DNA of 64,000 nucleotides, from NCBI GenBank assembly GCA_016788295.1, contig JAEUSY010000005.1:1-64000 (forward strand). The letters run 5' to 3'. Each line of letters starts with the position of its first letter. Positions within the stretch are counted from its first letter, which is position 1. The stretch comes from Flavobacteriales bacterium (GTDB lineage: Bacteria > Bacteroidota > Bacteroidia > Flavobacteriales_F > PHOS-HE28). The notes under the pieces are model-generated. The model was given only the letters and a program-made list of their open reading frames with translations. It was not told the origin of the DNA and searched no databases. A program made the translations under genes and the position numbers. Positions 1 through 64,000 of this stretch are shown here, piece by piece.

Positions 1-2040
1 CATCACGGTCACCGCGTACAAGCCGGATGTGAAGGCCTGCGCGCTGTCGTCGTAAGCGATGATGCCGCCCAGGACCGACCACCAGACCGAATCGGCGGGA
101 TCCACGTTCGTGGCCCAGAGCCAGGGCTGCTGCGGCTCGCATACCCGGATGAGCTGTGGGCCGAGCGCGTTCACGTTCACCACCACATCGTCGTTGACCA
201 AGGGCACAGCCGGCGTCGGGTGGATGGTGACGTAGAGCGAATCGCGCCACAGGAAGCATTGCTGCCCGATGCGCACATCCACCCAGTACCAGCCGCTGGT
301 GTACACCGTGATGTCCGGCGTAGTGACACCCGTGCTCCACAGGAATTCGAAGGCCGGCGCATTGTGCCGCACCGAGGTATCGGGATCGAAGGCGGTGAAG
401 GTGCGCGCGTGCAGCGGGGCCTGCGTGCAACGCTCCAGGGAATCAGGGCCGAGGACCCCTTCGTTGCCGGATTGGATGACCGGCTCGCGGAAGGTGCGGT
501 CGCAAACAGGGCCTTCGCGCGCATAGGCATCGTGCGGCTCGCGCCCATCGAGGTAGCCGCGCGCGATGAAGGCATCTTTCAGCGCCCAGCCGCGCAGGAG
601 GTTGTAATTCGCGTAGAAGGGATCGGTGCAATAACCCGGGGGCGCCGGCGCGGTGTTCCCCGCCGCAGGCGGCCACATGCTCATGGTGCCATCCGACGGA
701 AACGAGAGCACGTGCTCGTACGCGCCATTGAAGACCGGCTCCGCATCGGGCGCGTGCACAATCCCGCCGGGCAGCTTCTCCCCGATGCCCGCGAAATGCT
801 GCGCCTGCTTGAAGTCGAGGTCGCTGGTCTGGAAGCGCGCCACGTAAAGGTCCCAGCGCCCCGACCCGAGGAAGCTGCTCTCGCCGTACTGCCCCGTGAA
901 GCCCGTGAGCTGGCAGGCGAAGCGGCCCAGCACGGCCACGTCCTCCTCCTGCACCGAGAGCGCGCGCGTGGTGAGCGGATGCTGGCTGCCCCAGGTCTTC
1001 TGCGCGATGAGCTCGCCATCGAGGCCCACCTTCAGCAGATAGCTGCTGCGCGGCTCCGCAGCGGTGAAGAGGTCGGGCTCGGTATCGAGGAAGATCACCG
1101 TGCCCTGTACATCGCCCACGAGCATGAGGTAGCTCTCTTGCACCAGGACCATCTCGAAGACCTGGTTGTAAGTGCCGCCGCCGAACACGCGGAACCACTC
1201 CTCGGTGCCTCCCGGCGTGAAACGCGCGATGAATACCGCGCTGAACATCGCGTTCTCATGCACGTTGCCGGCCAGCGTGAGCGTATCCGTGAACTGTCCC
1301 GTGAGGTAGAGGTTGCCATCGGCGTCGTGCTCCACGTCCATGCCGCGATCGGCGAACTCGGCGGCGCCCTGCACGATCCAGAGCGGCGCGCCTGCTGAAG
1401 TGTACGTGGCGAGGAAGATATCGACGCTCGGGTCGCCCGTGACCGGATCGGTGACGCTGGTGATGCTCCCCTGGTCGAAGACCGCCGTGCCACGGAACTC
1501 GCCGGCCACAGCGATGCTGCCATCGGGGCCCACGCTCACGCCGTTGGGCTGGTCCACGCCATCAGCGCTGCCGCCTCCTCGCGCCCACGACACGGAGCCA
1601 TCGGCCTGCGCGAGCTTCAGCACGAAGCAATCCTGCGTGCCGCCGGATGAGCTCAGGGTGCTCCCGCCGAAATCAACGGTTCCCATGAACTGGCCCACCA
1701 CCGCGATGTGCCCATCGTTGGTGAGCTCGAGCTTGATGGCGCGATCCAAGCCGCTGCTGCCGAAGCTGCGCGCCCAGACCAGCCCGCCCGACGCGTCGTA
1801 CTTCGCCACCACCGCATCGAGACTGCCGTTGCTGATGAGCGTGAACCCGGGGAGGTCGATGTTCCCGCCGAACTCGCCCACGGCGTAGAGATCGCCAGCA
1901 GCATCCACCGCGAGGTCGTTGTACGCGTCGTTGCTCCAAGCGCCCACGCGGCGCGCCCAATGATCCTGCGCCACGACGCGCCCCGTGCCGCACAGGGCGA
2001 GCACCAGCAGCACGACGTGTGGAAGAGCGGATGGGCGCAT
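1..2040 (-). CDS. Secreted beta-propeller-like repeat protein, 3' end beyond the window
   Basis: The minus-strand frame starting at 2040 is open to base 1, giving at least 680 residues; the C-terminus lies outside the window. It begins with a signal peptide (MRPSALPHVVLLVLALCGTG, cleavage near VVAQD). About ten repeats follow, each with a G-(D/H)-I/L-(Y/A)-V-x-G-x-F core followed by 'L-A-K-Y-D-A-x-G' type strands, such as DLYAVGEFGG and HIAVVGQFMG. This resembles SBBP-type beta-propeller repeats of secreted Bacteroidota proteins. From about residue 590 the sequence changes to an Ig/PKD-like segment. A T9SS sorting domain would be expected at the missing end, but that is inference. A -7-like box (TATCTTGT on the minus strand, 2050-2057) lies 9 bases before the start. 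Plus-strand frames over this stretch are GC shadows. Confidence 0.8.
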   Translation of the reverse strand, partial: MRPSALPHVVLLVLALCGTGRVVAQDHWARRVGAWSNDAYNDLAVDAAGDLYAVGEFGGNIDLPGFTLISNGSLDAVVAKYDASGGLVWARSFGSSGLDRAIKLELTNDGHIAVVGQFMGTVDFGGSTLSSSGGTQDCFVLKLAQADGSVSWARGGGSADGVDQPNGVSVGPDGSIAVAGEFRGTAVFDQGSITSVTDPVTGDPSVDIFLATYTSAGAPLWIVQGAAEFADRGMDVEHDADGNLYLTGQFTDTLTLAGNVHENAMFSAVFIARFTPGGTEEWFRVFGGGTYNQVFEMVLVQESYLMLVGDVQGTVIFLDTEPDLFTAAEPRSSYLLKVGLDGELIAQKTWGSQHPLTTRALSVQEEDVAVLGRFACQLTGFTGQYGESSFLGSGRWDLYVARFQTSDLDFKQAQHFAGIGEKLPGGIVHAPDAEPVFNGAYEHVLSFPSDGTMSMWPPAAGNTAPAPPGYCTDPFYANYNLLRGWALKDAFIARGYLDGREPHDAYAREGPVCDRTFREPVIQSGNEGVLGPDSLERCTQAPLHARTFTAFDPDTSVRHNAPAFEFLWSTGVTTPDITVYTSGWYWVDVRIGQQCFLWRDSLYVTIHPTPAVPLVNDDVVVNVNALGPQLIRVCEPQQPWLWATNVDPADSVWWSVLGGIIAYDDSAQAFTSGLYAVTVM

Positions 2041-2049
2041 TCGTACGGG

Positions 2050-2057
2050 ACAAGATA
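2050..2057 (-). promoter_or_regulatory. Putative -7 element for the repeat protein
   Basis: The minus strand reads TATCTTGT, close to the Bacteroidota consensus TAnnTTTG, ending 9 bases before the ATG at 2040. No clear TTG was seen at the -33 position. Confidence 0.35.
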
Positions 2058-2120
2058 CCCGCGCCGCCCATATCGCTGCCTCCGTTCCTCGAATTGCCCA
2101 CAAGTGGGCGGCCGTCCGTG

Positions 2121-2324
2121 CTATTCGTTCACGTACGCCCAGCGCAGCACCTCCCACTCGTTGCTCAACCAGCTGCGATCGGGGAACACCCACTTGGCGC
2201 GGACGTATTTCGCCAGGAACAGCTTCAAACCACCGTGCTTGAAGTGACGGACCTGCAGCAAGCAGTAGCGCTTGGCGTCGTCGGGCACTTCGAAGGGCGG
2301 CATCCAGGGGCCGGCGGCGTTCAT
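2121..2324 (-). CDS. Small conserved-looking orphan protein (67 aa)
   Basis: A 67-residue frame rich in aromatic and basic residues (ends EWEVLRWAYVNE), with no signal peptide, membrane segment or known motif. The composition looks like a real soluble protein rather than a GC-shadow frame. Its ATG at 2324 follows a -7-like sequence (TAACCTTG on the minus strand, 2330-2337), and the bases TTGCCCGC that join box and start recur before the unrelated gene starting at 37219. It fills the gap between two larger genes, being about 80 bases upstream of the repeat protein on the same strand. The function is unknown. It could also be a remnant of a longer gene. Confidence 0.5.
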   Translation of the reverse strand: MNAAGPWMPPFEVPDDAKRYCLLQVRHFKHGGLKLFLAKYVRAKWVFPDRSWLSNEWEVLRWAYVNE

Positions 2325-2473
2325 GCGGGCAAGGTTAGCGCTTCGGTCATTCCTTCAGCCGCCCCCCTCTACTCGTGGACGTTCTGGCGCAACGCACGAA
2401 CTTCACCTGCCAGAAGCGCCGTTAACTCCGAGCGGCTTGGCCCTTGAGAGCCGCGCAGCAATCCCAATCGATC

Positions 2474-5119
2474 ATGGACCTCAACAAATTCACCATCCGC
2501 TCGCAGCAGGCCATCCAGCAGGCGCAGACCATCGCCACCGGATACGGCCAGCAGATGCTCGAGAACGGCCACCTGCTGAAGGGCATCCTGGAAGTGGACC
2601 CCGACGTGACGCCCTTCCTGCTGAAGAAGCTCAACGTGAACGTGCCGGCGATGACGCAAGCGCTCGATCGCATCGTACAGGGCTACCCGAAAGTGAGCGG
2701 TGGGCAGATCAGCCTCTCGCGCTACAGCAGCGATGCGCTCACCAAGGCCCTCGCCGCGCTGAAGGAGTTCGGCGATGAGTTCGCCAGCGTGGAGCACATG
2801 CTCATCGGCATCCTCGACAGCGGCGATACCGTGAGCCAATTGCTGAAGGACAACGGCGTCACCAAGAAGGATTTGATCGCGGCCATCAAGGACCTGCGCA
2901 AGGGTAGCAAGGTGACCAGCCAGAGCCAAGAGGAGACCTACAACGCGCTGAACAAGTACGCGAAGAACCTCAACCAGCTCGCCAAGGACAACAAGCTCGA
3001 TCCCGTCATCGGCCGCGACGAGGAGATCCGCCGCGTGCTGCAGATCCTCAGCCGCCGCACCAAGAACAACCCCATCCTCATCGGTGAGCCGGGCGTGGGC
3101 AAGACCGCCATCGCCGAAGGCATCGCGCAGCGCGTGGTGAACGGCGACATCCCCGAGGACCTCAAGGGCAAGCAGGTCTTCAGCCTCGACATCGCCGCGT
3201 TGATCGCCGGGGCCAAGTACAAGGGCGAGTTCGAGGAGCGCTTGAAGGCCGTGGTGAAGGAGGTCATCGCCTCGGAAGGCCACATCATCCTCTTCATCGA
3301 CGAGATCCACACCCTGGTGGGCGCCGGCGGTGGCGAAGGCGCCATGGACGCCGCGAACATCCTGAAGCCCGCACTCGCACGCGGCGAACTCCGCAGCATC
3401 GGCGCCACCACGCTCAACGAGTACCAGAAGTACTTCGAGAAGGACAAGGCGCTGGAGCGTCGCTTCCAGAAAGTGATGGTGGATGAGCCCTCCCGCGAGG
3501 ACGCCATCTCCATCCTGCGCGGCCTGAAGGAAAAGTACGAGAGCCACCACAAGGTGCTGATCAAGGACGCCGCGATCATCGCCGCTGTGGAGCTGAGCAC
3601 GCGCTACATCGCCGACCGCTTCCTGCCGGACAAGGCCATCGACCTGATCGACGAGGCCGCCAGCAAACTGCGCATGGAGATCAACTCCAAGCCCGAGGAG
3701 CTCGACGAGATCGACCGCCGCATCATGCAGCTGGAGATCGAGCGCGAGGCCATCAAGCGCGAGAACGACGAGGCCAAGCTCGCCGAGCTGAACAAGGAGC
3801 TCGCAGAGCTGAGCGGTCAGCGCGACGGCTTCAAGGCCCGCTGGGAAAGCGAACGCCAGCTGGTGGACCGCATCAACAGCGCCAAGGACCAGATCGAGGA
3901 GCTGAAGCACCAGGCGCAGCAGTACGAGCGCGAGGGCGACTTCGGAAAAGTGGCCGAGATCCGCTACGGCCGCATCCAGGAGACGGAAAAGGAACTGGCC
4001 GCAGCAAAGGACGAATTGCTGAAGCTGCAGGCCGAGAGCAAAATGATCAAGGAGGAGGTGGACGTGGAGGAGATCGCCGCCGTGGTGAGCCGCTGGACGG
4101 GCATCCCCGTCACCCGCATGCTGGAGGCCGAGCGCACCAAGCTCCTGAAGCTCGAGGACGAGCTGCACAAGCGCGTGATCGGTCAGGACGAGGCCGTGCG
4201 CGCCGTGGCCGACGCCGTGCGCCGCAGCCGCGCGGGCATGGGCGATGAGCGCCGCCCCATCGGCAGCTTCATCTTCCTGGGCACCACCGGCGTGGGCAAG
4301 ACCGAACTGGCCAAGGCGCTCAGCGAGATCCTCTTCAACGACGAGCACGCCATGACGCGCATCGACATGAGCGAGTACCAGGAGCGCCACAGCGTGAGCC
4401 GCCTTGTGGGCGCGCCTCCGGGCTACGTGGGCTACGACGAGGGCGGCCAGCTCACCGAGGCCGTGCGCCGCAAGCCCTACAGCGTGGTGCTGCTCGACGA
4501 GATCGAGAAGGCCCACCCCGACGTGTGGAACATCCTGCTACAGGTGCTCGACGATGGCCGCCTCACGGACAACAAGGGCCGCGTGGTGAACTTCAAGAAC
4601 ACCATCATCATCATGACGAGCAACATCGGCTCGCACATCATCCAGGAGAACTTCGAGAACCTCGAAAAGAAAGATGTGGACGCCGTGGTGGAGAAGACCC
4701 AACGTGAAGTGATGGAGCTGCTGCGCAAGACCGTGCGCCCCGAGTTCCTCAACCGGGTGGACGAACTGATCATGTTCCGCCCGCTGAGCCAGGGCGATGT
4801 GAGGGAGATCGTGAAGCTGCAGCTGCACATGCTACTCGCCAAGTTGGAAGAGAAGGACATCCACCTGCTGCCCAGCGAAGAGCTCATCGCCCACATCAGC
4901 ACCCAAGGTTTCGACCCGCAGTTCGGTGCACGTCCGATCAAGCGCATGATCCAGAAGGAACTGCTGAACGAGCTGAGCAAGCAGATCATCGCGGGTACGC
5001 TGGAGACCGGCAAGCCGCAGGTGATCGATGTGTTCGATGGGCATATCGTGCTGCGGAAGCCGATCGATGAGAAGGAGAATGGCACGAGCAAGGGTAAGAA
5101 GACAAAGGCCTCGGCCTAA
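2474..5119 (+). CDS. clpB: ATP-dependent disaggregase ClpB
   Basis: ClpB is the Hsp100 disaggregase that, with DnaK/DnaJ, threads aggregated proteins through a hexameric ring in the cytoplasm. The 881-residue length is typical. The N-terminal Clp repeat domain begins at MDLNKFTIRSQQ. The first AAA+ module has Walker A GEPGVGKT near residue 204 and Walker B LFIDEIHT near 276. A charged coiled-coil middle domain spans roughly 400-540 and marks ClpB rather than ClpA/C. The second AAA+ module has GTTGVGKT near 603 and LLDEIEKAHP near 670. The ATG at 2474 starts the family's N-terminus; an in-frame start 30 bases upstream would add residues not expected. The C-terminus ends in a Lys-rich tail (KGKKTKASA). 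Part of its second module is copied in decayed form at 6883-6940. Confidence 0.97.
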   Translation: MDLNKFTIRSQQAIQQAQTIATGYGQQMLENGHLLKGILEVDPDVTPFLLKKLNVNVPAMTQALDRIVQGYPKVSGGQISLSRYSSDALTKALAALKEFGDEFASVEHMLIGILDSGDTVSQLLKDNGVTKKDLIAAIKDLRKGSKVTSQSQEETYNALNKYAKNLNQLAKDNKLDPVIGRDEEIRRVLQILSRRTKNNPILIGEPGVGKTAIAEGIAQRVVNGDIPEDLKGKQVFSLDIAALIAGAKYKGEFEERLKAVVKEVIASEGHIILFIDEIHTLVGAGGGEGAMDAANILKPALARGELRSIGATTLNEYQKYFEKDKALERRFQKVMVDEPSREDAISILRGLKEKYESHHKVLIKDAAIIAAVELSTRYIADRFLPDKAIDLIDEAASKLRMEINSKPEELDEIDRRIMQLEIEREAIKRENDEAKLAELNKELAELSGQRDGFKARWESERQLVDRINSAKDQIEELKHQAQQYEREGDFGKVAEIRYGRIQETEKELAAAKDELLKLQAESKMIKEEVDVEEIAAVVSRWTGIPVTRMLEAERTKLLKLEDELHKRVIGQDEAVRAVADAVRRSRAGMGDERRPIGSFIFLGTTGVGKTELAKALSEILFNDEHAMTRIDMSEYQERHSVSRLVGAPPGYVGYDEGGQLTEAVRRKPYSVVLLDEIEKAHPDVWNILLQVLDDGRLTDNKGRVVNFKNTIIIMTSNIGSHIIQENFENLEKKDVDAVVEKTQREVMELLRKTVRPEFLNRVDELIMFRPLSQGDVREIVKLQLHMLLAKLEEKDIHLLPSEELIAHISTQGFDPQFGARPIKRMIQKELLNELSKQIIAGTLETGKPQVIDVFDGHIVLRKPIDEKENGTSKGKKTKASA

Positions 5120-5148
5120 GCGATAGGCTTGTAGATCGCACCTGTAAA

Positions 5149-5189
5149 GTCGACCCCACACTGCTGAGCGAATTCGAAGTGGGGTCGAC
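5149..5189 (+). terminator. Perfect inverted repeat downstream of clpB
   Basis: The arms GTCGACCCCAC (5149-5159) and GTGGGGTCGAC (5179-5189) are perfect reverse complements of 11 bp with a 19-base loop. It lies 30 bases after the clpB stop. There is no T-run, so a rho-independent terminator is not certain. A 3' mRNA-stabilising hairpin is equally possible. Confidence 0.45.
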
Positions 5190-5296
5190 CTACGGTGCGT
5201 GGGACAAGGACATGAAGAGCAATGCGAAGGTGCAATAGGGAGAACCCTTCAGAGATCCGTTAGATTGCCTCCCCCACGTTTGTCGTGGTGATGGGA

Positions 5297-6877
5297 ATGC
5301 GGATCCCCACTGCCCTTGCGCGTGCTCTCCAACTGCTCGCTCTTTGCTGCGCCCTGCAAGAAGGAGCAGCCCAGGACACCCTATCCGTTTTCTTCGAGTT
5401 CGGCAAGTGGCGCATCCCCCACGAGGAACAGGCTACGATCGCTGCGATCCCCTACCACTATGACCTTAGTGCTGTTGATTCGGTGCAGTTCATCGGCATG
5501 GCCGATTCCATAGGCTCGCTCTCATCGAACCTGAAGCTTTCGCGAAGGCGCGCATTGGAGGTCGCCTCGCAATGTCGCAGGCACTTCTCCATGCAAACGC
5601 CGGTCTCCACGCTCGCGATGGGCGCTATCGACCGAGGTGACAGGGCCCGGAACAGGCGTGTTGACATCGTCTTCCACATGGATCCGACCCTTGACCGGGT
5701 CCAAGACCTTCTCGATAGTTCTGAGGGGGCATTGCCTTTGCCCGGCGCTCGTTGCTATATCATCGATTGCGATCTGATCGGCCGCTTCATCGTTACTCCC
5801 TTCAGGAAAGGAAAGCGGGAGTTCGTTGAGGTCGAGATCCCAGGAAGGCTCACCGTACCAAACCGCTATGGGGCCGTTCTTGATATGAAACTGCCACGGT
5901 ACCGCAGGACAGCAGGCACCAACGAACACATCCGGCTGAAATGGACGAGGAAGCCATCGCGAAACAAGAAGGCTCCAGCGGCCTACACCACCTCAATGCC
6001 CAAGGCAGACTTCGACCGCTATGGGGTGCTGATCGAGAAGCATGGGGATTGTGTTGTCCCGATCCTTGACACGTGCATGCGTGTCGATCACGCGTTGATG
6101 CAGGAACTGCAGCACTGGTCACGAATTAGCGGCAGCAAGGGGTTGCGGGTTCGGGTGCCGCGCCACGCCGTGGACAACAGTGCACGGTATTTCCATGGTC
6201 CAAGGCCTGACGTTCCAATTACTTGGGAACAGCGTGATGGCAAGAAGCACGCCGCCTTCTATTACACCAAGATACCTGTCCGGAAGGGCTTTGCACTGGA
6301 CATTTCGCGCGAGATGGTCAGTTGTGCCGACCACTGCGATACCTCCTTGTTCGGTGGCTGGCCCCCGTACCCACCTTGCGCACCGGCAGACCAGGCCTTG
6401 AAGATGTTCATTGAAACCGGCTACCATGGACAATGGAACGTCGACCGTCCGTACATCGCCATCGGGTTGATGAGGTCGGTCACAAAGGGGCTTGTCTCGG
6501 GGAACATCGGCCTGGACAGCGACGCGCGACCACTTGCCTCACTGCGTTACCAGTACCACTTCCTACAGTTCGATCTTCGGGAACTGATCCCGACGGAACG
6601 CTGGGTCTGGCCATCGGACCAAGCCGTACTTCACAGGTACTACCGCACCTATTTCGGTACCGAACTCCGTTGGCGGGCAGGCAGTGTTGAAGAGGGCCTA
6701 TTGGAGCAGAACCTTCATCTGGGCATCGCCTATGTGAATGAGAAGCCTGATGCTTTATTGACCCGGATCTTTGTTCAGGGCGGTGTCGCGATCGACTTCA
6801 GGTCAGCGACATCCGACCAACCCTACTTGTGCTGGAGCATTGGCACTTTCTTCAGGCTCTATCGATTCGGCGAGTAG
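5297..6877 (+). CDS. Secreted OmpA-domain protein with unknown C-terminal half
   Basis: About 526 residues with a signal peptide (MRIPTALARALQLLALCCAL, cleavage near GAAQD). Residues 30-125 resemble an OmpA-type peptidoglycan-binding domain: an FFEFGKWRI strand, a mid-domain FIGMADSIGSLSSN with LSRRRALEVA, and the closing GDRARNRRVDIVF. The middle is unassigned. The last 130 residues alternate polar and aromatic residues (SLRYQYHFLQFDLR, LHLGIAYVNEKP, FFRLYRF at the end) like outer-membrane beta-strands. The protein therefore probably sits in the outer membrane and touches the cell wall. In-frame GTG 5285 and ATG 5291 are alternative starts. Codon use looks less GC3-biased than in clpB. The gene lies between intact clpB and a decayed clpB fragment, which suggests a rearranged or acquired segment. 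Confidence 0.75.
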   Translation: MRIPTALARALQLLALCCALQEGAAQDTLSVFFEFGKWRIPHEEQATIAAIPYHYDLSAVDSVQFIGMADSIGSLSSNLKLSRRRALEVASQCRRHFSMQTPVSTLAMGAIDRGDRARNRRVDIVFHMDPTLDRVQDLLDSSEGALPLPGARCYIIDCDLIGRFIVTPFRKGKREFVEVEIPGRLTVPNRYGAVLDMKLPRYRRTAGTNEHIRLKWTRKPSRNKKAPAAYTTSMPKADFDRYGVLIEKHGDCVVPILDTCMRVDHALMQELQHWSRISGSKGLRVRVPRHAVDNSARYFHGPRPDVPITWEQRDGKKHAAFYYTKIPVRKGFALDISREMVSCADHCDTSLFGGWPPYPPCAPADQALKMFIETGYHGQWNVDRPYIAIGLMRSVTKGLVSGNIGLDSDARPLASLRYQYHFLQFDLRELIPTERWVWPSDQAVLHRYYRTYFGTELRWRAGSVEEGLLEQNLHLGIAYVNEKPDALLTRIFVQGGVAIDFRSATSDQPYLCWSIGTFFRLYRFGE

Positions 6878-6882
6878 AAACC

Positions 6883-6940
6883 CAGACCGTACCCCGAGTT
6901 CCTCAACCGCGTGTCTGAGCTGATCATGTTCCTTCCGCAC
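6883..6940 (+). pseudogene. Decayed fragment of clpB (second AAA+ module)
   Basis: About 58 bases align with clpB 4726-4787 with a two-base deletion and scattered substitutions. Translated, it reads [15 protein letters not shown] against PEFLNRVDELIMFRP in the intact gene. There is no start codon or flanking clpB sequence. It begins 5 bases after the stop of the OmpA-domain gene and appears to be a relic of a duplication or of a recombination event involving clpB. Confidence 0.7.
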
Positions 6941-7028
6941 TTTCAACCCATTCCACGCCCACCCCTACCTTGGCATCTCCTTCGCCGGTCACTCTGCCAG
7001 CCTGGCCCGTTCGAGCATCCCCACACCC

Positions 7029-7901
7029 ATGACCAAGATCTCCATCCGCTTCTTCGACGACCGCGAGGTGCGCGCCGTGTGGGATGAGGAGAAGAACACT
7101 TGGTTGTTCTCGCTGCTGGACGTCGTGGCCTTGTTGAATGACCAGGACGACTACGAGAAGACCCGCAACTACTGGAAGTACCTTAAGGCCAAACTGAAGC
7201 GCGAGAACAGCGAAGTGGTTAGTGCCACTACCCAGTTGAAACTCCTCGCCCCGGACGGCAAGAGGCGCCTGACCGATGTGATGGACCTCGATGGCATCAT
7301 CGCTTTGGGTAAGGAGTTCCCGAGCAAGAAGGCGAACCGCTTCATCCAATGGTTCACCCACAGCGAAGAAAGTGTGGACGGGAAGAGCAGGACAAAGGCC
7401 TATGCGCTGTTCGAGAGCTCCTTCATCGACAGCATCGAAGTCGGCACAGCCAAGGGCCTGCAACAGATCCACGCCTACCTCTTCGGTGGCCTCTACCCTT
7501 TCGCGGGGCAGATCCGGCAGAAGAACATTTCCAAAGGTGGTTTCCAGTTCGCCACCTCGCACTTCCTCGGGGCCACCTTGCAGCAGATCGACGCGATGCC
7601 CGAGGACACTTTCGACCAGATCGTGGCCAAGTACGTGGAGATGAACGTGGCCCATCCCTTCATGGAAGGTAACGGCCGCAGTACGCGGATCTGGTTGGAC
7701 CTGATCCTGAAGAAGCGCTTGAAGCGATGCGTGGACTGGAGCCGGATCGGCAAGAAGGAGTACATGAACGCCATGGTCCAAAGCGCGGTGGACGCCCGCC
7801 TCCTGAAGAAGCTGCTGAAGAACGCACTGACCGACCAGATCGACAGCCGGGAGATGTACATGAAGGGCATCGACCACTCGTACTACTACGAGGAGGAGTG
7901 A
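7029..7901 (+). CDS. BRO-N/Fic fusion protein (putative AMP-transferase)
   Basis: A 290-residue protein in two parts. Residues 1-115 resemble the BRO-N domain of phage antirepressors and DinD-like proteins ([45 protein letters not shown]). Residues 125-260 form a Fic domain: [18 protein letters not shown], then the catalytic motif [12 protein letters not shown] with His209, matching HPFx(D/E)GNGR. Fic enzymes usually transfer AMP from ATP to Ser, Thr or Tyr of a target protein, and many are toxins or regulators. No inhibitory (S/T)xxxE(G/N) helix is obvious. No antitoxin gene lies next to it, so it may be self-controlled or DNA-targeted through BRO-N. The downstream genes are orphans. Confidence 0.85.
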
Positions 7902-8065
7902 GCGCCCGTCAACTCCTGGTTAGCCCAAAAGCGTATGATCCAGTTGAAACTGCTCACCCCCGGCTTGCGGTAAGTCAGGTCGAAATGAGCCGTCAGATCA
8001 TCACGGGCACCAAGGAGCCCGGCGAAGAGCAGGTGTTTGACGTCATCAGAGCACCGTATTCACCC

Positions 8066-8073
8066 TACCTTCC
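8066..8073 (+). promoter_or_regulatory. Putative -7 element, near-leaderless start
   Basis: TACCTTCC resembles TAnnTTTG and ends 3 bases before the ATG at 8077. The preceding 7902-8065 stretch carries no convincing gene, only a 12-codon frame at 7934 echoing the BRO-N segment QLKLLAPDG. Confidence 0.35.
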
Positions 8074-8076
8074 GGC

Positions 8077-8511
8077 ATGCGCCCGATCCTCCTCCTTCGT
8101 TTGCTGTTACTGGCCACCGGCCTATTACTCTCCGACGTCATCACCATCGAACGCATCGACACCTGCCCCGATGAGCAGCTGCCATCGCTTATCGGAATGC
8201 CCCTGCCCTACCGCACCAGCATACCGTGGGTGAACAGCGGGAGCGGAGTGCTCTACGTGCAGGGCCTTTTGGTAGACCTGCTTATCTGGTGGATGGTGGT
8301 GGGCGGCATGGCCTGGGGCTTGGGTCGCGTGGTCCCAGAAGGCGTACGCAGGTCCGTTGTGACCAAGATCCTCTCGTGGTCCATCACGTCGCTCGCGGTC
8401 CTGGTCATCATCTTCATCTTTGCTGCGATCGAGTGGCAATGGCAATGGGCCCCGGACCTCCCGTTCCGCTGCACTGAAAGCACATTGCGGTCCTTGTGGT
8501 CGCTCGAGTGA
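8077..8511 (+). CDS. Orphan membrane protein (144 aa)
   Basis: It has an N-terminal hydrophobic segment (LLLRLLLLATGLLL), a second at about 60-82 (GLLVDLLIWWMVVGGMAWGLG) and a third at about 100-120 (ITSLAVLVIIFIFAAI), so three membrane spans are likely. The loop between the first two contains a motif-like CPDEQLPSLIGMPLPYRTSIPWV. I do not recognise the family. It may be an inner-membrane protein with a signal-anchor N-terminus. Neighbours are the Fic fusion upstream and another orphan downstream on the same strand, with gaps of 175 and 166 bases, so no operon is implied. Confidence 0.65.
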   Translation: MRPILLLRLLLLATGLLLSDVITIERIDTCPDEQLPSLIGMPLPYRTSIPWVNSGSGVLYVQGLLVDLLIWWMVVGGMAWGLGRVVPEGVRRSVVTKILSWSITSLAVLVIIFIFAAIEWQWQWAPDLPFRCTESTLRSLWSLE

Positions 8512-8677
8512 ATAATGATCAACGATCCCACGCAGCACCGATCGTGATCATCCCGCCCCTGACAAGCGATACAGGGCATTCCGATCGTTGGATCGATCGT
8601 GGATAACACGATGGCGCATGGCCTCTTCTGCGCGGCAGTGAGGGATAGCTTGCCGTTCCAGAAAGACCATTTGTAGA

Positions 8678-9118
8678 ATGACATTCACCGCACAGATCGA
8701 CGACCTGACCACCGCGCTACGGCACACCCGTTCACGCCTGTTGGCACCGCTTGACCTGCGCCAGCAACAGCTTCCGCGCGATCCGGAGATCTTCGTAGAG
8801 GACACGCTGTACTACGTGATGGATGAGTGGGGCCAGGACCTCCGCGAAAAAGGCCACGTGCTGGAAGAGGACCTCGGCTGGAACGACAGTCGCAATCATT
8901 ATCCACGCTATGTGCTGCGCATGGCGGGTGGCAGCTTGGTGCAACTCCACTTCACCGGTGAATACCCCGCCTCGCTCTACCTCACCATTTCCAAAGGTTT
9001 CCGCCACGGACAGCAGTTCAGTGATGCGCGCCAGGTGCAGATCGACCTGCCGATCACCACGGATGCCAATGTGATCCTGCTGAGCCTGCTGAACGCGCTG
9101 AAGGACACCACCGTTTGA
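8678..9118 (+). CDS. Orphan soluble protein (146 aa)
   Basis: A 146-residue protein without signal peptide or membrane segment. It starts with a helical segment (AQIDDLTTALRHTRSRLLAPLDLRQQQL) and continues with mixed alpha/beta sequence including EDTLYYVMDEWGQDL, YVLRMAGGSLVQLHF and YLTISKGFRHG. I do not recognise a family. The stop lies 10 bases before the SixA-like phosphatase start, so the two are probably co-transcribed. Upstream, ACCATTTG (8666-8673) partly matches the -7 element. Codon use is ordinary for the window. Confidence 0.65.
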   Translation: MTFTAQIDDLTTALRHTRSRLLAPLDLRQQQLPRDPEIFVEDTLYYVMDEWGQDLREKGHVLEEDLGWNDSRNHYPRYVLRMAGGSLVQLHFTGEYPASLYLTISKGFRHGQQFSDARQVQIDLPITTDANVILLSLLNALKDTTV

Positions 9119-9128
9119 ACCCGCTGCC

Positions 9129-9632
9129 ATGCGGACGCTCTACTTCTGCCGGCATGCCAAAAGCAGTTGGGCCGATCCCGGGCAGGCCGACTTCGACCGT
9201 CCGTTGAACGAACGCGGTGAACGCAACGCGGCCTACATGGCCGATCTCTTCAAGGAACGCGGCGAGCCCGTGGAACTTCTGGTCAGCAGCACAGCGGTGC
9301 GCGCGCTCACCACGGCCAAAAAGTTCGCAAAGGCCTTGGGCGTTCGCGAAAGTGAACTCGTTCTTCGTCCGGACCTGTACCACGCGGGTCCCGTCACCAT
9401 TCAACAGGTTGCCGAGCAACTGCCGGCCCATGTGGACCGCGCGCTCTTCTTCGGCCACAACCCCGGCATCACCGAAGTGATCGAGCGCTTGAGCGGCGAG
9501 CCGATCGGAAACCTGCCCACCTGCGGCATGGTGCGCATCGACCTGCCCATTGATAACTGGGCCATGCTCAGTGCGGGCATCGGCACCTTGGTCTGGCTGG
9601 ACTACCCGAAGCGCCACCCGGGACAAGGCTAG
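9129..9632 (+). CDS. SixA-type histidine phosphatase
   Basis: A 167-residue member of the histidine phosphatase superfamily. The N-terminal catalytic motif is LYFCRHAKSSW with the phospho-accepting His9; family members have RHG or, in SixA-like proteins, RHA. Further conserved features are DFDRPLNERGERNA, SSTAVRALTTAKKFA (second Arg of the pocket) and the late His in LFFGHNPGITEVIE. SixA removes phosphate from phosphohistidine in phosphotransfer proteins; close relatives act on other phospho-compounds, so the substrate is uncertain. It sits 10 bases after the orphan gene and its stop nearly touches the convergent gene's stop at 9634. Confidence 0.88.
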   Translation: MRTLYFCRHAKSSWADPGQADFDRPLNERGERNAAYMADLFKERGEPVELLVSSTAVRALTTAKKFAKALGVRESELVLRPDLYHAGPVTIQQVAEQLPAHVDRALFFGHNPGITEVIERLSGEPIGNLPTCGMVRIDLPIDNWAMLSAGIGTLVWLDYPKRHPGQG

Positions 9633-9633
9633 C

Positions 9634-10977
9634 TCATCGCAGCGCCTCGCGGTAAAGCGTCCGCGTCTGCAAGGAACCCGGCACACGATACACGTAGTAG
9701 GCATGTCCCGCGTGCACTTGCACTTCCTCTGGTGAAGCGTGTGTGAGCATGCGCACAGGACCAAGCGCTCCGGTACGTACATCCACTTCGCGCAGCCAAC
9801 AACGAATGCCTTGTGCGAAGAGCGCGTAGATGCGATCGTCGTGCACATCGTGCAGAAGACGCTGCTTCCAGTGGCGCTCGTTGTGGTGGGTCAGCGGCAC
9901 ATCGGCCAAAGGCTCAAGCGATGCGGTGAACGGCCTGATGCGCTCCTTGTAATGATCGAAGACGCGAAGCGTATCATGTACCACGAAGAGCGGTGCGTAG
10001 GGCACACGGTAGTAGATGTCGTGACTGAAGCCGGTCATGAACCCGGCCACCACTTCACGATCAAGTCCGGTGCGCAGGGCAATGTCACTGGCGATCACCT
10101 TATCGCGTCCGCTCATGTACTTGTATTGGCTGCGGAAGAGCTCGAGCAGGAACTCATCCACCACGGAGCAAACGAGCAATGCGGAATCACGCTTGGGGTC
10201 GTACGCAATGTGATCGAACGCAGGGTACTCTGCATTCAGGTTGTTGCCCAGCAATAGACCTTGTATACTGTCCGTCCAGGGTAGCACGGCCTTGTGGAGC
10301 GTAGCCAGGTCCACCTGTTGCAGGGCCAATCCATCCCCCTGCAACTGCGCGTACCAGCCCATCGTGCGACCCTCCACCAAGGGGCGCTGGGCATGATCGG
10401 AAAGAAGTCCGCACACTTCACCGGGAAGGCGCACCGAGCTCCGTTCGTTGAAGAGGGTATCCAGCAAATACAATCGACCACCACGATACACGGTGGCCCC
10501 TGCCTCCTGCTCGGAATGCCAGAGGCGCTTCTGCTCGTACACCAGCACCCACAGGCCTTCATCGTTCACCAGGTAATCGCCCACATGCAGGTCGTTACGC
10601 TGGAAGACCACTTCGGGCGCCGGCCTGCGCACATCCACAATACCCAGTTCTACCACCTTCTGTTCCAAGCGAAGCACCAAGGGACCGATCTCCGGCCAGC
10701 CGTTAAAGGCGACCGCATGTGTAAGCGTCAGGTAGCTCACGTGCGAAACCACCAAGGAACACGGGGCACACTCGCCGAGCGTGATGCTGAAGCGTCCCTC
10801 GGTATCGGTGGTGGTAGCGACCGCCTGGCCAATCACCGTGATGTGCGCGCTGGGAATGGGGCGCTCATCCACCGCATCAAGTACGCGACCATGCAGCAAC
10901 CTTTGTTGCGCATCGGCCGTCTTGTTCAAGAGGACGATGGCCAGCAGGCAAGAAAGGATATGGAGCATGCGTTCCAT
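9634..10977 (-). CDS. Secreted carboxypeptidase-regulatory-like domain protein
   Basis: About 447 residues. The start at 10977 gives a signal peptide (MERMLHILSCLLAIVLLNK, cleavage near ADAQQ); a longer reading would overlap the J-domain gene. Residues 25-110 form a CarboxypepD_reg-like Ig fold (LHGRVLDAVDERPIPSAHITV, TDTEGRFSI), the module at the N-terminus of many SusC/TonB-type and surface proteins. The rest is beta-rich with hints of repeated blades (VVDEFLLELF, PLFVVHDTLRVFDHY, RIYALFAQGIRCWL) and may be a propeller. There is no obvious T9SS tail. It is probably periplasmic or at the outer membrane, with unknown function. A minus-strand TATCTTAC lies at 10988-10995, 10 bases before the ATG. 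Confidence 0.75.
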   Translation of the reverse strand: MERMLHILSCLLAIVLLNKTADAQQRLLHGRVLDAVDERPIPSAHITVIGQAVATTTDTEGRFSITLGECAPCSLVVSHVSYLTLTHAVAFNGWPEIGPLVLRLEQKVVELGIVDVRRPAPEVVFQRNDLHVGDYLVNDEGLWVLVYEQKRLWHSEQEAGATVYRGGRLYLLDTLFNERSSVRLPGEVCGLLSDHAQRPLVEGRTMGWYAQLQGDGLALQQVDLATLHKAVLPWTDSIQGLLLGNNLNAEYPAFDHIAYDPKRDSALLVCSVVDEFLLELFRSQYKYMSGRDKVIASDIALRTGLDREVVAGFMTGFSHDIYYRVPYAPLFVVHDTLRVFDHYKERIRPFTASLEPLADVPLTHHNERHWKQRLLHDVHDDRIYALFAQGIRCWLREVDVRTGALGPVRMLTHASPEEVQVHAGHAYYVYRVPGSLQTRTLYREALR

Positions 10978-11059
10978 GTGCGCACTGGTAAGATACACCA
11001 GGCACCCGGATCGCATAACGTGACCTTCAGGAAGCGGTGGCATTGAACTCAAGAACGGC

Positions 11060-11545
11060 ATGGCCACACCACTCCGATATGACCACTACATCGTGTTGGG
11101 CGTGGCCCGCGATGCCGGCCGTTCGGAGATCAAGCGGGCCTATCGTGAACGCGTGAAGCTGTGGCACCCGGACCGCAACCATAGCCCGAAAGCGGCTGAA
11201 GTGTTCGGCGCGGTTCATGAGGCCTATCGCGTGCTAAGCGAGCCCACGCTGCGCGAAGCCTATGATCTGCGCTTGCAAGGGTATCGATCAGCGAGCGCTC
11301 AGCCGGCCAATGAGACAGTTCCACATCATCGACCTCGGACACGTGTTGATCGGGAGGCCGACCTTCCTGTGAACCGCTTCGCCTTCATCGGCTTGCATGT
11401 GACCGGGCTGCTGTTCGGCACCATGCTCATACTCGGTATTCTGATCGGCATTGTGTTCTTCAGCTGGCCGAGCTACTTCATCGTATTCTGCGCACCGGGC
11501 GTGGCCGTTCTTCCCGACAGTATTGCCGGGTTGCGCGTGAAGTAA
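11060..11545 (+). CDS. J-domain protein with C-terminal membrane segment
   Basis: A 161-residue protein. Residues 5-70 are a DnaJ J domain: YDHYIVLGVARDAGRSEIKRAYRE and the diagnostic HPD at 36-38, followed by the AYRVLSEPTLREAYD helix. The J domain stimulates the ATPase of DnaK-type Hsp70. There is no Gly/Phe region, zinc finger or substrate-binding domain. The C-terminal half carries one or two hydrophobic segments (LLFGTMLILGILIGIVFF and FIVFCAPGVAVL). It is therefore a membrane-tethered type III J protein, perhaps recruiting DnaK to the inner membrane. It is divergent from the 10977 gene. Confidence 0.85.
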   Translation: MATPLRYDHYIVLGVARDAGRSEIKRAYRERVKLWHPDRNHSPKAAEVFGAVHEAYRVLSEPTLREAYDLRLQGYRSASAQPANETVPHHRPRTRVDREADLPVNRFAFIGLHVTGLLFGTMLILGILIGIVFFSWPSYFIVFCAPGVAVLPDSIAGLRVK

Positions 11546-11554
11546 AGCAGGGTA

Positions 11555-12625
11555 TTAGACCACTGGAACGATCCAGCCATGCTGATCGGCCCGGCGTCCT
11601 CGGCGCACATCGTCCAACACCTGACCCACATGGTTGGCAAGCTTACGCTCACCCACTTCAGCCAGCTTGAACTCCTGATCGCCGAAGGCGATGCTCGCGA
11701 TGTGCGCAATGGTGGCGGCCGTACCCGCACCGAATGCGGAGATCAGGCGTCCATTGCGCGCAGCGATCTCGATCTCTTCCACCGAAACACGGCGCTCCTC
11801 CACACGGATGCCTTCATCCTTGGCGATCTGGATGATGCTATCCCGCGTTACACCACGCAGGATGGTTCCATCGAGCGCGGGCGTTACAAGTGTACCGTCG
11901 ATGTTGAAGAACACGTTCATGGTGCCGCTCTCCTCCACGTACTGGTGCGTAAGGCCGTCGGTCCAGATCAACTGGTGGAAACCCTGGTCCTGGCCCATTT
12001 TCGCGGGATAGAGACCACCGGCATAGTTGCCACCGCACTTCGCCTCGCCGGTACCACCGGGAAACGCACGGCTGTAGGTGGTCTCGATCTTCACGCGCAC
12101 GGCCTCATTGTAATAGGCGCGCACCGGGCAGGTGAAGATGATGAAGCGGTAGCCCTCACTGGGGCGCACACCGATGTACTCGTCGGTGGCGTACATGAAG
12201 GGACGGATGTATAGCGAAGCCTCATCGCCCGTGGGGATCCAGTCCTGGTCCAGCTTCACCAATTCCACCAGCGCCTCCAGGAAAAGGTCCTCGGGAATGG
12301 TGGGCATGCACATGCGCGTGGCACTGCGGTTCATGCGCGCAATGTTCTGCTGGGGGCGGAACAGGTTCACATGTCCATCGGCGGTGCGGTAGGCCTTCAG
12401 CCCCTCGAAAATGGTCTGGCTGTAATGAAGCACCAGCGCCGCGGGGCTCATCCGCAGATCGGCGAAGGGTTGGATCTTGGGTGCCCCCCAAGCGCCATCC
12501 ACATAGTCCATCACGAACATATGGTCGCTGAAGACACGGCCGAACTTGATGTTCTCGAGGTCGGTCTCCGGTAAACGGGACCGCTCGGTTCGCTGGATCG
12601 CTATCTTTTGCCCGGTCGTGATCAT
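11555..12625 (-). CDS. ilvE: Branched-chain amino acid aminotransferase
   Basis: A 356-residue PLP fold type IV aminotransferase that interconverts leucine, isoleucine or valine with their 2-oxo acids using 2-oxoglutarate. Family marks are FEGLKAYR, YIRPFMYATDEYIGV, and the PLP-binding lysine Lys196 in GEAKCGGNYAGGLYP, plus EESGTMNVFF, the cofactor-phosphate region. Length and motifs fit the long (eukaryote/BCAT-like) form rather than the shorter E. coli type. Start at 12625 follows a perfect -7 box (TACCTTTG, minus strand, 12653-12660); an upstream in-frame start would cross it. It is divergent from recQ. Confidence 0.95.
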   Translation of the reverse strand: MITTGQKIAIQRTERSRLPETDLENIKFGRVFSDHMFVMDYVDGAWGAPKIQPFADLRMSPAALVLHYSQTIFEGLKAYRTADGHVNLFRPQQNIARMNRSATRMCMPTIPEDLFLEALVELVKLDQDWIPTGDEASLYIRPFMYATDEYIGVRPSEGYRFIIFTCPVRAYYNEAVRVKIETTYSRAFPGGTGEAKCGGNYAGGLYPAKMGQDQGFHQLIWTDGLTHQYVEESGTMNVFFNIDGTLVTPALDGTILRGVTRDSIIQIAKDEGIRVEERRVSVEEIEIAARNGRLISAFGAGTAATIAHIASIAFGDQEFKLAEVGERKLANHVGQVLDDVRRGRRADQHGWIVPVV

Positions 12626-12652
12626 GGATGCCTGGTATTCGGGGGATGGGAA

Positions 12653-12660
12653 CAAAGGTA
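12653..12660 (-). promoter_or_regulatory. -7 element for ilvE
   Basis: The minus strand reads TACCTTTG, a perfect match to TAnnTTTG, 27 bases before the ilvE ATG. No TTG lies at the ideal spacing. This decides the ilvE start. Confidence 0.55.
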
Positions 12661-12716
12661 ACCGTTCGCTTTGGAGGCCTCGGGGCGCAATGTAGCAGCC
12701 ACAGACAGTTGGACAA

Positions 12717-14540
12717 ATGACGAGCAGCCCGCCCCCATCCACCCCCAAAGACATCCACGAGGTGCTGCGGGAGCATTGGGGTTACACGCTGTTCAGGCCG
12801 GTACAGGAAGAGGTGATCCGCTCCGTGATGAGCGGCCGGGACACGCTGGCGTTACTTCCTACAGGCGGTGGCAAGAGCATCTGTTTTCAGGTACCTGCGC
12901 TGGCCACCGGACGCCTGTGCCTGGTGATCTCCCCCCTCATTGCGCTGATGAAGGACCAAGTGGAACGCCTGAAACGGATGGGCATACCGGCACGGGCCGT
13001 CACCTCGGCCATGTCGCACGCCGAGATCGACAACACCTTGGAGAGCGCCGCCGTCGGCCGCCTATCCTTTCTCTATGTATCGCCGGAGCGATTGGCCAGC
13101 GAACTGTTCCAGGCCCGGTTGCCACGTATGCCCATCGGCCTGATCGCGGTGGACGAGGCGCACTGCATATCGCAATGGGGATATGACTTCAGGCCAAGCT
13201 ATCTAAGGATACAGGAACTGCGTGAACGACTGCCGGGCATCCCCGTGCTCGCTCTTACGGCCACCGCCACCCCCCAAGTGGCCACGGATATCATGGAGAA
13301 GCTCGGATTCGGGGCACCCCATGCCATTCGCGGCAATTTCCATCGGCCCGAACTTGTGCTATGGGTAAGCCAAGGCGAGGACCGGCACGGCCGCCTGCTG
13401 AAAGTGCTGCGTAACATCCCGGGCACGGCCATCGTGTACGTGCGCGAGCGTCGGGCCACCACGCGCATAGCGGACTTCCTTCGCGACCAAGGCATTGCGG
13501 CCAGCGCATACCACGCCGGGCTCACCACCGAGCAGCGCGATACCATTCAACAGGAATGGACCACCGGCATCACCCGCTGCGTGGTGGCCACCAACGCCTT
13601 CGGCATGGGCATCGATAAGAGCGATGTGCGTTGTGTTGTCCACTTGGAACCTCCACCCGATCTCGAGAGCTACTACCAGGAGGCCGGCCGCGGCGGACGC
13701 GATGGCAAGACCGCTCACGCCTTTTTACTGACCGGCCCGGGCGATGCCGAGAAATTGCAGGAGCGCGTGCAGCGCGGTTTCCCCACCTTGGAAGAGGTGC
13801 GCCGTGTGTACCAGGCCTTTGCCAACGAACACCGGATAGCCGTGGGATCGGCATCGCTGGAGAGCTACGACCTTGACCTGCCCGCACTGGCCAAACGCTG
13901 CGGACTGACCGCGAGCACAACGGCTGCTGCGCTCAAGACCCTGGAGCTCGATGGGAAGGTGGCACTTACCGAAGGAGCACGTACACCATCGCGTGTGCTG
14001 ATCCTGGCCGATCAAAAGGTGATCTACCACTTACGCGTGAACGACCGACGTTTCGGGCCGGTGCTGGAAGCCTTGCTGCGGGCCTATGGTGGGCTGTACG
14101 AAGAGCCCGTACTGATCGAGGAACCGCGCCTCGCACGACTGCTGGAAACCACGACAGAGAAGCTAGTGAAGCTGCTGAAAGAGCTTGATAAGCAACGTGT
14201 GCTCGTGTATCGACCGCGCAGTGATGCACCACGCGTAACGCTGTTGACCCCTCGCCTGGATGCCGACCGCATGACGCTCGATCCCGCTGCACACCGCGAC
14301 CGACTGCAACGCGCACAGGACCGTATGAACGCGATGCTGGCCTACGTGAAGGGCACTGAATGCCGCATGCGCATGCTGCTCCGGTACTTCGGCGAACCCA
14401 TGGAACAGGACTGTGGAAATTGCGATCGCTGCGCAGGCCGAAAGCCGACCACCGCGGCCGAACGAGCCCAGTATCCGCTCCCTGACCAAGTGACCACCGT
14501 GGCCGAAATGCGCGCCTTCTTCGATGAGCACAGTGAGTAG
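12717..14540 (+). CDS. recQ: RecQ-family ATP-dependent DNA helicase
   Basis: A 607-residue 3'-5' superfamily 2 helicase for recombination and repair. Motif 0 (YTLFRPVQEEVI), Walker A TGGGKS (49-54), DEAH (146-149) followed by the RecQ signature CISQWGYDFRPSY, and motif VI (QEAGRGGRDG) are all visible. The architecture after the helicase core is notable. A winged-helix-like region (SYDLDLPALAKRCGLTAST) comes first, and the Cys cluster that should bind zinc (Cys549, 566, 569, 572) is at the extreme C-terminus instead of right after the helicase core. There is no HRDC domain. Its 3' end overlaps the start of the mpg gene by 17 bases, so the two are translationally linked. Confidence 0.93.
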   Translation: MTSSPPPSTPKDIHEVLREHWGYTLFRPVQEEVIRSVMSGRDTLALLPTGGGKSICFQVPALATGRLCLVISPLIALMKDQVERLKRMGIPARAVTSAMSHAEIDNTLESAAVGRLSFLYVSPERLASELFQARLPRMPIGLIAVDEAHCISQWGYDFRPSYLRIQELRERLPGIPVLALTATATPQVATDIMEKLGFGAPHAIRGNFHRPELVLWVSQGEDRHGRLLKVLRNIPGTAIVYVRERRATTRIADFLRDQGIAASAYHAGLTTEQRDTIQQEWTTGITRCVVATNAFGMGIDKSDVRCVVHLEPPPDLESYYQEAGRGGRDGKTAHAFLLTGPGDAEKLQERVQRGFPTLEEVRRVYQAFANEHRIAVGSASLESYDLDLPALAKRCGLTASTTAAALKTLELDGKVALTEGARTPSRVLILADQKVIYHLRVNDRRFGPVLEALLRAYGGLYEEPVLIEEPRLARLLETTTEKLVKLLKELDKQRVLVYRPRSDAPRVTLLTPRLDADRMTLDPAAHRDRLQRAQDRMNAMLAYVKGTECRMRMLLRYFGEPMEQDCGNCDRCAGRKPTTAAERAQYPLPDQVTTVAEMRAFFDEHSE

Positions 14541-15171
14541 CGACAGCACCGTGCTGCGCGGCAGAAGCTTGCCACGCGCGTTTTATCTGCGGAACAATGT
14601 GATAGACATCGCCAACGATCTGCTTGGCAAACTACTGATCACCCGTTTCAACGACGAGCTCACTGGAGGCCTTATCACCGAAACGGAGGCCTATGCCGGT
14701 GTGAACGACCGGGCATCGCATGCGTTCGGTGGTCGACGCACGCTGCGGAACGAGCCGATGTATGCCATGGGCGGAACGATCTATGTGTACCTCTGCTATG
14801 GCATCCATCACCTGTTCAATGTGGTAACGCACCAAGAGGACGAACCACATGCCGTACTGGTCAGAGGCATCCATCCGATCATTGGCATGGACATCATCGA
14901 ACAGCGACGCGCACCTGCCTGCCCCACCACCAATGGCCCGGGCACGCTGACCACGGCATTGGGCATTCGCACGCAGCACTCTGGCCTCGACCTGTTGAAC
15001 GGACCGATCGGTATCGAGGACATCGGCATCATTCTCAAGGAACAGGACATCGTTGTGGGGCCACGGATCGGCGTGGACTACGCCGGAGCCGACGCCGCAT
15101 TGCCGTATCGCTTTCGCGTAGCACCTTCGCGCCTCCGACTTGAACCAGAACGATGGGCACTCCACGCGTGA
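14524..15171 (+). CDS. mpg: DNA-3-methyladenine glycosylase (AAG/MPG family)
   Basis: A 215-residue base-excision repair enzyme that flips out and removes alkylated purines. It is related to human AAG and Bacillus Aag, not to E. coli Tag or AlkA. Family features are LARDLLGK-like IANDLLGKLL, the catalytic Glu in TETEAYAGVNDRASHAFGG, YAMGGTIYVYLCYGIHHLFNVV and NGPGTLTTALGI. It overlaps the end of recQ by 17 bases and the start of fmt by 19, making a compact repair/translation run. The start at 14524 is the only ATG that keeps the N-terminal LPRAFYLRNN region complete with a short leader. Confidence 0.94.
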   Translation: MSTVSSDSTVLRGRSLPRAFYLRNNVIDIANDLLGKLLITRFNDELTGGLITETEAYAGVNDRASHAFGGRRTLRNEPMYAMGGTIYVYLCYGIHHLFNVVTHQEDEPHAVLVRGIHPIIGMDIIEQRRAPACPTTNGPGTLTTALGIRTQHSGLDLLNGPIGIEDIGIILKEQDIVVGPRIGVDYAGADAALPYRFRVAPSRLRLEPERWALHA

Positions 15172-16124
15172 TCTTCATGGGTACTCCGGGCTTTGCCGTG
15201 GGCACCCTCGACGCCTTGGTGGCAGCAGGCATTGAAGTGGCCGCTGTGGTCACCGCTCCCGATAAGCCTGCGGGTCGTGGTCGCCAACTCCGCATGTCGG
15301 CTGTAAAAGAACGAGCGTTGGAACTGGGCCTTCCCGTACTTCAACCCGAGCGCCTGCGTGATCCGGCATTCCTTGCGGAGCTCGACCACTTCGCAGCAAA
15401 ACTCTACGTGGTCGTGGCCTTCCGCATGCTCCCCGAAGTGGTGTGGACGAAACCTGCTTTGGGCACTGTGAACCTGCACGCCTCGCTCCTGCCCCAATAC
15501 CGTGGTGCCGCGCCGATCAACTGGGCGCTCATCAATGGCGAAGCGCATACCGGTGTCACCACCTTCCTCATCAGTCACGAGATCGACACCGGTGATCTGC
15601 TCCTACAGGAAACCGTGGACATCACCCCCGACATGAACGCGGGCGAACTGCACGATGAGCTCATGCGGACCGGCTCCGCCCTGATGGTGCGTACCGTAGA
15701 AGGCCTGCACAGCGGCCACCTGAAGGGCAGTCCCCAACAGGTTGCGCAACAGGAACCGCTGAGGAGCGCGCCGAAGATCCATCCACCAGACCTTTTGCTG
15801 GACCCTGCATGGACCTCACAACGTTTCCACGACCATGTACGCGGTATGAGCCCCTTTCCCGGGTCGTGGCTGCGCCTGCACCTCGATGATCGCGCGCCTG
15901 TCCATTTCAAGGTCCTGCGCACAAGACCGACCACGGACCATGTAGATGTTGAAGCAGGCACTGTTCGCCTGGTAAAAGGACAACTGTTCCTGGCCTGCAG
16001 CGATAGGTGGATCGAACTGCTGGAGTTACAGCCTGAAGGCAAGCGCCGCATGATGGCCGACGAGTTCGTCCGGGGCCTACAACAGGTGCAACGCATTTAC
16101 GTGTCGGCCGGAAAGATCGACTGA
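15153..16124 (+). CDS. fmt: Methionyl-tRNA formyltransferase
   Basis: A 323-residue enzyme that formylates initiator Met-tRNA with 10-formyltetrahydrofolate. The catalytic triad is conserved at the same positions as in E. coli: Asn107 and His109 in VNLHASLLPQYRGAAPINWAL, and Asp145 in SHEIDTGDLL. The N-terminal Rossmann strand IFMGTPGFAVGTL and the flexible loop APDKPAGRG are intact. The C-terminal OB-fold domain that binds tRNA spans about 210-315. It overlaps the glycosylase gene, so translation coupling is likely. No def (deformylase) gene is nearby. Confidence 0.96.
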   Translation: MGTPRVIFMGTPGFAVGTLDALVAAGIEVAAVVTAPDKPAGRGRQLRMSAVKERALELGLPVLQPERLRDPAFLAELDHFAAKLYVVVAFRMLPEVVWTKPALGTVNLHASLLPQYRGAAPINWALINGEAHTGVTTFLISHEIDTGDLLLQETVDITPDMNAGELHDELMRTGSALMVRTVEGLHSGHLKGSPQQVAQQEPLRSAPKIHPPDLLLDPAWTSQRFHDHVRGMSPFPGSWLRLHLDDRAPVHFKVLRTRPTTDHVDVEAGTVRLVKGQLFLACSDRWIELLELQPEGKRRMMADEFVRGLQQVQRIYVSAGKID

Positions 16125-16363
16125 CGGGCGTCATCGAAGGGGCAGTGCACGCACGATTTCCGTTGGACCAACGTTTGTCATTTTCCGTTCGACCGGTTTT
16201 CTGAAACCCTTGCTGGGGGCGGGATACAGGCGCACTTATCAACAAACCTCCTGATTTTTCAACATTCGCAGCGCAGACCGCCGGAAACCCTTGACAGCAC
16301 TGGATCCGCAGATACATTTGCCCACGAGTTCACTAACAAAACCAAACTCAAACACACACTATC
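16125..16363. other. Intergenic region with HU promoter and leader
   Basis: About 240 bases without a credible gene between fmt and the HU gene. The first 165 bases show no clear feature. The remainder holds the HU promoter and an A/C-rich leader (ACAAAACCAAACTCAAACACACACT before the ATG, given here as composition) typical of highly expressed Bacteroidota genes. Confidence 0.6.
16291..16320 (+). promoter_or_regulatory. Strong Bacteroidota promoter for HU
   Basis: TTGACA at 16291-16296 and TACATTTG at 16313-16320. Between TTG and TA there are exactly 19 bases, the ideal spacing of the Bacteroidota -33/-7 promoter. The gene start is 43 bases downstream. This is the best promoter match in the window. 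Confidence 0.8.
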
Positions 16364-16642
16364 ATGGGCTTGAACAAAGCTGAATTGATCGAGGCGATCG
16401 CCGCTGATGCGAAGATCTCGAAGGCTGATGCGAAGCGTGCTCTGGACGCTTTCGTGACCAGCACCACCAAGGCGCTGAAGAAAGGTGAGCGCGTTGCCCT
16501 CGTTGGCTTCGGCACCTTCTCCATCACCAAGCGCGCTGCCCGCAAAGGCCGTAACCCCCAGACCGGCAAAGAGATCAAGATCGCTGCCAAGAAGGTGGTG
16601 AAGTTCAAAGCTGGCGCCGACCTGCAGAACAAAGTGAAGTAA
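16364..16642 (+). CDS. HU-family DNA-binding protein
   Basis: A 92-residue nucleoid protein. It has the N-terminal helices ([28 protein letters not shown]), the saddle ([14 protein letters not shown]) and the DNA-gripping beta arm with the family core [14 protein letters not shown], followed by [18 protein letters not shown] dimers bend and compact DNA. A consensus promoter lies upstream and a strong rho-independent terminator downstream, so it is an independent, probably abundant transcript. Two other genes nearby (17535 and 22010) carry histone-like Lys/Ala tails. Confidence 0.95.
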
Positions 16643-16660
16643 GCATCCGCTTACGGAACG

Positions 16661-16695
16661 GAAAGTCCCCTGCCTCGGCGGGGGACTTTCTTTTT
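16661..16695 (+). terminator. Rho-independent terminator after HU
   Basis: Arms GAAAGTCCCC (16661-16670) and GGGGACTTTC (16681-16690) pair perfectly around a 10-base loop, followed by TTTTT. Confidence 0.9.
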
Positions 16696-16717
16696 GTGAG
16701 GCCCCATACCGTTCTCC

Positions 16718-17401
16718 ATGACCGACCAAGAGCTCTACGAACAGCTGTCCGCGTTCGTCTCGGACAACAAGCGCGAACTGTTCGACCGCCTTGCACCACA
16801 GCGCACGCGCCACATCACCGCTGTGCTGGAGGATATCTATCAACCGCACAACGCCAGTGCCGTGGTGCGTACCTGCGACCTGCTCGGAATCCAGGACCTG
16901 CACATTGTGGAGAACAGGAACAAGTTCACGGTTAGCCCGGACGTAACGCTCGGCTCATCGAAATGGGTGGATATGCACCGCTACCGTGAACAGGGCGACA
17001 ACACCCAGCGCTGTATCGACCGGTTACGGGCACAGGGTTATGCGATCGTAGTGACATCGCCACGAGCCGAGAACGTGACCCCGCAGACCATTCCGTTGGA
17101 CAAGCCGTTGGCCTTCTGCTTCGGCACCGAGCTCACCGGCGCCAGTGATCTGCTCATGCAGCAGGCCGATATCGGGCTCCGTATCCCGATGTACGGCTTC
17201 ACCGAGAGCTACAACATCTCCGTATCCGCGGCCATTGTGCTCTACACCGTGATGGAAAGATTGCGCGCGAGCGAGGTTCCCTGGCAACTTGATGCGGCAT
17301 CGCTGGCTTCACTGAAACTGGGCTGGGCGCGCAAGGTGGTACACAGCGCCGCGCATCTCGAGCAACGGTTCAAGGACGATGCGGCTCGCGCGGAAGGATG
17401 A
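16718..17401 (+). CDS. trmH: TrmH-family tRNA 2'-O-methyltransferase (SPOUT)
   Basis: A 227-residue SPOUT methyltransferase that probably methylates the 2'-O of guanosine 18 in tRNA D-loops using S-adenosylmethionine. The three SpoU motifs are visible: motif 1 HNASAVVRTCDLLGI, motif 2 LAFCFGTELTGAS, and motif 3 IPMYGFTESYNISVSAAIVLY, which forms the trefoil knot and cofactor site. The N-terminal helix (ELYEQLSAFVSDNKRELFDRL) and C-terminal extension fit TrmH rather than RlmB. It follows the HU terminator and is transcribed separately. The exact target nucleoside is inferred from family resemblance. Confidence 0.88.
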   Translation: MTDQELYEQLSAFVSDNKRELFDRLAPQRTRHITAVLEDIYQPHNASAVVRTCDLLGIQDLHIVENRNKFTVSPDVTLGSSKWVDMHRYREQGDNTQRCIDRLRAQGYAIVVTSPRAENVTPQTIPLDKPLAFCFGTELTGASDLLMQQADIGLRIPMYGFTESYNISVSAAIVLYTVMERLRASEVPWQLDAASLASLKLGWARKVVHSAAHLEQRFKDDAARAEG

Positions 17402-17461
17402 GCAGGACCTTGATCACGCGATGTCGAACAAGAGCCGATCTTGACAGGATACGGTTGAGAA

Positions 17462-17498
17462 GTGCAACACTGCGCGCACAATGCGCGTTGCAATGCAC
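17462..17498. repeat. Dyad-symmetric element upstream of bTHX
   Basis: An imperfect inverted repeat: GTGCA at 17462-17466 pairs with TGCAC at 17494-17498, and an inner CGCGCA pairs with TGCGCG around a CAA loop. It sits just before TACTTTG (17502-17508), a one-base-short variant of the -7 box. It could be an operator or, if transcribed, a leader hairpin. Confidence 0.4.
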
Positions 17499-17534
17499 CA
17501 GTACTTTGTAGACCAAACGCAAACATTGCAGACC

Positions 17535-17756
17535 ATGGGAAAAGGAGACATCAAGACCAAGAAGGGCAAGCGTCGCGCCGGCAGCACCGGTAAGAGCCGT
17601 CCTTCCAAGCGCAGCTCCATCGTAGCCGCGAAGAAGGCCGCTGGCACCGCCGCTCCGAAGAAGGCCGCGAAGAAGGCAGCTCCGAAGAAAGCCGCTGCCA
17701 AGAAGGCCGCTGCTCCGAAGAAGGCCGCCGCCAAAAAGGCCGCCGATAAGAAGTAA
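17535..17756 (+). CDS. 30S ribosomal protein bTHX with Lys/Ala-rich C-terminal tail
   Basis: A 73-residue basic protein. Residues 1-25 (MGKGDIKTKKGKRRAGSTGK followed by SRPSK) match bTHX, the small protein buried at the top of the 30S head in Thermus and found across Bacteroidota. The usual protein ends soon after this core. Here about 45 extra residues of AAKKAA and PKKAA repeats follow, resembling histone H1 tails. The start at 17535 is set by the bTHX N-terminus; an in-frame ATG 54 bases upstream adds unrelated residues. A rho-independent terminator follows. The tail may bind rRNA or DNA non-specifically (inference). Confidence 0.85.
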   Translation: MGKGDIKTKKGKRRAGSTGKSRPSKRSSIVAAKKAAGTAAPKKAAKKAAPKKAAAKKAAAPKKAAAKKAADKK

Positions 17757-17779
17757 GCTCCATCCTCTTACAGAAGCAA

Positions 17780-17803
17780 AGACCCCGGCCGAGGCCGGGG
17801 TCT
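17780..17803 (+). terminator. Rho-independent terminator after bTHX
   Basis: AGACCCCGGCC (17780-17790) pairs with GGCCGGGGTCT (17793-17803) in a tight hairpin, followed by a T-rich run TCTGCTTTC. Confidence 0.85.
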
Positions 17804-17827
17804 TCTGCTTTCAATGGCACTCGCCGT

Positions 17828-18472
17828 TCAAGGTTGCAATCGCACGCGCATCCACTGCCCATCGGACAGTTGTTCGAAGGCGATACGATCGTGCAAACGG
17901 CTGGGACGCCCCTGCCAGAACTCGATACGCACCGGGCGCACGCGATAGCCACCCCAATGCAAGGGACGTGGCACTTCGCCCTCGGCGAAACGTTCAGCCC
18001 ATCGCGCGTAACGCTGTTCCATTTGTTCGCGGTCACCGACAGGACGGCTCTGATCACTGGCCCATGCACCAATGCGGCTCTCGCGCGGACGCGATGCGAA
18101 ATAGGCATCGGACTCCTCCGCGCTCACCAGCTCGGCACGACCTTCAATGCGTACCTGCCGTTCGTGCTGTGGCCAGAAAAAGTTCAAGGCAGCGCGCGGG
18201 TCGCGCTCCAGGTCCATCGCCTTGCGGCTGTTGTGGTTGGAATAGAAAACAAAGCCACGCGCATCGAAGGAGCGCAACAGCACCACACGTGCACTTATGG
18301 TGAGCGTGCCCATGGTGGCCAGTGTCATCGCGTGTGGTTCTGGGAGTCCATCCTCTTCCGCCGCATGTATCCATTGGGCGAACAACGCAATGGGATCAGT
18401 ACCGGCCTCCTGCTCAAGCAGGGTGGCCTTCGAGTAGTCGATACGATGATGGATGTGCTTGCCTTCGCTCAT
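17828..18472 (-). CDS. pdxH: Pyridoxamine 5'-phosphate oxidase
   Basis: A 214-residue FMN flavoprotein that oxidises pyridoxine or pyridoxamine 5'-phosphate to PLP. Recognisable features are the substrate/FMN region MTLATMGTLTISARVVLLRSFD, FVFYSNHNSRKAMDLERDP, ALNFFWPQHERQVRIEG, SRPRESRIGAWASDQS and the C-terminal WGGYRVRPVRIEFWQG with LHDRIAFE. The start at 18472 (MSEGKHIHHRIDYSKATL) gives the family N-terminus; a longer frame upstream runs into the yqgE promoter region. PLP made here serves the several PLP aminotransferases in this window. It is divergent from yqgE. Confidence 0.94.
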   Translation of the reverse strand: MSEGKHIHHRIDYSKATLLEQEAGTDPIALFAQWIHAAEEDGLPEPHAMTLATMGTLTISARVVLLRSFDARGFVFYSNHNSRKAMDLERDPRAALNFFWPQHERQVRIEGRAELVSAEESDAYFASRPRESRIGAWASDQSRPVGDREQMEQRYARWAERFAEGEVPRPLHWGGYRVRPVRIEFWQGRPSRLHDRIAFEQLSDGQWMRVRLQP

Positions 18473-18558
18473 GGCCCTATGGTTCGCGACGAAGATATCG
18501 CCTGCACGGCTGCTCTGAACTGACCGAAGGGCCCTTGCGTTACTCCCATGGAACCCAC

Positions 18559-18566
18559 TACCTTCA
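18559..18566 (+). promoter_or_regulatory. Putative -7 element for yqgE
   Basis: TACCTTCA is close to TAnnTTTG and ends 6 bases before the yqgE ATG at 18573. TTG at 18535-18537 is 21 bases upstream, near the ideal 19. Confidence 0.45.
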
Positions 18567-18572
18567 TCGGCC

Positions 18573-19160
18573 ATGGCAAAGGATCCGCTGGAACTCGATC
18601 CAGAGAACGCGTTACCGCCTGCACGGGGTCGTTTCCTTGTGAGTGAACCCTTTCTGCAGGACCCCTATTTCCGGCGAACGGTCGTTCTCCTTTGTGATCA
18701 CAATTCCGAAGGCTCCTTTGGTTTCGTGCTGAACCGGCCCATGGACCTTGCGGTGAACGACCTGATGGAGAACATGCCACTGATCGGGTCCCCAGTGAAC
18801 ATCGGCGGCCCCGTTCAGAGCGAGAACCTCTACTACCTGCACACTCTAGGACCACGTATCGAAGGCAGCATTGAAGTGGTTGATGGTGTTCACATGGGTG
18901 GCGATTTCGAACAGCTGCGTGCCGTACTCACCACCGACCCGAAGTTGGCCAAACATGTGCGCTTCTTCGTGGGCTACAGCGGCTGGAGCGGCAACCAGTT
19001 GGATCAGGAGATGGAACAACGTTCGTGGTTGGTGGCCCCGGCTGACAAGCGCCGCATCATGAACGCCAAACTAGACGACCTGTGGGCGGACACGCTGCGG
19101 GCCATGGGACGCCAGTTCGCGCCCTTGGCGAACTTCCCTGACGACCCCACATTGAACTAG
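18573..19160 (+). CDS. YqgE/AlgH family protein
   Basis: A 195-residue UPF0301 protein. Family marks: FLVSEPFLQDPYFRRTVVLLCDHN, GSFGFVLNRPMDLAVNDL, NIGGPVQSENLYYLHTLG, VGYSGWSGNQLDQEMEQRSW. The family is widely conserved. Its biochemical role is not established, although AlgH was linked genetically to alginate control in Pseudomonas. It is a cytoplasmic protein with no signal peptide. It ends 4 bases into the convergent aminotransferase gene's stop region. Confidence 0.92.
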   Translation: MAKDPLELDPENALPPARGRFLVSEPFLQDPYFRRTVVLLCDHNSEGSFGFVLNRPMDLAVNDLMENMPLIGSPVNIGGPVQSENLYYLHTLGPRIEGSIEVVDGVHMGGDFEQLRAVLTTDPKLAKHVRFFVGYSGWSGNQLDQEMEQRSWLVAPADKRRIMNAKLDDLWADTLRAMGRQFAPLANFPDDPTLN

Positions 19161-19999
19161 GCAGTGGTCAGCTTGGCCAGAAGATCGATCAGCTGGCCGC
19201 TCATCTTGTGGGTGTAGCGTTTGGTGCGATAGGCACCCACCCATTGCACCCCCTTCACGGCATTGGTAAAGAACAGTTCATCGGCCGCCAGCAGGTTCTG
19301 CGGGTTCAGTGAACACTCATACACCTTGATGCCGTGTGTAAGCGCAAGGTTTATTACCTGTGCACGCATCACCCCACCAATGCACCCGTCTGTAAGCGAA
19401 GGTGTGTAGAGCACACCATTGCTGACGATGAACAAATTACCGTTGCTGCTCTCGATGATGTTGCCGCGATCGTTCTGCAATAGGCAATCGTCCAGACCAC
19501 GTTGTTCGCTCCAAAGAGCGGCCATGATGTAGTACTGGCAATTGAGCGTCTTGTGGCGCGAGAGTTCATTGATGGGCTTCCGCATTTCCGGCCAGATGTC
19601 CACCATCAACCCATGATCGTTCAGGGTATGGTGCGGCTCGTTCAGCGGGGTCATTTCGATCACGTACTTGCCTTGCTTGGAGGCCGGGCGGTAATGCCCA
19701 GCGCCACCGCGGTACAAGGTGAACCGACAGCGCGCGCTCGGTGCCCCACAGCGTGCGGCCAGGTCGACCATCTGTTGCTCGAACGTCTGGCGGTCCAGGC
19801 CGGTCGGCAGTTCGATGCGGAGCAACGCGGCACCGGTGGTAAGGCGCGCCCAATGCGCTTCGGCGAAACAGGGCTTCCCCTTCACTATACGCAGGCTCTC
19901 GAACAGGCCATCGCCATAATGGAACGCCCTGTTGTCCAGCGTCAGTACCGGGCCTTCCGCCGGCACAACCTGACCATCGATGTTCACGAATGCGCTCAT
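19157..19999 (-). CDS. Class IV aminotransferase (aminodeoxychorismate lyase-like)
   Basis: A 280-residue PLP fold type IV enzyme. Features: the N-terminal NIDGQVV, DNRAFHYGDGLFESLRI, the PLP-binding lysine Lys150 in LSRHKTLNCQYY, and the phosphate-binding stretch NIIESSNGNLFIVSNG. In the family this scaffold covers 4-amino-4-deoxychorismate lyase (folate), D-amino-acid aminotransferase and branched-chain aminotransferase. The short length, GDGLFES and the single-copy context in Bacteroidota fit PabC-like lyases best, but the substrate cannot be fixed from sequence. It starts inside the stop of gmhB (ATGA overlap at 19996-19999), so it is the last gene of a three-gene operon. Confidence 0.85.
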   Translation of the reverse strand: MSAFVNIDGQVVPAEGPVLTLDNRAFHYGDGLFESLRIVKGKPCFAEAHWARLTTGAALLRIELPTGLDRQTFEQQMVDLAARCGAPSARCRFTLYRGGAGHYRPASKQGKYVIEMTPLNEPHHTLNDHGLMVDIWPEMRKPINELSRHKTLNCQYYIMAALWSEQRGLDDCLLQNDRGNIIESSNGNLFIVSNGVLYTPSLTDGCIGGVMRAQVINLALTHGIKVYECSLNPQNLLAADELFFTNAVKGVQWVGAYRTKRYTHKMSGQLIDLLAKLTTA

Positions 20000-20496
20000 G
20001 CCTTCAACACCTGTTTTTCAAGGATCGGGAGAAGTGGTGCATTGTGCTGCACCAAGATGCCCTGTACCCCTGCGCCCATGGCGGCTTCCACATCACGCTC
20101 GCGATCGCCGATCATGAACGAGCGTGTGACATCGATATCGTGGCGTGCAATAGCCCGCTCCAACAGCAGGGAACCCGGTTTGCGGCACAGGCAACGGCCC
20201 TTGCTGGGGTGATGCGGACAATAGAGCATATCCGCCAAGGCAACGCCATGCTGTGCAAGCATGCTCCGAAGATAGCCATGTACCTCCTTCACATCCTGAT
20301 GACCATACAGTCCGAGACCAATGCCGCTCTGGTTTGTGATCACCACCAGAAGCAATCCGGCCGCCTGCGCTAGCTGAAGAGCGGCAGGCACATCGGGCAG
20401 CACTTCAAAATCGCTCAAACGCCAGGTATGCTCGCCCCGTTCTCGGTTCAGCACGCCATCGCGATCAAGGAAAAGGGCCGGTACGCTCATGCTCAA
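19996..20496 (-). CDS. gmhB: D-glycero-D-manno-heptose 1,7-bisphosphate phosphatase
   Basis: A 166-residue HAD-IIIA phosphatase of the GmhB/HisB-N family. The nucleophile and acid/base aspartates are Asp11 and Asp13 in LFLDRDGVLN, motif II is VVITNQSGIG, the zinc loop is CPHHPSKGRCLC, and the late motif is FMIGDRERDVEAA. GmhB removes the 7-phosphate of heptose bisphosphate on the way to ADP-heptose for LPS. It overlaps both neighbours by ATGA. Many Bacteroidota use this gene for surface polysaccharides, so an LPS role is inferred from family only. Confidence 0.88.
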   Translation of the reverse strand: MSMSVPALFLDRDGVLNRERGEHTWRLSDFEVLPDVPAALQLAQAAGLLLVVITNQSGIGLGLYGHQDVKEVHGYLRSMLAQHGVALADMLYCPHHPSKGRCLCRKPGSLLLERAIARHDIDVTRSFMIGDRERDVEAAMGAGVQGILVQHNAPLLPILEKQVLKA

Positions 20497-21119
20497 TATC
20501 CGATGGAACGCTGGAGATAGCCGATATGTGTGATCAATCGCGGATCGAGCACCACAGTGAACAAGACGCCGAACACAGCACCATAGAAGTGGGCATCGTG
20601 GGCCACGTTATCGCCTCCGCGCTTATCCATTTGCCAGGAATACACCAGGTAGAGCACGCCGAACAACCACGCCTGCAGGGGAATGGGCAACAGCAGAAAG
20701 CGCACCTCGGTGGTAGGCAGCATGAGCACCTGCGCAAAGAGCACGGACGAAACTCCGCCGCTGGCCCCCACCGCGCGGTAGCTTGGGTCCAACGCATGGC
20801 GCTTGAACCCTGGCAGGGATGAGAACACTACGCCCCCAAGGAATAGCAGTAGGTAGGTACTCCACACGGGCCGTTCGCTCACCATGCCATAGAGCAGTTC
20901 CACGTTGCGTCCGAACATGTACAGCACGAACATGTTCACCACAAGATGCGGCCAGTTGGCGTGAACGAAGGCATGGGTGACCACCCGGTACCATTCGCCC
21001 CGGGCCTTCATTACAAACGGCTCGAACAGCAGTGCGGAGAACAAGCGTTGATCACCGAAGGCCACCACCGACACCAGCGTGATGGCGATGATAAGGTGGA
21101 TGGTGATGCTCGGTTCCAC
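20493..21119 (-). CDS. Rhomboid-family intramembrane serine protease
   Basis: A 208-residue membrane protein with six predicted spans. The catalytic Ser120 is in RAVGASGGVSSVLF and the partner His177 in AHDAHFYGAVFG. The conserved HAFVHANWPHLVVNM (His53, His58, Asn62) is in the second segment. Rhomboids cleave transmembrane substrates within the lipid bilayer. It is the first gene of a three-gene operon with gmhB and the class IV aminotransferase. A minus-strand TAACTTTC at 21138-21145 is one base from the -7 consensus and lies about 19 bases before the ATG. Confidence 0.92.
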   Translation of the reverse strand: MEPSITIHLIIAITLVSVVAFGDQRLFSALLFEPFVMKARGEWYRVVTHAFVHANWPHLVVNMFVLYMFGRNVELLYGMVSERPVWSTYLLLFLGGVVFSSLPGFKRHALDPSYRAVGASGGVSSVLFAQVLMLPTTEVRFLLLPIPLQAWLFGVLYLVYSWQMDKRGGDNVAHDAHFYGAVFGVLFTVVLDPRLITHIGYLQRSIGY

Positions 21120-21155
21120 GGGCGTTCGCTCGGTGCCGAAAGTTACCGGACCGGT

Positions 21156-21602
21156 TCAATAGGTATGGTCACGGGCAATACGCCAGCCATCAGCCTGCCT
21201 CACCCAGAGCAACGAGTAAGCTCCTGAAAGGGTATCAGCCGCGCGTACCAGTCGCCAGGTGCCGGTGCTCCACGCATGATCGGCACCCGCCGGCACCACT
21301 TCGTTGATGCCGAAGGTCAGGTCGCCCATGGCGCTCGCATCGGGATAGCTCCGCATGTAGTTGGCCGTAACCGCATCGCGGCCTCTGGTGGTGCCTTGCG
21401 GGCTCACGAACACCACGGTATCCGCGTATCCGGCCATAAAGCCTGCGATGTCACCACGGTCCCAAGCGGATTCCTGATCGGCCATCAGGGAGCGGATGGC
21501 CTGCTCATCATCGAGACCGAAAGAGCGCACTGCAGTGTTCTCTGGTCGTGAAGCTGGAGAGCAGGCTACAGCAAGTAAGAGTAGCAGTAAGGGAAACCTC
21601 AT
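21156..21602 (-). CDS. DUF4440/SnoaL-like lipoprotein
   Basis: A 148-residue secreted protein with lipobox LLLAVACSPAS; Cys14 would be lipidated. The mature part is an NTF2-like fold: DEQAIRSLMADQESAWDRGDIAGFMAGYADTVVFVSP, TRGRDAVTANYM, TWRLVRAADTLSGAYSLLWVRQADGWRIARDHTY. This is the DUF4440 pattern often found as a small ligand-binding or ketosteroid-isomerase-like domain with unknown substrate. It is separated from rhomboid by 36 bases on the same strand, so co-transcription with the rhomboid operon is possible. Confidence 0.8.
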   Translation of the reverse strand: MRFPLLLLLLAVACSPASRPENTAVRSFGLDDEQAIRSLMADQESAWDRGDIAGFMAGYADTVVFVSPQGTTRGRDAVTANYMRSYPDASAMGDLTFGINEVVPAGADHAWSTGTWRLVRAADTLSGAYSLLWVRQADGWRIARDHTY

Positions 21603-21757
21603 GATGCCTCAAAGAACGGCGTTCCTACAAGCACCAACAAGCCATGTTGCGACCCAGAAAAGGAAAGTGCCGATGCATTACGGTCGAAGGCGGCCACCAT
21701 TCACGTCACGACCACTACGACCCGACCAAATGATATCTTCCGTCCAGTATGCTGAAA
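21603..21757. other. Intergenic, no clear feature
   Basis: About 155 bases between the lipoprotein start and the tRNA terminator. A plus-strand frame crossing it is a shadow. A loose minus-strand TATCATTTG at 21727-21735 lies 125 bases before the lipoprotein and is not convincing. Confidence 0.4.
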
Positions 21758-21760
21758 ATG

Positions 21761-21788
21761 AAAAAAGGCCATCCGGTGGATGGCCTTT
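21761..21788 (-). terminator. Rho-independent terminator of tRNA-Met
   Basis: On the minus strand AAAGGCCATCC pairs perfectly with GGATGGCCTTT around a 3-base loop and is followed by a run of T (bases 21761-21766 as A on the plus strand). It starts 3 bases after the tRNA 3' end. Confidence 0.85.
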
Positions 21789-21790
21789 CG

Positions 21791-21864
21791 TAGCGCGGGG
21801 GAGACTTGAACTCCCGACCTCAGGATTATGAATCATGCGCTCTAACCAGCTGAGCTACCGCGCC
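21791..21864 (-). tRNA. tRNA-Met (CAT)
   Basis: A 74-base cloverleaf. Acceptor stem is GGCGCGG/CCGCGCT (first pair G-U), D arm GCTC/GAGC, anticodon loop TTCATAA with anticodon CAT, T arm GGGAG/CTCCC with loop TTCAAGT, discriminator A. CCA is not encoded. The G-U first pair and normal stem fit an elongator-type tRNA, but tRNA-Ile2 with lysidine (also CAT) cannot be excluded. The anticodon stem has a T29-C41 mismatch. It is flanked by its own promoter and terminator. Confidence 0.9.
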
Positions 21865-21895
21865 ATAACCGATACTGCTTGCAGCAACGGGGCCG

Positions 21896-21923
21896 CAAAT
21901 ATAGACAAAGCATTGAGCCGCAA
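21896..21923 (-). promoter_or_regulatory. Promoter for tRNA-Met
   Basis: Minus strand TATATTTG at 21896-21903 matches TAnnTTTG, with TTG at 21921-21923, 17 bases upstream. The tRNA begins 32 bases downstream. Confidence 0.65.
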
Positions 21924-21950
21924 CAGTTGTTCAGGATCAGGGAACAAGGC

Positions 21951-21980
21951 TTGCACAGGCAGGGCTTTTGGCTACCTTGG
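21951..21980 (+). promoter_or_regulatory. Promoter for the START-like histone-tail protein
   Basis: TTG at 21951-21953, exactly 19 bases, then TACCTTGG at 21973-21980, one mismatch to TAnnTTTG. The ATG at 22010 is 30 bases downstream, which supports that start over the in-frame ATG at 21968. Confidence 0.65.
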
Positions 21981-22009
21981 CGCTCAACCGTACCCATCGA
22001 ATTAGGACC

Positions 22010-23149
22010 ATGGCCAAGAAGACCGTAAAGAAAGCAGGCAAGGCAGCCCCCGGAAAGGCAAAGAAGACCAGCCCCGCACGTGCCGCAAAGGCTCCGGCCA
22101 AGTCCACAGCCCGCAAGCCTGCTGGCAAGGCTGCCAAGCCAAAGACCAGTGTAGCCAGCAAAAAGTCAACTGCGGCCAAGAAGACGGGTAACAAAACCAA
22201 AGCTGGCACGAGCCCCAAGAAGACCCTGAAAAAGGCCGCCGTGAAACGCGTGCCGGCGAAGAAAACCGTAGCCCGGAAACCTGCTGGCAAGAAGGCGGCT
22301 CCCAAAAGGCCAACAACGAAAAAGGCCAGCAGTACCGCAGTCAAAACGAAGAAAGTGGCCGCCAAGAAGGTGGTGGCCAAGAAAGCTGCAGTGAAAAAGG
22401 TTGCCGTGAAAAAGGCGGTGGCTAAGAAGGTGGCCTCGAAGAAAGTGGCTGCCAAGAAGGTAGTGAAGGTCGTGCTTAAGAAGGCGGTGCCCAAGAAGAC
22501 GGCTAAGCCCGTGGCGATACCCAAGCCCTTCAACAAGAAGGCCGAACCTGTGAAGGTTGTTGCCAAGACCGCCAAGCCAGTTGAGGCAAAGCCTACCACG
22601 AAGCCCATTAAGCCAAAAGCCGCGGCGCCACTTGCGAAGGTGGTAGCGCCAGTTGAGAAAAGCGCCCCTGCACAGCCGGCCCCGAAAACTGCACCTGTTG
22701 CAGCATCGAAGCCCTCGCAAGCGGTCACCAACCCACCCGTGGCCAGCAAACCCACCGCCGATCGCGGACCGCGTAAAGAACGGGTGGTGATGGAATTCGA
22801 TGTACACAGCTCGCCGATCGTCCTGTACGAATTGATCAGTACGCCGAGCGGTTTCGCGGAATGGTACTGCACCGACGTACACGTCCGTGGCGACCAGTGG
22901 ACCTTTGTTTGGCCCGAGGAGCAGGAAGAGACCACCATGATCGGCCGGCGGCTGGGCGAGGTGATCCGCTTCCACCGCAACGATGATGACGACGATGCCA
23001 CCTTCTTCGAGTTCCGCATCCGCATCGATGCCATGACGAATGAGGTCGCCTTGATCGTCACCGACCATGGAATGCCGCACGAAGTGGACGCCATAAGGAA
23101 CCTTTGGAGCTCGCAGATCGCCAATTTGGTAAGGGTTCTGGGCGCTTGA
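22010..23149 (+). CDS. START-like (AHSA1-type) protein with long histone H1-like N-terminus
   Basis: A 379-residue protein in two parts. Residues 1-250 are almost only Lys, Ala, Pro, Val, Thr in KKVAAKK, KKAVAKK and PAKK repeats, like histone H1 or bacterial Hc1-type tails, with a Pro-rich linker (about 195-250). Residues 255-379 form a START-like domain: ERVVMEFDVHSSPIVLYELI, GFAEWYCTDVHVRGDQWTFVW, FFEFRIRIDAMTNEVALIVTD, LWSSQIANLVRVLG. In Bacteroidota a stand-alone START-like protein of about 125 residues is common, so this looks like that protein fused to a DNA-binding tail. It may hold a hydrophobic ligand or partner near the nucleoid (inference). It is followed 34 bases later by the LptF/G gene. 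Confidence 0.88.
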   Translation: MAKKTVKKAGKAAPGKAKKTSPARAAKAPAKSTARKPAGKAAKPKTSVASKKSTAAKKTGNKTKAGTSPKKTLKKAAVKRVPAKKTVARKPAGKKAAPKRPTTKKASSTAVKTKKVAAKKVVAKKAAVKKVAVKKAVAKKVASKKVAAKKVVKVVLKKAVPKKTAKPVAIPKPFNKKAEPVKVVAKTAKPVEAKPTTKPIKPKAAAPLAKVVAPVEKSAPAQPAPKTAPVAASKPSQAVTNPPVASKPTADRGPRKERVVMEFDVHSSPIVLYELISTPSGFAEWYCTDVHVRGDQWTFVWPEEQEETTMIGRRLGEVIRFHRNDDDDDATFFEFRIRIDAMTNEVALIVTDHGMPHEVDAIRNLWSSQIANLVRVLGA

Positions 23150-23183
23150 TATCCGGCACGGGATCGGCGGGCTCAGGAACCGC

Positions 23184-24644
23184 ATGATCAGTATGAAACG
23201 ACTTCACCGCATGATCATCAGGGCCTTTCTCGGGCCCTTGGCGCTCACGTTCCTTATCGTGCTGTTCATCCTTGTGATGCAGTTCCTGTGGAAGTACGTT
23301 GACGATCTGATGGGCAAAGGCCTCGAGTGGTACGTACTGCTGGAACTGCTCGCTTATGCAACGGCCAGCTTTGTGCCCCTTGCGCTGCCCCTTGCAGTGC
23401 TGCTGAGCAGCATTATGACCATGGGTGGCCTGGGCGAGAACTCCGAACTGGTGCCCATGCGTTCGGCCGGACTTGGCCTCTTCCGGATACTGGGGCCCTT
23501 GGCCGTGTTCGTGGCGTTGCTTTCAGCAGCCTCCCTGGTGTTCAGCAATAACATGCTCCCTGTGGCCAACCTTAAATTCAGGTCATTGCTGTGGGACATC
23601 ACCGAAAAGAAACCCGCACTGAACCTTCGGCCCGGAGCCTTTTACAACGGGATCGATGGGTTCAGCATTCGTGTGATGGACAAGGACGAAGAGACCGGCG
23701 TGCTCAGTGACGTATTGATCTACGACCATCGCGCCGCCTTCCAAGGCAACCGAACGGTGATAAGGGCCAAGAGCGGGACCATGCAACGCAGCACCAACGG
23801 CCAGTATCTGGTGCTGAACTTGAAGGACGGGCATTTCTACGACGAACACAGCGTGGCCGGTGGAAACAAAGGCAGTGCACCCATGATGCGCGGAACCTTT
23901 GCTGAAGATGAAGTACGCTTGGACCTTTCGGGCCTTGGTCTGCGCCGGACCGACGAAGACCTGTTCAAGGACCATTACAAGATGTTGACCATGGCACAAT
24001 TGGACCATGGCGAGGACAGCCTGCTGACCCACATGGCCGAACGGGCACAGGAACACCGCAAACAACTGGATGGCAGTCTGTACCTGTTGCGGGGAACCAG
24101 CTTCCGCAGCGGCCCACAACCCATTGTGACAGGTATGGACAGCAGCGCAATTCAGCCCAGCGAAGAGGCTTGGAACAGCATGTATGATGTGGCCATGAAC
24201 ATGGCGCGCAACCAAGTGAACCACCTCCAGCAGCAGATCGACGAGCGCAAGGGCCGTGCGGAACAGCTCTCCCGCTACCGGATCGAATGGCACCGAAAGC
24301 CCATGCTGGCGGCGGCCTGCCTGCTCTTTTTCTTCATTGGTGCGCCACTGGGGGCCATTATCCGCAAAGGAGGCATGGGGCTGCCAACAGTGTTCGCCAT
24401 CATTTTTTTCCTGGTCTTCCACATCGTGAGCTTCAGCATGGAGAAGCTGGCCATCGCTGGCGGCATACAGCCCTGGCTGGGCATGTGGCTGGCATCCTTG
24501 GTACTGTTGCCCATCGGCCTGTTCCTCACCTGGAAGGCGGCGACCGACAGCCCCCTCTTCGATGGCGATGTGTATTATCGCGGCTGGCAGCGGTTCCGGT
24601 CCCTGTTCAAGCGAAACGATGCGCATCCTTCAGCTGTGCAATAA
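23184..24644 (+). CDS. LptF/LptG-family permease
   Basis: A 486-residue YjgP/YjgQ-type inner-membrane protein of the LPS export transporter. It has three N-terminal spans (LALTFLIVLFILVMQFLW; VLLELLAYATASFVPLALPLAVLL; LAVFVALLSAASLVFSNN), a large periplasmic jellyroll-like region at about 140-370, and three C-terminal spans (LAAACLLFFFIGAPLGAII; TVFAIIFFLVFHIVSF; WLASLVLLPIGLFL). LptFG and LptB2 move LPS from the inner membrane to the bridge. LptB and the other partner are not in the window. Its last 26 bases overlap the first glycosyltransferase gene, so envelope export and sugar transfer are co-expressed. Confidence 0.9.
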   Translation: MISMKRLHRMIIRAFLGPLALTFLIVLFILVMQFLWKYVDDLMGKGLEWYVLLELLAYATASFVPLALPLAVLLSSIMTMGGLGENSELVPMRSAGLGLFRILGPLAVFVALLSAASLVFSNNMLPVANLKFRSLLWDITEKKPALNLRPGAFYNGIDGFSIRVMDKDEETGVLSDVLIYDHRAAFQGNRTVIRAKSGTMQRSTNGQYLVLNLKDGHFYDEHSVAGGNKGSAPMMRGTFAEDEVRLDLSGLGLRRTDEDLFKDHYKMLTMAQLDHGEDSLLTHMAERAQEHRKQLDGSLYLLRGTSFRSGPQPIVTGMDSSAIQPSEEAWNSMYDVAMNMARNQVNHLQQQIDERKGRAEQLSRYRIEWHRKPMLAAACLLFFFIGAPLGAIIRKGGMGLPTVFAIIFFLVFHIVSFSMEKLAIAGGIQPWLGMWLASLVLLPIGLFLTWKAATDSPLFDGDVYYRGWQRFRSLFKRNDAHPSAVQ

Positions 24645-25824
24645 GCCCCCCTACCCGCCCATTGATGGCGGCAGCAAGGCCATGCACAACCTCACCAGAG
24701 GCCTGCTGGCAGCTGGACACGAGGTGAAGGTGCTGTGCATCAGCACGCCCAAACAACCTTTGATCCCCGCCGAACTTCCACAGGAATACGTGGAGCAGAC
24801 GGGGATCGAAGGGGTATTCGTGGACACCACGGTGAACATCGTGGATGCGTTCACCGATCTTGTAACGGCCGACAACTACAACATCAGCCGGTTCTTCTCG
24901 CCCGACATGGACATCCGCTTGATCCGGCTCCTGAGCGAAGAGAAGTTCGATGTGGTGCAGTTGGAGAGCCTCTTCATGACACCCTACATCCCCACGCTCC
25001 GCCGATACACCAATGCGCGCATCGTGTTGCGTTCGCACAATCTGGAGCACGTTATCCAAGAGCGGATAGCCACAGGGGAAAAGAACTTCCTGAAACGCCC
25101 CTACCGGCGGTTCCTGGCCAAGCAGTTGGAGGAATATGAAATGGCCGTGCTGGACCGCGTGGACGGAGTGGCCGCGATCAGTCCGAGCGATGCCGAACAT
25201 TTCATGGCGCACGGTACGCGGACGCCTGTAGTGACCATCCCCTTTGGCGTGGAGCCCGCCGAATACAATGTCGCTCCTAGCCGCCCCACAGCCCATCCGG
25301 GCTTTTTCCATTTGGGCAGCATGGACTGGCTTCCGAACGAGGAAGGGATCCGTTGGCTTCTTGAAAGTGTATGGCCCCGGGTGGTGCGCAAGCGCCCAAA
25401 GGCCCGTCTTCACTTGGCAGGCAACAAAATGCCGGCCGACCTGATGGCCATGGAACTGCCCGGGCTCACGGTAAAGGGCAGGGTGAAGAACGCCATCACC
25501 TTCATGGCGAGCCATCAGGTCATGCTCGTCCCCTTGTTCTCCGCAGGGGGTATGCGCGTGAAGATCATAGAAGGCATGGCCATGGGAAAAGCCATCATCT
25601 CCACCCACATCGGGGCCGAGGGGATCGACCACACGGACGGCAAGAACATCCTGCTGGCGAAGAACGCCACGGAATTCTTGGAACACATATTGGCCCTTCA
25701 CGATGCTCCTGAAAAGGCCGTGGAACTGGGTGAAGCAGCCCGCGAACTGGTGCAGAGCAGGTACTCTGACCAACGCATTGTGCAGGACCTCATCGCCTTC
25801 TACAAGCAGCTTTTAAAAGCATGA
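24619..25824 (+). CDS. GT4-type glycosyltransferase 1
   Basis: A 401-residue GT-B fold enzyme. The N-terminal ILQLCNKPPYPPIDGGSKAMHNL is the classic glycine loop and acceptor domain. The C-terminal part has LHLAGNKMP, FSAGGMRVKIIEGMAMGKAIIST and HIGAEGIDHTDGKNILLA, the EX7E-like region that holds the nucleotide sugar. The start at 24619 is chosen because the domain begins there; an upstream frame adds residues read from LptF in another frame. Overlaps at both ends (26 bases with LptF/G and ATGA with the next gene) indicate one translation unit. The donor and acceptor are unknown; likely a surface polysaccharide. Confidence 0.9.
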   Translation: MRILQLCNKPPYPPIDGGSKAMHNLTRGLLAAGHEVKVLCISTPKQPLIPAELPQEYVEQTGIEGVFVDTTVNIVDAFTDLVTADNYNISRFFSPDMDIRLIRLLSEEKFDVVQLESLFMTPYIPTLRRYTNARIVLRSHNLEHVIQERIATGEKNFLKRPYRRFLAKQLEEYEMAVLDRVDGVAAISPSDAEHFMAHGTRTPVVTIPFGVEPAEYNVAPSRPTAHPGFFHLGSMDWLPNEEGIRWLLESVWPRVVRKRPKARLHLAGNKMPADLMAMELPGLTVKGRVKNAITFMASHQVMLVPLFSAGGMRVKIIEGMAMGKAIISTHIGAEGIDHTDGKNILLAKNATEFLEHILALHDAPEKAVELGEAARELVQSRYSDQRIVQDLIAFYKQLLKA

Positions 25825-27008
25825 AGCTGCTCGTTTTGCTTTCGCGGGTACCCTATCCGTTGGAGAAGGGGGATAAGCTGCGGGCCTACCACTTGGTGAA
25901 ACGCCTGGCACGCGACCACGAAGTGTTCCTGTTCTGTCTGAGCGACACGGACATTGACCCAACCGACATTGACCATCTGAAGGGTTTCTGTTCGCACATC
26001 GAGGTGGTCCGGATACCCCGTTGGCGCATTTTCATGAAGCTGTTAACGGTGCTGTTCTCACGCCTTCCTGTGCAGGTGCTGTACTTCCATCACCGACATG
26101 CCCAATGCAGGATCGACAAGGTGATCGCCTCGTTCAAACCGGACCATGTGCTTTGCCAATTGGTGCGCACCACCGAGTACGTTCGCCACTACTATAGTCT
26201 GCCGAAAACGCTGGACTATATGGACACCCTGAGCAAGGGAATGGAACGGCGCACCGAGACCGCACCGCTGTACCTGCGTCCTATTTTCCGCATGGAAACG
26301 CGGAGGTTGATACGGTATGAGAACCTGATGTTCGACCAGTTCGACAACCGGGTCATCATCAGCAATCAGGACCGCGACTACATCTACCACCCGCTGCGCG
26401 ATACCATGGCGGTGGTACCCAATGGCGTTGATACTGAGCACTTCAGACCGATGGCACAGGAAGCTGAATACGACCTGTTGTTCACGGGAAATATGAACTA
26501 TGCCCCAAATATTGATAGTGTGCAGTATCTCGTGCAGCGTGTGCTGCCGATCGTACGGCGCAGCAGGCCGGGCACCAACCTGTTGATCAGTGGAGTGGAT
26601 CCAAGCCCCAGTGTGCGTGACCTGGCAAGAGCGGACCCACTGATCACCGTGACCGGATGGGTACGGGACATTCGTGCCTCCTATGCCTCGGCACGGATCT
26701 TCGCGGCGCCCATGCAGATAGGCACGGGCTTGCAGAACAAGCTATTGGAGGCCATGGCCATGGGCATCCCCTGCATCACCTCGGCTTTGGCCAACAATGC
26801 CGTGGGGGCCCGTCCCAACGAAGAAGTATTGATCGGCGAAGACCCCGAGCAATATGCCGCGCACATCCTTCGCCTTCTGGAGGATGAGACCCTGCGCCAC
26901 CGGATAGCGACCAATGGGAATCGATTCGTACGGTCACATTTCGACTGGGATGTGGCCTCAGAGACCCTCAGTCGTCTGATCGGCGATGCCACTGAAGCAG
27001 CCGGCTGA
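25821..27008 (+). CDS. GT4-type glycosyltransferase 2 (TIGR03087-like)
   Basis: A 395-residue GT-B enzyme. The N-terminus LLVLLSRVPYPLEKGDKLRAYHLVKRLA and the middle TLDYMDTLSKGMERR resemble the PEP-CTERM/exosortase-associated sugar transferase group, though no exosortase system is here. The C-terminal donor domain has VPNGVDTEHFRP, TGNMNYAPNIDSVQYL, RIFAAPMQIGTGLQNKLLEAMAMGIPCITS. It overlaps the first glycosyltransferase by ATGA (25821-25824). Together with the LptF/G gene it forms a three-gene envelope-sugar unit. Exact sugars are unknown. Confidence 0.88.
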   Translation: MKLLVLLSRVPYPLEKGDKLRAYHLVKRLARDHEVFLFCLSDTDIDPTDIDHLKGFCSHIEVVRIPRWRIFMKLLTVLFSRLPVQVLYFHHRHAQCRIDKVIASFKPDHVLCQLVRTTEYVRHYYSLPKTLDYMDTLSKGMERRTETAPLYLRPIFRMETRRLIRYENLMFDQFDNRVIISNQDRDYIYHPLRDTMAVVPNGVDTEHFRPMAQEAEYDLLFTGNMNYAPNIDSVQYLVQRVLPIVRRSRPGTNLLISGVDPSPSVRDLARADPLITVTGWVRDIRASYASARIFAAPMQIGTGLQNKLLEAMAMGIPCITSALANNAVGARPNEEVLIGEDPEQYAAHILRLLEDETLRHRIATNGNRFVRSHFDWDVASETLSRLIGDATEAAG

Positions 27009-27023
27009 GGCTGGCTGGATATG

Positions 27024-27031
27024 TACCTTTG
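27024..27031 (+). promoter_or_regulatory. -7 element for ribBA
   Basis: TACCTTTG is a perfect match to TAnnTTTG and lies 16 bases before the ATG at 27048. No TTG is seen at the ideal upstream distance. Because the box lies after the upstream in-frame ATG at 27021, the 27048 start is favoured. Confidence 0.55.
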
Positions 27032-27047
27032 CGGCCCAATCCGCAAG

Positions 27048-28268
27048 ATGAGCAAGACCTTCGATCCGATCGAGGCAGCGATCGAGGACATCCGACAGGG
27101 CAAGGCCGTGATCGTGGTGGACGACGAGGACCGTGAGAACGAAGGCGATTTCGTTACCGCTGCGCGCAACGCCACACCCGAGATGATCAACTTCATGGCC
27201 ACACATGGCCGCGGGTTGATCTGCGCCCCTTTGACCGAAGAACGATGTGCCGAACTGGGCCTCGAACTGATGGTCCGCGACAATACCGCTCTCCATGAAA
27301 CGCCATTTACGGTGAGCGTTGACCTGAAAGGTAGGGGCACCACTACGGGCATCAGTGCATCGGACCGCAGCAAGACCATGCTGGCCCTGATCGATCCAGC
27401 TATAAAGGCGGAAGACCTGGCCCGTCCCGGACACATCTTCCCCCTGAAAGCCCGTAAAGGCGGCGTTCTGAGGCGCACTGGCCATACCGAGGCCGCTGTG
27501 GATATGGCGCGTTTGGCAGGGTTCGAACCGGCCGGACTGATCGTGGAGATCCTGAACGAGGATGGCACCATGGCCAGGCTACCCCAATTGCGTGAGATCG
27601 CGAAACGGTTCGACCTGAAGTTGGTGAGCATTGAGGACCTGGTAGCCTACCGCATGCGCACCGAGCGATTGGTGGAGCGCCAAGTGGATGTACAACTGCC
27701 CACTGTACGTGGCGATTTCCAACTGATCGCTTACCGGCAGACCACCACTGGCGAAGAGCACATGGCCTTGGTCAAGGGCACTTGGGATCCGAAGGAACCT
27801 GTGCTGGTACGTGTTCATTCATCCTGCGTTACCGGCGACATTTTCGGTAGCTGCCGTTGCGACTGCGGTCCCCAACTGCACCGCGCCATGGAACTGATCG
27901 AGAAGGAAGGCAAAGGCGTGATCGTGTACATGCAACAGGAAGGCCGCGGAATTGGGCTGATGAACAAGCTGCGCGCCTACAAGCTGCAAGAGCAAGGCGC
28001 CGATACCGTGGAGGCCAACCTGATGCTGGGCTTCGAGATGGATGCCCGCGACTATGGCGTGGGCGCCCAGATCCTGCACGACCTGGGTGTGCGGAAGATG
28101 CGGCTGATGACGAACAACCCGCGCAAACGCACCGGCCTGGTCGGCTATGGACTGGAGATCGTGGAGAACGTTCCGTTGGAGATCGCCTCCAACCCGCACA
28201 ACCAGCGCTACCTGGAGACCAAGCGCGAGAAGCTGGGCCACGACCTGCGGGTGAACAAGGACGCCTGA
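27048..28268 (+). CDS. ribBA: Bifunctional 3,4-dihydroxy-2-butanone 4-phosphate synthase / GTP cyclohydrolase II
   Basis: A 406-residue riboflavin-pathway enzyme. Residues 1-205 are the DHBP synthase (RibB), with the acidic metal/substrate loop [24 protein letters not shown] and the late [16 protein letters not shown], which turns ribulose 5-phosphate into the four-carbon precursor. Residues 210-400 are GTP cyclohydrolase II, with zinc-binding Cys260, Cys271 and Cys273 in [26 protein letters not shown], and the C-terminal [16 protein letters not shown] that binds GTP. The fusion is the usual Bacteroidota form. Both halves keep their key residues. The gene has its own -7 box. Confidence 0.97.
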
Positions 28269-28270
28269 GC

Positions 28271-31200
28271 CTATTGGGCTGAGGACTTGTTGCGTTTGCG
28301 GCGGACAAGGTCCCAGAACACATCACCTTCCCGGCGGAAGACCAGGCCGACACCCTGTGTGGTCGGGGCCTGATCCGCTTGGTTCAAGTTGCGGTCGTTG
28401 CTGACGCTGTAGGCCTTCAACCGGAACTTGCCATCGCGGGTCATCAGATACTCCAGTTGGAAATCGCCAAGCAGGTTGCTGCTGGCATCGGCGCGCTGGG
28501 CACCATACTGCACACCCACGTTGCTGCTGAACAGCAAGCGCTCATTGAAAAGCTGTGTGCTCACGGCAAGCTCAAGTTCGTCCTGCGTGATGTTGTCGCC
28601 GGGCCGGTAGTTGACACCAAGGTCCACATCCTTGCTGAGGCTGCTCAGCCAATTGCTGACCTGGTTGCTCAGCAGTTCGCTTGTGGTGGTGCCCGCGGCG
28701 TTGGCGCTCACAGAACCTGCGCCCACGTATTGAGGCGGGGGAACGAACCGGTTCAGCGCGATCAGCGCGAACACCTGCCGATTGAGTTCCTGCTCCGTGC
28801 TCAGGGCGCTGTTCACTTGGGCACGCATGCTCTCGTCCACGCTTGGCAGCCGGACTTGGAACCCGATCTCTGGATTCATCATTTTCTCTCGGAGCCGCAT
28901 GCCCACTTCCACGGGCACTCGCTTTTTGTACGCTTCGCTCCGCTCGGATGGCGGAATGATGTCGTATAAAGGCGCACGCAGCCGGTACGTGGCCTGAAGA
29001 TCGAGCTGCGCATCGAAGGGATCACCATACCACGTGATCCGTCCACCGGGCTCCAACTGGAAGTGCTTGTTCACCACATTTCGCAGCGTGAACAGGTAAT
29101 CTCCCTGCGTAACTTCCACCTGACCGCGCATGGTGAGATCGCCTGCGTTGTTCACATAGATCTCCAGTTCACCCTGCCCGCTTCCCGTAAGGATATCACC
29201 AATTGTGGGATCGAAGATGAGTTCCATGGTCGCCTCGGGGGTCACGGTGACCTTGAGGTCCAATGAAATACCCGCGAGATCGACCTCTTCCTCCTTCACC
29301 TCGGCCGTGTCGGTGGTCACGAATTGCACGAAGCCGATGGACGAGACCTCCGTGCTACCACCGATGGGGAAGTGCATGGATGTTCCGGCCGCAGTGCGGG
29401 CATCCACCACGACATCCAGGGAACCCTCCTCACCACTTACCTCCAACGAGCCCGTTGCGTAGGCCTTCCCGTAGAACAGTTCATTGTCCGCAAGCGTGGT
29501 ATTCAGCACGAGGAAACGCTCCATGGTCCCGTCCACGTTGTAGTTCCAATGGCGCAACCCCTGGTGGATGACCGTGCCGTTCACCACGGCCACGTTCCCT
29601 TCCTCATCACGTACGCGTACCCGGTCAAGTGCGAACATGTCTGGGTACACTTTCAGCCGATGCGAAAAGCGATAGAGCGTGTTCAGATAATCGATACGGA
29701 GACCGGCATCGGTGAGGTCAAGCGTACCGTTCACTTGGGGATCCAACAGCGTGCCGCGCACACCCAGATCACCGCTCACCAGACCTTGCATTTCACTAAT
29801 ACCCTCAGGCAGATAGGGATTAATGAAGTCCAGATCGAACCGATCGAACAGCAAGGTGACATCGAGTTCGCCACCATCGAACAGACCCAGCGTACCCTCA
29901 AAATCCAACGCCTTGATGGGGCCTCGGGTGAGCGAACCGGCAAGATCGAGCGAACGCGCACCGGGTGCCCAGCCGGCCGTAAAGCGCACATCGCCCACGG
30001 GCTTGTCCTGCACCGCAATGCTGTCCGCGCAGATGTAGGCCAATGCGAATGGATCGCCATAGAGATCATGGATGCTGCCATCACCACTGACCTTACCACG
30101 CAGGCGTGGGCCACCCAGATAGGGATCCAGATTGGAGAGCGACACGTTTTCCACCTCGAAAGCCATTGAGCGTGCGACATCCTTTGAGATGGTACCTCCT
30201 AATGCGACCCTCTGTTCGCCGTTGAGCAGGACCAACGAATCGACCACCACGGTAGAGGAATCGATGCTGAAGCGTGTGACCTTCCGGGTGACCCAGCTCC
30301 CCTTCCCCAGCATGATCTCCGAAGGCAGTAGCTCCAAAAGCACTGAGCGCCATCCGCGCACTTCACCAAGCAATTCCAACTTACCGCGTGTACCCGTGGC
30401 ACTGGTATCCCATCCCAGGTCGAATTCCAGTTCATCCTGATAGGCCTTGCCTTGCACACTGATCCCCGCCATCCATGTACTGTCGTTCCACGATGTTCGT
30501 TCACTGGACAAGCCAAAGGCGAGGATGTCAAGCGTCTTTTCCGTGATCAATTCCACGTCCGTCATACGCACCAACCCGAGGCTTACTTCGGGCGATCGGA
30601 AAGTAAGGTCGATATCGAAGGTGCGGCTATCGAATGAACCGGACAATGCGCTGGAATTGGCAACCACTAACCCAGGAACAAACAGCTGCAACCATGGACC
30701 AGTTTCACGTGCCCTGGCCTCAAAACTGAACCGTTGTTCCTCTTGTGCATAGATCACTTGATCGTTCAACGCGGGAAAAACGCTGTAGACAACATTCGCC
30801 AAGGCCATGGGTAACAACGTGGGAAGGAAGGTGCCAACGATCTCCGCCTCCGCAAAGGAGGCATCCAAGAGCAGAACGTTCTGCCCGTCCCTGCGATCAC
30901 TTTGTAATCGGATATCGCCCAATTCATGGTCCCCATCGGAAGAACAATAGACGATATCACTGATATCCAGTTCTCCGAGCAGACTATCCGGTGAAAGTCT
31001 TCCAGCAGCTTTGATGTGCATGCTCAATGCATCATACTGCGCCCTTTCAAAAAGCCCGAGGGCGCGCAGGTCCGCATGTCGTAGATCGGCGGTGAAATCC
31101 ACCAACGGCCATCGTCCTCGGAGGTCGGCCAGGCCCTTGAACTCCAGGGCCAGGTTGGGATCGTTGACCGAAAGTGCTCCGTTGAACAGGTTGCGCTCCA

Positions 31201-32701
31201 AGCGACCGTTCACGGTGATATCCCTCACCGCTGTGCCAGCGATCGTGAAAAGGGGCACCTCCCCATCGAGGTCCGCCTGCAGGGTGGCCAGCGAATGCCC
31301 CTGTGCATCAACACGTATCCTGGTACCTATGGGTCCGAGCATATCGACACCCACAAGCTTGCCAAGCTCGAACGATGTGGTGGCCAATCGGCCTTTGAAA
31401 CCGAAGACATCACTGATGGTATCACGCTGATAGCTCATGTCGCTACGCACTTCGCCCAGATCGGTAGTGGCATTGCCAAAGGCGGTGAACGACCGGGTGA
31501 ATCCGGTGAAGTTGCCACTGAAGCTCATCCGCCCGAGCCGGTCCACTTCAGGTGGAAGTTCAAGGGACCGTCCCTCGACGAATGGTGGCACGGGCACCTG
31601 GGCAAGGTCATTCAGGTCGGTATTGAACCGGTCCACGTCCACGATCATGAACGTGTTATCGATATCGGGAAGGCCGCTCAATTCCGCGCTTCCAGTGAAA
31701 CGCGAATGGCTGCCGAACCGAAGGTCCAGATCGCGCCCCTTCAGTTCTTCAACAGTACCCCGGACGCGCCCTTTCACCCGGACCGGAAAAGAGATCCCTT
31801 GAAGGTCGGGGGCGAAGTAGGCGATATCGGCAAAGTCCACGAGCGAGCTATCCAAAGCGAGCCGCATGACCACCTTCTGAATGAACTCAGAGTGGTCATC
31901 CCAACTCGTGGTGCTCATGGTCAGTTCGCCATGCAGATCGCTGTTCGGGGTTTGAAGCACCAGCTTATCCACAATAATACCATGACCGGAAACCGTGGCC
32001 TTGCCCGCGAGCCTGTTCACCACAAGACCGCTTTGTTCGCGCAGCGACAGCTGGTCCAAATGGGCCATGATCGAATCGCCGATGATCTTCAAGCCACTAC
32101 CACGAACGTTCACGTTGCGTGCATCCACATGGTCAAAGTCCACCCCGAAAGGCAGCTTTTCATACACATGATCATGATGCGAGAAATGCAGGTCATCGAT
32201 GGTGAAGGTGCCACATTGGATGGTCCAGTCGGGGCCCGAACTCGTTGTGTCTCCTGAGGAAAGCCTATCCAACAGGTCGGTGAAATTGGTATGAGGTTCA
32301 CCTGCAGGCCTGTCAAGGGCGAACCGCATGTTACGAATGCCTAGTGCCGCCACCTTTACAGTGTGTTGACCGAACAGGATGCGCGGACGATCGACCCGCA
32401 ATTCACCGATATTGAACAGTGTATCGCCCCGCAGGTCGCGGATCAGCACATTCTCCAACTCGATGCTACCCCAGGGATCCACGGATGCACGGCCGATGCT
32501 CACCTCGGAACCGAGCTTTTCGCTTGCATATGAGGCCAAGCGATGAACCACCATGTTCTGCACGGCCGGCACCAACAGCAAGGCACATAGCGTCACTACA
32601 ACTGTCGCCAGGAAAAGGGAGACAATGCCCATCCACAGGACCAGCCTCCGCAACCATTGGTATTTCCTGCCCTCTGCCAGTACGCCGCTTAGTTTTGCCA
32701 A
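28271..32701 (-). CDS. tamB: TamB-like translocation/assembly protein (AsmA/DUF490)
   Basis: A 1476-residue protein. An N-terminal membrane anchor (LVLWMGIVSLFLATVVVTLCALLLV) is followed by the AsmA-like start (VGSEVSIGRASVDPWGSIEL-type residues near 65-85) and a very long beta-rich bridge. The C-terminal DUF490/TamB domain carries GDYLFTLRNVVNKHFQLEPGG, ITWYGDPFDAQLDLQATYRL, ALIALNRFVPP and a DxGVNYRPGDNIT-type end. TamB-like proteins span the periplasm to help outer-membrane protein assembly or lipid transport. In Bacteroidota, tamB commonly lies divergent to tsaD, as here, with only 48 bases between the two starts. A TamA partner is not in the window. Confidence 0.92.
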   Translation of the reverse strand: MAKLSGVLAEGRKYQWLRRLVLWMGIVSLFLATVVVTLCALLLVPAVQNMVVHRLASYASEKLGSEVSIGRASVDPWGSIELENVLIRDLRGDTLFNIGELRVDRPRILFGQHTVKVAALGIRNMRFALDRPAGEPHTNFTDLLDRLSSGDTTSSGPDWTIQCGTFTIDDLHFSHHDHVYEKLPFGVDFDHVDARNVNVRGSGLKIIGDSIMAHLDQLSLREQSGLVVNRLAGKATVSGHGIIVDKLVLQTPNSDLHGELTMSTTSWDDHSEFIQKVVMRLALDSSLVDFADIAYFAPDLQGISFPVRVKGRVRGTVEELKGRDLDLRFGSHSRFTGSAELSGLPDIDNTFMIVDVDRFNTDLNDLAQVPVPPFVEGRSLELPPEVDRLGRMSFSGNFTGFTRSFTAFGNATTDLGEVRSDMSYQRDTISDVFGFKGRLATTSFELGKLVGVDMLGPIGTRIRVDAQGHSLATLQADLDGEVPLFTIAGTAVRDITVNGRLERNLFNGALSVNDPNLALEFKGLADLRGRWPLVDFTADLRHADLRALGLFERAQYDALSMHIKAAGRLSPDSLLGELDISDIVYCSSDGDHELGDIRLQSDRRDGQNVLLLDASFAEAEIVGTFLPTLLPMALANVVYSVFPALNDQVIYAQEEQRFSFEARARETGPWLQLFVPGLVVANSSALSGSFDSRTFDIDLTFRSPEVSLGLVRMTDVELITEKTLDILAFGLSSERTSWNDSTWMAGISVQGKAYQDELEFDLGWDTSATGTRGKLELLGEVRGWRSVLLELLPSEIMLGKGSWVTRKVTRFSIDSSTVVVDSLVLLNGEQRVALGGTISKDVARSMAFEVENVSLSNLDPYLGGPRLRGKVSGDGSIHDLYGDPFALAYICADSIAVQDKPVGDVRFTAGWAPGARSLDLAGSLTRGPIKALDFEGTLGLFDGGELDVTLLFDRFDLDFINPYLPEGISEMQGLVSGDLGVRGTLLDPQVNGTLDLTDAGLRIDYLNTLYRFSHRLKVYPDMFALDRVRVRDEEGNVAVVNGTVIHQGLRHWNYNVDGTMERFLVLNTTLADNELFYGKAYATGSLEVSGEEGSLDVVVDARTAAGTSMHFPIGGSTEVSSIGFVQFVTTDTAEVKEEEVDLAGISLDLKVTVTPEATMELIFDPTIGDILTGSGQGELEIYVNNAGDLTMRGQVEVTQGDYLFTLRNVVNKHFQLEPGGRITWYGDPFDAQLDLQATYRLRAPLYDIIPPSERSEAYKKRVPVEVGMRLREKMMNPEIGFQVRLPSVDESMRAQVNSALSTEQELNRQVFALIALNRFVPPPQYVGAGSVSANAAGTTTSELLSNQVSNWLSSLSKDVDLGVNYRPGDNITQDELELAVSTQLFNERLLFSSNVGVQYGAQRADASSNLLGDFQLEYLMTRDGKFRLKAYSVSNDRNLNQADQAPTTQGVGLVFRREGDVFWDLVRRKRNKSSAQ

Positions 32702-32729
32702 AGCCCGGCAAAGTCCGGGCCCAAGTTCC

Positions 32730-32737
32730 CAAAAGTA
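32730..32737 (-). promoter_or_regulatory. -7 element for tamB
   Basis: Minus strand TACTTTTG matches TAnnTTTG, 28 bases before the tamB ATG, within the 48-base gap shared with tsaD. Confidence 0.5.
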
Positions 32738-32749
32738 GTCCCGCCCCGC

Positions 32750-33772
32750 ATGTCATCCCCTTCCGGCACTGTCATACTCGGTATCGAGAGCTCATGCGAC
32801 GAGACCGCGGCGGCCGTGCTCGTTGATGGAGTGGTCCGCAGCAACGTGATCGCAGGGCAGGAGGTACACAGGCAATGGGGAGGCGTGGTGCCCGAACTGG
32901 CCAGCCGGGCGCATCAGGAACACATCGTGCCCGTGGTGCACGAGGCCTTGCGTGTTGCTGGCATCCAACCGACGGAGCTCAGCGCGATCGCCTTCACACA
33001 AGGCCCCGGTCTTATTGGCGCCCTCTTGGTGGGTACATGCTTCGCCCGCTCCATGGCCCAGGCGCTCAACATTCCGCTGGTAGCCGTGGACCATGTGCAG
33101 GCCCATGTGCTCGCCCATTTCATTAAGGACGGCGAACCGAGACCCGCTCCCTCCTTCCCGTTCCTGAACCTTACAGTGAGCGGCGGCCATACCCGGATCG
33201 TACGCGTTGACGGCCCTTTGCGTATGACCGTACTGGGCACCACATTGGATGATGCGGCCGGCGAGGCATTCGACAAGGGTGCCAAGGTGCTGGGCCTGCC
33301 CTATCCCGGTGGCCCGCTGATCGATCAGCACGCCAGGCTAGGTGATGCTTCGCGCTATCCGTTACCACTGCCCTCGACCCAAGGCTATGATATGAGCTTC
33401 AGCGGGCTGAAGACCGCCTTCAAGGATCTGGTGAACCGGGGCCTGGCAAACGACCCCCTATTCGTGGAACGGGAGCTACCCCACCTGTGTGCCAGCCTGC
33501 AACGGGCCATTGTGGACGTGCTACTACGGAAGCTTTCGAAAGCAGCGCGGGAACAGGGCGTACTGCGCATTGCCTTGGCCGGTGGAGTAAGCGCCAACAG
33601 CGCATTGCGGAAAGGCACTTTGGAACTGGGCCAACGAGAAGAACTCGAAGTGTTCATTCCGCCCTTCGCCTATTGCACGGACAACGCGGCCATGATCGCC
33701 ATGGCGGGTCATTTCCTGCATGCCGAAGGGCATCATGTAACGCTTGATGCTGTTCCCTTCCCCAGGGCATGA
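32750..33772 (+). CDS. tsaD: tRNA threonylcarbamoyladenosine transferase TsaD
   Basis: A 340-residue ASKHA-fold protein that transfers threonylcarbamoyl to adenosine 37 of ANN-decoding tRNAs. The ATPase start is ILGIESSCDETAAAVL; metal ligands His115 and His119 are in VDHVQAHVLAHF; NLTVSGGHTRIV and DDAAGEAFDKGAKVLGLPYPGGPLID form the nucleotide pocket; and the late CTDNAAMIAMAG holds the third metal ligand. It works with TsaB/TsaE/TsaC, which are not in this window. The start at 32750 is right for the family. It is divergent from tamB. Confidence 0.97.
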   Translation: MSSPSGTVILGIESSCDETAAAVLVDGVVRSNVIAGQEVHRQWGGVVPELASRAHQEHIVPVVHEALRVAGIQPTELSAIAFTQGPGLIGALLVGTCFARSMAQALNIPLVAVDHVQAHVLAHFIKDGEPRPAPSFPFLNLTVSGGHTRIVRVDGPLRMTVLGTTLDDAAGEAFDKGAKVLGLPYPGGPLIDQHARLGDASRYPLPLPSTQGYDMSFSGLKTAFKDLVNRGLANDPLFVERELPHLCASLQRAIVDVLLRKLSKAAREQGVLRIALAGGVSANSALRKGTLELGQREELEVFIPPFAYCTDNAAMIAMAGHFLHAEGHHVTLDAVPFPRA

Positions 33773-33818
33773 ACCCATGAATACATCCGGCACGACCTTC
33801 GCTGTTGAGCCAGCCCGT

Positions 33819-33826
33819 TACATTTG
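33819..33826 (+). promoter_or_regulatory. -7 element for the TPR protein
   Basis: TACATTTG is a perfect -7 match. It directly abuts an ATG at 33827 and ends 6 bases before the in-frame ATG at 33833, so the transcript would begin at about the start codon or the true start is internal (33878). Confidence 0.5.
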
Positions 33827-33832
33827 ATGCGG

Positions 33833-34810
33833 ATGTTCTACCTAGCTCAGTCCCGGTATCGCCATTACCAGCACGTGATGATGCTTGCCCTCGTGGTTTG
33901 CTCGTCATTTCCATTGGCTGCGCAGGATGTTAGAGTCCTTTTGGCCAAGGGAGATTCGCTGTTGGAGCTCGGAAAACCGCAACGGTCCATGGACTACTAT
34001 GACCAGGCCGTTGCATTGGGCGAAAATGCAGCAGCTTATGCCGGTCGTGCGAAAGCGTGGTACACCATGGAGCGGATGGACAAGTTCGTTCTGGATGTGG
34101 AAAAAGCGTTGAAGCTGGACTCCACGCTTGCCGAGGCCCACTATCAAAGAGGCTTGTACGCGATGCGTGCGAACGACCCAGAGAAGGCGGAATACCATGC
34201 TGGAAAGGCCGCCGCCCACAGCACCAATGGCAAATTGACCGCTCAGGCCTATCTGCTGCGCGGCGAAGCAAGGGCTGACCTAGGGCGTGCAGCGCCAGCT
34301 ATCGACGACCTTGAACGCGGCCTGAAAGGGGGTATGGATGACCTGGAAGCGATGCGCACACTGGCCAGGCTATACGATAGTGCAGGTCGTCATGCGGACG
34401 CGTTGGCCGTGCTTGAGCGACTGTGCGACATACAGCCCACCGATGTCGGGAACTGGAGCAACCGTGCTTACGAGCTGATCATGCTCGACCGCACGGAGGA
34501 AGCGCTTCCGGTGATCGAACGTGCATTGCTGATCGATAAGGACGAGCCGGTTGCACTTGCCAACCGTGCCTATATCCACCTGAAGATGGGTAAGGAACAG
34601 GAAGCGTGGTCCGATGTGGAACGCAGCCTGCGCTCCTACCCGGCCAACCCGCATGCATTGCGGACCCGGGCAATGCTACGCCTGCGAAAGGGTGAGCGGG
34701 AAAAAGCCTGTGAGGACCTCACGCTATCGCGTGCCTTGGGTGGAGCACCCGAGGTGGACCTGCTGATCAAAGAGCACTGCGCATCCGCGCCCAACCAAAA
34801 GAAGCGCTAG
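33833..34810 (+). CDS. Secreted tetratricopeptide-repeat protein
   Basis: About 325 residues. After a basic N-terminus (RYRHYQHV) comes a hydrophobic signal segment (MMLALVVCSSFPLAAQD). Then six to eight TPR helices follow in the pattern LLAKGDSLLELGKPQRSMDYYDQAVALG, LAEAHYQRGLYAMRANDPEKAEYHAGKAAA, AIDDLERGLKGG, YDSAGRHADALAVLERL, NRAYIHLKMGKEQEAWSDVE. TPRs mediate protein-protein binding. It is likely periplasmic. The start is uncertain because the -7 box at 33819-33826 overlaps the first possible starts; 33827, 33833 and 33878 are alternatives. It follows tsaD by about 60 bases. Confidence 0.82.
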   Translation: MFYLAQSRYRHYQHVMMLALVVCSSFPLAAQDVRVLLAKGDSLLELGKPQRSMDYYDQAVALGENAAAYAGRAKAWYTMERMDKFVLDVEKALKLDSTLAEAHYQRGLYAMRANDPEKAEYHAGKAAAHSTNGKLTAQAYLLRGEARADLGRAAPAIDDLERGLKGGMDDLEAMRTLARLYDSAGRHADALAVLERLCDIQPTDVGNWSNRAYELIMLDRTEEALPVIERALLIDKDEPVALANRAYIHLKMGKEQEAWSDVERSLRSYPANPHALRTRAMLRLRKGEREKACEDLTLSRALGGAPEVDLLIKEHCASAPNQKKR

Positions 34811-34831
34811 CCAGGCGCCCATCGATCACGA

Positions 34832-37219
34832 TCAGCGGGCGATCAGTACCGGCCGCGTGACAGTGCCTTCGTTACCGACCACCATTAGGCGGTAAAGACC
34901 ATCCGGCAATCCGGCATCAACGGTCATGACCGATCGGCCGGAGGTGGAACCGCTCCAGACCTGGCGCCCCATGGCATCATGGAGCATCAGTGACGCATTA
35001 CCCATGCCTTGAAGTTCAACATTGAATTCGCCGCTGCTTGGCACAGGCCAAACACGTAACATGCCCAAGGTGCGTTCCGGCGTGACATCCGTTGAACCGA
35101 GGTCGACCACTTCGAAGCCATCAACGCCGGCTTCCACCAAATGACCGGGCGCATCATCTTGTGCAATGAAGCGAATGGTCATGTTCGCAGTTGGTGCGAG
35201 GAAGTCCGCGATACGGAGGTCCACAGGTTGCCAGGAACCCATGCCCGGTGTGGCCGTGGTCACGGTCTCAACGGTCACGGTCTGCAACCCGTTGTTCAGT
35301 TGCACCACAAGCCGATCGTTTGGCGTACCCGAACCACCTGCATTAAAGAACCAACGCTGGTAGCGTACATGGGCATCGACCATGTTGCTTACATCGAACA
35401 CCGGTGATACAAGGGTCGTGGACCCATCATCCAGGTCATCATCACCAGGAGCCCCACCACCATTGCCAGTAACAAAAGCCTCAGAGCCGCAATCGTTGTT
35501 GAGATCGGTCCCTGGGTTCGCAGGAACGTTGTTGAATGTCGTACCGACAGGAGCACCTCGCTCCCAGCCTCCTCGGGGAGCCGTTGAGGTAACTGTCCAG
35601 CCAAGGTCCAACGTGAACTCGTCGCGATAGCCCTTTGGCAGTTCAATGAAAAAGGGCGAACTATTCTCTGTGAGGCTGACATCCGTTGCGCAGTAGGTAT
35701 GCCATCCCCAGCGCCCTGACTTTACATCGTAGGTGCCGTTGTATACGGTAGGCAGCTCGAACCCGCCGTTGGACTGGGAAGTGGAGGTCAGGACGAACTC
35801 CGTGTTCCTGACCTCCACCTGGGCATTTGCTATCGGGGCATTACTGCCCTGCTCGATCACCGCACCTTGCAGAACGAACGGTATCATGGGAACCAAGGCC
35901 ACGTTCAGAACGGTCACCTCACCGTTCAGCAACTGAACGCCCGTGATCGTCTGGGGGAAATATCCAGGAGCCGATACGGTTACCTCGTAGGAACCTGCGG
36001 TATGATATCCGGTCGCATAGGTACCTCCGATGGCTGTGAGGTCGCTATTGCCCGTTCCGGTTATCACGATGCTCGCACCGGCTACTGGAACGGTGGTCAC
36101 TGAGTTGGTGATAAGGCCTTCCAACCAGCATGCGCGCACATAGGTGGGATCGAGTATGAACAAACCCTGCTCCATGTCTGAAATGATCAATCGCTCCGAC
36201 CCGAAGAACGGGTACACGCCCCATGCCCCACGGAATCCATCACCGCTGAAAGGCGATGTATCAAAGTGCCCGACCTCCACCAGGTTATCTGGTCTGGACG
36301 CATCATAAATGACCACGCCATAGGTGTAATAGGACGTCACGAGATAATCGTTCAGCCAGTACGTGTTGTGCGGAATGGCACCGGAACCGGCATCACTTTG
36401 GAGCTGATCAAGGTATTCGATGTCGGAAGGGTCGCTGATATTGTATGAACCCACGTAAGAGTCCGTGCGTTCATCGGTCGTGAAAATGTGATCGCCACTA
36501 TCATCCAACCACACGTTGTGCGTGAAATCATTGGGTGTTGAACGGGTGCCCAATAGCACTGGTGCAGCGGGGTCCGATACGTCCACAATGGAAAAGAACC
36601 CATCGTAGATATGGGCGCCGTAAAGGGTGTCTCCACGGGCATAACTGTCATGGCAGTACCAGTTATCGAAAGCACCCACCTCAACCGGGGCCATGGGGTC
36701 CTGTGTCAGGTCGTACATGATCACCCCGCCATTGCCACGATCTGCGCCATGGATGTACAGACGGCCGTTCTCGTCAATAAAGAGGGAGTGTGAGGTCTGC
36801 CAATCGGGCGCGTCCCATACAATGGCCGGCAGATCTGTGCTCTGCGGCAGCGGGCTGAGGTCGACTATGGTAATGCCTCCGCTCTCCGCTTCGGTGGTTA
36901 TGTACGCGTGGTCGTCCCACACTTTGACCTCGCGCCAAATGGATGTGGGGCCCGGAAAGAAGAAGATCTCCTGCGGGTTCGCGGGGTCGCTCAGGTCAAC
37001 GACCGCTATGCCTCCGGGGTTCTGCTCATTTTCTCCACAAACACCGACCAAGGCATACTCATTACCGAATTCATCGGTATAGCCCCATAAGTTGCTGAGG
37101 TTGCTTGACCGTGTGGTCTGGTAATTCAATTGGCCGACGAACTGGATGTTCAATTGAGCGACAGCCGGTGCGCATAGGCACAAAGCCACGGCCATGGGAA
37201 CGAGTGTACGGGAAAACAT
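34832..37219 (-). CDS. T9SS-exported choice-of-anchor B family protein
   Basis: About 795 residues. A signal peptide (MFSRTLVPMAVALCLCAP, cleavage near AVAQL) leads into a choice-of-anchor B beta-propeller: YTDEFGNEYALVGVCG, GIAVVDLSDPANP, IWREVKVWDDHAYITTEAE, FTHNVWLDDSGDHIFTTDE. Around 385-540 are one or two carboxypeptidase-regulatory Ig folds. From 540 to 710 is a lectin-like/MAM-type domain (WTVTSTAPRGGWERGAPVG). The last 75 residues are a T9SS type A sorting domain (RVWPVPSSGEFNVELQG, GLYRLMVVGNEG, VLIAR). The protein should be secreted and surface-bound. A -7-like TACCTTGC (37224-37231, minus strand) lies 4 bases before the ATG. Confidence 0.88.
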   Translation of the reverse strand: MFSRTLVPMAVALCLCAPAVAQLNIQFVGQLNYQTTRSSNLSNLWGYTDEFGNEYALVGVCGENEQNPGGIAVVDLSDPANPQEIFFFPGPTSIWREVKVWDDHAYITTEAESGGITIVDLSPLPQSTDLPAIVWDAPDWQTSHSLFIDENGRLYIHGADRGNGGVIMYDLTQDPMAPVEVGAFDNWYCHDSYARGDTLYGAHIYDGFFSIVDVSDPAAPVLLGTRSTPNDFTHNVWLDDSGDHIFTTDERTDSYVGSYNISDPSDIEYLDQLQSDAGSGAIPHNTYWLNDYLVTSYYTYGVVIYDASRPDNLVEVGHFDTSPFSGDGFRGAWGVYPFFGSERLIISDMEQGLFILDPTYVRACWLEGLITNSVTTVPVAGASIVITGTGNSDLTAIGGTYATGYHTAGSYEVTVSAPGYFPQTITGVQLLNGEVTVLNVALVPMIPFVLQGAVIEQGSNAPIANAQVEVRNTEFVLTSTSQSNGGFELPTVYNGTYDVKSGRWGWHTYCATDVSLTENSSPFFIELPKGYRDEFTLDLGWTVTSTAPRGGWERGAPVGTTFNNVPANPGTDLNNDCGSEAFVTGNGGGAPGDDDLDDGSTTLVSPVFDVSNMVDAHVRYQRWFFNAGGSGTPNDRLVVQLNNGLQTVTVETVTTATPGMGSWQPVDLRIADFLAPTANMTIRFIAQDDAPGHLVEAGVDGFEVVDLGSTDVTPERTLGMLRVWPVPSSGEFNVELQGMGNASLMLHDAMGRQVWSGSTSGRSVMTVDAGLPDGLYRLMVVGNEGTVTRPVLIAR

Positions 37220-37223
37220 GCGG

Positions 37224-37231
37224 GCAAGGTA
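37224..37231 (-). promoter_or_regulatory. Putative -7 element, near-leaderless start
   Basis: Minus strand TACCTTGC then CCGC then ATG. The same TTGCCCGCATG join occurs before the orphan at 2324. Confidence 0.4.
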
Positions 37232-37370
37232 ACCAGTACTGCATGTTGCCCATGGCACTTCTCCCACATCCTTACCCTACCCTTGGATGGCTTCATGATG
37301 ACCAACCATTGAGTATGCGACCTCCGTGGCGTTGGTAATCCTACATTCGTCCAATCGACCCCACGTTCCC

Positions 37371-38168
37371 ATGAAGACCTTGGACATCCTGTGTGCAACG
37401 GACCTGACCACCGTGTCGAACACTGCGCTGAATTACGCCCTGGGCCTGGCCGAGCATGCCAGCACGCAGGTAAGCTTGTTGCATGTGTTGGGGCGCGGTG
37501 AGCGCGATGCTCAAGCAAGAGAGGTCGTCACCGGTCGAATGAATGAACAAGTGGCCGAGGCGAATGGGCAGGATCGCACGCGAATCCTGTTGATCGAAGG
37601 CGATCTGGCCGAAGTGATCGCAAAAGAAAGTGTACAGGACCATTCCTATATGGTGGTTGGTACACATGGACCACATGGGCTCAGGCAGACCTTGTTCGGT
37701 GCCGATATCCTGAAGATGGTACGGCGTTCGGCCGTACCCACACTGGTTGTGCAGGAACGAAGCCCAGTGGATAATTCGATGGGCCGCATCGTAATGCCTG
37801 TTGCGGGACACTCGAACATTGGGCGGATGTTGGATGCGGTGTGCATGTTGGCCAAGCTTTACGCTTCCGAAGTCCACGTATACCAATTGATGCGCCCGAA
37901 CGAGCAGCCATCGGATGAACTGCTCGAGAACAAATTGGCCATGCTCCAACGCCTTGAGCGCGAGGGAATTCGCCATTTGGAAGTGAATGAACCCAGCACG
38001 GTTTTCAGCATTGGATTCGCCGAACCCACCATCCGTTACGCTGAAAAGATCGGTGCCGGGTGTATCGCCATCATGTCCCACGCTTCGGATGAATACCGGT
38101 ACATGGCCGATGCGGAAAAGGAACGGCTTTTGACCAACGCGTCCAATATCCCAGTGCTTTGTTGCTGA
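37371..38168 (+). CDS. Tandem universal stress (UspA) protein
   Basis: A 265-residue protein made of two UspA folds in tandem. The first begins DILCATDLTTVSNTALNYALGLAEHASTQVSLLHVL and ends with a nucleotide-binding loop VVGTHGPHGLRQTLFGAD. The second begins GRIVMPVAGHSNIGRMLDAV and ends IAIMSHASDEYRYM without the glycine-rich loop, so only the first half may bind ATP. UspA proteins accumulate under stress. TACATTCG at 37342-37349 could be the -7 box, 21 bases before the ATG. An upstream in-frame GTG/TTG start is not favoured. The next gene begins 113 bases later. Confidence 0.87.
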   Translation: MKTLDILCATDLTTVSNTALNYALGLAEHASTQVSLLHVLGRGERDAQAREVVTGRMNEQVAEANGQDRTRILLIEGDLAEVIAKESVQDHSYMVVGTHGPHGLRQTLFGADILKMVRRSAVPTLVVQERSPVDNSMGRIVMPVAGHSNIGRMLDAVCMLAKLYASEVHVYQLMRPNEQPSDELLENKLAMLQRLEREGIRHLEVNEPSTVFSIGFAEPTIRYAEKIGAGCIAIMSHASDEYRYMADAEKERLLTNASNIPVLCC

Positions 38169-38281
38169 CCCTTCCCGGATCACCGCGGAATTAATGTTAC
38201 GAACCGCTGATATCGAGGGGGTTGGACCTCGTATCTTCGCACGGCCGAACGCCGCCATGAGCGGGTCCGATCGACGTCCAC

Positions 38282-41047
38282 ATGACGACCAATACACGGC
38301 TTCTATCAGCGCTAACCGTTTGCTTAGTCGTAACCACTGCAATGGGGCAATTCGGTCCGGGGCAGTTGGTACACGACCTACCTGATTGTGGTCCAGCAGA
38401 GCATGCCGATATCGATGGCGACGGCGATCTGGACCTGGTAATGACCACCAATGGCCACCACATTAAATGGATGTCCAATAATGGTGACGGGACATTCGCC
38501 TCTCAGCAGAACATAGTTAGCGCTGCGGACGACATCCTGTTCTACACCATTCTGGACAAGGACCTGGATGGCGATCTCGATGTTGTGTTCATGGAGATCG
38601 ATGACGACCACATCCGCCTTTGTGAGGCAACAGGGAACGGTTTGTTCTCGCCGCCTGTGGTCATCTATTCGGCCGAAGAACAGGTCGGAGCACTATCCAG
38701 CGGTGATATTACGGGTGATGGATTTCCGGAGCTATTGCTGACCACGGCCTCGGCCGAAGGCCCTGGCATTACCTGGTTGGCCAACAATGGGGGCGAATTC
38801 GAGAATGCGACCGTTCTTCAGGGCCTCTATCCGGGTGAACCTTCGCCATTTCTACTTGCTGGTGATCTGGATCTTGTAGGCGGTGTCGACCTTGTGGCAC
38901 GCGGTGAAGATGGCTGGTTGTATGGTCTGTTGAACACGAATGGTGATGCCTCAATTTGGAACAGCCAGTACCTGCTTGCTTTTCCCCAATACGACTACAA
39001 TTCGCCGAAACTCCTTGATGTGAATGCAGACGGCTTGTTGGATGTGGCAGGCAGCGGGCCCACCGCTGTGCATTGGGCCCGGAACACCGTGGGTGAAGGG
39101 GGAATTTGGAACATGTTCAGTGACCAGGTCCAGGAACCATGGCCAACAGGCGGTCAGGCGGCCTTTGGTCATATTGGCTGTGGTGCGGGCGGCTCAGTGG
39201 TGTTCGTACCGAACAACCCGGCACTGCCCGTGCGCTGGTCCACTTGGCTTCCCCAGCTGGGGGCCATGGCCTATAGCGCTGACCTGCCTGATGTACCCCG
39301 CGGAACCTCACCGCTGCTCATGGATGTCGACGGCGACGGACGAGACGACCTTCTTCTCCAATTGCCGGAAGGCCTGTTCTGGTTCGCCAACCTCACACAG
39401 CCTGCGACCACGGTGATGGAGATCCCTGAGATCGAGACCTTGTGCCTCTACGGAGACCCCTTTCCATTGCCCGAGGTCACGCCATCGGGTGGTCGTTGGA
39501 GCGGACAGTGGGTGATCGACAATGTGTTCTACCGGACCAACCTTACCAACGGCGGCAATTTCACACTGGGCAACACGCTCTATGGTCCAGAAGGATGCCC
39601 CACAGCTTCGAGCACCGTAGTGAACGTGATCACCGAGCCCGCCGTGTTCCCTGCGATCGGGGAGCCTATTTGCTCCGGTGATGGACCCGTGGAGCTCACA
39701 TCCGAACCATCGAACACGGTCTGGTCCGGTCTTCAGAACGGCAACATCCTCGACCCTGCCACATACACGGGGAATACCATCGTATGTCTGTTCGTGGACA
39801 ACACAGGAGCGGAGTGTGTAACGGTCTTCAATGCGACCGTGTGGACCACCCTACCGGCGCAGATCGCAGCGGCGGGGCCCTTCTGCATTACGGATGGTAC
39901 ACAAATGATCACCGCAGCCCAAGCACCGCCTGTTGGCCAGGTGTGGAGCGGCGATATCGCAGGTTTCAACTCCGCTGGAGCCAGCTTTGTACCATCGCAA
40001 GGCGCGGGTATCTATTCCGTCATCCTAACGACCGAACCCACTGGCCCACAGCAGTGCGTAGGCACGGATACACTGTTGATCACGGTCAGCGACGATATCC
40101 CTGAAGTGAGCATTGCTCCATTGCCTGTGATCTGCGCCGAAGGTGCGGCATTCCAACTGAACGGCGGTTTCCCTGAAGGCGGTATTTGGAGCGGTCCCGG
40201 CATTGCCAATGGATTCCTTGACCCCAACACCATTCAGCCCGGCAGCAGTTCAGTGGCCTACAGCTACCGTACGCCCGAAGGATGTGCCTCCACCGCGTTC
40301 GCATTCATTCAATTGGCGGATACGATCACATTGGACTCCAACGCGCCCGACCTCCAGTTCTGTACAGTGGATGAGGCCGTGCAATTCACGGCCATTCCCG
40401 CAGGTGGTGCATGGGGGTCGCCGATCGGAGGGGATGGCATCATGCAACCCGCATCACTTACTGCAGGCAGTTACCCTGTGCTATACACATGGAATGGTCC
40501 GAACGGTTGCGTGCTTGAGAATGCGGCGCTGGCCTTCGAGGTGTTGCCCGAGACAGCAGTGAGCATCGGCGACGTGGGCGTGCTGTGCGATGACGGCAGC
40601 GCTTTTGTGCTCACGGGATCGCACCCGGGCATATGGTCGGGTGCGGTGAGCGGTGAAGGAGCGAACGTGCTCTTCGACCCTACGGCTTTGGGTGCTGGCA
40701 ACTGGATCGTAGCCCTCACGGCCGAAGAGGATGGGCTCTGCCCCGGGACCGCACTTAGCACCATTGTGGTGGAGATCTGCACCGATGTGGAAGAGGCTAT
40801 CCCGGCCAGCCAGGCACTCCTGATGCCCAACCCGTTCAACGGACAGGCCATCTTGTTGCTGAACACGGTGGGCAGCGCTACTGTGGAGGTCATTGATGCC
40901 ACGGGCCGTAAAGTGCAGGAGTTCCGCACGGGAAGCGGTTCCAATGCCCTCACAATCGACCTACACGACAACGCGAACGGCACCTACCTCATTCGCATCG
41001 GCACGGCCACAAGTGTGGAAGTGATCCGCGCGATGAAGGTGGATTGA
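38282..41047 (+). CDS. T9SS-exported FG-GAP/VCBS repeat protein
   Basis: A 921-residue secreted protein with signal peptide (MTTNTRLLSALTVCLVVTT, cleavage near AMGQF). Residues 30-380 contain FG-GAP/VCBS repeats with Ca-binding-like DxDGDGDLDLV, DKDLDGDLDVVF, DITGDGFPELL, DVNADGLLDV and DVDGDGRDDLL, folding as an integrin-like propeller. Residues 390-830 are a string of Ig/PKD-like modules marked by repeated WSG and GxGI elements (IWSGPGI, VWSGDIAGF). The last 80 residues are a T9SS type A sorting domain (LLMPNPFNGQAILLLN, GTYLIRIGTATSVEVIRAMKVD). Likely a cell-surface or released adhesion-type protein. TATCTTCG at 38232-38239 may be its -7 box. Confidence 0.9.
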   Translation: MTTNTRLLSALTVCLVVTTAMGQFGPGQLVHDLPDCGPAEHADIDGDGDLDLVMTTNGHHIKWMSNNGDGTFASQQNIVSAADDILFYTILDKDLDGDLDVVFMEIDDDHIRLCEATGNGLFSPPVVIYSAEEQVGALSSGDITGDGFPELLLTTASAEGPGITWLANNGGEFENATVLQGLYPGEPSPFLLAGDLDLVGGVDLVARGEDGWLYGLLNTNGDASIWNSQYLLAFPQYDYNSPKLLDVNADGLLDVAGSGPTAVHWARNTVGEGGIWNMFSDQVQEPWPTGGQAAFGHIGCGAGGSVVFVPNNPALPVRWSTWLPQLGAMAYSADLPDVPRGTSPLLMDVDGDGRDDLLLQLPEGLFWFANLTQPATTVMEIPEIETLCLYGDPFPLPEVTPSGGRWSGQWVIDNVFYRTNLTNGGNFTLGNTLYGPEGCPTASSTVVNVITEPAVFPAIGEPICSGDGPVELTSEPSNTVWSGLQNGNILDPATYTGNTIVCLFVDNTGAECVTVFNATVWTTLPAQIAAAGPFCITDGTQMITAAQAPPVGQVWSGDIAGFNSAGASFVPSQGAGIYSVILTTEPTGPQQCVGTDTLLITVSDDIPEVSIAPLPVICAEGAAFQLNGGFPEGGIWSGPGIANGFLDPNTIQPGSSSVAYSYRTPEGCASTAFAFIQLADTITLDSNAPDLQFCTVDEAVQFTAIPAGGAWGSPIGGDGIMQPASLTAGSYPVLYTWNGPNGCVLENAALAFEVLPETAVSIGDVGVLCDDGSAFVLTGSHPGIWSGAVSGEGANVLFDPTALGAGNWIVALTAEEDGLCPGTALSTIVVEICTDVEEAIPASQALLMPNPFNGQAILLLNTVGSATVEVIDATGRKVQEFRTGSGSNALTIDLHDNANGTYLIRIGTATSVEVIRAMKVD

Positions 41048-41077
41048 GCCTCAGGTAAGCGCCTTCTCTGTTACCGC

Positions 41078-41890
41078 TCAGCGGAATAACGCTTGTCGTT
41101 CAGGTCGCATCAGTGGCACCACCATTTCCATCGGAAGTATGATGCTCAGCGGATCCAGCTCATCGAGTGCTTGTTCCACATGGTTCGCACAACGATCCAT
41201 GTGAAAGCGCAGGTTAGCCGGTTCAATGGAAAGGTCCATTACGTAAGGGCCATACCCCGCCCGCTCCTCCAAGCAGCGCTGGTAGAGCTCGACCTGTGCT
41301 TGAAACATCTGAAGCTCTTCTGCAACTGCCAATGTATCGCTGCGTACTTGGCTCTTCAGAGCTGCATGCTCGATGTTCAATTGCGCCAGGAAAGCAGACA
41401 CCTGCTTAACCCACATGGCCCTCAAAGTATCCGCCAAGATCACACGGCCTGAAGGCGTGAACAGTGAGTCGTAGCCGATGTAGGCGCCATCGCGCAGGTC
41501 ATACTGGAGGTAACTGGTGAACCCTTCGCAGTAGGCACCGCAGCCTTCCGCGCTGAACTCCACCTCCACTACTTCGGGCATTGGCGTACGCACGTCCCAT
41601 GTGATACTGTTCAACCGCGGCATCCACTCGCCCAAGGGATCACCCCAAACGCCATCGAACAAATGGCCTTGGGCCACTGTATCGAGGTCGATATCGAGCA
41701 GCCGAAGGGCCAGGTCGCGTTGAATTCGCGCCGTCTGAACAGACCGGTCTGGGATCTCCAATTGGGGGAAGGTGTACTCCGCATGAGGGGCCCAAGGCTG
41801 CACAGCACGTATCGTATCCGCCTTGACCTCGGGCTGCGCCCTGGCGCTGCAGCAAAGGCCACACAGGGCTATGGCCATCGCGGTCCGCAT
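41078..41890 (-). CDS. Secreted protein, DUF3298-like features
   Basis: A 270-residue protein with signal peptide (MRTAMAIALCGLCCSARAQP). The middle holds VEVEFSAEGCGAYCEGFTSYLQYDLRDGAYIGYDSLFTPSG, similar to the DUF3298/RsiV-type pattern where a 'FDLKTG...L.DLF' strand follows a beta sheet; this is weak. The rest contains a helical region (QVSAFLAQLNIEHAALKSQV) with a cysteine pair. It is the last gene of the parE-parC operon, starting in a TGATG overlap with parC (ATG at 41890). The link to topoisomerase function is only positional. Confidence 0.75.
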   Translation of the reverse strand: MRTAMAIALCGLCCSARAQPEVKADTIRAVQPWAPHAEYTFPQLEIPDRSVQTARIQRDLALRLLDIDLDTVAQGHLFDGVWGDPLGEWMPRLNSITWDVRTPMPEVVEVEFSAEGCGAYCEGFTSYLQYDLRDGAYIGYDSLFTPSGRVILADTLRAMWVKQVSAFLAQLNIEHAALKSQVRSDTLAVAEELQMFQAQVELYQRCLEERAGYGPYVMDLSIEPANLRFHMDRCANHVEQALDELDPLSIILPMEMVVPLMRPERQALFR

Positions 41891-44643
41891 CAATCGAGCC
41901 CCAGGGTGATCTGTTTGCCCGGCTCATAGCCGATCAGCGGATCCTCCGGCGAACGCTCCACCTCCCCTGTGGCTTGCTGGCGCTTGAACTGCTTCATCGG
42001 GCTCTCCTCAAGGCCTTCCTCCTCGGGTGCCTCCAGGTTACCAACCTCATCGTCACTGATCAACATGCCCTGGGTCTCCTCCAACTCGGGCGTCATGGGC
42101 ACGAACACGGGATCCAGCAGATCGAGGTCCTTCACCTTGAACGGTGTTAGGCGATTACCCAAGGCCTTCACCCCTTTCACCGAGATGAACGCTTCGAGGT
42201 CCACTTCCTCATCCTCGCGCGGATTGCTGCGCTTATCGAAGCTCATTTTCACACGTGCATGCGGTACCAGGCTGTGCACCACCAACTTGCTGTCGGGGTG
42301 TTCGGTGATGAACGACACTGCATCCTTCGCCGGTTCCACCAGGAAGCGCTTCACTTGGTACTGCTGCTTCTCCCCTTCCCAATACACGGCACTGATGGCG
42401 GTCTTGGGGTCCCACTTCACCACGGTCAACGCATTGTCCGGGAAGTGTGTGCTCAGAACGAAGGGGAAGAGCTGGTAGGTGCCGTTGGCCATGATCGCCA
42501 GGATGCGGTCCTCGCCGGAGAAGCGCCCGAGGTAGCGTCCGTGCCCGGTATCATTCAGGCGACGTACGGTCTCATCGAACCAGATGGGTATGGCACCGAG
42601 TGTGCTGGCGCCGCGTTCCTTCTGGGTGATCTTTTGCACAGCATATCGCGTGAGCAGGTTGCCCTTGCTGCTTCGCCCCTTTACGGCCAGTTGTGCGAAG
42701 TCGATGTCGAACTTGTTCTTGCGGATGTTCGGTTTCGGGCGCAGCACCACGCTCACGGTCTCACTGGCCCCATCGGGATTGCAGGTGAAATATTCCACGC
42801 TGCTGCCGGGTGCGCCACTGGTAAGATCATACTCTTTGTCGCGCGTCACACCGGTCACGGCGAAGCGCTTCATGTAGTACGGCCCTTTCGCACCGTCCTG
42901 ATAGATCATGTGGTAGATGGTGCGCTCGTCGTTCTTCTTGAAGACACCCACGTGCAGGATGCCCTTCCCGATGAACTTCTTATCGGCCACCTTGGTCACC
43001 AGCATGGTGCCGTTCACACGGAACACGATGATGTCGTCGATCTCGGAACACTCGTCCACGAACTCGTTGTTGCGGAGGCTCCAGCCCATGAAGCCTTCCT
43101 CGCGATCAAGGTAAAGTTTCTTGTTGGCCACGGCCACTTTGGCGGCCACGATGGTATCGAAGGTGCGGAGCTCGGTGCGGCGTTCGCGGCCCGCGCCGTA
43201 CTTCTTCTTCAGTTCCTTGAAGTAGTCCACGGCATGGTCCACCAGGTGGTCCAGCTTGTGTTGTACCTCCGTGATCTGGTTGTCCAACTGCTTGATGTGC
43301 TCATCGGCCTTGAAGCTGTCGAACTTCGAGATGCGCTTGATCTTGATCTCGGTGAGGCGTACGATGTCCTCCTGGGTCACCGCACGTTTCAACTCCTTCA
43401 CATATGGCTTCAGGCCTTTGTCGATGAACTCCAGCACCTGTTCCCAGGTCTCGGCCTCCTCGATCTTTCGATACACCTTCTTCTCGATGAAGATGCGTTC
43501 CAGCGAAGCGAAGTGCCACTGTTCGGCCAGTTCGCCCAGCTTGATCTTCAGTTCCAGCTCAAGCAGGCGCAGCGTGTTCTCCGTGCTGATCCGGAGCAGT
43601 TCCTTAACGCCCACGAACCGCGGCTTGTCGTTCTCGATCACCACTGCGTTGGGTGCGATGCTCACTTCGCAGTCGGTGAAAGCGAAGAGGGCATCGATGG
43701 TGGTATCGGGGCTCACGCCAGCGGCAAGGTGGATGAGGATCTCGGCGTTCTCGGCCGTGTTGTCCTCAATGTGGCGGACCTTGATCTTGCCTTTCTCGTT
43801 GGCCTTGATGATGCTCTCGATGAGCGAGGTAGTGGTGGTTCCGAAGGGGATCTCGTGGATCACCAAGGTCTTGTTGTCCTCCTTGCGGATCCGCGCCCTG
43901 CAACGGATCCGGCCACCACGCTCACCCTCGTTGTAGTTGCTCACATCGGCCAGGCCACCCGTGGGGAAGTCGGGGACCAGATCGAAGGAGCGTTTGCGCA
44001 GCACCGCGATGCTGCCATCAATGAGCTCGTTGAAGTTGTGGGGCAGCACTTTGCAGCTCAGGCCCACGGCAATGCCCTCACCTCCCTGGGCCAGCAGCAG
44101 CGGGAACTTCACCGGCAGGAAGACCGGCTCCTTGTTGCGACCATCGTAGCTCAGTTGCCACTCGGTGGTCTTGGGATTGAAGACCACATCATGCGCGAAC
44201 TTGCTCAGGCGCGCTTCGATGTATCGCGGAGCGGCGGCACTGTCGCCAGTAAGCGTGTTCCCCCAGTTCCCCTGGCAATCGATCAGCAGGTCCTTCTGGC
44301 CGAGCTGCACCAATGCATCACCGATGCTGGCATCACCATGCGGATGGTATTGCATGGTGTGGCCGATGATGTTCGCCACCTTGTTGTAGCGGCCATCGTC
44401 AAGGTCCTTCATGCTATGCAGGATCCGACGCTGTACGGGCTTAAGGCCATCGTAAAGGGCGGGCACGGCCCGTTCAAGGATCACGTAGCTGGCATAGTCC
44501 AGGAACCAGTTGCGGTACATGCCGCTCACCGAGAAAGTACCTGATCCACCCGCACCGGGCACGCCTTTGTCGGCACTACCTGCGCTATGGTCGTTCTCGT
44601 TCTGTTCGGGCAGTTCGATGTTCTCGTCGTTAAGGTCGCTCAT
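41890..44643 (-). CDS. parC: DNA topoisomerase IV subunit A
   Basis: A 917-residue type II topoisomerase subunit. The breakage-reunion domain begins at GMYRNWFLDYASYVILERAVPAL, with QRRILHSMKD and the catalytic Tyr141 in AAAPRYIEARLSK. The long coiled coil is at about 380-480, and the C-terminal beta-pinwheel follows from about 540. It lacks a clear GyrA box, and co-location with the parE-type gene indicates topoisomerase IV, which unlinks daughter chromosomes; gyrase is not excluded. The N-terminal 40 residues are acidic and unusual (MSDLNDENIELPEQNENDHS). The start at 44643 overlaps the stop of the upstream lipoprotein gene (TGATG) and its stop overlaps the downstream start the same way. 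Confidence 0.94.
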   Translation of the reverse strand: MSDLNDENIELPEQNENDHSAGSADKGVPGAGGSGTFSVSGMYRNWFLDYASYVILERAVPALYDGLKPVQRRILHSMKDLDDGRYNKVANIIGHTMQYHPHGDASIGDALVQLGQKDLLIDCQGNWGNTLTGDSAAAPRYIEARLSKFAHDVVFNPKTTEWQLSYDGRNKEPVFLPVKFPLLLAQGGEGIAVGLSCKVLPHNFNELIDGSIAVLRKRSFDLVPDFPTGGLADVSNYNEGERGGRIRCRARIRKEDNKTLVIHEIPFGTTTTSLIESIIKANEKGKIKVRHIEDNTAENAEILIHLAAGVSPDTTIDALFAFTDCEVSIAPNAVVIENDKPRFVGVKELLRISTENTLRLLELELKIKLGELAEQWHFASLERIFIEKKVYRKIEEAETWEQVLEFIDKGLKPYVKELKRAVTQEDIVRLTEIKIKRISKFDSFKADEHIKQLDNQITEVQHKLDHLVDHAVDYFKELKKKYGAGRERRTELRTFDTIVAAKVAVANKKLYLDREEGFMGWSLRNNEFVDECSEIDDIIVFRVNGTMLVTKVADKKFIGKGILHVGVFKKNDERTIYHMIYQDGAKGPYYMKRFAVTGVTRDKEYDLTSGAPGSSVEYFTCNPDGASETVSVVLRPKPNIRKNKFDIDFAQLAVKGRSSKGNLLTRYAVQKITQKERGASTLGAIPIWFDETVRRLNDTGHGRYLGRFSGEDRILAIMANGTYQLFPFVLSTHFPDNALTVVKWDPKTAISAVYWEGEKQQYQVKRFLVEPAKDAVSFITEHPDSKLVVHSLVPHARVKMSFDKRSNPREDEEVDLEAFISVKGVKALGNRLTPFKVKDLDLLDPVFVPMTPELEETQGMLISDDEVGNLEAPEEEGLEESPMKQFKRQQATGEVERSPEDPLIGYEPGKQITLGLD

Positions 44644-45074
44644 CACAGGGTCACGCAGATGGTCTCCGCACGTGCAACGGAAAGGTTGTTCGATAGGCGC
44701 AGTTCGAGGCACACGGGAAAGCCCTGCACCAGGTTCTGCTTGTAATACTTGAAGGCATTCCCTCCCACCGGGTCGGGGTTCAACAGCACGGTCTGGCCGT
44801 TCTGCTGGTCATGTACCTGCACAGCATAGGTCACACCCGAGGTGAGGAACAGTTCGCTACGCACATGGAAGGCTATCACCTGCCGTACCACATTGCCCAC
44901 ACCGGGAATGAACACCGTCTCGGTGTAGGTCCCATCGCTCACGAACACGTTCTCGCCCACATACCCGGGATCGAACGGGTTATTGGTCAGCTTGGCAGGG
45001 TCCACATCATCCTTGTAGCAACCGCACAGGAGTGGAAGCAGTGCCAACAACAGGTGTAGTGCATTGAACTTCAT
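44643..45074 (-). CDS. Small lipoprotein in the topoisomerase IV operon
   Basis: A 143-residue lipoprotein. The signal is [19 protein letters not shown] with a lipobox ending at CGC. The mature part is beta-rich (NVFVSDGTYTETVFIPGVGN, YAVQVHDQQNGQTVLLNPDP). No family recognised. It overlaps the PEGA-like gene (ATGA, 45071-45074) and parC (TGATG). Its position in a parE-parC operon is unusual. The function is unknown. Confidence 0.8.
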   Translation of the reverse strand: MKFNALHLLLALLPLLCGCYKDDVDPAKLTNNPFDPGYVGENVFVSDGTYTETVFIPGVGNVVRQVIAFHVRSELFLTSGVTYAVQVHDQQNGQTVLLNPDPVGGNAFKYYKQNLVQGFPVCLELRLSNNLSVARAETICVTL

Positions 45075-45805
45075 CGTGCCAAAGGGATCGAAAGTCCTGC
45101 CATCCAAGTTCCTCCATTACCGCTCGGCACCCACACCAATCCTTCGAACCGTGTGCGTTCCTTATCCTCGAACAGGGGCGGCGTGCGCGAGGAGAGCTTG
45201 CGACGCAGATACCAAGTGGCACCGGCCGAAACCACGAAAACGCTGGAAGCGATGATGGTCTGCGTGCGAGCCTTTGCAAAGTCATCCTTCGCAGCAGGGA
45301 TCTCCTCGGTCTTTATCCGACCGATCTCACCTGGATCGGTGGATGCGGCATAGGCATCGTTCAGGTCCTCGAGTTCCCGATGGGCCTGTGAGTAGTTCAT
45401 GTAGCTCACCACCATCCATGCGGCGGCACCTGCGGCCACAACGGGTGGTGCGTACAGCCCCCACCTGCGTTGGCTTTCGTAGCGCTCGGAACGCTTCCGC
45501 CATTGGATGTACTCCTCGGAGTAGCGCAGGCTGATGCGCACATCGCTGGTGCCACCGGCCACCACCGTGAGCACGGTATCGAGCATTCTGCGCTCGGGTG
45601 CCCAGAACACGAACCTGTGCTGGCCCTCCAACAGGGTCACCTCGCGGTCGCGCAAGCGGTATTGGCCATCAAGCACATATTCGGTCTGCCCGGCCGGCTC
45701 CATGTTCAAGCGCAGCTTGCCGGTGGCTTGCGCTGTGCACACGGTCGTAGCCAGCATTAGGACCACTGCCACCACGGAACGATCTATGTTACGCCAGTGC
45801 TTCAT
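45071..45805 (-). CDS. PEGA-like membrane protein in the topoisomerase IV operon
   Basis: A 244-residue protein. A signal peptide ([17 protein letters not shown]) is followed by a PEGA-like beta domain ([43 protein letters not shown]), a basic linker, then two hydrophobic segments ([37 protein letters not shown]). PEGA domains are found on bacterial surface and envelope proteins and bind carbohydrate or protein in some cases. It starts inside the parE stop (ATGA, 45802-45805) and ends inside the lipoprotein start, so it is translated with parE. Confidence 0.78.
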
Positions 45806-47724
45806 ACCTCCTCCTCTACTTCGTCGAGCTTGCGGGCGATGTCGCGCATCACGTTGGCCTTGGCGGTCGCAGCAGTGGTCTCTTCCACCAGGTCCTTCTC
45901 CACCTTCAGGTTATCGATTATGAAGTCCTGACGCTTGGGCGTGTTCTTGCCCATGTAGAACTCCAATAGATCGTGCACGGCGGCATCCTTGGTGATCATC
46001 ACCGGTTCCAAGCGTATATCGGGACCGATGAAGTGCTTGAACTCATCGGGGCTGATCTCGCCGAGGCCCTTGAACCGCGTGATCTCCGCGCTCTTGCCCA
46101 GCTTGATTATCGCGCGCTGGCGTTCCTCGTCGCTGTAGCAGTAAACGGTCTCCTTCTTGTTGCGCACGCGGAACAGCGGCGTCTGAAGGATGTAGAGGTG
46201 GTCATTCTTGATGAGGTCCGGGAAGAACTGCAGAAAGAAGGTCATCAGTAGCAACCGGATGTGCATGCCGTCCACGTCGGCATCGGTGGCGATCACGATC
46301 TTGTTATAGCGCAACCCGTCCATGCCGTCCTCAATGTTCAGCGCGGCTTGGATCAGATTGAACTCCTCGTTCTCGTACACCACCTTCTTGGTGAGCCCGA
46401 AGCAGTTCAGGGGCTTTCCTTTCAGGCTGAACACGGCCTGGGTGTTCACATCCCGGCTCTTGGTAATGCTGCCACTGGCACTATCGCCCTCGGTGATGAA
46501 GAGCGTGGTGCCCAGCTTGCGATCGTCCTTCTTATTGTCATCCAAGTGCAACCGGCAATCGCGGAGCTTCCGATTGTGCAGGCTGGCCTTCTTGGCCCGT
46601 TCACGTGCAAGCTTGCGGATGCCGCTCAGTTCCTTGCGCTCCCGTTCGTTCTGCAGGATGCGGGCCTGCAAGACCTCGGCCACCTGCGGATGTTTGTGCA
46701 GGTAGTTGTCCAGTTCGCGACCGATGAAATCGCCCACGAAACTGCGCATGCTCTGGCCTCCCGGCTCTATCTCCTGGCTGCCCAGCTTGGTCTTGGTCTG
46801 GCTCTCGAACACGGGTTCGATCACCTTCACGCTCACAGCCGCCACGATGCCGGTGCGTACATCGCCGGCCTCCCAATCCTTTTTGAAATAGTCCTTGATC
46901 GTCTTGGCAACGGCCTCACGAAAGGCGCCCTGGTGCGTGCCGCCCTGCGTGGTGTGCTGACCGTTCACGAAGCTGTAGTACTCCTCACCATAGTGGTTGG
47001 CATGGGTGATGGCTACCTCGATATCATCACCACGCAGGTGGATGATCGGGTACAGCGGCTCGCCGTCCATCTTGGTCTCCAGCAGGTCCAACAGGCCGTT
47101 CTTGCTCTGGTAGCGCTCACCGTTGTAGATGATGCTGAGACCCGTATTCAGGTAGCAGTAGTTCCACAGCAGGCGCTCAATGTGCTGATCACGGTACTGG
47201 AAGTTCCGGAAGATGCTCTCGTCCGGTTCGAAGACCACGCGCGTACCATTCGCCTCTTCCGTGGCCACCAGCTTTTCATCCTTGCGCAACACGCCGGTAT
47301 CGAATTCGGCGCGTTTCATCTGGCCTTCGCGGTAGCTCTCTATGCGGAAGTAGGTACTGAGCGCGTTGACCGCCTTTGTACCCACACCGTTGAGGCCCAC
47401 GCTCTTCTTGAAGGCCTTGCTGTCGTACTTGGCGCCGGTGTTGATCTTGCTCACCACGTCCACCACCTTGCCCAGCGGCACACCGCGCCCGAAGTCGCGC
47501 ACCTCAACGCGCGGGCCTTCAATACGGACCTCCACCTTTTTGCCATGGCCCATCACGAACTCATCGATGCAGTTGTCCAGCACCTCTTTGATCAGGATGT
47601 AGATCCCGTCGTCGTAGCTGCTGCCATCGCCCAGTTTACCGATGTACATCCCGGGCCGTAGCCGGATGTGCTCTTTCCAGTCCAGTGACCGGATATGCTC
47701 TTCTCCGTAGGTCGTCTCGCTCAT
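45802..47724 (-). CDS. parE: DNA topoisomerase IV subunit B
   Basis: A 640-residue GHKL ATPase subunit. The N-terminus has [16 protein letters not shown] and [15 protein letters not shown] for ATP; the transducer region follows; the Toprim domain has [18 protein letters not shown] and the metal-binding [16 protein letters not shown]. ParE with ParC decatenates replicated chromosomes. The start at 47724 ([16 protein letters not shown]) is favoured over an in-frame ATG at 47754. The first gene of a five-gene operon, it is preceded by minus-strand TAACTTCG (47774-47781), one mismatch from the -7 element. Confidence 0.95.
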
Positions 47725-47773
47725 CGCACAAGCAAAGGAACCCAGCAATATCAAGGGGTTCCGAAGGATGGCA

Positions 47774-47781
47774 CGAAGTTA
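47774..47781 (-). promoter_or_regulatory. Putative -7 element for the parE operon
   Basis: Minus strand TAACTTCG, one base off TAnnTTTG, about 49 bases before the parE ATG. Confidence 0.4.
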
Positions 47782-47864
47782 ATCCCACTGATCGGGGCGC
47801 CGGAACATGCTTACGCTCCGTTATCCACGATCGATCGGAGTTTTCAACAGCCCAAGACCTTCTG

Positions 47865-50849
47865 TCAGGGCAGCTGCTGATCGAGGACATTCGTGGGCAC
47901 GGTGCCCCCGATATTGCCCAGGATCACATCGCGGTCGTTGCCCCCTCCGGTGTATACCACCGTGCCGTCCAAGTTCACGTCGGCCAAGAGGTAACCGGTC
48001 ACGGTATTGGTAGGCACGGTGCCTCCAATGGCTGCAAGCACGGCATCGCGGTCGTTGCCGGTTCCGGTGTAGCTCAATTGGGTGTTGGCCACCGCATTGC
48101 CGGCCCACAGCGCCATGACACTGCCGACAGACTTGCGGGCATTGGTGCCGTAGGTTGCGGTACCGGCCGCACTGAGGTCTATCGGGGTGGTGGTAGCGCC
48201 CAGCGTGAAGAACGCATTGGTCATGCAGGCCAAGTGGTTGCGGTGCCGCACGGCCACTTTGTAGTTACCCGCAGCGGAGCAGAAACCCAATGGCGACACA
48301 CCGTCCACGGCCACCACATCGCCATCGCGCTGCAACAAGGCCGCACGGGCTTCAACAACAATGGAAGGCGTACTGGCATTGCGCAACTCCACCAGCACCC
48401 AGTCCACGATCGCATTGTTGCCGGAGACCGCCAATACCGACGGGGTGGTGCTCACTGTTTCGGCCACGCTCAGACCCAGCGTTGTGTAGGGCTCCTGCAG
48501 CGGCAGCAAACCCTTGGTGCGCAACGAATCCACCATGAGACCGGTAGCGCTCCGGTAGGGCCCATCGAGCATCACCTTCACGGAGACACGCACTGGCGGG
48601 GCTACCGCGCAAGGCGCCTCCAGCGTGGTGAACTGCACTGTCTGGGTGTATTCACCAGTGGAACCCTGGGCAGTTCCCGCGCAGATGGCCCGCACTTGAA
48701 CATCATGCAGGGTCAACGGATCGAGCCCTGACAAGGGGTGACTGGTGCCTGCGACGCCGGTCACCGTGGTCCACGTGGAGGACGAGGCCACTTTCCAGCG
48801 CAGATCATAGCTGCTGGCCGATTGCACCGGCGACCAGGATACGGAGGCGCTGTTCCATGTGATGGCAGAGACCTGCACACCCGAAGGCATTCCACAGCCT
48901 TGCGCAGCAAAGGCACTTACACTGAGCGTGTAGCAACTGGTGGCACTGAAAGCGCCGCCATAACCGAACACATGCACGTAATAAGTACCGGCCGGTGCTG
49001 AAGCGTAGCTGATGGATTCCGAAGAGCTACCTCCGTTCTGCGAAATGGCCAGTTGGGTGCCACCGCTGTTCAAGAGCCGTACATCGAAGTCGGCCACCAA
49101 TCCGTACATGCTGATGTTGATGGTGGCGGTGGAGGTGAGCGTGAGGCTGTAGTAGTCCACGTCCGACGAGGTGGCGATCAGTGCATTGATGTTGGCCGGC
49201 AGCACAATGGCAGCAGCTGCGGCAGCGCTGTTGTTAGGCTCAAGTGAATCGGGGCAAGGGGTCGGCGTTGTGAAGGTGTAGATGCCCGAATAGGTCGAAC
49301 TCGAAGCACCGCAGATGGACATCACCCTGAAATCGTACGAGGTGCTCTGCGTGAGACCCGTGAGGTTATACGTGTTGCCCGTGAGGCCGGTCACAGTGGT
49401 CCATGTGCCACTTGCCGAAGGCTTCCATTGCAGCGTATAGCTGGTGGCGCCCACGCTTGACCACGACAAGGTGGCCGACGTGGTGGTGAGCGCATAGGCG
49501 GTGAGATTTCCGGGAGCATCACAGGATGAACCGCAGACCGTGAGGCAATTGGCTCCGTTCACCGCGTTCACGATCACGGCGGTCGGCTGGGGCCCGAAAC
49601 CGTTCACGAACTTGATGCCCGAACTGGTGAGGTGGCAGTAGCTCATGATGGTGCCCCCGACCGCCGATGTGGGCAATGGGCCTTGCGGGCATGTGCCTTC
49701 GGTATAGCCGGCAGCCGGTCCGCAGCCATCAATGGCGGTGCTGTTGCCGTTCCATGCACAGGCGTGCGTGTGCCGTGAACCAAGGTTGTGGCCCTGCTCA
49801 TGAGTCACCACCTCCACGCTCCAACTATACGTGGGCACATTGGAATAGGTGCTATTGATACCACTGTAGGCCATCCGAAGGTTTGTTGAGGAGCACAGCG
49901 TGTTCAGCCATGCTACACCACCGCCTCCACCGTAGCCGAGCAGGTGCGCCATGTCGCCATTGAAGCTGGTGCGCGTTACCCCGAATTGGGTCAATAGGGC
50001 ATTGGAGGTGGTCTGTGTGTAGGGACTGGGCACATCCCATACGAACACTTCCGATAGCGTGACATCGATGCCATCGTTATCGAACAGGATCGCGCTTTGG
50101 TTGAACAGGCCGGTCACATAGTTCACCGTGTTCACCACGCTGCCCTTGTCCTGGAAGATGTTGTAGTTCACCTCCCAGTAATAGCGCACACAGCGGGTGG
50201 TCTTCGGCGCGCCCTCGAAAGCCAGCTTCGAGCGCTCGTAGGTTTCGCCATCATCTTCCGTGAAGCAAGTGGCGGTAGAGCGGGCCAGCAGGTCGTCCTC
50301 GTGGTAGAACACATGCAGACCCTTGGGGCCTTGATCGAAGCGACCCAGCACTCGTTCACCGGAAGCATCGCTCAGTATGCCCATCACCAGATCGGGGAAC
50401 ACACTGATGGCCACCATGGAGCCTGCCACTCCCCTGACCACACCGCGGTAGTGCAGCCCGGGCATGTGTTCCAACACCTTGCCCTTGCTCGCTGTGTTCA
50501 CTGAAAAGTCATCCGTGGTGATCTTGGTGCGCTGAAGTTCCAACACCACGTTGCCCGCTGCCGAGGGTAGTTCCAGGGCGATAAGTTCCGGTTGTGTACC
50601 CAACAGGTCAAGCACCTTCGTGGGGTGAAGACGGAACACCTCGGCCTTGGCCAGTGCACCGGACCAAAGACTATTGGTGGCGGCATCAGCCGGCAGCGCA
50701 TCGAACAACTGTACCGGTGCGAACCGGACCCCTTTGTTCAGCAACGCAGTATGCCTTCGTTCAACCTCGCCACCTTGAACGGTCTGGGCATGGGAAACAA
50801 GGCAAGCGAAAAACAGAATGGCAGTGAGGGTCGTACGCATCATAAGCAT
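47865..50849 (-). CDS. Secreted reprolysin-like metalloprotease with fibronectin III domains
   Basis: About 994 residues. The signal peptide (RTTLTAILFFACLVSHAQ) precedes a propeptide-like region and a metzincin catalytic domain with zinc site HEQGHNLGSRH (first His near residue 350) and the following CAWNG/GTIMSYCHL Met-turn, as in M12B-type proteases. Two fibronectin type III domains (DAPGNLTAYALTTTSATLSWSS; GMPSGVQVSAITWNSASVSWSP) flank a pre-peptidase C-terminal-type domain (SLEPNNSAAAAAAIVL). The last 210 residues form a recurrent Bacteroidota tail: KVMLDGPYRSATGLM, ALLQRDGDVVAVDGVSPLGF, VAVRHRNHLACMT, then two copies of YTGxGNDRDxxLxxIGG. There is no type A T9SS tail. Alternative starts are 50843 and 50840. 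Confidence 0.9.
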   Translation of the reverse strand: MLMMRTTLTAILFFACLVSHAQTVQGGEVERRHTALLNKGVRFAPVQLFDALPADAATNSLWSGALAKAEVFRLHPTKVLDLLGTQPELIALELPSAAGNVVLELQRTKITTDDFSVNTASKGKVLEHMPGLHYRGVVRGVAGSMVAISVFPDLVMGILSDASGERVLGRFDQGPKGLHVFYHEDDLLARSTATCFTEDDGETYERSKLAFEGAPKTTRCVRYYWEVNYNIFQDKGSVVNTVNYVTGLFNQSAILFDNDGIDVTLSEVFVWDVPSPYTQTTSNALLTQFGVTRTSFNGDMAHLLGYGGGGGVAWLNTLCSSTNLRMAYSGINSTYSNVPTYSWSVEVVTHEQGHNLGSRHTHACAWNGNSTAIDGCGPAAGYTEGTCPQGPLPTSAVGGTIMSYCHLTSSGIKFVNGFGPQPTAVIVNAVNGANCLTVCGSSCDAPGNLTAYALTTTSATLSWSSVGATSYTLQWKPSASGTWTTVTGLTGNTYNLTGLTQSTSYDFRVMSICGASSSTYSGIYTFTTPTPCPDSLEPNNSAAAAAAIVLPANINALIATSSDVDYYSLTLTSTATINISMYGLVADFDVRLLNSGGTQLAISQNGGSSSESISYASAPAGTYYVHVFGYGGAFSATSCYTLSVSAFAAQGCGMPSGVQVSAITWNSASVSWSPVQSASSYDLRWKVASSSTWTTVTGVAGTSHPLSGLDPLTLHDVQVRAICAGTAQGSTGEYTQTVQFTTLEAPCAVAPPVRVSVKVMLDGPYRSATGLMVDSLRTKGLLPLQEPYTTLGLSVAETVSTTPSVLAVSGNNAIVDWVLVELRNASTPSIVVEARAALLQRDGDVVAVDGVSPLGFCSAAGNYKVAVRHRNHLACMTNAFFTLGATTTPIDLSAAGTATYGTNARKSVGSVMALWAGNAVANTQLSYTGTGNDRDAVLAAIGGTVPTNTVTGYLLADVNLDGTVVYTGGGNDRDVILGNIGGTVPTNVLDQQLP

Positions 50850-51008
50850 ATGGAACGCTTTGGCGATAGGCCAGAACGACCCGTGCAAATTAGCCCGTTC
50901 TCCCAAAGCGCTCAAGGTGGCCAGGGTCCGCTTACCCTGAAAACCGCCCCAATGAGCTGTTGTGCCCGATGGACACCACTGACCGTTCGACCGCCGATCG
51001 ACCAGCGA

Positions 51009-53144
51009 TCACTTCAGCCCACGCTTCACCAGCAGAGGCTCCACTTTCGGGTCACGCCCGGTGAGGTCGCGGTACAATTCGGCCTCCGGCTTGCTGCCGC
51101 CCTGGCTTAGCACCGTTGCGCGGAACTTATCGCCGTTGGTTCGCGTCATTCCACCGTTCTCGTTGAACCAGGCGTAGGCATCGGCATCCATCACTTCGCT
51201 CCAGATGTAAGCGTAATAATTGGCGGCGTAGCCCGTCCATGCGTGGCTGAAGTAGCAGCTCTTGTAGCGGGGCGGCACCATGGACAGATCGAGCCCGTAC
51301 TTCTTCAGCGCGGCCTGCTCAAAGGCGTCCACATCGGTCACCAAGGGAGCATCAGCGCTCATGGAATGCCACTCCAGATCGAGCAGTGCGGCTGCGAGGT
51401 ATTCCGTGGTGGCATAGCCTTGATTGAACTTGCTGGCCTTGCGCAGCTTGTCGGCCAACGCGGCGGGCATCACCTCCCCGGTCTTGTAGTGCTTGGCGAA
51501 GTTGTTGAACACCTGCGGCACCATGGCCCAGTTCTCGTTCACCTGGCTGGGGAACTCCACGAAATCGGTGCTCGTGTTGGTGCCCGAGAACTTGGGGTAC
51601 TTCTGTGCGCTCAGCATACCATGCAGCGCGTGACCGAACTCATGGAAGAGCGTGGTCACATCATCCCAGCTCAGCAGGCAGGGCTGGCCGGCGGCGGGCT
51701 TCACATAGTTGCAGTTCTGCGTGATCACCGGCTGCTGCTCCAGCAGGGTGCTCTGGTCCACGAAGCTGCTCATCCAGGCGCCTCCGTTCTTGTTGTCGCG
51801 GGCGTAGTAGTCGCCGTAGAACAGGCCGATAACAGTACCGTCCGCGTCGATGATGTCGAACACCCGCACATCCGGGTGGTATACCGGCATGTCCTTCCGC
51901 TCCTTGAAACTGAGGCCGAAGAGCTGGTTGGCGGCGTAGAAAACACCGTTCTGCAGCACGGTCTCGAATTCGAGGTAGGGCTTCACCGCGGCCTCATCCA
52001 GGTCGTACTCAGCCTTGCGTACCTGCTCGGCATAGAGGTCCCAGTCCCATGCTTCCACCTTAAAACCACCGCCCTGCTTGTCCACCAGTGATTGCAGCTT
52101 GGCGGCTTCCTTGCGGGCATTGGCAGCGGCGGCCGGCGCCATACCGCTGAGGAGCTTCATGGCCTGGTCGGGGCTCTTGGCCATCTGGTCGTCCATCACG
52201 TAGTGCGCCCACGTGGGGAAGCCAAGCAGCTTGGCCTTCTGTGCACGCAGTTGGGCCAGGCGGGCAATGATCTGCTTGTTGTCGAACTCGTTGCCACGAC
52301 CGTTGCGGGTAATGGATGCTTTCAGGATACGCTCGCGCAAGGCCCGGTCCTTCAGTTCGGCAAGTGCGGGCTGGCTGGTGGTGTTGCGCAGGTCGATGAG
52401 CCATTTGCCTTCCTGTCCTTTGGCCTTGGCGGCAGCTGCGGCGGCATCGATGGCCTCGGGGCTCATGCCGTCCAATTGCTTCACGTCGTCCACCACAATG
52501 GCTGATGCACTGCGCTCCTTCAGGATGTTGTCCTCGAAACGCGTGACCAGGTTGGCCTCCTCTTCGTTGAGTTTCTTCATCTGCTCCTTGCTCGCTGCAT
52601 CCAGCAAGGCACCGGCACGCACAAAGCGGGTGTAGTAGCGGTCCATCAGGCGGGCGGACACCGGATCAAGGCCCAACGAAGAGCGCTGATCGTAGAGCCC
52701 CTTGATCCGCTGGAACAGCTTCTCGTTCAGCGAGATGGCATCACCATGAGCGGCCAGTTTCGGGGCCAGGTCGGCCTTCACGGCCTGCAGCGTGTCATTG
52801 GTGGCGCTGCCGGTCAGGTTGAAGAACACGCTGCTGGCGCGGTTCAGGTCCTGGCCGCTCTTCTCCATGGCTACAATGGTGTTCTCGAAGGTGGGAGCCT
52901 CGGGGTTGTTGGCGATCGCTTCGATCTCGGCCAGGTGGCGCTTCATGCCCTCTTCAATGGCCGGGCGGAAATGCTCGTCGCGGATCTGGTCGAAGTGTGG
53001 CGCCTTGAACGGCAGCGTACTGGGCTTCAGGAGGGGATTGTCCGCAAGGGTCGACATGGCGGTGTCTTTGGTTTCGGGTGCCTGGGTGCAAGCCGAGAAA
53101 AGCAACGGCATCGCCCACAGCGGTCGGAAGTTCAGGGTACGCAT
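51009..53144 (-). CDS. M3-family metallopeptidase lipoprotein (peptidyl-dipeptidase)
   Basis: A 711-residue peptidase of the thimet oligopeptidase/Dcp family. The zinc site is TTLFHEFGHALHGML with a downstream Glu; the substrate loop HAWTGYAANYYAYIWSEVMD and GTNTSTDFVEFPSQ are typical. The N-terminus has a lipobox (LLFSACTQAPETKD), so it is probably anchored to the membrane facing the periplasm, where it would cleave dipeptides from short peptides. The start at 53144 is used because it yields the lipoprotein signal; an upstream in-frame start gives a basic, non-signal extension. A -7-like TACCTTCG lies at 53165-53172 on the minus strand. Confidence 0.93.
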   Translation of the reverse strand: MRTLNFRPLWAMPLLFSACTQAPETKDTAMSTLADNPLLKPSTLPFKAPHFDQIRDEHFRPAIEEGMKRHLAEIEAIANNPEAPTFENTIVAMEKSGQDLNRASSVFFNLTGSATNDTLQAVKADLAPKLAAHGDAISLNEKLFQRIKGLYDQRSSLGLDPVSARLMDRYYTRFVRAGALLDAASKEQMKKLNEEEANLVTRFEDNILKERSASAIVVDDVKQLDGMSPEAIDAAAAAAKAKGQEGKWLIDLRNTTSQPALAELKDRALRERILKASITRNGRGNEFDNKQIIARLAQLRAQKAKLLGFPTWAHYVMDDQMAKSPDQAMKLLSGMAPAAAANARKEAAKLQSLVDKQGGGFKVEAWDWDLYAEQVRKAEYDLDEAAVKPYLEFETVLQNGVFYAANQLFGLSFKERKDMPVYHPDVRVFDIIDADGTVIGLFYGDYYARDNKNGGAWMSSFVDQSTLLEQQPVITQNCNYVKPAAGQPCLLSWDDVTTLFHEFGHALHGMLSAQKYPKFSGTNTSTDFVEFPSQVNENWAMVPQVFNNFAKHYKTGEVMPAALADKLRKASKFNQGYATTEYLAAALLDLEWHSMSADAPLVTDVDAFEQAALKKYGLDLSMVPPRYKSCYFSHAWTGYAANYYAYIWSEVMDADAYAWFNENGGMTRTNGDKFRATVLSQGGSKPEAELYRDLTGRDPKVEPLLVKRGLK

Positions 53145-53236
53145 GATGGTTCGGAGAGGGTACGCGAAGGTAGAATGCGTGGATCTGCGGCGGGCCGGTG
53201 TGCAGGACCGTCGGTGGTTTCGGGGACGGACGGCGA

Positions 53237-54334
53237 TCAAACGTTGAACAGGAAGTGCATCACATCGCCATCCTTCACAATGTATTCCTTGCCTTCCACG
53301 CGCAGCTTACCCGCAGCGCGGCAGGCGGCCTCGCTTCCCAAGGTCACGAAATCGTTGTAGCTCATCACCTCGGCCCTGATGTAGCCTTTCTCGAAGTCAC
53401 TGTGGATAACCCCAGCGGCCTTGGGCCCGGTATCTCCCTGGTGGATGGTCCAGGCGCGTACTTCCTGCACACCGGCAGTAAAGTAGGTCTGCAGCTTCAG
53501 CAGGTGGTAGGCGGCATGGATCAGCTTGTTCACGCCCGGTTCGGCCAAGCCGATGTCGGCCAGGAACATCTCCCGTTCCTCGGGGGTCTCCAAACTGGCG
53601 ATCTCGGCCTCGATGGCGGCGGTCACGAAGATCACCTCGGCATTCTCGTTAGCCACGGCGGCCTTCACTTTCTCCACAAAAGCGTTGCCCGTTACCGCGC
53701 TCTTCTCATCCACATTGCACACGTACATCACGGGCTTGGTGGTAAGCAACTGGAACTCGTTCAGCAGCGCTGGGTCGTCGTTCGAGGTGACCACCGTGCG
53801 GGCGCTTTCGCCTTTCAGCAGGGCTTCGCGGATGCGCGTGAGCAGATCGAAACGACGCTTGGCCTCCTTCTCACCGATCTGCGCCTGCTTCTCCACCTTC
53901 TTGATCCGCGCTTCCACGGTCTCCAGGTCCTTCAGTTGCAGTTCAATGTCGATCACCTCTTTGTCGCGCACCGGGTCCACACTGCCGTCCACGTGCACCA
54001 CGTTGGGGTCGTCGAAGCAGCGCAGCACGTGCAGGATGGCATCGCACTCGCGGATGTTGCCCAGGAACTGGTTGCCCAGGCCTTCGCCTTTGCTGGCGCC
54101 CTTCACCAGACCGGCAATGTCCACGATCTCCACGGTAGTAGGCACAATGCGCTGGGGCTTCACCAGTTCGGCCAGCTTGTTCAAGCGGGCATCAGGCACA
54201 GTGATGGTGCCCACGTTGGGTTCGATGGTGCAGAACGGGAAGTTTGCCGCCTGCGCCTTGGCGTTGCTCAAACAGTTGAACAAGGTGCTCTTACCCACGT
54301 TGGGCAGTCCGACAATGCCGCATTTCAAGGCCAT
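53237..54334 (-). CDS. ychF: Redox-regulated ATPase YchF
   Basis: A 365-residue Obg-family P-loop ATPase. The G1 motif GIVGLPNVGKSTLFN, the switch region ANFPFCTIEPNVG, VDIAGLVKGASKGEGLGNQFL and the C-terminal TGS-like domain (AWTIHQGDTGPKAAGVIHSDFEKGYIRAEV) are all present. YchF binds ribosomes and, unlike other family GTPases, prefers ATP. The start at 54334 is the family N-terminus. Minus-strand TACTTTCG (54354-54361) lies 20 bases upstream as a -7 candidate. It is divergent from the transketolase operon. Confidence 0.96.
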   Translation of the reverse strand: MALKCGIVGLPNVGKSTLFNCLSNAKAQAANFPFCTIEPNVGTITVPDARLNKLAELVKPQRIVPTTVEIVDIAGLVKGASKGEGLGNQFLGNIRECDAILHVLRCFDDPNVVHVDGSVDPVRDKEVIDIELQLKDLETVEARIKKVEKQAQIGEKEAKRRFDLLTRIREALLKGESARTVVTSNDDPALLNEFQLLTTKPVMYVCNVDEKSAVTGNAFVEKVKAAVANENAEVIFVTAAIEAEIASLETPEEREMFLADIGLAEPGVNKLIHAAYHLLKLQTYFTAGVQEVRAWTIHQGDTGPKAAGVIHSDFEKGYIRAEVMSYNDFVTLGSEAACRAAGKLRVEGKEYIVKDGDVMHFLFNV

Positions 54335-54658
54335 GGTATCCGCTTTGGGGCCGCGAAAGTAGGGCTTTGCAAAGGCATGTACCGGTGGGCATGAAATGCA
54401 GAGCGGGGGCCACCCCGACCCCCGCTCTGCGCTGACGGACCGGCCCAAAACCATCAAGCACCGGTCGATGAAATAGACATGATGGCCTTAGCTGGCGTTG
54501 CTTGGGCGGTGATGAACCGTTCGCGGACCGCGTGCAAGCCAGTACCTTCTCCATGCTTCCATGGACCTCAGCCACTTTTCAAAAGTTCTCCACATGGAAC
54601 GGCCGCCCAGAAGCCCCCCCCCTACTTTTGGATCCGCCGAGAACGGCCCGTTCCCCAC
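54335..54658. other. Divergent regulatory region between ychF and transketolase
   Basis: 324 bases without a credible gene. It holds the ychF -7 candidate at 54354-54361 (minus) and the transketolase -7 box at 54623-54630 (plus). The frames that cross it are shadows. Confidence 0.5.
54623..54630 (+). promoter_or_regulatory. -7 element for the transketolase operon
   Basis: TACTTTTG matches TAnnTTTG, 28 bases before the ATG at 54659. It supports this start over the in-frame ATG at 54479. Confidence 0.5.
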
Positions 54659-55537
54659 ATGTCCACCACCCCTACTGCGGCCACGGCCACCAAGGCCTCC
54701 ATCAGCGAACTTCAGCGCATTGCCAGCCAGGTCAGACGCGACATTGTCCGCCAGGTGCATGGCGTGCAAAGCGGCCACCCCGGTGGCTCACTGGGTTGCG
54801 CGGACTACCTCACTGCCCTCTATTTCAACATCCTGCGGCATGATCCCGCCAACTGGGACATGGACGGCCGTGGGCAGGACCTCTTCTTTCTGAGCAACGG
54901 GCACATCAGTCCGGTGTGGTACAGCGTGCTGGCCCGCAGCGGCTATTTCCCGGTGAGCGAACTGGCCACCTTCCGCAAGCTCAACACCCGCTTGCAAGGC
55001 CACCCAACCACCCACGAAGGGCTGCCCGGCGTACGCATGGCCAGCGGATCCCTTGGCCAGGGCCTTAGCGTGGCCATCGGCGCTGCCCTTGCCAAGAAAC
55101 TGAATGGCGACGACCGGATGGTGTACACCCTGCACGGAGACGGCGAACTCCAGGAAGGGCAGATCTGGGAGGCTGCCATGTTCGCGGCATCGAAGAAGGT
55201 GGACAACCTGATCAGCACCGTGGACTACAACGGTCGACAGATCGACGGCGATGTGGAGGATGTGCTCAGCTTGGGCGACCTGAAGGCCAAATGGTCCGCT
55301 TTCGGGTGGGATGTGCTGGAGACCGAGGGCAACGACATGACCGCACTGGTTGCCACCCTGAACGAAGCCAAGGGCCGCACCGGCAAAGGCAAGCCCGTGA
55401 TGATCCTGATGCGCACCGAAATGGGCCAGGGGGTCGACTTCATGATGAACAGCCACGAATGGCACGGCATCGCCCCCAACGACCAGCAACTGGCCGCAGC
55501 ACTGGCCCAACTGGAAGAGACCTTGGGCGACTACTGA
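54659..55537 (+). CDS. Transketolase, N-terminal subunit
   Basis: A 292-residue protein covering the thiamine-diphosphate-binding half of transketolase. Features: VHGVQSGHPGGSLGCADYLTALYF, GHISPVWYSVLARSGYF, GSLGQGLSVAIGAALA, and the ThDP/Mg motif GDGELQEGQIWEAAMFA ending near NNL-type DYNGRQIDG. The split form needs the partner encoded at 57030-57983 to make the enzyme, which moves two-carbon units in the pentose phosphate pathway. Unusually, a VWA gene lies between the two halves. The start at 54659 agrees with the -7 box. Confidence 0.93.
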   Translation: MSTTPTAATATKASISELQRIASQVRRDIVRQVHGVQSGHPGGSLGCADYLTALYFNILRHDPANWDMDGRGQDLFFLSNGHISPVWYSVLARSGYFPVSELATFRKLNTRLQGHPTTHEGLPGVRMASGSLGQGLSVAIGAALAKKLNGDDRMVYTLHGDGELQEGQIWEAAMFAASKKVDNLISTVDYNGRQIDGDVEDVLSLGDLKAKWSAFGWDVLETEGNDMTALVATLNEAKGRTGKGKPVMILMRTEMGQGVDFMMNSHEWHGIAPNDQQLAAALAQLEETLGDY

Positions 55538-55599
55538 GCCCCATGCACCCGATCGGCACGTTTTTCCCCGTTGGTACACTGAACAACCTTCAGTGGCCA

Positions 55600-57024
55600 A
55601 TGAAGCACCTGCCGACCATCCTGCTGCGTACCCTTTTCCTGTGTGCTTTCCTGGTAGCCAACGGACTTCCACTAAAGGCCCAACAGAAACAAGAAGCACC
55701 GCAACCGCCGCTCACGCGCATGTTGTTCGTGTTCGATGCCAGCAACAGCATGAACGCGTTCTGGGGCAACCAGCCCAAGATCAATACGGCGCGCGAACTG
55801 CTGATGCGTTCACTCCAAGACCTGGAGGGGCAACCCGACCTCGAACTCGCATTGCGTGTCTATGGACACCAAACACCCATTCAAGCAGGCAAACAGGATT
55901 GCGACGACACCAGACTGGAAGTGCCCTTCAGCGCGAACAGCATACCGGACATGAAGCGCAAGCTCCAAGGTCTGCGCTGCCTGGGCACCACACCGATAGC
56001 GCGATCCCTGGAGAAGGCCGCCACTGACTTCCCAGAGACCGACCGTTCCAAGAGCGCGCGACCGGTGCGCAACATCATCATCCTGATCACCGATGGCATT
56101 GAGGCCTGCGACGAAGACCCCTGCGCGGTAAGCCGCGCACTGCAGGCAAAGGGCATCGTACTTAAGCCCTTCGTGATCGGTGTAGGCCTTACGGAGAACG
56201 ATCGTTACAACCTGCAGTGCGTGGGCAACTACTACGATGCCAGCACACCAGAGCTGTTCGAGCACGTACTGAAAGTGGTGGTGACCCAGGCCCTGAACAG
56301 CACCACCGCACAGATCAGCCTGATGACCACCGATGGGCGCCCCACCGAGACCGACGTACCAGTAACGCTGTATGACCAGCGTACAGGCCAGGTGCGCTAC
56401 CACATCACCCACACCATGAACGATCGTGGTGTACCGGACACGCTGAGCATCGATCCCATCTTTACCTACAAGGTGGTGGCCCACACCGTACCCGCCTCGG
56501 TGCGTGAGAACGTAACGGTACGCCCCGGGGTCCACACGATCATTGCCGTAGATGCGGGAATGGGCACGCTCGCCTTGAAGGTGGGCAGCGGTCCCTCGGA
56601 TGGCCAAGCGGTGCAATGCATTGTGCGGCGAAAGGGTGAAATGGGCACGCTGCACCACCAGGAACTGGGCACCCAGCAGCGCTACCGTGTGGGCACCTAC
56701 GACCTGGAAGTGCTCACACTGCCTCGCCTTTTAATACCGGACGTTCACGTGGAACAAGGCCGCACCACCGATATCGTGGTACCCAAACCCGGTGTATTGA
56801 ACGTACTGCCCTCCACCCCCGGCCCGGGCGCCATCTTCCTGAAAAAGGGTGACGAACTGGTGTGGGTGGCCGATCTGGACCCCACGGCCATTCGCGGGCA
56901 ATACAGGTTGCAACCGGGCAACTACCAAGTGATCTACCGCAGCCGCAACGCACGGCGAACGGAGCTTACCCTCATCAAGGACATCACCATCGAAAGCGGC
57001 CGATCGGCCACCATCAATTTCTGA
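55600..57024 (+). CDS. Secreted VWA-domain protein between the transketolase halves
   Basis: A 474-residue protein. Signal peptide [20 protein letters not shown], cleavage near LKAQQ. Residues 40-220 form a von Willebrand A domain with MIDAS motif DASNS in [26 protein letters not shown] and [13 protein letters not shown], which hold a divalent metal for ligand binding. Two or more Ig-like domains follow to the end ([29 protein letters not shown]). It is likely a periplasmic or surface adhesion/sensing protein. It begins 62 bases after the transketolase N-subunit and ends 5 bases before the C-subunit. ATG 55543 is an alternative start but gives no signal peptide at once. Confidence 0.85.
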
Positions 57025-57029
57025 AGACC

Positions 57030-57983
57030 ATGGAAGCCTACCCTGTGCTCGACCAAAAGGACACCCGCAGCGGCTTCGGAGCTGGACTGCTTGAGCTCGG
57101 ACGCCGCAACCCCAACGTGGTGGCCCTGTGCGCCGACCTCACGGGATCCCTGAAAATGGATGCCTTCAAGAAGGAGTTCCCCGAACGCTTCGTGCAAGTG
57201 GGTATCGCCGAGGCCAACATGATGGGCATTGCCGCTGGCCTTACCATTGGTGGCAAGATCCCCTTCACGGGCACCTTCGCCAACTTCAGCACCGGGCGCG
57301 TTTACGACCAAGTGCGCCAGAGCATCGCCTACGCCGGCAAGAACGTAAAGATCTGCGCCAGCCATGCGGGACTGACGCTTGGCGAAGATGGCGCCACCCA
57401 TCAGATCCTGGAGGACATCGGCCTGATGCGCATGCTGCCGGGCATGGCCGTGGTGGTACCGGCCGACTTCAACCAGACCAAGGCCGCCACCTTGGCCATT
57501 GCCGAACACGAAGGACCTGTTTACCTGCGATTCGGTCGCCCGAAATGGCCGGTATTCATTCCCGCCGAAATGCCTTTCCAGATCGGCAAGGCGCAAGTGC
57601 TGGTGGAAGGCGCCGACGTGACCCTGATCGCCTGCGGCCACTTGGTCTGGAACGCCCTGAAAGCCGCCGAGGAACTGGCCACGCGAGGCGTTCGCGCCGA
57701 GGTGATCAACATGCACACGATCAAACCATTGGACGAGGAGGCCGTCATACGTTCCGTTACGCGTACCGGATGCGTGGTGACCTGCGAGGAACACAACCGA
57801 CATGGCGGTCTGGGCGATGCTGTCGCGCAGGCGTTGGCCACGCATCGCCCCACGCCACAGGAGTATGTGGCCGTGAACGACACCTTTGGCGAGAGCGGCA
57901 CCCCGGACCAATTGCTGAAGAAGTACGGTCTGGACACACCGGATATCGTGCGTGCCGCCCTGCAGGTGTTGGCACGCAAGTGA
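57030..57983 (+). CDS. Transketolase, C-terminal subunit
   Basis: A 317-residue partner of the N-subunit, carrying the pyrimidine-binding and C-terminal domains: [51 protein letters not shown] with the catalytic Glu that activates Th[23 protein letters not shown], and the C-terminal [20 protein letters not shown]. Begins only 5 bases after the VWA stop, so translation is probably coupled to it. The two subunits together equal a full transketolase in length. Proteins of the same fold include the E1 subunits of 2-oxo-acid dehydrogenases and DXS, but the family motifs fit split transketolases. Confidence 0.93.
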
Positions 57984-58005
57984 ACCCTGAGACCCGGATG
58001 GCCGC

Positions 58006-58581
58006 ATGAGCGACCTGTCCGATAACGAGCTGTTGGCGCTTTTCCGAAAGGAGGACACGCGCCACTATGCCTTCAACCTGCTGGTACGGCAGCACCAGCG
58101 CATGCTCTATGGGTTCATTCGCCGCATGGTCACGGACCACGATGAGGCGCAGGATGTGCTGCAGAACACCTTCATCAAAGCGTGGAACGGCTTGGGGAAT
58201 TTCAGGTCCGATTCCAAACTTTCCAGTTGGCTGTACCGCATCGCCCACAACGAATGCCTCAACCACCTGCGCAGCCTGAAGCGCGGGTTGTTCACCAGCC
58301 ACGAGAGCGTGGTGAACAAGCTTACCACCACGCTCGATAGCAGTGAGCATTTTAACGGCGATACGATACAACGGAAACTGCAACACGCACTGATGCGCCT
58401 GCCCGACAAGCAGCGAGCGGTGTTCACCATGCGCTATTTCGATGAAATGAAGTACGAGGACATGAGCGCCATCACGGGCACCAGCGTGGGCGCGCTGAAG
58501 AGCAGCTACCACATAGCTGTGAAAAAGATCGAAAGCTGGCTCACCGCCGATCAAACCCGCACGGACAGGCATGTGTCCTAA
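58006..58581 (+). CDS. ECF-type RNA polymerase sigma factor
   Basis: A 191-residue sigma-70 family protein. Region 2 (LVRQHQRMLYGFIRRMVTDHDEAQDVLQNTFIKAW, SSWLYRIAHNECLNHLRSLKR) binds core and the -10 region; region 4 (RLPDKQRAVFTMRYFDEMKYEDMSAITGTSVGALKSSYHIAVKKI) is the helix-turn-helix for the -35. There is no region 1.1 or 3, as in ECF sigma factors. It is 22 bases after the transketolase gene and 2 bases before a small membrane protein that may be its anti-sigma. Confidence 0.94.
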   Translation: MSDLSDNELLALFRKEDTRHYAFNLLVRQHQRMLYGFIRRMVTDHDEAQDVLQNTFIKAWNGLGNFRSDSKLSSWLYRIAHNECLNHLRSLKRGLFTSHESVVNKLTTTLDSSEHFNGDTIQRKLQHALMRLPDKQRAVFTMRYFDEMKYEDMSAITGTSVGALKSSYHIAVKKIESWLTADQTRTDRHVS

Positions 58582-58583
58582 CC

Positions 58584-59048
58584 ATGAACGCGATGAACGA
58601 CCACCACGATAACGATGAACTGCGTGATGCCCCCGGGTTGAAAGACCTGAGGCGGAGCGACCCCTTCGCTGTACCTGAGGGCTTCTTCGAACAGTTCCCT
58701 CAGCGTGTGCAACAGCGGGTGGTCCAGCTGGAAAGGCAGAACGAACGGCGTATTCCCTTCGGAAGATGGACCTGGTACGGCGCGGCGGCAATGGCCATGC
58801 TTGCCTTTGGCATCTACTTCCTTCAGCCCGGAACACCAACCAGCGCTACCAGCATTACCGACCAGACCGCCGCACTGAACGTGGACCCGGAGGAATTGGA
58901 CCTGGAGAGCTGGGACCAGATCGAGTTGTACGCCTCGCTCAATGATGACCGCTCAACCATTGCGATCACGGCGCTTGAGAGCGACGAACTGGCCGCTTAC
59001 ATCGAACACGAGGAACTGCCGTTGGACCTGATACTCGAAGAACTATGA
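58584..59048 (+). CDS. Putative anti-sigma protein with one membrane span
   Basis: A 154-residue protein. An acidic cytoplasmic N-terminus (DNDELRDAPGLKDLRRSDPFAVPEGFFEQFPQRVQQRV) precedes a single membrane segment (WYGAAAMAMLAFGIYFL, about 66-82) and an acidic periplasmic tail (EELPLDLILEEL). The layout is typical of small anti-sigma factors, and FAVPEGFFE is a frequent motif in Bacteroidota proteins next to sigma genes. It starts 2 bases after the sigma factor's stop and overlaps the next gene by ATGA. The assignment rests on position and topology, since the ZAS-type zinc motif is absent. Confidence 0.7.
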   Translation: MNAMNDHHDNDELRDAPGLKDLRRSDPFAVPEGFFEQFPQRVQQRVVQLERQNERRIPFGRWTWYGAAAMAMLAFGIYFLQPGTPTSATSITDQTAALNVDPEELDLESWDQIELYASLNDDRSTIAITALESDELAAYIEHEELPLDLILEEL

Positions 59049-59545
59049 AACACCTGCTCACCACCATCCTGCTGCTCTTCATCGGCCTTACATCGGCGAA
59101 CGTTGCCAGGGCCCAGGAAGAAGAACCACCCCCCATCAGTGATGAACGGCTGAAGGAGATCAAGGCGCAGAAAACGGCCTACATCACCACCAAGCTGGGG
59201 CTTACCAGCGAAGAGGCCCAGCGCTTCTGGCCGGTCTACAACGAGTTCGATGAGGCCCGCGACAAGTTGCGCAAGGAGATGCGCGACCTGATGAAGGGTG
59301 GCCGCAAGGAAGGCACCAAGCTCACCGAGGCCGAAGCAGAGGCCATGTTGACCAAGGGCCTGCAATTGCGGCAGAAGGAGATCGACCTGGAGCGCACCTA
59401 CAAGGACCGGTTCGTGAAAGTGCTGGGGGCCGTGCGCACCGTGGAATTGCATAAGGCGGAGCGCGATTTCCAACGTGAAGTGCTCAGGCGGTACAGAGAG
59501 CGGCAAGGCGATGACCGTCGCGGACCTCCTCCGGGTCGCCCGTAA
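59045..59545 (+). CDS. Spy/LTXXQ-like periplasmic protein
   Basis: A 166-residue secreted helical protein. Signal peptide MKHLLTTILLLFIGLTSANV, cleavage near ARAQE. The mature part is all-helical and charged (ISDERLKEIKAQKTAYITTKLGLTSEEAQRFWPVYNEFDEARDKL), with KLGLTSEEAQRFWPVYNEF resembling the LTxxQ motif region of Spy/CpxP chaperones and heavy-metal sensors. It ends in a basic, Pro-rich tail. It starts inside the anti-sigma stop (59045-59048), forming a sigma/anti-sigma/Spy-like envelope-stress set. Confidence 0.8.
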   Translation: MKHLLTTILLLFIGLTSANVARAQEEEPPPISDERLKEIKAQKTAYITTKLGLTSEEAQRFWPVYNEFDEARDKLRKEMRDLMKGGRKEGTKLTEAEAEAMLTKGLQLRQKEIDLERTYKDRFVKVLGAVRTVELHKAERDFQREVLRRYRERQGDDRRGPPPGRP

Positions 59546-59574
59546 GCCAACGGGCGCGAACTTCGCGGCTGAAC

Positions 59575-60756
59575 ATGAGCGACCTGCTTCAGTCCTTCAA
59601 CGCGCACTTGGCACAGACCAGCCCTTATCCCATGGCCTTGGACATTGTCCATGCCGAGGGATGCTGGCTAACCGACCGCAACGGCCGCAAGTACCTTGAT
59701 CTTGTCGCCGGCCTTGCCGTGAACAATGTGGGCCACCGCCACCCCGCTGTGATCAGTGCCATTAAGGACCAACTGGACCGCTACATGCACGTGATCCCTT
59801 ATGGCGAGTTCGTGCAGGAACCCCAGGTGCGCTTTGCTGAACGGTTGACCGGCCTGCTTCCCTCGGGACTGGACAATGTCTATTTCGTGAACAGCGGCAC
59901 CGAGGCCATTGAAGCAGCGTTGAAACTGGCCAAACGGGTCACGGGCAGGACCAGGCTGATCGGGTGCCGCAAGAGCTACCACGGCAGCACGCACGGCTCG
60001 CTCAGTCTTACGGACAACGAGACGAAGAAGTACCGCAATCGCCCACTGTTGCCCGACACACGGCACATCCGGTTCAACCACATGGACGATCTGCAGCTGA
60101 TCGATGAACAGGTAGCTGCTGTGGTGGTGGAACCGATCCAAGGCGATGCCGGCGTGCGGGTACCGGACAGTGAATGGATGCATGCCCTTCGCGACCAATG
60201 CACCGCCGTTGGGGCCATGCTGGTGTTCGATGAAGTGCAGACCGGCTTCGGCAGGACCGGTCGGCTTTTCGCTTGGGAACACAGCGGCACGGTACCCGAC
60301 ATCCTTGTGTTGGGCAAGGCCTTGGGGGGGGGAATGCCGATGGGCGCGCTCGTAAGCTCACGAGGGCACATGCACTTGTTCACCCACGACCCCGTTCTGG
60401 GGCACATTACCACCTTCGGGGGGCATCCGGTGCCCTGCGTGGCCGGTCTGGCCGCATTGGAGGTCCTGCAGAACGAAGGGCTGGTCGAGAACGCCCGTCA
60501 CATGGGCCAACGGTTCAAGGAAAAGCTGATCCACCCGTCCATTATGGAGGTGCGTGGCGAAGGCTTGATGCTGGCGGTGGACCTCGGCGATGCTGCCAGG
60601 GTTCAAAAGGTGGTAAAGGGGTGCTTGGAAAGTGGCGTGCTCGGCTTCTGGTTCCTGAGCTGCCCTTCAGCATTCCGGATAGCGCCCCCCTTGACCATTT
60701 CACCTGACGAAGTGGACCTGGCCTGCCGTAGGATCCTGGACCGCTTGAACGATTGA
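59575..60756 (+). CDS. Class III PLP aminotransferase (acetylornithine/ornithine type)
   Basis: A 393-residue fold type I aminotransferase. Features: GCWLTDRNGRKYLDLVAGLAVNNVGHRHPAV, NSGTEAIEAALKLAKRVTGRT, the VVVEPIQGDAGVRVPD substrate region, the LVFDEVQTGFGRTGRLFAWEH aspartate motif, and the PLP lysine in LVLGKALGGGMPMGA. The family includes acetylornithine, ornithine and 4-aminobutyrate aminotransferases; the substrate cannot be decided here. It starts 29 bases after the Spy-like gene and may end the long plus-strand transcription unit that begins at the transketolase. Confidence 0.9.
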   Translation: MSDLLQSFNAHLAQTSPYPMALDIVHAEGCWLTDRNGRKYLDLVAGLAVNNVGHRHPAVISAIKDQLDRYMHVIPYGEFVQEPQVRFAERLTGLLPSGLDNVYFVNSGTEAIEAALKLAKRVTGRTRLIGCRKSYHGSTHGSLSLTDNETKKYRNRPLLPDTRHIRFNHMDDLQLIDEQVAAVVVEPIQGDAGVRVPDSEWMHALRDQCTAVGAMLVFDEVQTGFGRTGRLFAWEHSGTVPDILVLGKALGGGMPMGALVSSRGHMHLFTHDPVLGHITTFGGHPVPCVAGLAALEVLQNEGLVENARHMGQRFKEKLIHPSIMEVRGEGLMLAVDLGDAARVQKVVKGCLESGVLGFWFLSCPSAFRIAPPLTISPDEVDLACRRILDRLND

Positions 60757-60875
60757 ACGGTCCATTCTACCGTTCTCCCGATCCCAAGCCCCGTTCCTTG
60801 AAGGTCCCTAGCCGGTTCATTCCCCATCGGTATATTGCCCCCTGTTCGTCCCTAAACACAACTGCCCAATAGGCC

Positions 60876-63035
60876 ATGAAACGATCCCTACTCGGTCTTT
60901 TTTCCCTTGCCACTGCGCTCACCCTCAGCGCTCAAAGCCAGGACCGTTGCGGAACGGACGAGGTTCGCCGCCGACTTATCGCTGAAGACCCCACATACCT
61001 CATCCGCGAAGCAGCCTTGGAAGAGGAGATCCGCCAATTACTCGTTAATGGGGCAGAGCAACGTGACGACGAGACCGTATACATCATACCGATCGTATTC
61101 CACATCGTCCATTTGGGCGGAGCGGAGAACATCTCCAATGAGCAGGTATTGGACCAAGTGGCCATCCTGAACCGCGATTTCCGCAAGCTGAACTCGGATA
61201 TCAGCCAAGTGATCCCCCAATTCCAGGCGATCGCCGGCGATGCGCGTATCGAATTCCGGCTGCCTACGCTCGACCCGTTCGGTAATTGCACGAACGGTAT
61301 CGACCGCATCCAGAGCATTGAGACCTTGGTGGGCAACGACGGGGCCAAATTGAACCCTTGGCCGCGCAACAAGTATTTGAACGTGTGGGTGGTAGCGAAG
61401 ATGGCCGACGGCGTTGCCGGTTACGCCTATTACCCGGGCGCTCTCAACAACCTCGGTCAACTGGCCGACGGGGTGATCATTCTCCACGATTACATTGGGT
61501 CCATCGGCACCAGCAATGCCGGGTCTTCCAGAGCACTGACCCATGAGATCGGCCACTATTTGAACTTGCGCCACGTTTGGGGCGATAACAATGGTGTGGA
61601 TGGAGCGCCTGCAGGCCATATGAGCAGCGTTTGTGGTGATGATGGTGTGGACGACACCCCGCTGACCAAGGGCTGGTCGGGTTGCCCCTCATCGGCCAGT
61701 TGGAACGACTGCGACCCGGAGATCTTTGAGAACGTGGAGAACTATATGGAGTACTCGTATTGCTCACGGATGTTCTCCAACGGTCAGGTCGACCGCATGC
61801 GTGCCGCTTTGATCGCCACGGCCGGCGAGCGGAACAACCTTTGGACCACCAATAACCTTCAGGCAACAGGTATCGCCCCGGGTTTTGAGTCCCAGTGCGG
61901 ACCGATCGCTGATTTCACTGTTCAGACAGTTGCGTCAGGAGCCACTGTAGGCGCATTGCCTACTCTTCCCACGGTCTGCACCGGTGTCAATGTGTATTTC
62001 AAGGATAATTCCACACGCTCATTTCCTACGAGTTGGTCGTGGACCTTCCAGGATGGCAACCCATCCACCAGTTCGGTCCGCAACCCCACCGTCACTTTCA
62101 ACAGCCCTGGGTGGAAATCCGTGACCTTGACGGTCTCCAACGACAACGGCACCTCCACGAAGACCAATGAGTTCGCAGTGCTCGTTGGCAGCAATGATGT
62201 CGCCATGGGTGCCTTCTTCGAGAGCTTCGAAACCCAGGAAGGTGAGAACTTGTACCCCTATTTCGCTGCCAATCACGACAACAACCACACCTCCTTCCGT
62301 CGCTACACAGGAGGTGGACATACAGGAAATGCGTGCGCCATGCTCAACAGCGGCGACCGCAACCAACTGGACCTGATCGACCCCACCAATGATCTTGACA
62401 TCGACGAGTTGGTGACACCGCTGGTGAACCTGAGCGGCCTTAGCAATGCCGTTCTCGCTTTCCGTTGGGCGTACTCCACGTCCACCAATACGGCTGCCGA
62501 TATCACGGAAAAGCTCCAGGTCTTCCGCAGCACCGATTGTGGCCGCACCTGGACCCAGATGCCGGGTGAAATGGCGGGCACAGCATTGGTGAACAACGGG
62601 AATAATGCCAATATGCCACCCACACAATGGTCATTGAAGACCATTAACATCCCTTCCAGCGCGCTGACCAATAATGTGCGCTTCAAGTTCCGATACATCA
62701 GCGGATCGTTCTCGAACAATTTGTTCATTGACGACATCAACATTGCCACTCCGGTCGGCATTGCTGAGATGCTGGGAGATGGCTTCATCAGCCTATACCC
62801 GAACCCCACCAACGACCAATTCACCGTGCAGGTGACCGGCATGGATGCACATGCCACGGAAGTGGTGGTGACCGACCTACGTGGCGCCGTGGTATACAGC
62901 AATGTGTACCGGCCGATGGGACAGGGCGCGATTGAACTGAGCGCCCGAGGCATGGGGCTGGCCAACGGATTGTACATGCTACGTGCCTCCAATGGACTTG
63001 GTAGCCGGGTACAGAAGTTGGTGATCGGGCAGTAA
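60876..63035 (+). CDS. T9SS-exported M43-type (pappalysin-like) metalloprotease
   Basis: A 719-residue secreted protease. Signal peptide LLGLFSLATALTLSAQS is followed by a propeptide with the IPIVFHIVHLGGAENIS start of the family. The zinc site HEIGHYLNLRH spans His223-His233 with Glu224 as base, and NVENYMEYSYC is the Met-turn. A PKD domain is at about 370-440 (YFKDNSTRSFPTSWSWTFQDGNPS), then a MAM/lectin-like domain, and the last 80 residues are a T9SS type A sorting domain (ISLYPNPTNDQFTVQVTG, GLYMLRASNGLGSRVQKLVIGQ). It probably digests protein outside the cell. A terminator follows. It has a close paralogue starting at 63296. Confidence 0.95.
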   Translation: MKRSLLGLFSLATALTLSAQSQDRCGTDEVRRRLIAEDPTYLIREAALEEEIRQLLVNGAEQRDDETVYIIPIVFHIVHLGGAENISNEQVLDQVAILNRDFRKLNSDISQVIPQFQAIAGDARIEFRLPTLDPFGNCTNGIDRIQSIETLVGNDGAKLNPWPRNKYLNVWVVAKMADGVAGYAYYPGALNNLGQLADGVIILHDYIGSIGTSNAGSSRALTHEIGHYLNLRHVWGDNNGVDGAPAGHMSSVCGDDGVDDTPLTKGWSGCPSSASWNDCDPEIFENVENYMEYSYCSRMFSNGQVDRMRAALIATAGERNNLWTTNNLQATGIAPGFESQCGPIADFTVQTVASGATVGALPTLPTVCTGVNVYFKDNSTRSFPTSWSWTFQDGNPSTSSVRNPTVTFNSPGWKSVTLTVSNDNGTSTKTNEFAVLVGSNDVAMGAFFESFETQEGENLYPYFAANHDNNHTSFRRYTGGGHTGNACAMLNSGDRNQLDLIDPTNDLDIDELVTPLVNLSGLSNAVLAFRWAYSTSTNTAADITEKLQVFRSTDCGRTWTQMPGEMAGTALVNNGNNANMPPTQWSLKTINIPSSALTNNVRFKFRYISGSFSNNLFIDDINIATPVGIAEMLGDGFISLYPNPTNDQFTVQVTGMDAHATEVVVTDLRGAVVYSNVYRPMGQGAIELSARGMGLANGLYMLRASNGLGSRVQKLVIGQ

Positions 63036-63054
63036 CTCCGGACCAACAGAGGTG

Positions 63055-63093
63055 AGCCCCGACCGGAAATCCCGGCCGGGGCTTTCCTTTTTC
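63055..63093 (+). terminator. Rho-independent terminator after the first M43 protease
   Basis: AGCCCCGACCGG (63055-63066) pairs with CCGGCCGGGGCT (63072-63083) with one G-U, followed by TTCCTTTTT. Confidence 0.85.
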
Positions 63094-63295
63094 ACGTCGT
63101 TATCTACCTCCCCGACCACCCCTTTGGGGGGCTGGCCCTTGGAGAATACTGATGTGCGAACCGGTGCCCGACTTTGACCGGTGTACAACTCAGACCCAAC
63201 GGAGATGACACTGAAATGAACATTCAGCTCCGTTCCCGTGCTTACATTAGTGCCAGCGTTCACGAACGTAACCGATCATTTGCTCTATGCATGCC
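63094..63295. other. Intergenic region between tandem M43 genes
   Basis: About 200 bases, no credible gene. It should hold the promoter of the second protease, but no clear TAnnTTTG was found. Confidence 0.4.
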
Positions 63296-64000
63296 ATGAA
63301 ACACGTACTCAGCGCCTTTGTACTTGGTCTTGCTTCCCTGTCGGCCGTGGCCCAGGAGCCCACTCTTTGTGGTACGGACCAGATGCGCCTCCGCATGATC
63401 GCGGAGGATCCCACCTATTTGGAACGGGAAGCCCAATTGGAACAGGAGATCCGGGAGATGCTTCTCCGGAACGCCGTACAACGTGATGACGACTTCGTTT
63501 ACGTCATCCCCACCGTGTTCCACGTTCTGCACCTCGAGGGCGAAGAGAACATCTCGAATGCGCAGATCCAGAACGCGATGGACATCCTGAACAGGGATTT
63601 CGCCAAGCTGAACGCAGATACGGCACAAGTGGACCCGGTTTTCCGTCCGATCATCGCCAACTCGAAGATCCAGTTCCGCTTCGCCACCAAGGACCCTTTC
63701 GGCAACTGCACCAACGGGATCACCCGCACGCGCACGGCGGAGACGCTCGTGGGAGAATCCACTTCAAAGTTGTCGCCCTGGCCGCGCAACCAATATCTGA
63801 ACATCTGGATCTGCCGCGGTATTCGCAGCGGTGCTGCCGGATATTTCACCGCAGGTGGCCCTGGATTGGGCTCACTTCTGGACGGCGTAATGATCCTGCA
63901 TGATTATGTGGGTGATGGCAGCAGCAGCGGTACCGGAAGCGTTGGACGTTCACGTGCGCTTACGCACGAAGTGGGGCACTACCTGTCGCTCGCCCACGTA
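63296..64000 (+). CDS. Second M43-type metalloprotease, 3' end beyond the window
   Basis: The visible 235 residues match the neighbour at 60876 in layout: signal peptide MKHVLSAFVLGLASLSAVAQ, propeptide, VYVIPTVFHVLHLEGEENIS, DPFGNCTNGI, SPWPRNQYLNIWI, and the zinc site HEVGHYLSLAH at 224-234. The window ends one codon after the third zinc-binding His, so the Met-turn and any T9SS tail are outside. The repeat of the FGNCTNGI and WPRN motifs in both shows recent duplication. ATG 63287 (MHAMKH) is an alternative start. Confidence 0.93.
   Translation, partial: MKHVLSAFVLGLASLSAVAQEPTLCGTDQMRLRMIAEDPTYLEREAQLEQEIREMLLRNAVQRDDDFVYVIPTVFHVLHLEGEENISNAQIQNAMDILNRDFAKLNADTAQVDPVFRPIIANSKIQFRFATKDPFGNCTNGITRTRTAETLVGESTSKLSPWPRNQYLNIWICRGIRSGAAGYFTAGGPGLGSLLDGVMILHDYVGDGSSSGTGSVGRSRALTHEVGHYLSLAHV

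Follow-up and report, generated by a model that had tools for sequence, protein, structure and literature searches.

A START_2 protein with a long N-terminal histone H1-like arm in a Flavobacteriales bacterium and its relatives, a plausible nucleoid tether

The usual START_2 protein of Bacteroidia is about 125 to 145 residues long and has no arm. A gene in the window (the whole 64,000-nucleotide stretch of Flavobacteriales DNA that was analyzed) encodes a START_2 domain preceded by a lysine-rich, histone H1-like region twice its length, which raises the questions of whether the two parts truly form one protein, whether the combination is maintained in relatives, and what the basic region might do for the domain that it precedes.

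The gene, its promoter, and its two parts

The gene is an open reading frame of 379 amino acids with an ATG start, running exactly from 22010 to 23149 on the plus strand and beginning with ATGGCCAAGAAG. The sequence-only reading had described it as a START-like domain fused to an H1-like tail of about 250 residues. Both components are there, with a Pfam START_2 match (PF19569) of 93.2 bits and a basic region at residues 1-253, but the designation "tail" has to be given up, since the gene begins with the long basic region, which is an arm at the N terminus.

A Bacteroidota-type promoter, TTG-N19-TACCTTGG, lies at 21951-21980 (+), from 59 to 30 bases 5' of the ATG, and is conserved across the genus. 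When a relaxed form of it (TTG-N17..21-TA[CT][CT]TT) was sought within 110 bases upstream of each orthologue, it was present in 38 of 42 genus loci compared with 0.3% of shuffled upstream sequences; one of the 4 misses is a contig end and another is a misplaced start. The promoter proposed earlier, a TTG element with a 19-base spacer, is confirmed in this way. Because it sits upstream of a gene that starts with the arm, the arm belongs to the transcript, and the reading frame is supported by the MAK-type start common to the genus orthologues. Promoter position and genus-wide start together rule out that the arm is either a spurious upstream extension or a C-terminal tail, and expression of the arm and the START_2 domain as one protein is supported. 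The long antisense reading frame at 21937-23124 (-) is a mirror image of the low-complexity coding strand; we did not count it as a gene.

The START_2 domain, assigned from Pfam, PDB, and AlphaFold2 results, comprises residues 254-379 and, with the stop codon, positions 22769-23149 (+). The Pfam match covers residues 256-379 and profile positions 4-126 of 126, far above the cutoff of 23.6 bits, and the only PDB relative by sequence is 2lio (E = 7.5e-18). An AlphaFold2 prediction from an input alignment of 70 sequences had pLDDT values mostly of 94-98 across the domain, while residues 1-240 scored 44-56 and had no secondary structure. The predicted domain matched 2lio in Foldseek (E = 2.6e-10) and aligned in VIA-align with 3q63 over 121 residues (rmsd 2.6; Z = 16.4) and with Aha1 (2m89; Z = 16.2). 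Within the superfamily it also resembles the folds of Aha1/AHSA1-like proteins, polyketide cyclases, and plant hormone receptors. We are confident from this model that the domain adopts the helix-grip fold of START_2, which may fit an Aha1-like co-chaperone role as well as it fits lipid binding; the literature searched yielded neither a function paper on START_2 nor ligand data for the family.

The H1-like arm (residues 1-253; 22010-22768 [+]) was delimited by its composition, its predicted disorder, and a sub-threshold HC2 match. It consists of 28% K, 23% A, 11% P, and 12% V, with 2% acidic residues and nearly no aromatics (F, W, Y, and C together make up 0.3%). Tandem Repeats Finder located a degenerate 15-base repeat at 22347-22461 (+), corresponding to the five-residue unit KKxxx (period 15, 7.5 copies, 68% matches), and the pentad spacing is strongly enriched across the genus, with 112 occurrences of KKxxxKK in 42 arms versus 26 in shuffles. 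Against the same kind of shuffles, the genus arms had no enrichment of SPKK motifs and no clear enrichment of AT-hook-like motifs (11 versus 6.3). Lysine-rich pentamer repeats such as these are a mark of the HC2 family (PF07382), and the arm falls short of the cutoffs both for HC2 in Pfam (20.6 bits versus 40) and for the Burkholderia-type H1-like family NF038053 in NCBIfam (16.7 bits versus 80); these sub-threshold matches mirror composition, not descent. Profile and protein searches found no further copies of the arm in the same genome. A nucleotide pattern search of that genome did reveal a stand-alone H1-like mini-protein of 61 residues, of the MAKKAAPKKATKKAAPKK (KKAAP) type (L177, at ~53.3 kb on the minus strand of contig C14 of G000).

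The gene directly downstream, at 23184-24644 (+), encodes an LptF/LptG permease (PF03739, 246 bits) and is a probable operon partner. It starts 34 bases 3' of the START_2 gene, is the next gene in every genus locus whose contig reaches that far, and is also next in 12 armless loci outside the genus. Five armed loci outside the genus (L054, L056, L059, L062, and L065) are followed instead by genes for an ArnT/PMT_2-like glycosyltransferase or a PAP2 protein. Upstream, a tRNA-Met gene lies on the opposite strand. An HU-like protein without a basic extension, recognized by eye, is encoded 5.4 kb upstream at 16364-16642 (+), and a Thx-like small ribosomal protein at 17517-17756 (+), whose Pfam Thx match is below the cutoff, has a Lys/Ala-rich C-terminal extension (KKAAPKKAAAKKAAAP...) with a KKAAAKKAAAP tail.

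Distribution and turnover of the arm

The gene was found in 44 of 45 genus genomes, the single miss being a genome that is 76% complete, and every one of the 44 carries the basic arm, in most cases with a MAK start and in two cases clipped by a contig end. This rules out chance or artefact as the source of the fusion. Flavobacteriales bacterium UBA2426 is a close relative. Complete genus arms are about 120 to 290 residues long and have a median net charge of +53, alongside an acidic domain (-11). Of 296 Bacteroidia genomes sampled, 252 have START_2 as such, nearly always in single copy, and in a phylum-wide sample all 37 START_2 matches fell in Bacteroidia, with none seen in the other sampled classes.

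Loci from 50 Bacteroidia families divide into 14 families with an arm (f1, f4, f6, f7, f15, f18, f20, f27, f28, f36, f40, f43, f44, and f70) and 36 without, and two of the armed families, f27 and f28, contain both forms. The fusion had been put forward as unusual; being genus-wide and recurring in 14 of 50 sampled families, it is a recurrent feature of START_2 and no oddity. Tailless relatives, which the sequence-only reading had named as evidence that would refute it, occur outside the genus in those 36 families, whereas none occurs among the 44 within it. Because the orthologue is armless in 36 of 50 sampled families, any tethering by the arm would be dispensable for the core function of the protein. 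The START-domain tree requires eight changes of arm state, but an AU test (p = 0.50) did not reject a tree in which the armed proteins all form one clade, and we therefore make no claim of multiple arm origins.

Two local variants of the arm were also seen. In one subclade of the genus (L023-L035), a conserved non-basic motif, PIQAVMMGVEP...GPARxLKR, stands right before the START domain and contains a conserved internal Met, often paired. This motif, which is absent from the lineage of the window, may serve for binding or may provide an internal start that yields an armless form. The arms of family f20 (L062, L095, L100, and L102) have a conserved GGRKPK piece that is followed by an acidic-hydrophobic stretch, DDEPxI..D..IEQLI.S, and then by the domain.

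Domain and arm differ greatly in how fast they change. In close pairs the domains are 98 to 99% identical (dN of 0.003 to 0.010), while the arms are 59 to 70% identical with 23 to 59 gap columns; for the pair L027/L029, a domain that is 98% identical (dN = 0.007, dS = 0.33) accompanies an arm with 59% identity and 23 gap columns. Pairs from eight other families mostly had the same contrast between a frozen domain and a fast arm. Throughout this turnover the genus arms retain K, A, P, and V, with a mean of 1.4% acidic residues and a net charge of +0.27 per residue, whereas a neutral codon simulation that started from the arm in the window and drifted to 50-75% identity arrived at 4 to 6% acidic residues and a charge of +0.14 to +0.21 per residue, values that come from one ancestor and one mutation bias and serve as a guide, not a formal test. 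Maintenance of the arm composition by selection is supported, and turnover with constant charge is the pattern expected of a region for which charge and disorder are important but the exact sequence is not. The instability that the sequence-only reading had named as a second refutation, compared here between species, applies to the sequence and length of the arm, which change fast, and not to its presence and charge, which are kept. The arm is thereby a clear example from nature of a disordered region whose charge persists during sequence turnover. We rejected the idea that it compensates the charge of the domain, because the acidity of START_2 domains is the same with and without an arm.

Candidate targets of the arm

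The proposal that the arm is a tether builds on what is observed, namely, the domain, the predicted disorder, the composition, the promoter, the genus-wide presence, and the charge retention. From these features and from analogous proteins, we infer a nucleic acid as the probable target, DNA in preference to RNA, and tethering as the likely purpose. The protein would be a two-part cytoplasmic one, in which a C-terminal acidic START_2 domain of 126 residues follows an N-terminal disordered polycation of about 253 residues of the histone H1, Hc2, or AlgP type. The arm would bind DNA without sequence preference, via many weak contacts between lysines and phosphates, and the tethered domain with its cargo (a ligand, client, or partner) would be held on the nucleoid instead of being free in the cytosol. 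Judging by composition and analogues, we put the chance that the arm is a polycationic tether placing the helix-grip START_2 domain on DNA at about even; RNA or polyphosphate is possibly the target. Points against a DNA tether are the sub-threshold H1-like matches, the lack of SPKK and of clear AT-hook enrichment, the armless orthologues, and the operon partner, an inner-membrane LPS permease that would suit a membrane role as well. The suggestion that such an arm ties the domain to the nucleoid thus is plausible as far as DNA goes, while its description as a sensor is unsupported. We think it quite improbable that START_2 is a domain for sensing or presenting a small ligand and that this core protein was brought to the chromosome independently in several Bacteroidia lineages by the growth of an H1-like arm. 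If the ligand-sensing reading were true, the protein would respond to a ligand on the nucleoid and would have no counterpart among known nucleoid-associated proteins. The presence of the arm in 14 families is a clue to the place where START_2 acts and makes its role directly approachable.

Among the alternatives, one is that the target of the arm is RNA or the ribosome, with START_2 held near ribosomes engaged in translation or within an RNA-rich condensate. A polycation cannot discriminate DNA from RNA, and the Thx-like protein described above is a case of a Lys/Ala-rich extension on a probable ribosomal protein in the same genome. Nonetheless, we consider this alternative unlikely: the proteins of H1-like composition for which there are data (AlgP, PhaF, and Hc2) are described as DNA binders, and the conserved neighbor is LptF/LptG, with no ribosome-related conserved neighbor found.

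A further alternative takes AlgP as its model, as that protein associates with granules of polyphosphate, whose spacing requires its H1-like domain (PMC9239181). The arm of START_2 would then bind polyphosphate or be lysine-polyphosphorylated, and PPK1 is indeed encoded in the genome of the window, as it is in 37 of the 44 genomes of the genus. Three genomes that are 99 to 100% complete (G002, G018, and G029), however, keep a full arm and have no match to PPK1, the polyphosphate kinase that the search covered. These armed genomes weaken polyphosphate as a sole target, the other half of the original tether suggestion, and make this alternative decidedly unlikely. A version involving PHA granules is unlikely as well, because the genome of the window has no PhaC_N match.

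Equally doubtful is a polybasic membrane anchor that docks a lipid-handling START_2 on anionic inner-membrane lipids beside the LPS export permease. START folds often bind lipids, LptF/LptG is directly 3' in the genus and in the 12 armless loci outside it, and armed loci outside the genus often continue with the envelope genes mentioned above, ArnT/PMT_2-like or PAP2. Yet the adjacency to LptF fails to explain the arm, because the armless form shares it, and typical polybasic membrane anchors contain aromatic residues, of which the arm has hardly any. Finally, the rapid turnover and indels would suit a low-complexity expansion that has no target and is tolerated as soluble, perhaps masking or solubilizing a domain whose acidity with or without the arm makes an intramolecular charge partner conceivable, but this is very improbable given that the charge and the acidic scarcity exceed the simulated neutral expectation and that arm loss was not seen in any genus species.

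Comparison with known systems

Sequence and predicted fold both place the C-terminal domain fully within START_2, the family of BfR322 of Bacteroides fragilis (2LIO), and the protein differs from the BfR322 type, which has no arm, in its preceding basic arm. For a DNA tether built on such an arm, the nearest parallels include AlgP and PhaF, in which an H1-like arm binds DNA and organizes granules (PMC9239181, PMC3574117; reviewed in PMC13052382). In AlgP of Pseudomonas aeruginosa, too, a small domain carries a long H1-like arm rich in K, P, and A, which is reported to bind DNA (PMC9239181), but this arm is C-terminal and made of KPAA repeats, the other domain is predicted to be helical and not START-like, and nothing points to common descent. 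PhaF of Pseudomonas putida joins a binding domain to a disordered H1-like DNA-binding arm and so tethers granules to the nucleoid (PMC3574117); its binding domain is a PHA-binding phasin helix, whereas the genome studied here is the one without a PhaC_N match. The partner of the arm is thus START_2, not a phasin-type or AlgP-type domain.

Hc2 (HctB) of Chlamydia, a DNA-binding protein of lysine-rich pentamers and variable length, and the Bordetella-type H1-like proteins share with the arm both the pentamers and the variation in length (PMC2848022), but Hc2/HctB has no START domain, and the HC2 match here is the sub-threshold one given above. A further close parallel is the N-terminal basic tail of FrzCD of Myxococcus xanthus, which is variable in sequence, always positive, and binds the nucleoid without sequence preference, fixing a signaling domain there (PMC5716589). 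The arm has the same conserved charge and variable sequence, although the basic peptide of FrzCD is only about 30 residues long and FrzCD is a chemoreceptor. The combination of START_2 with an H1-like arm appears to be undescribed in the literature searched, which lay mostly outside subscription journals. Since H1-like arms on bacterial proteins are already known from PhaF, AlgP, and FrzCD, what is new here is the combination of domains and not the kind of system.
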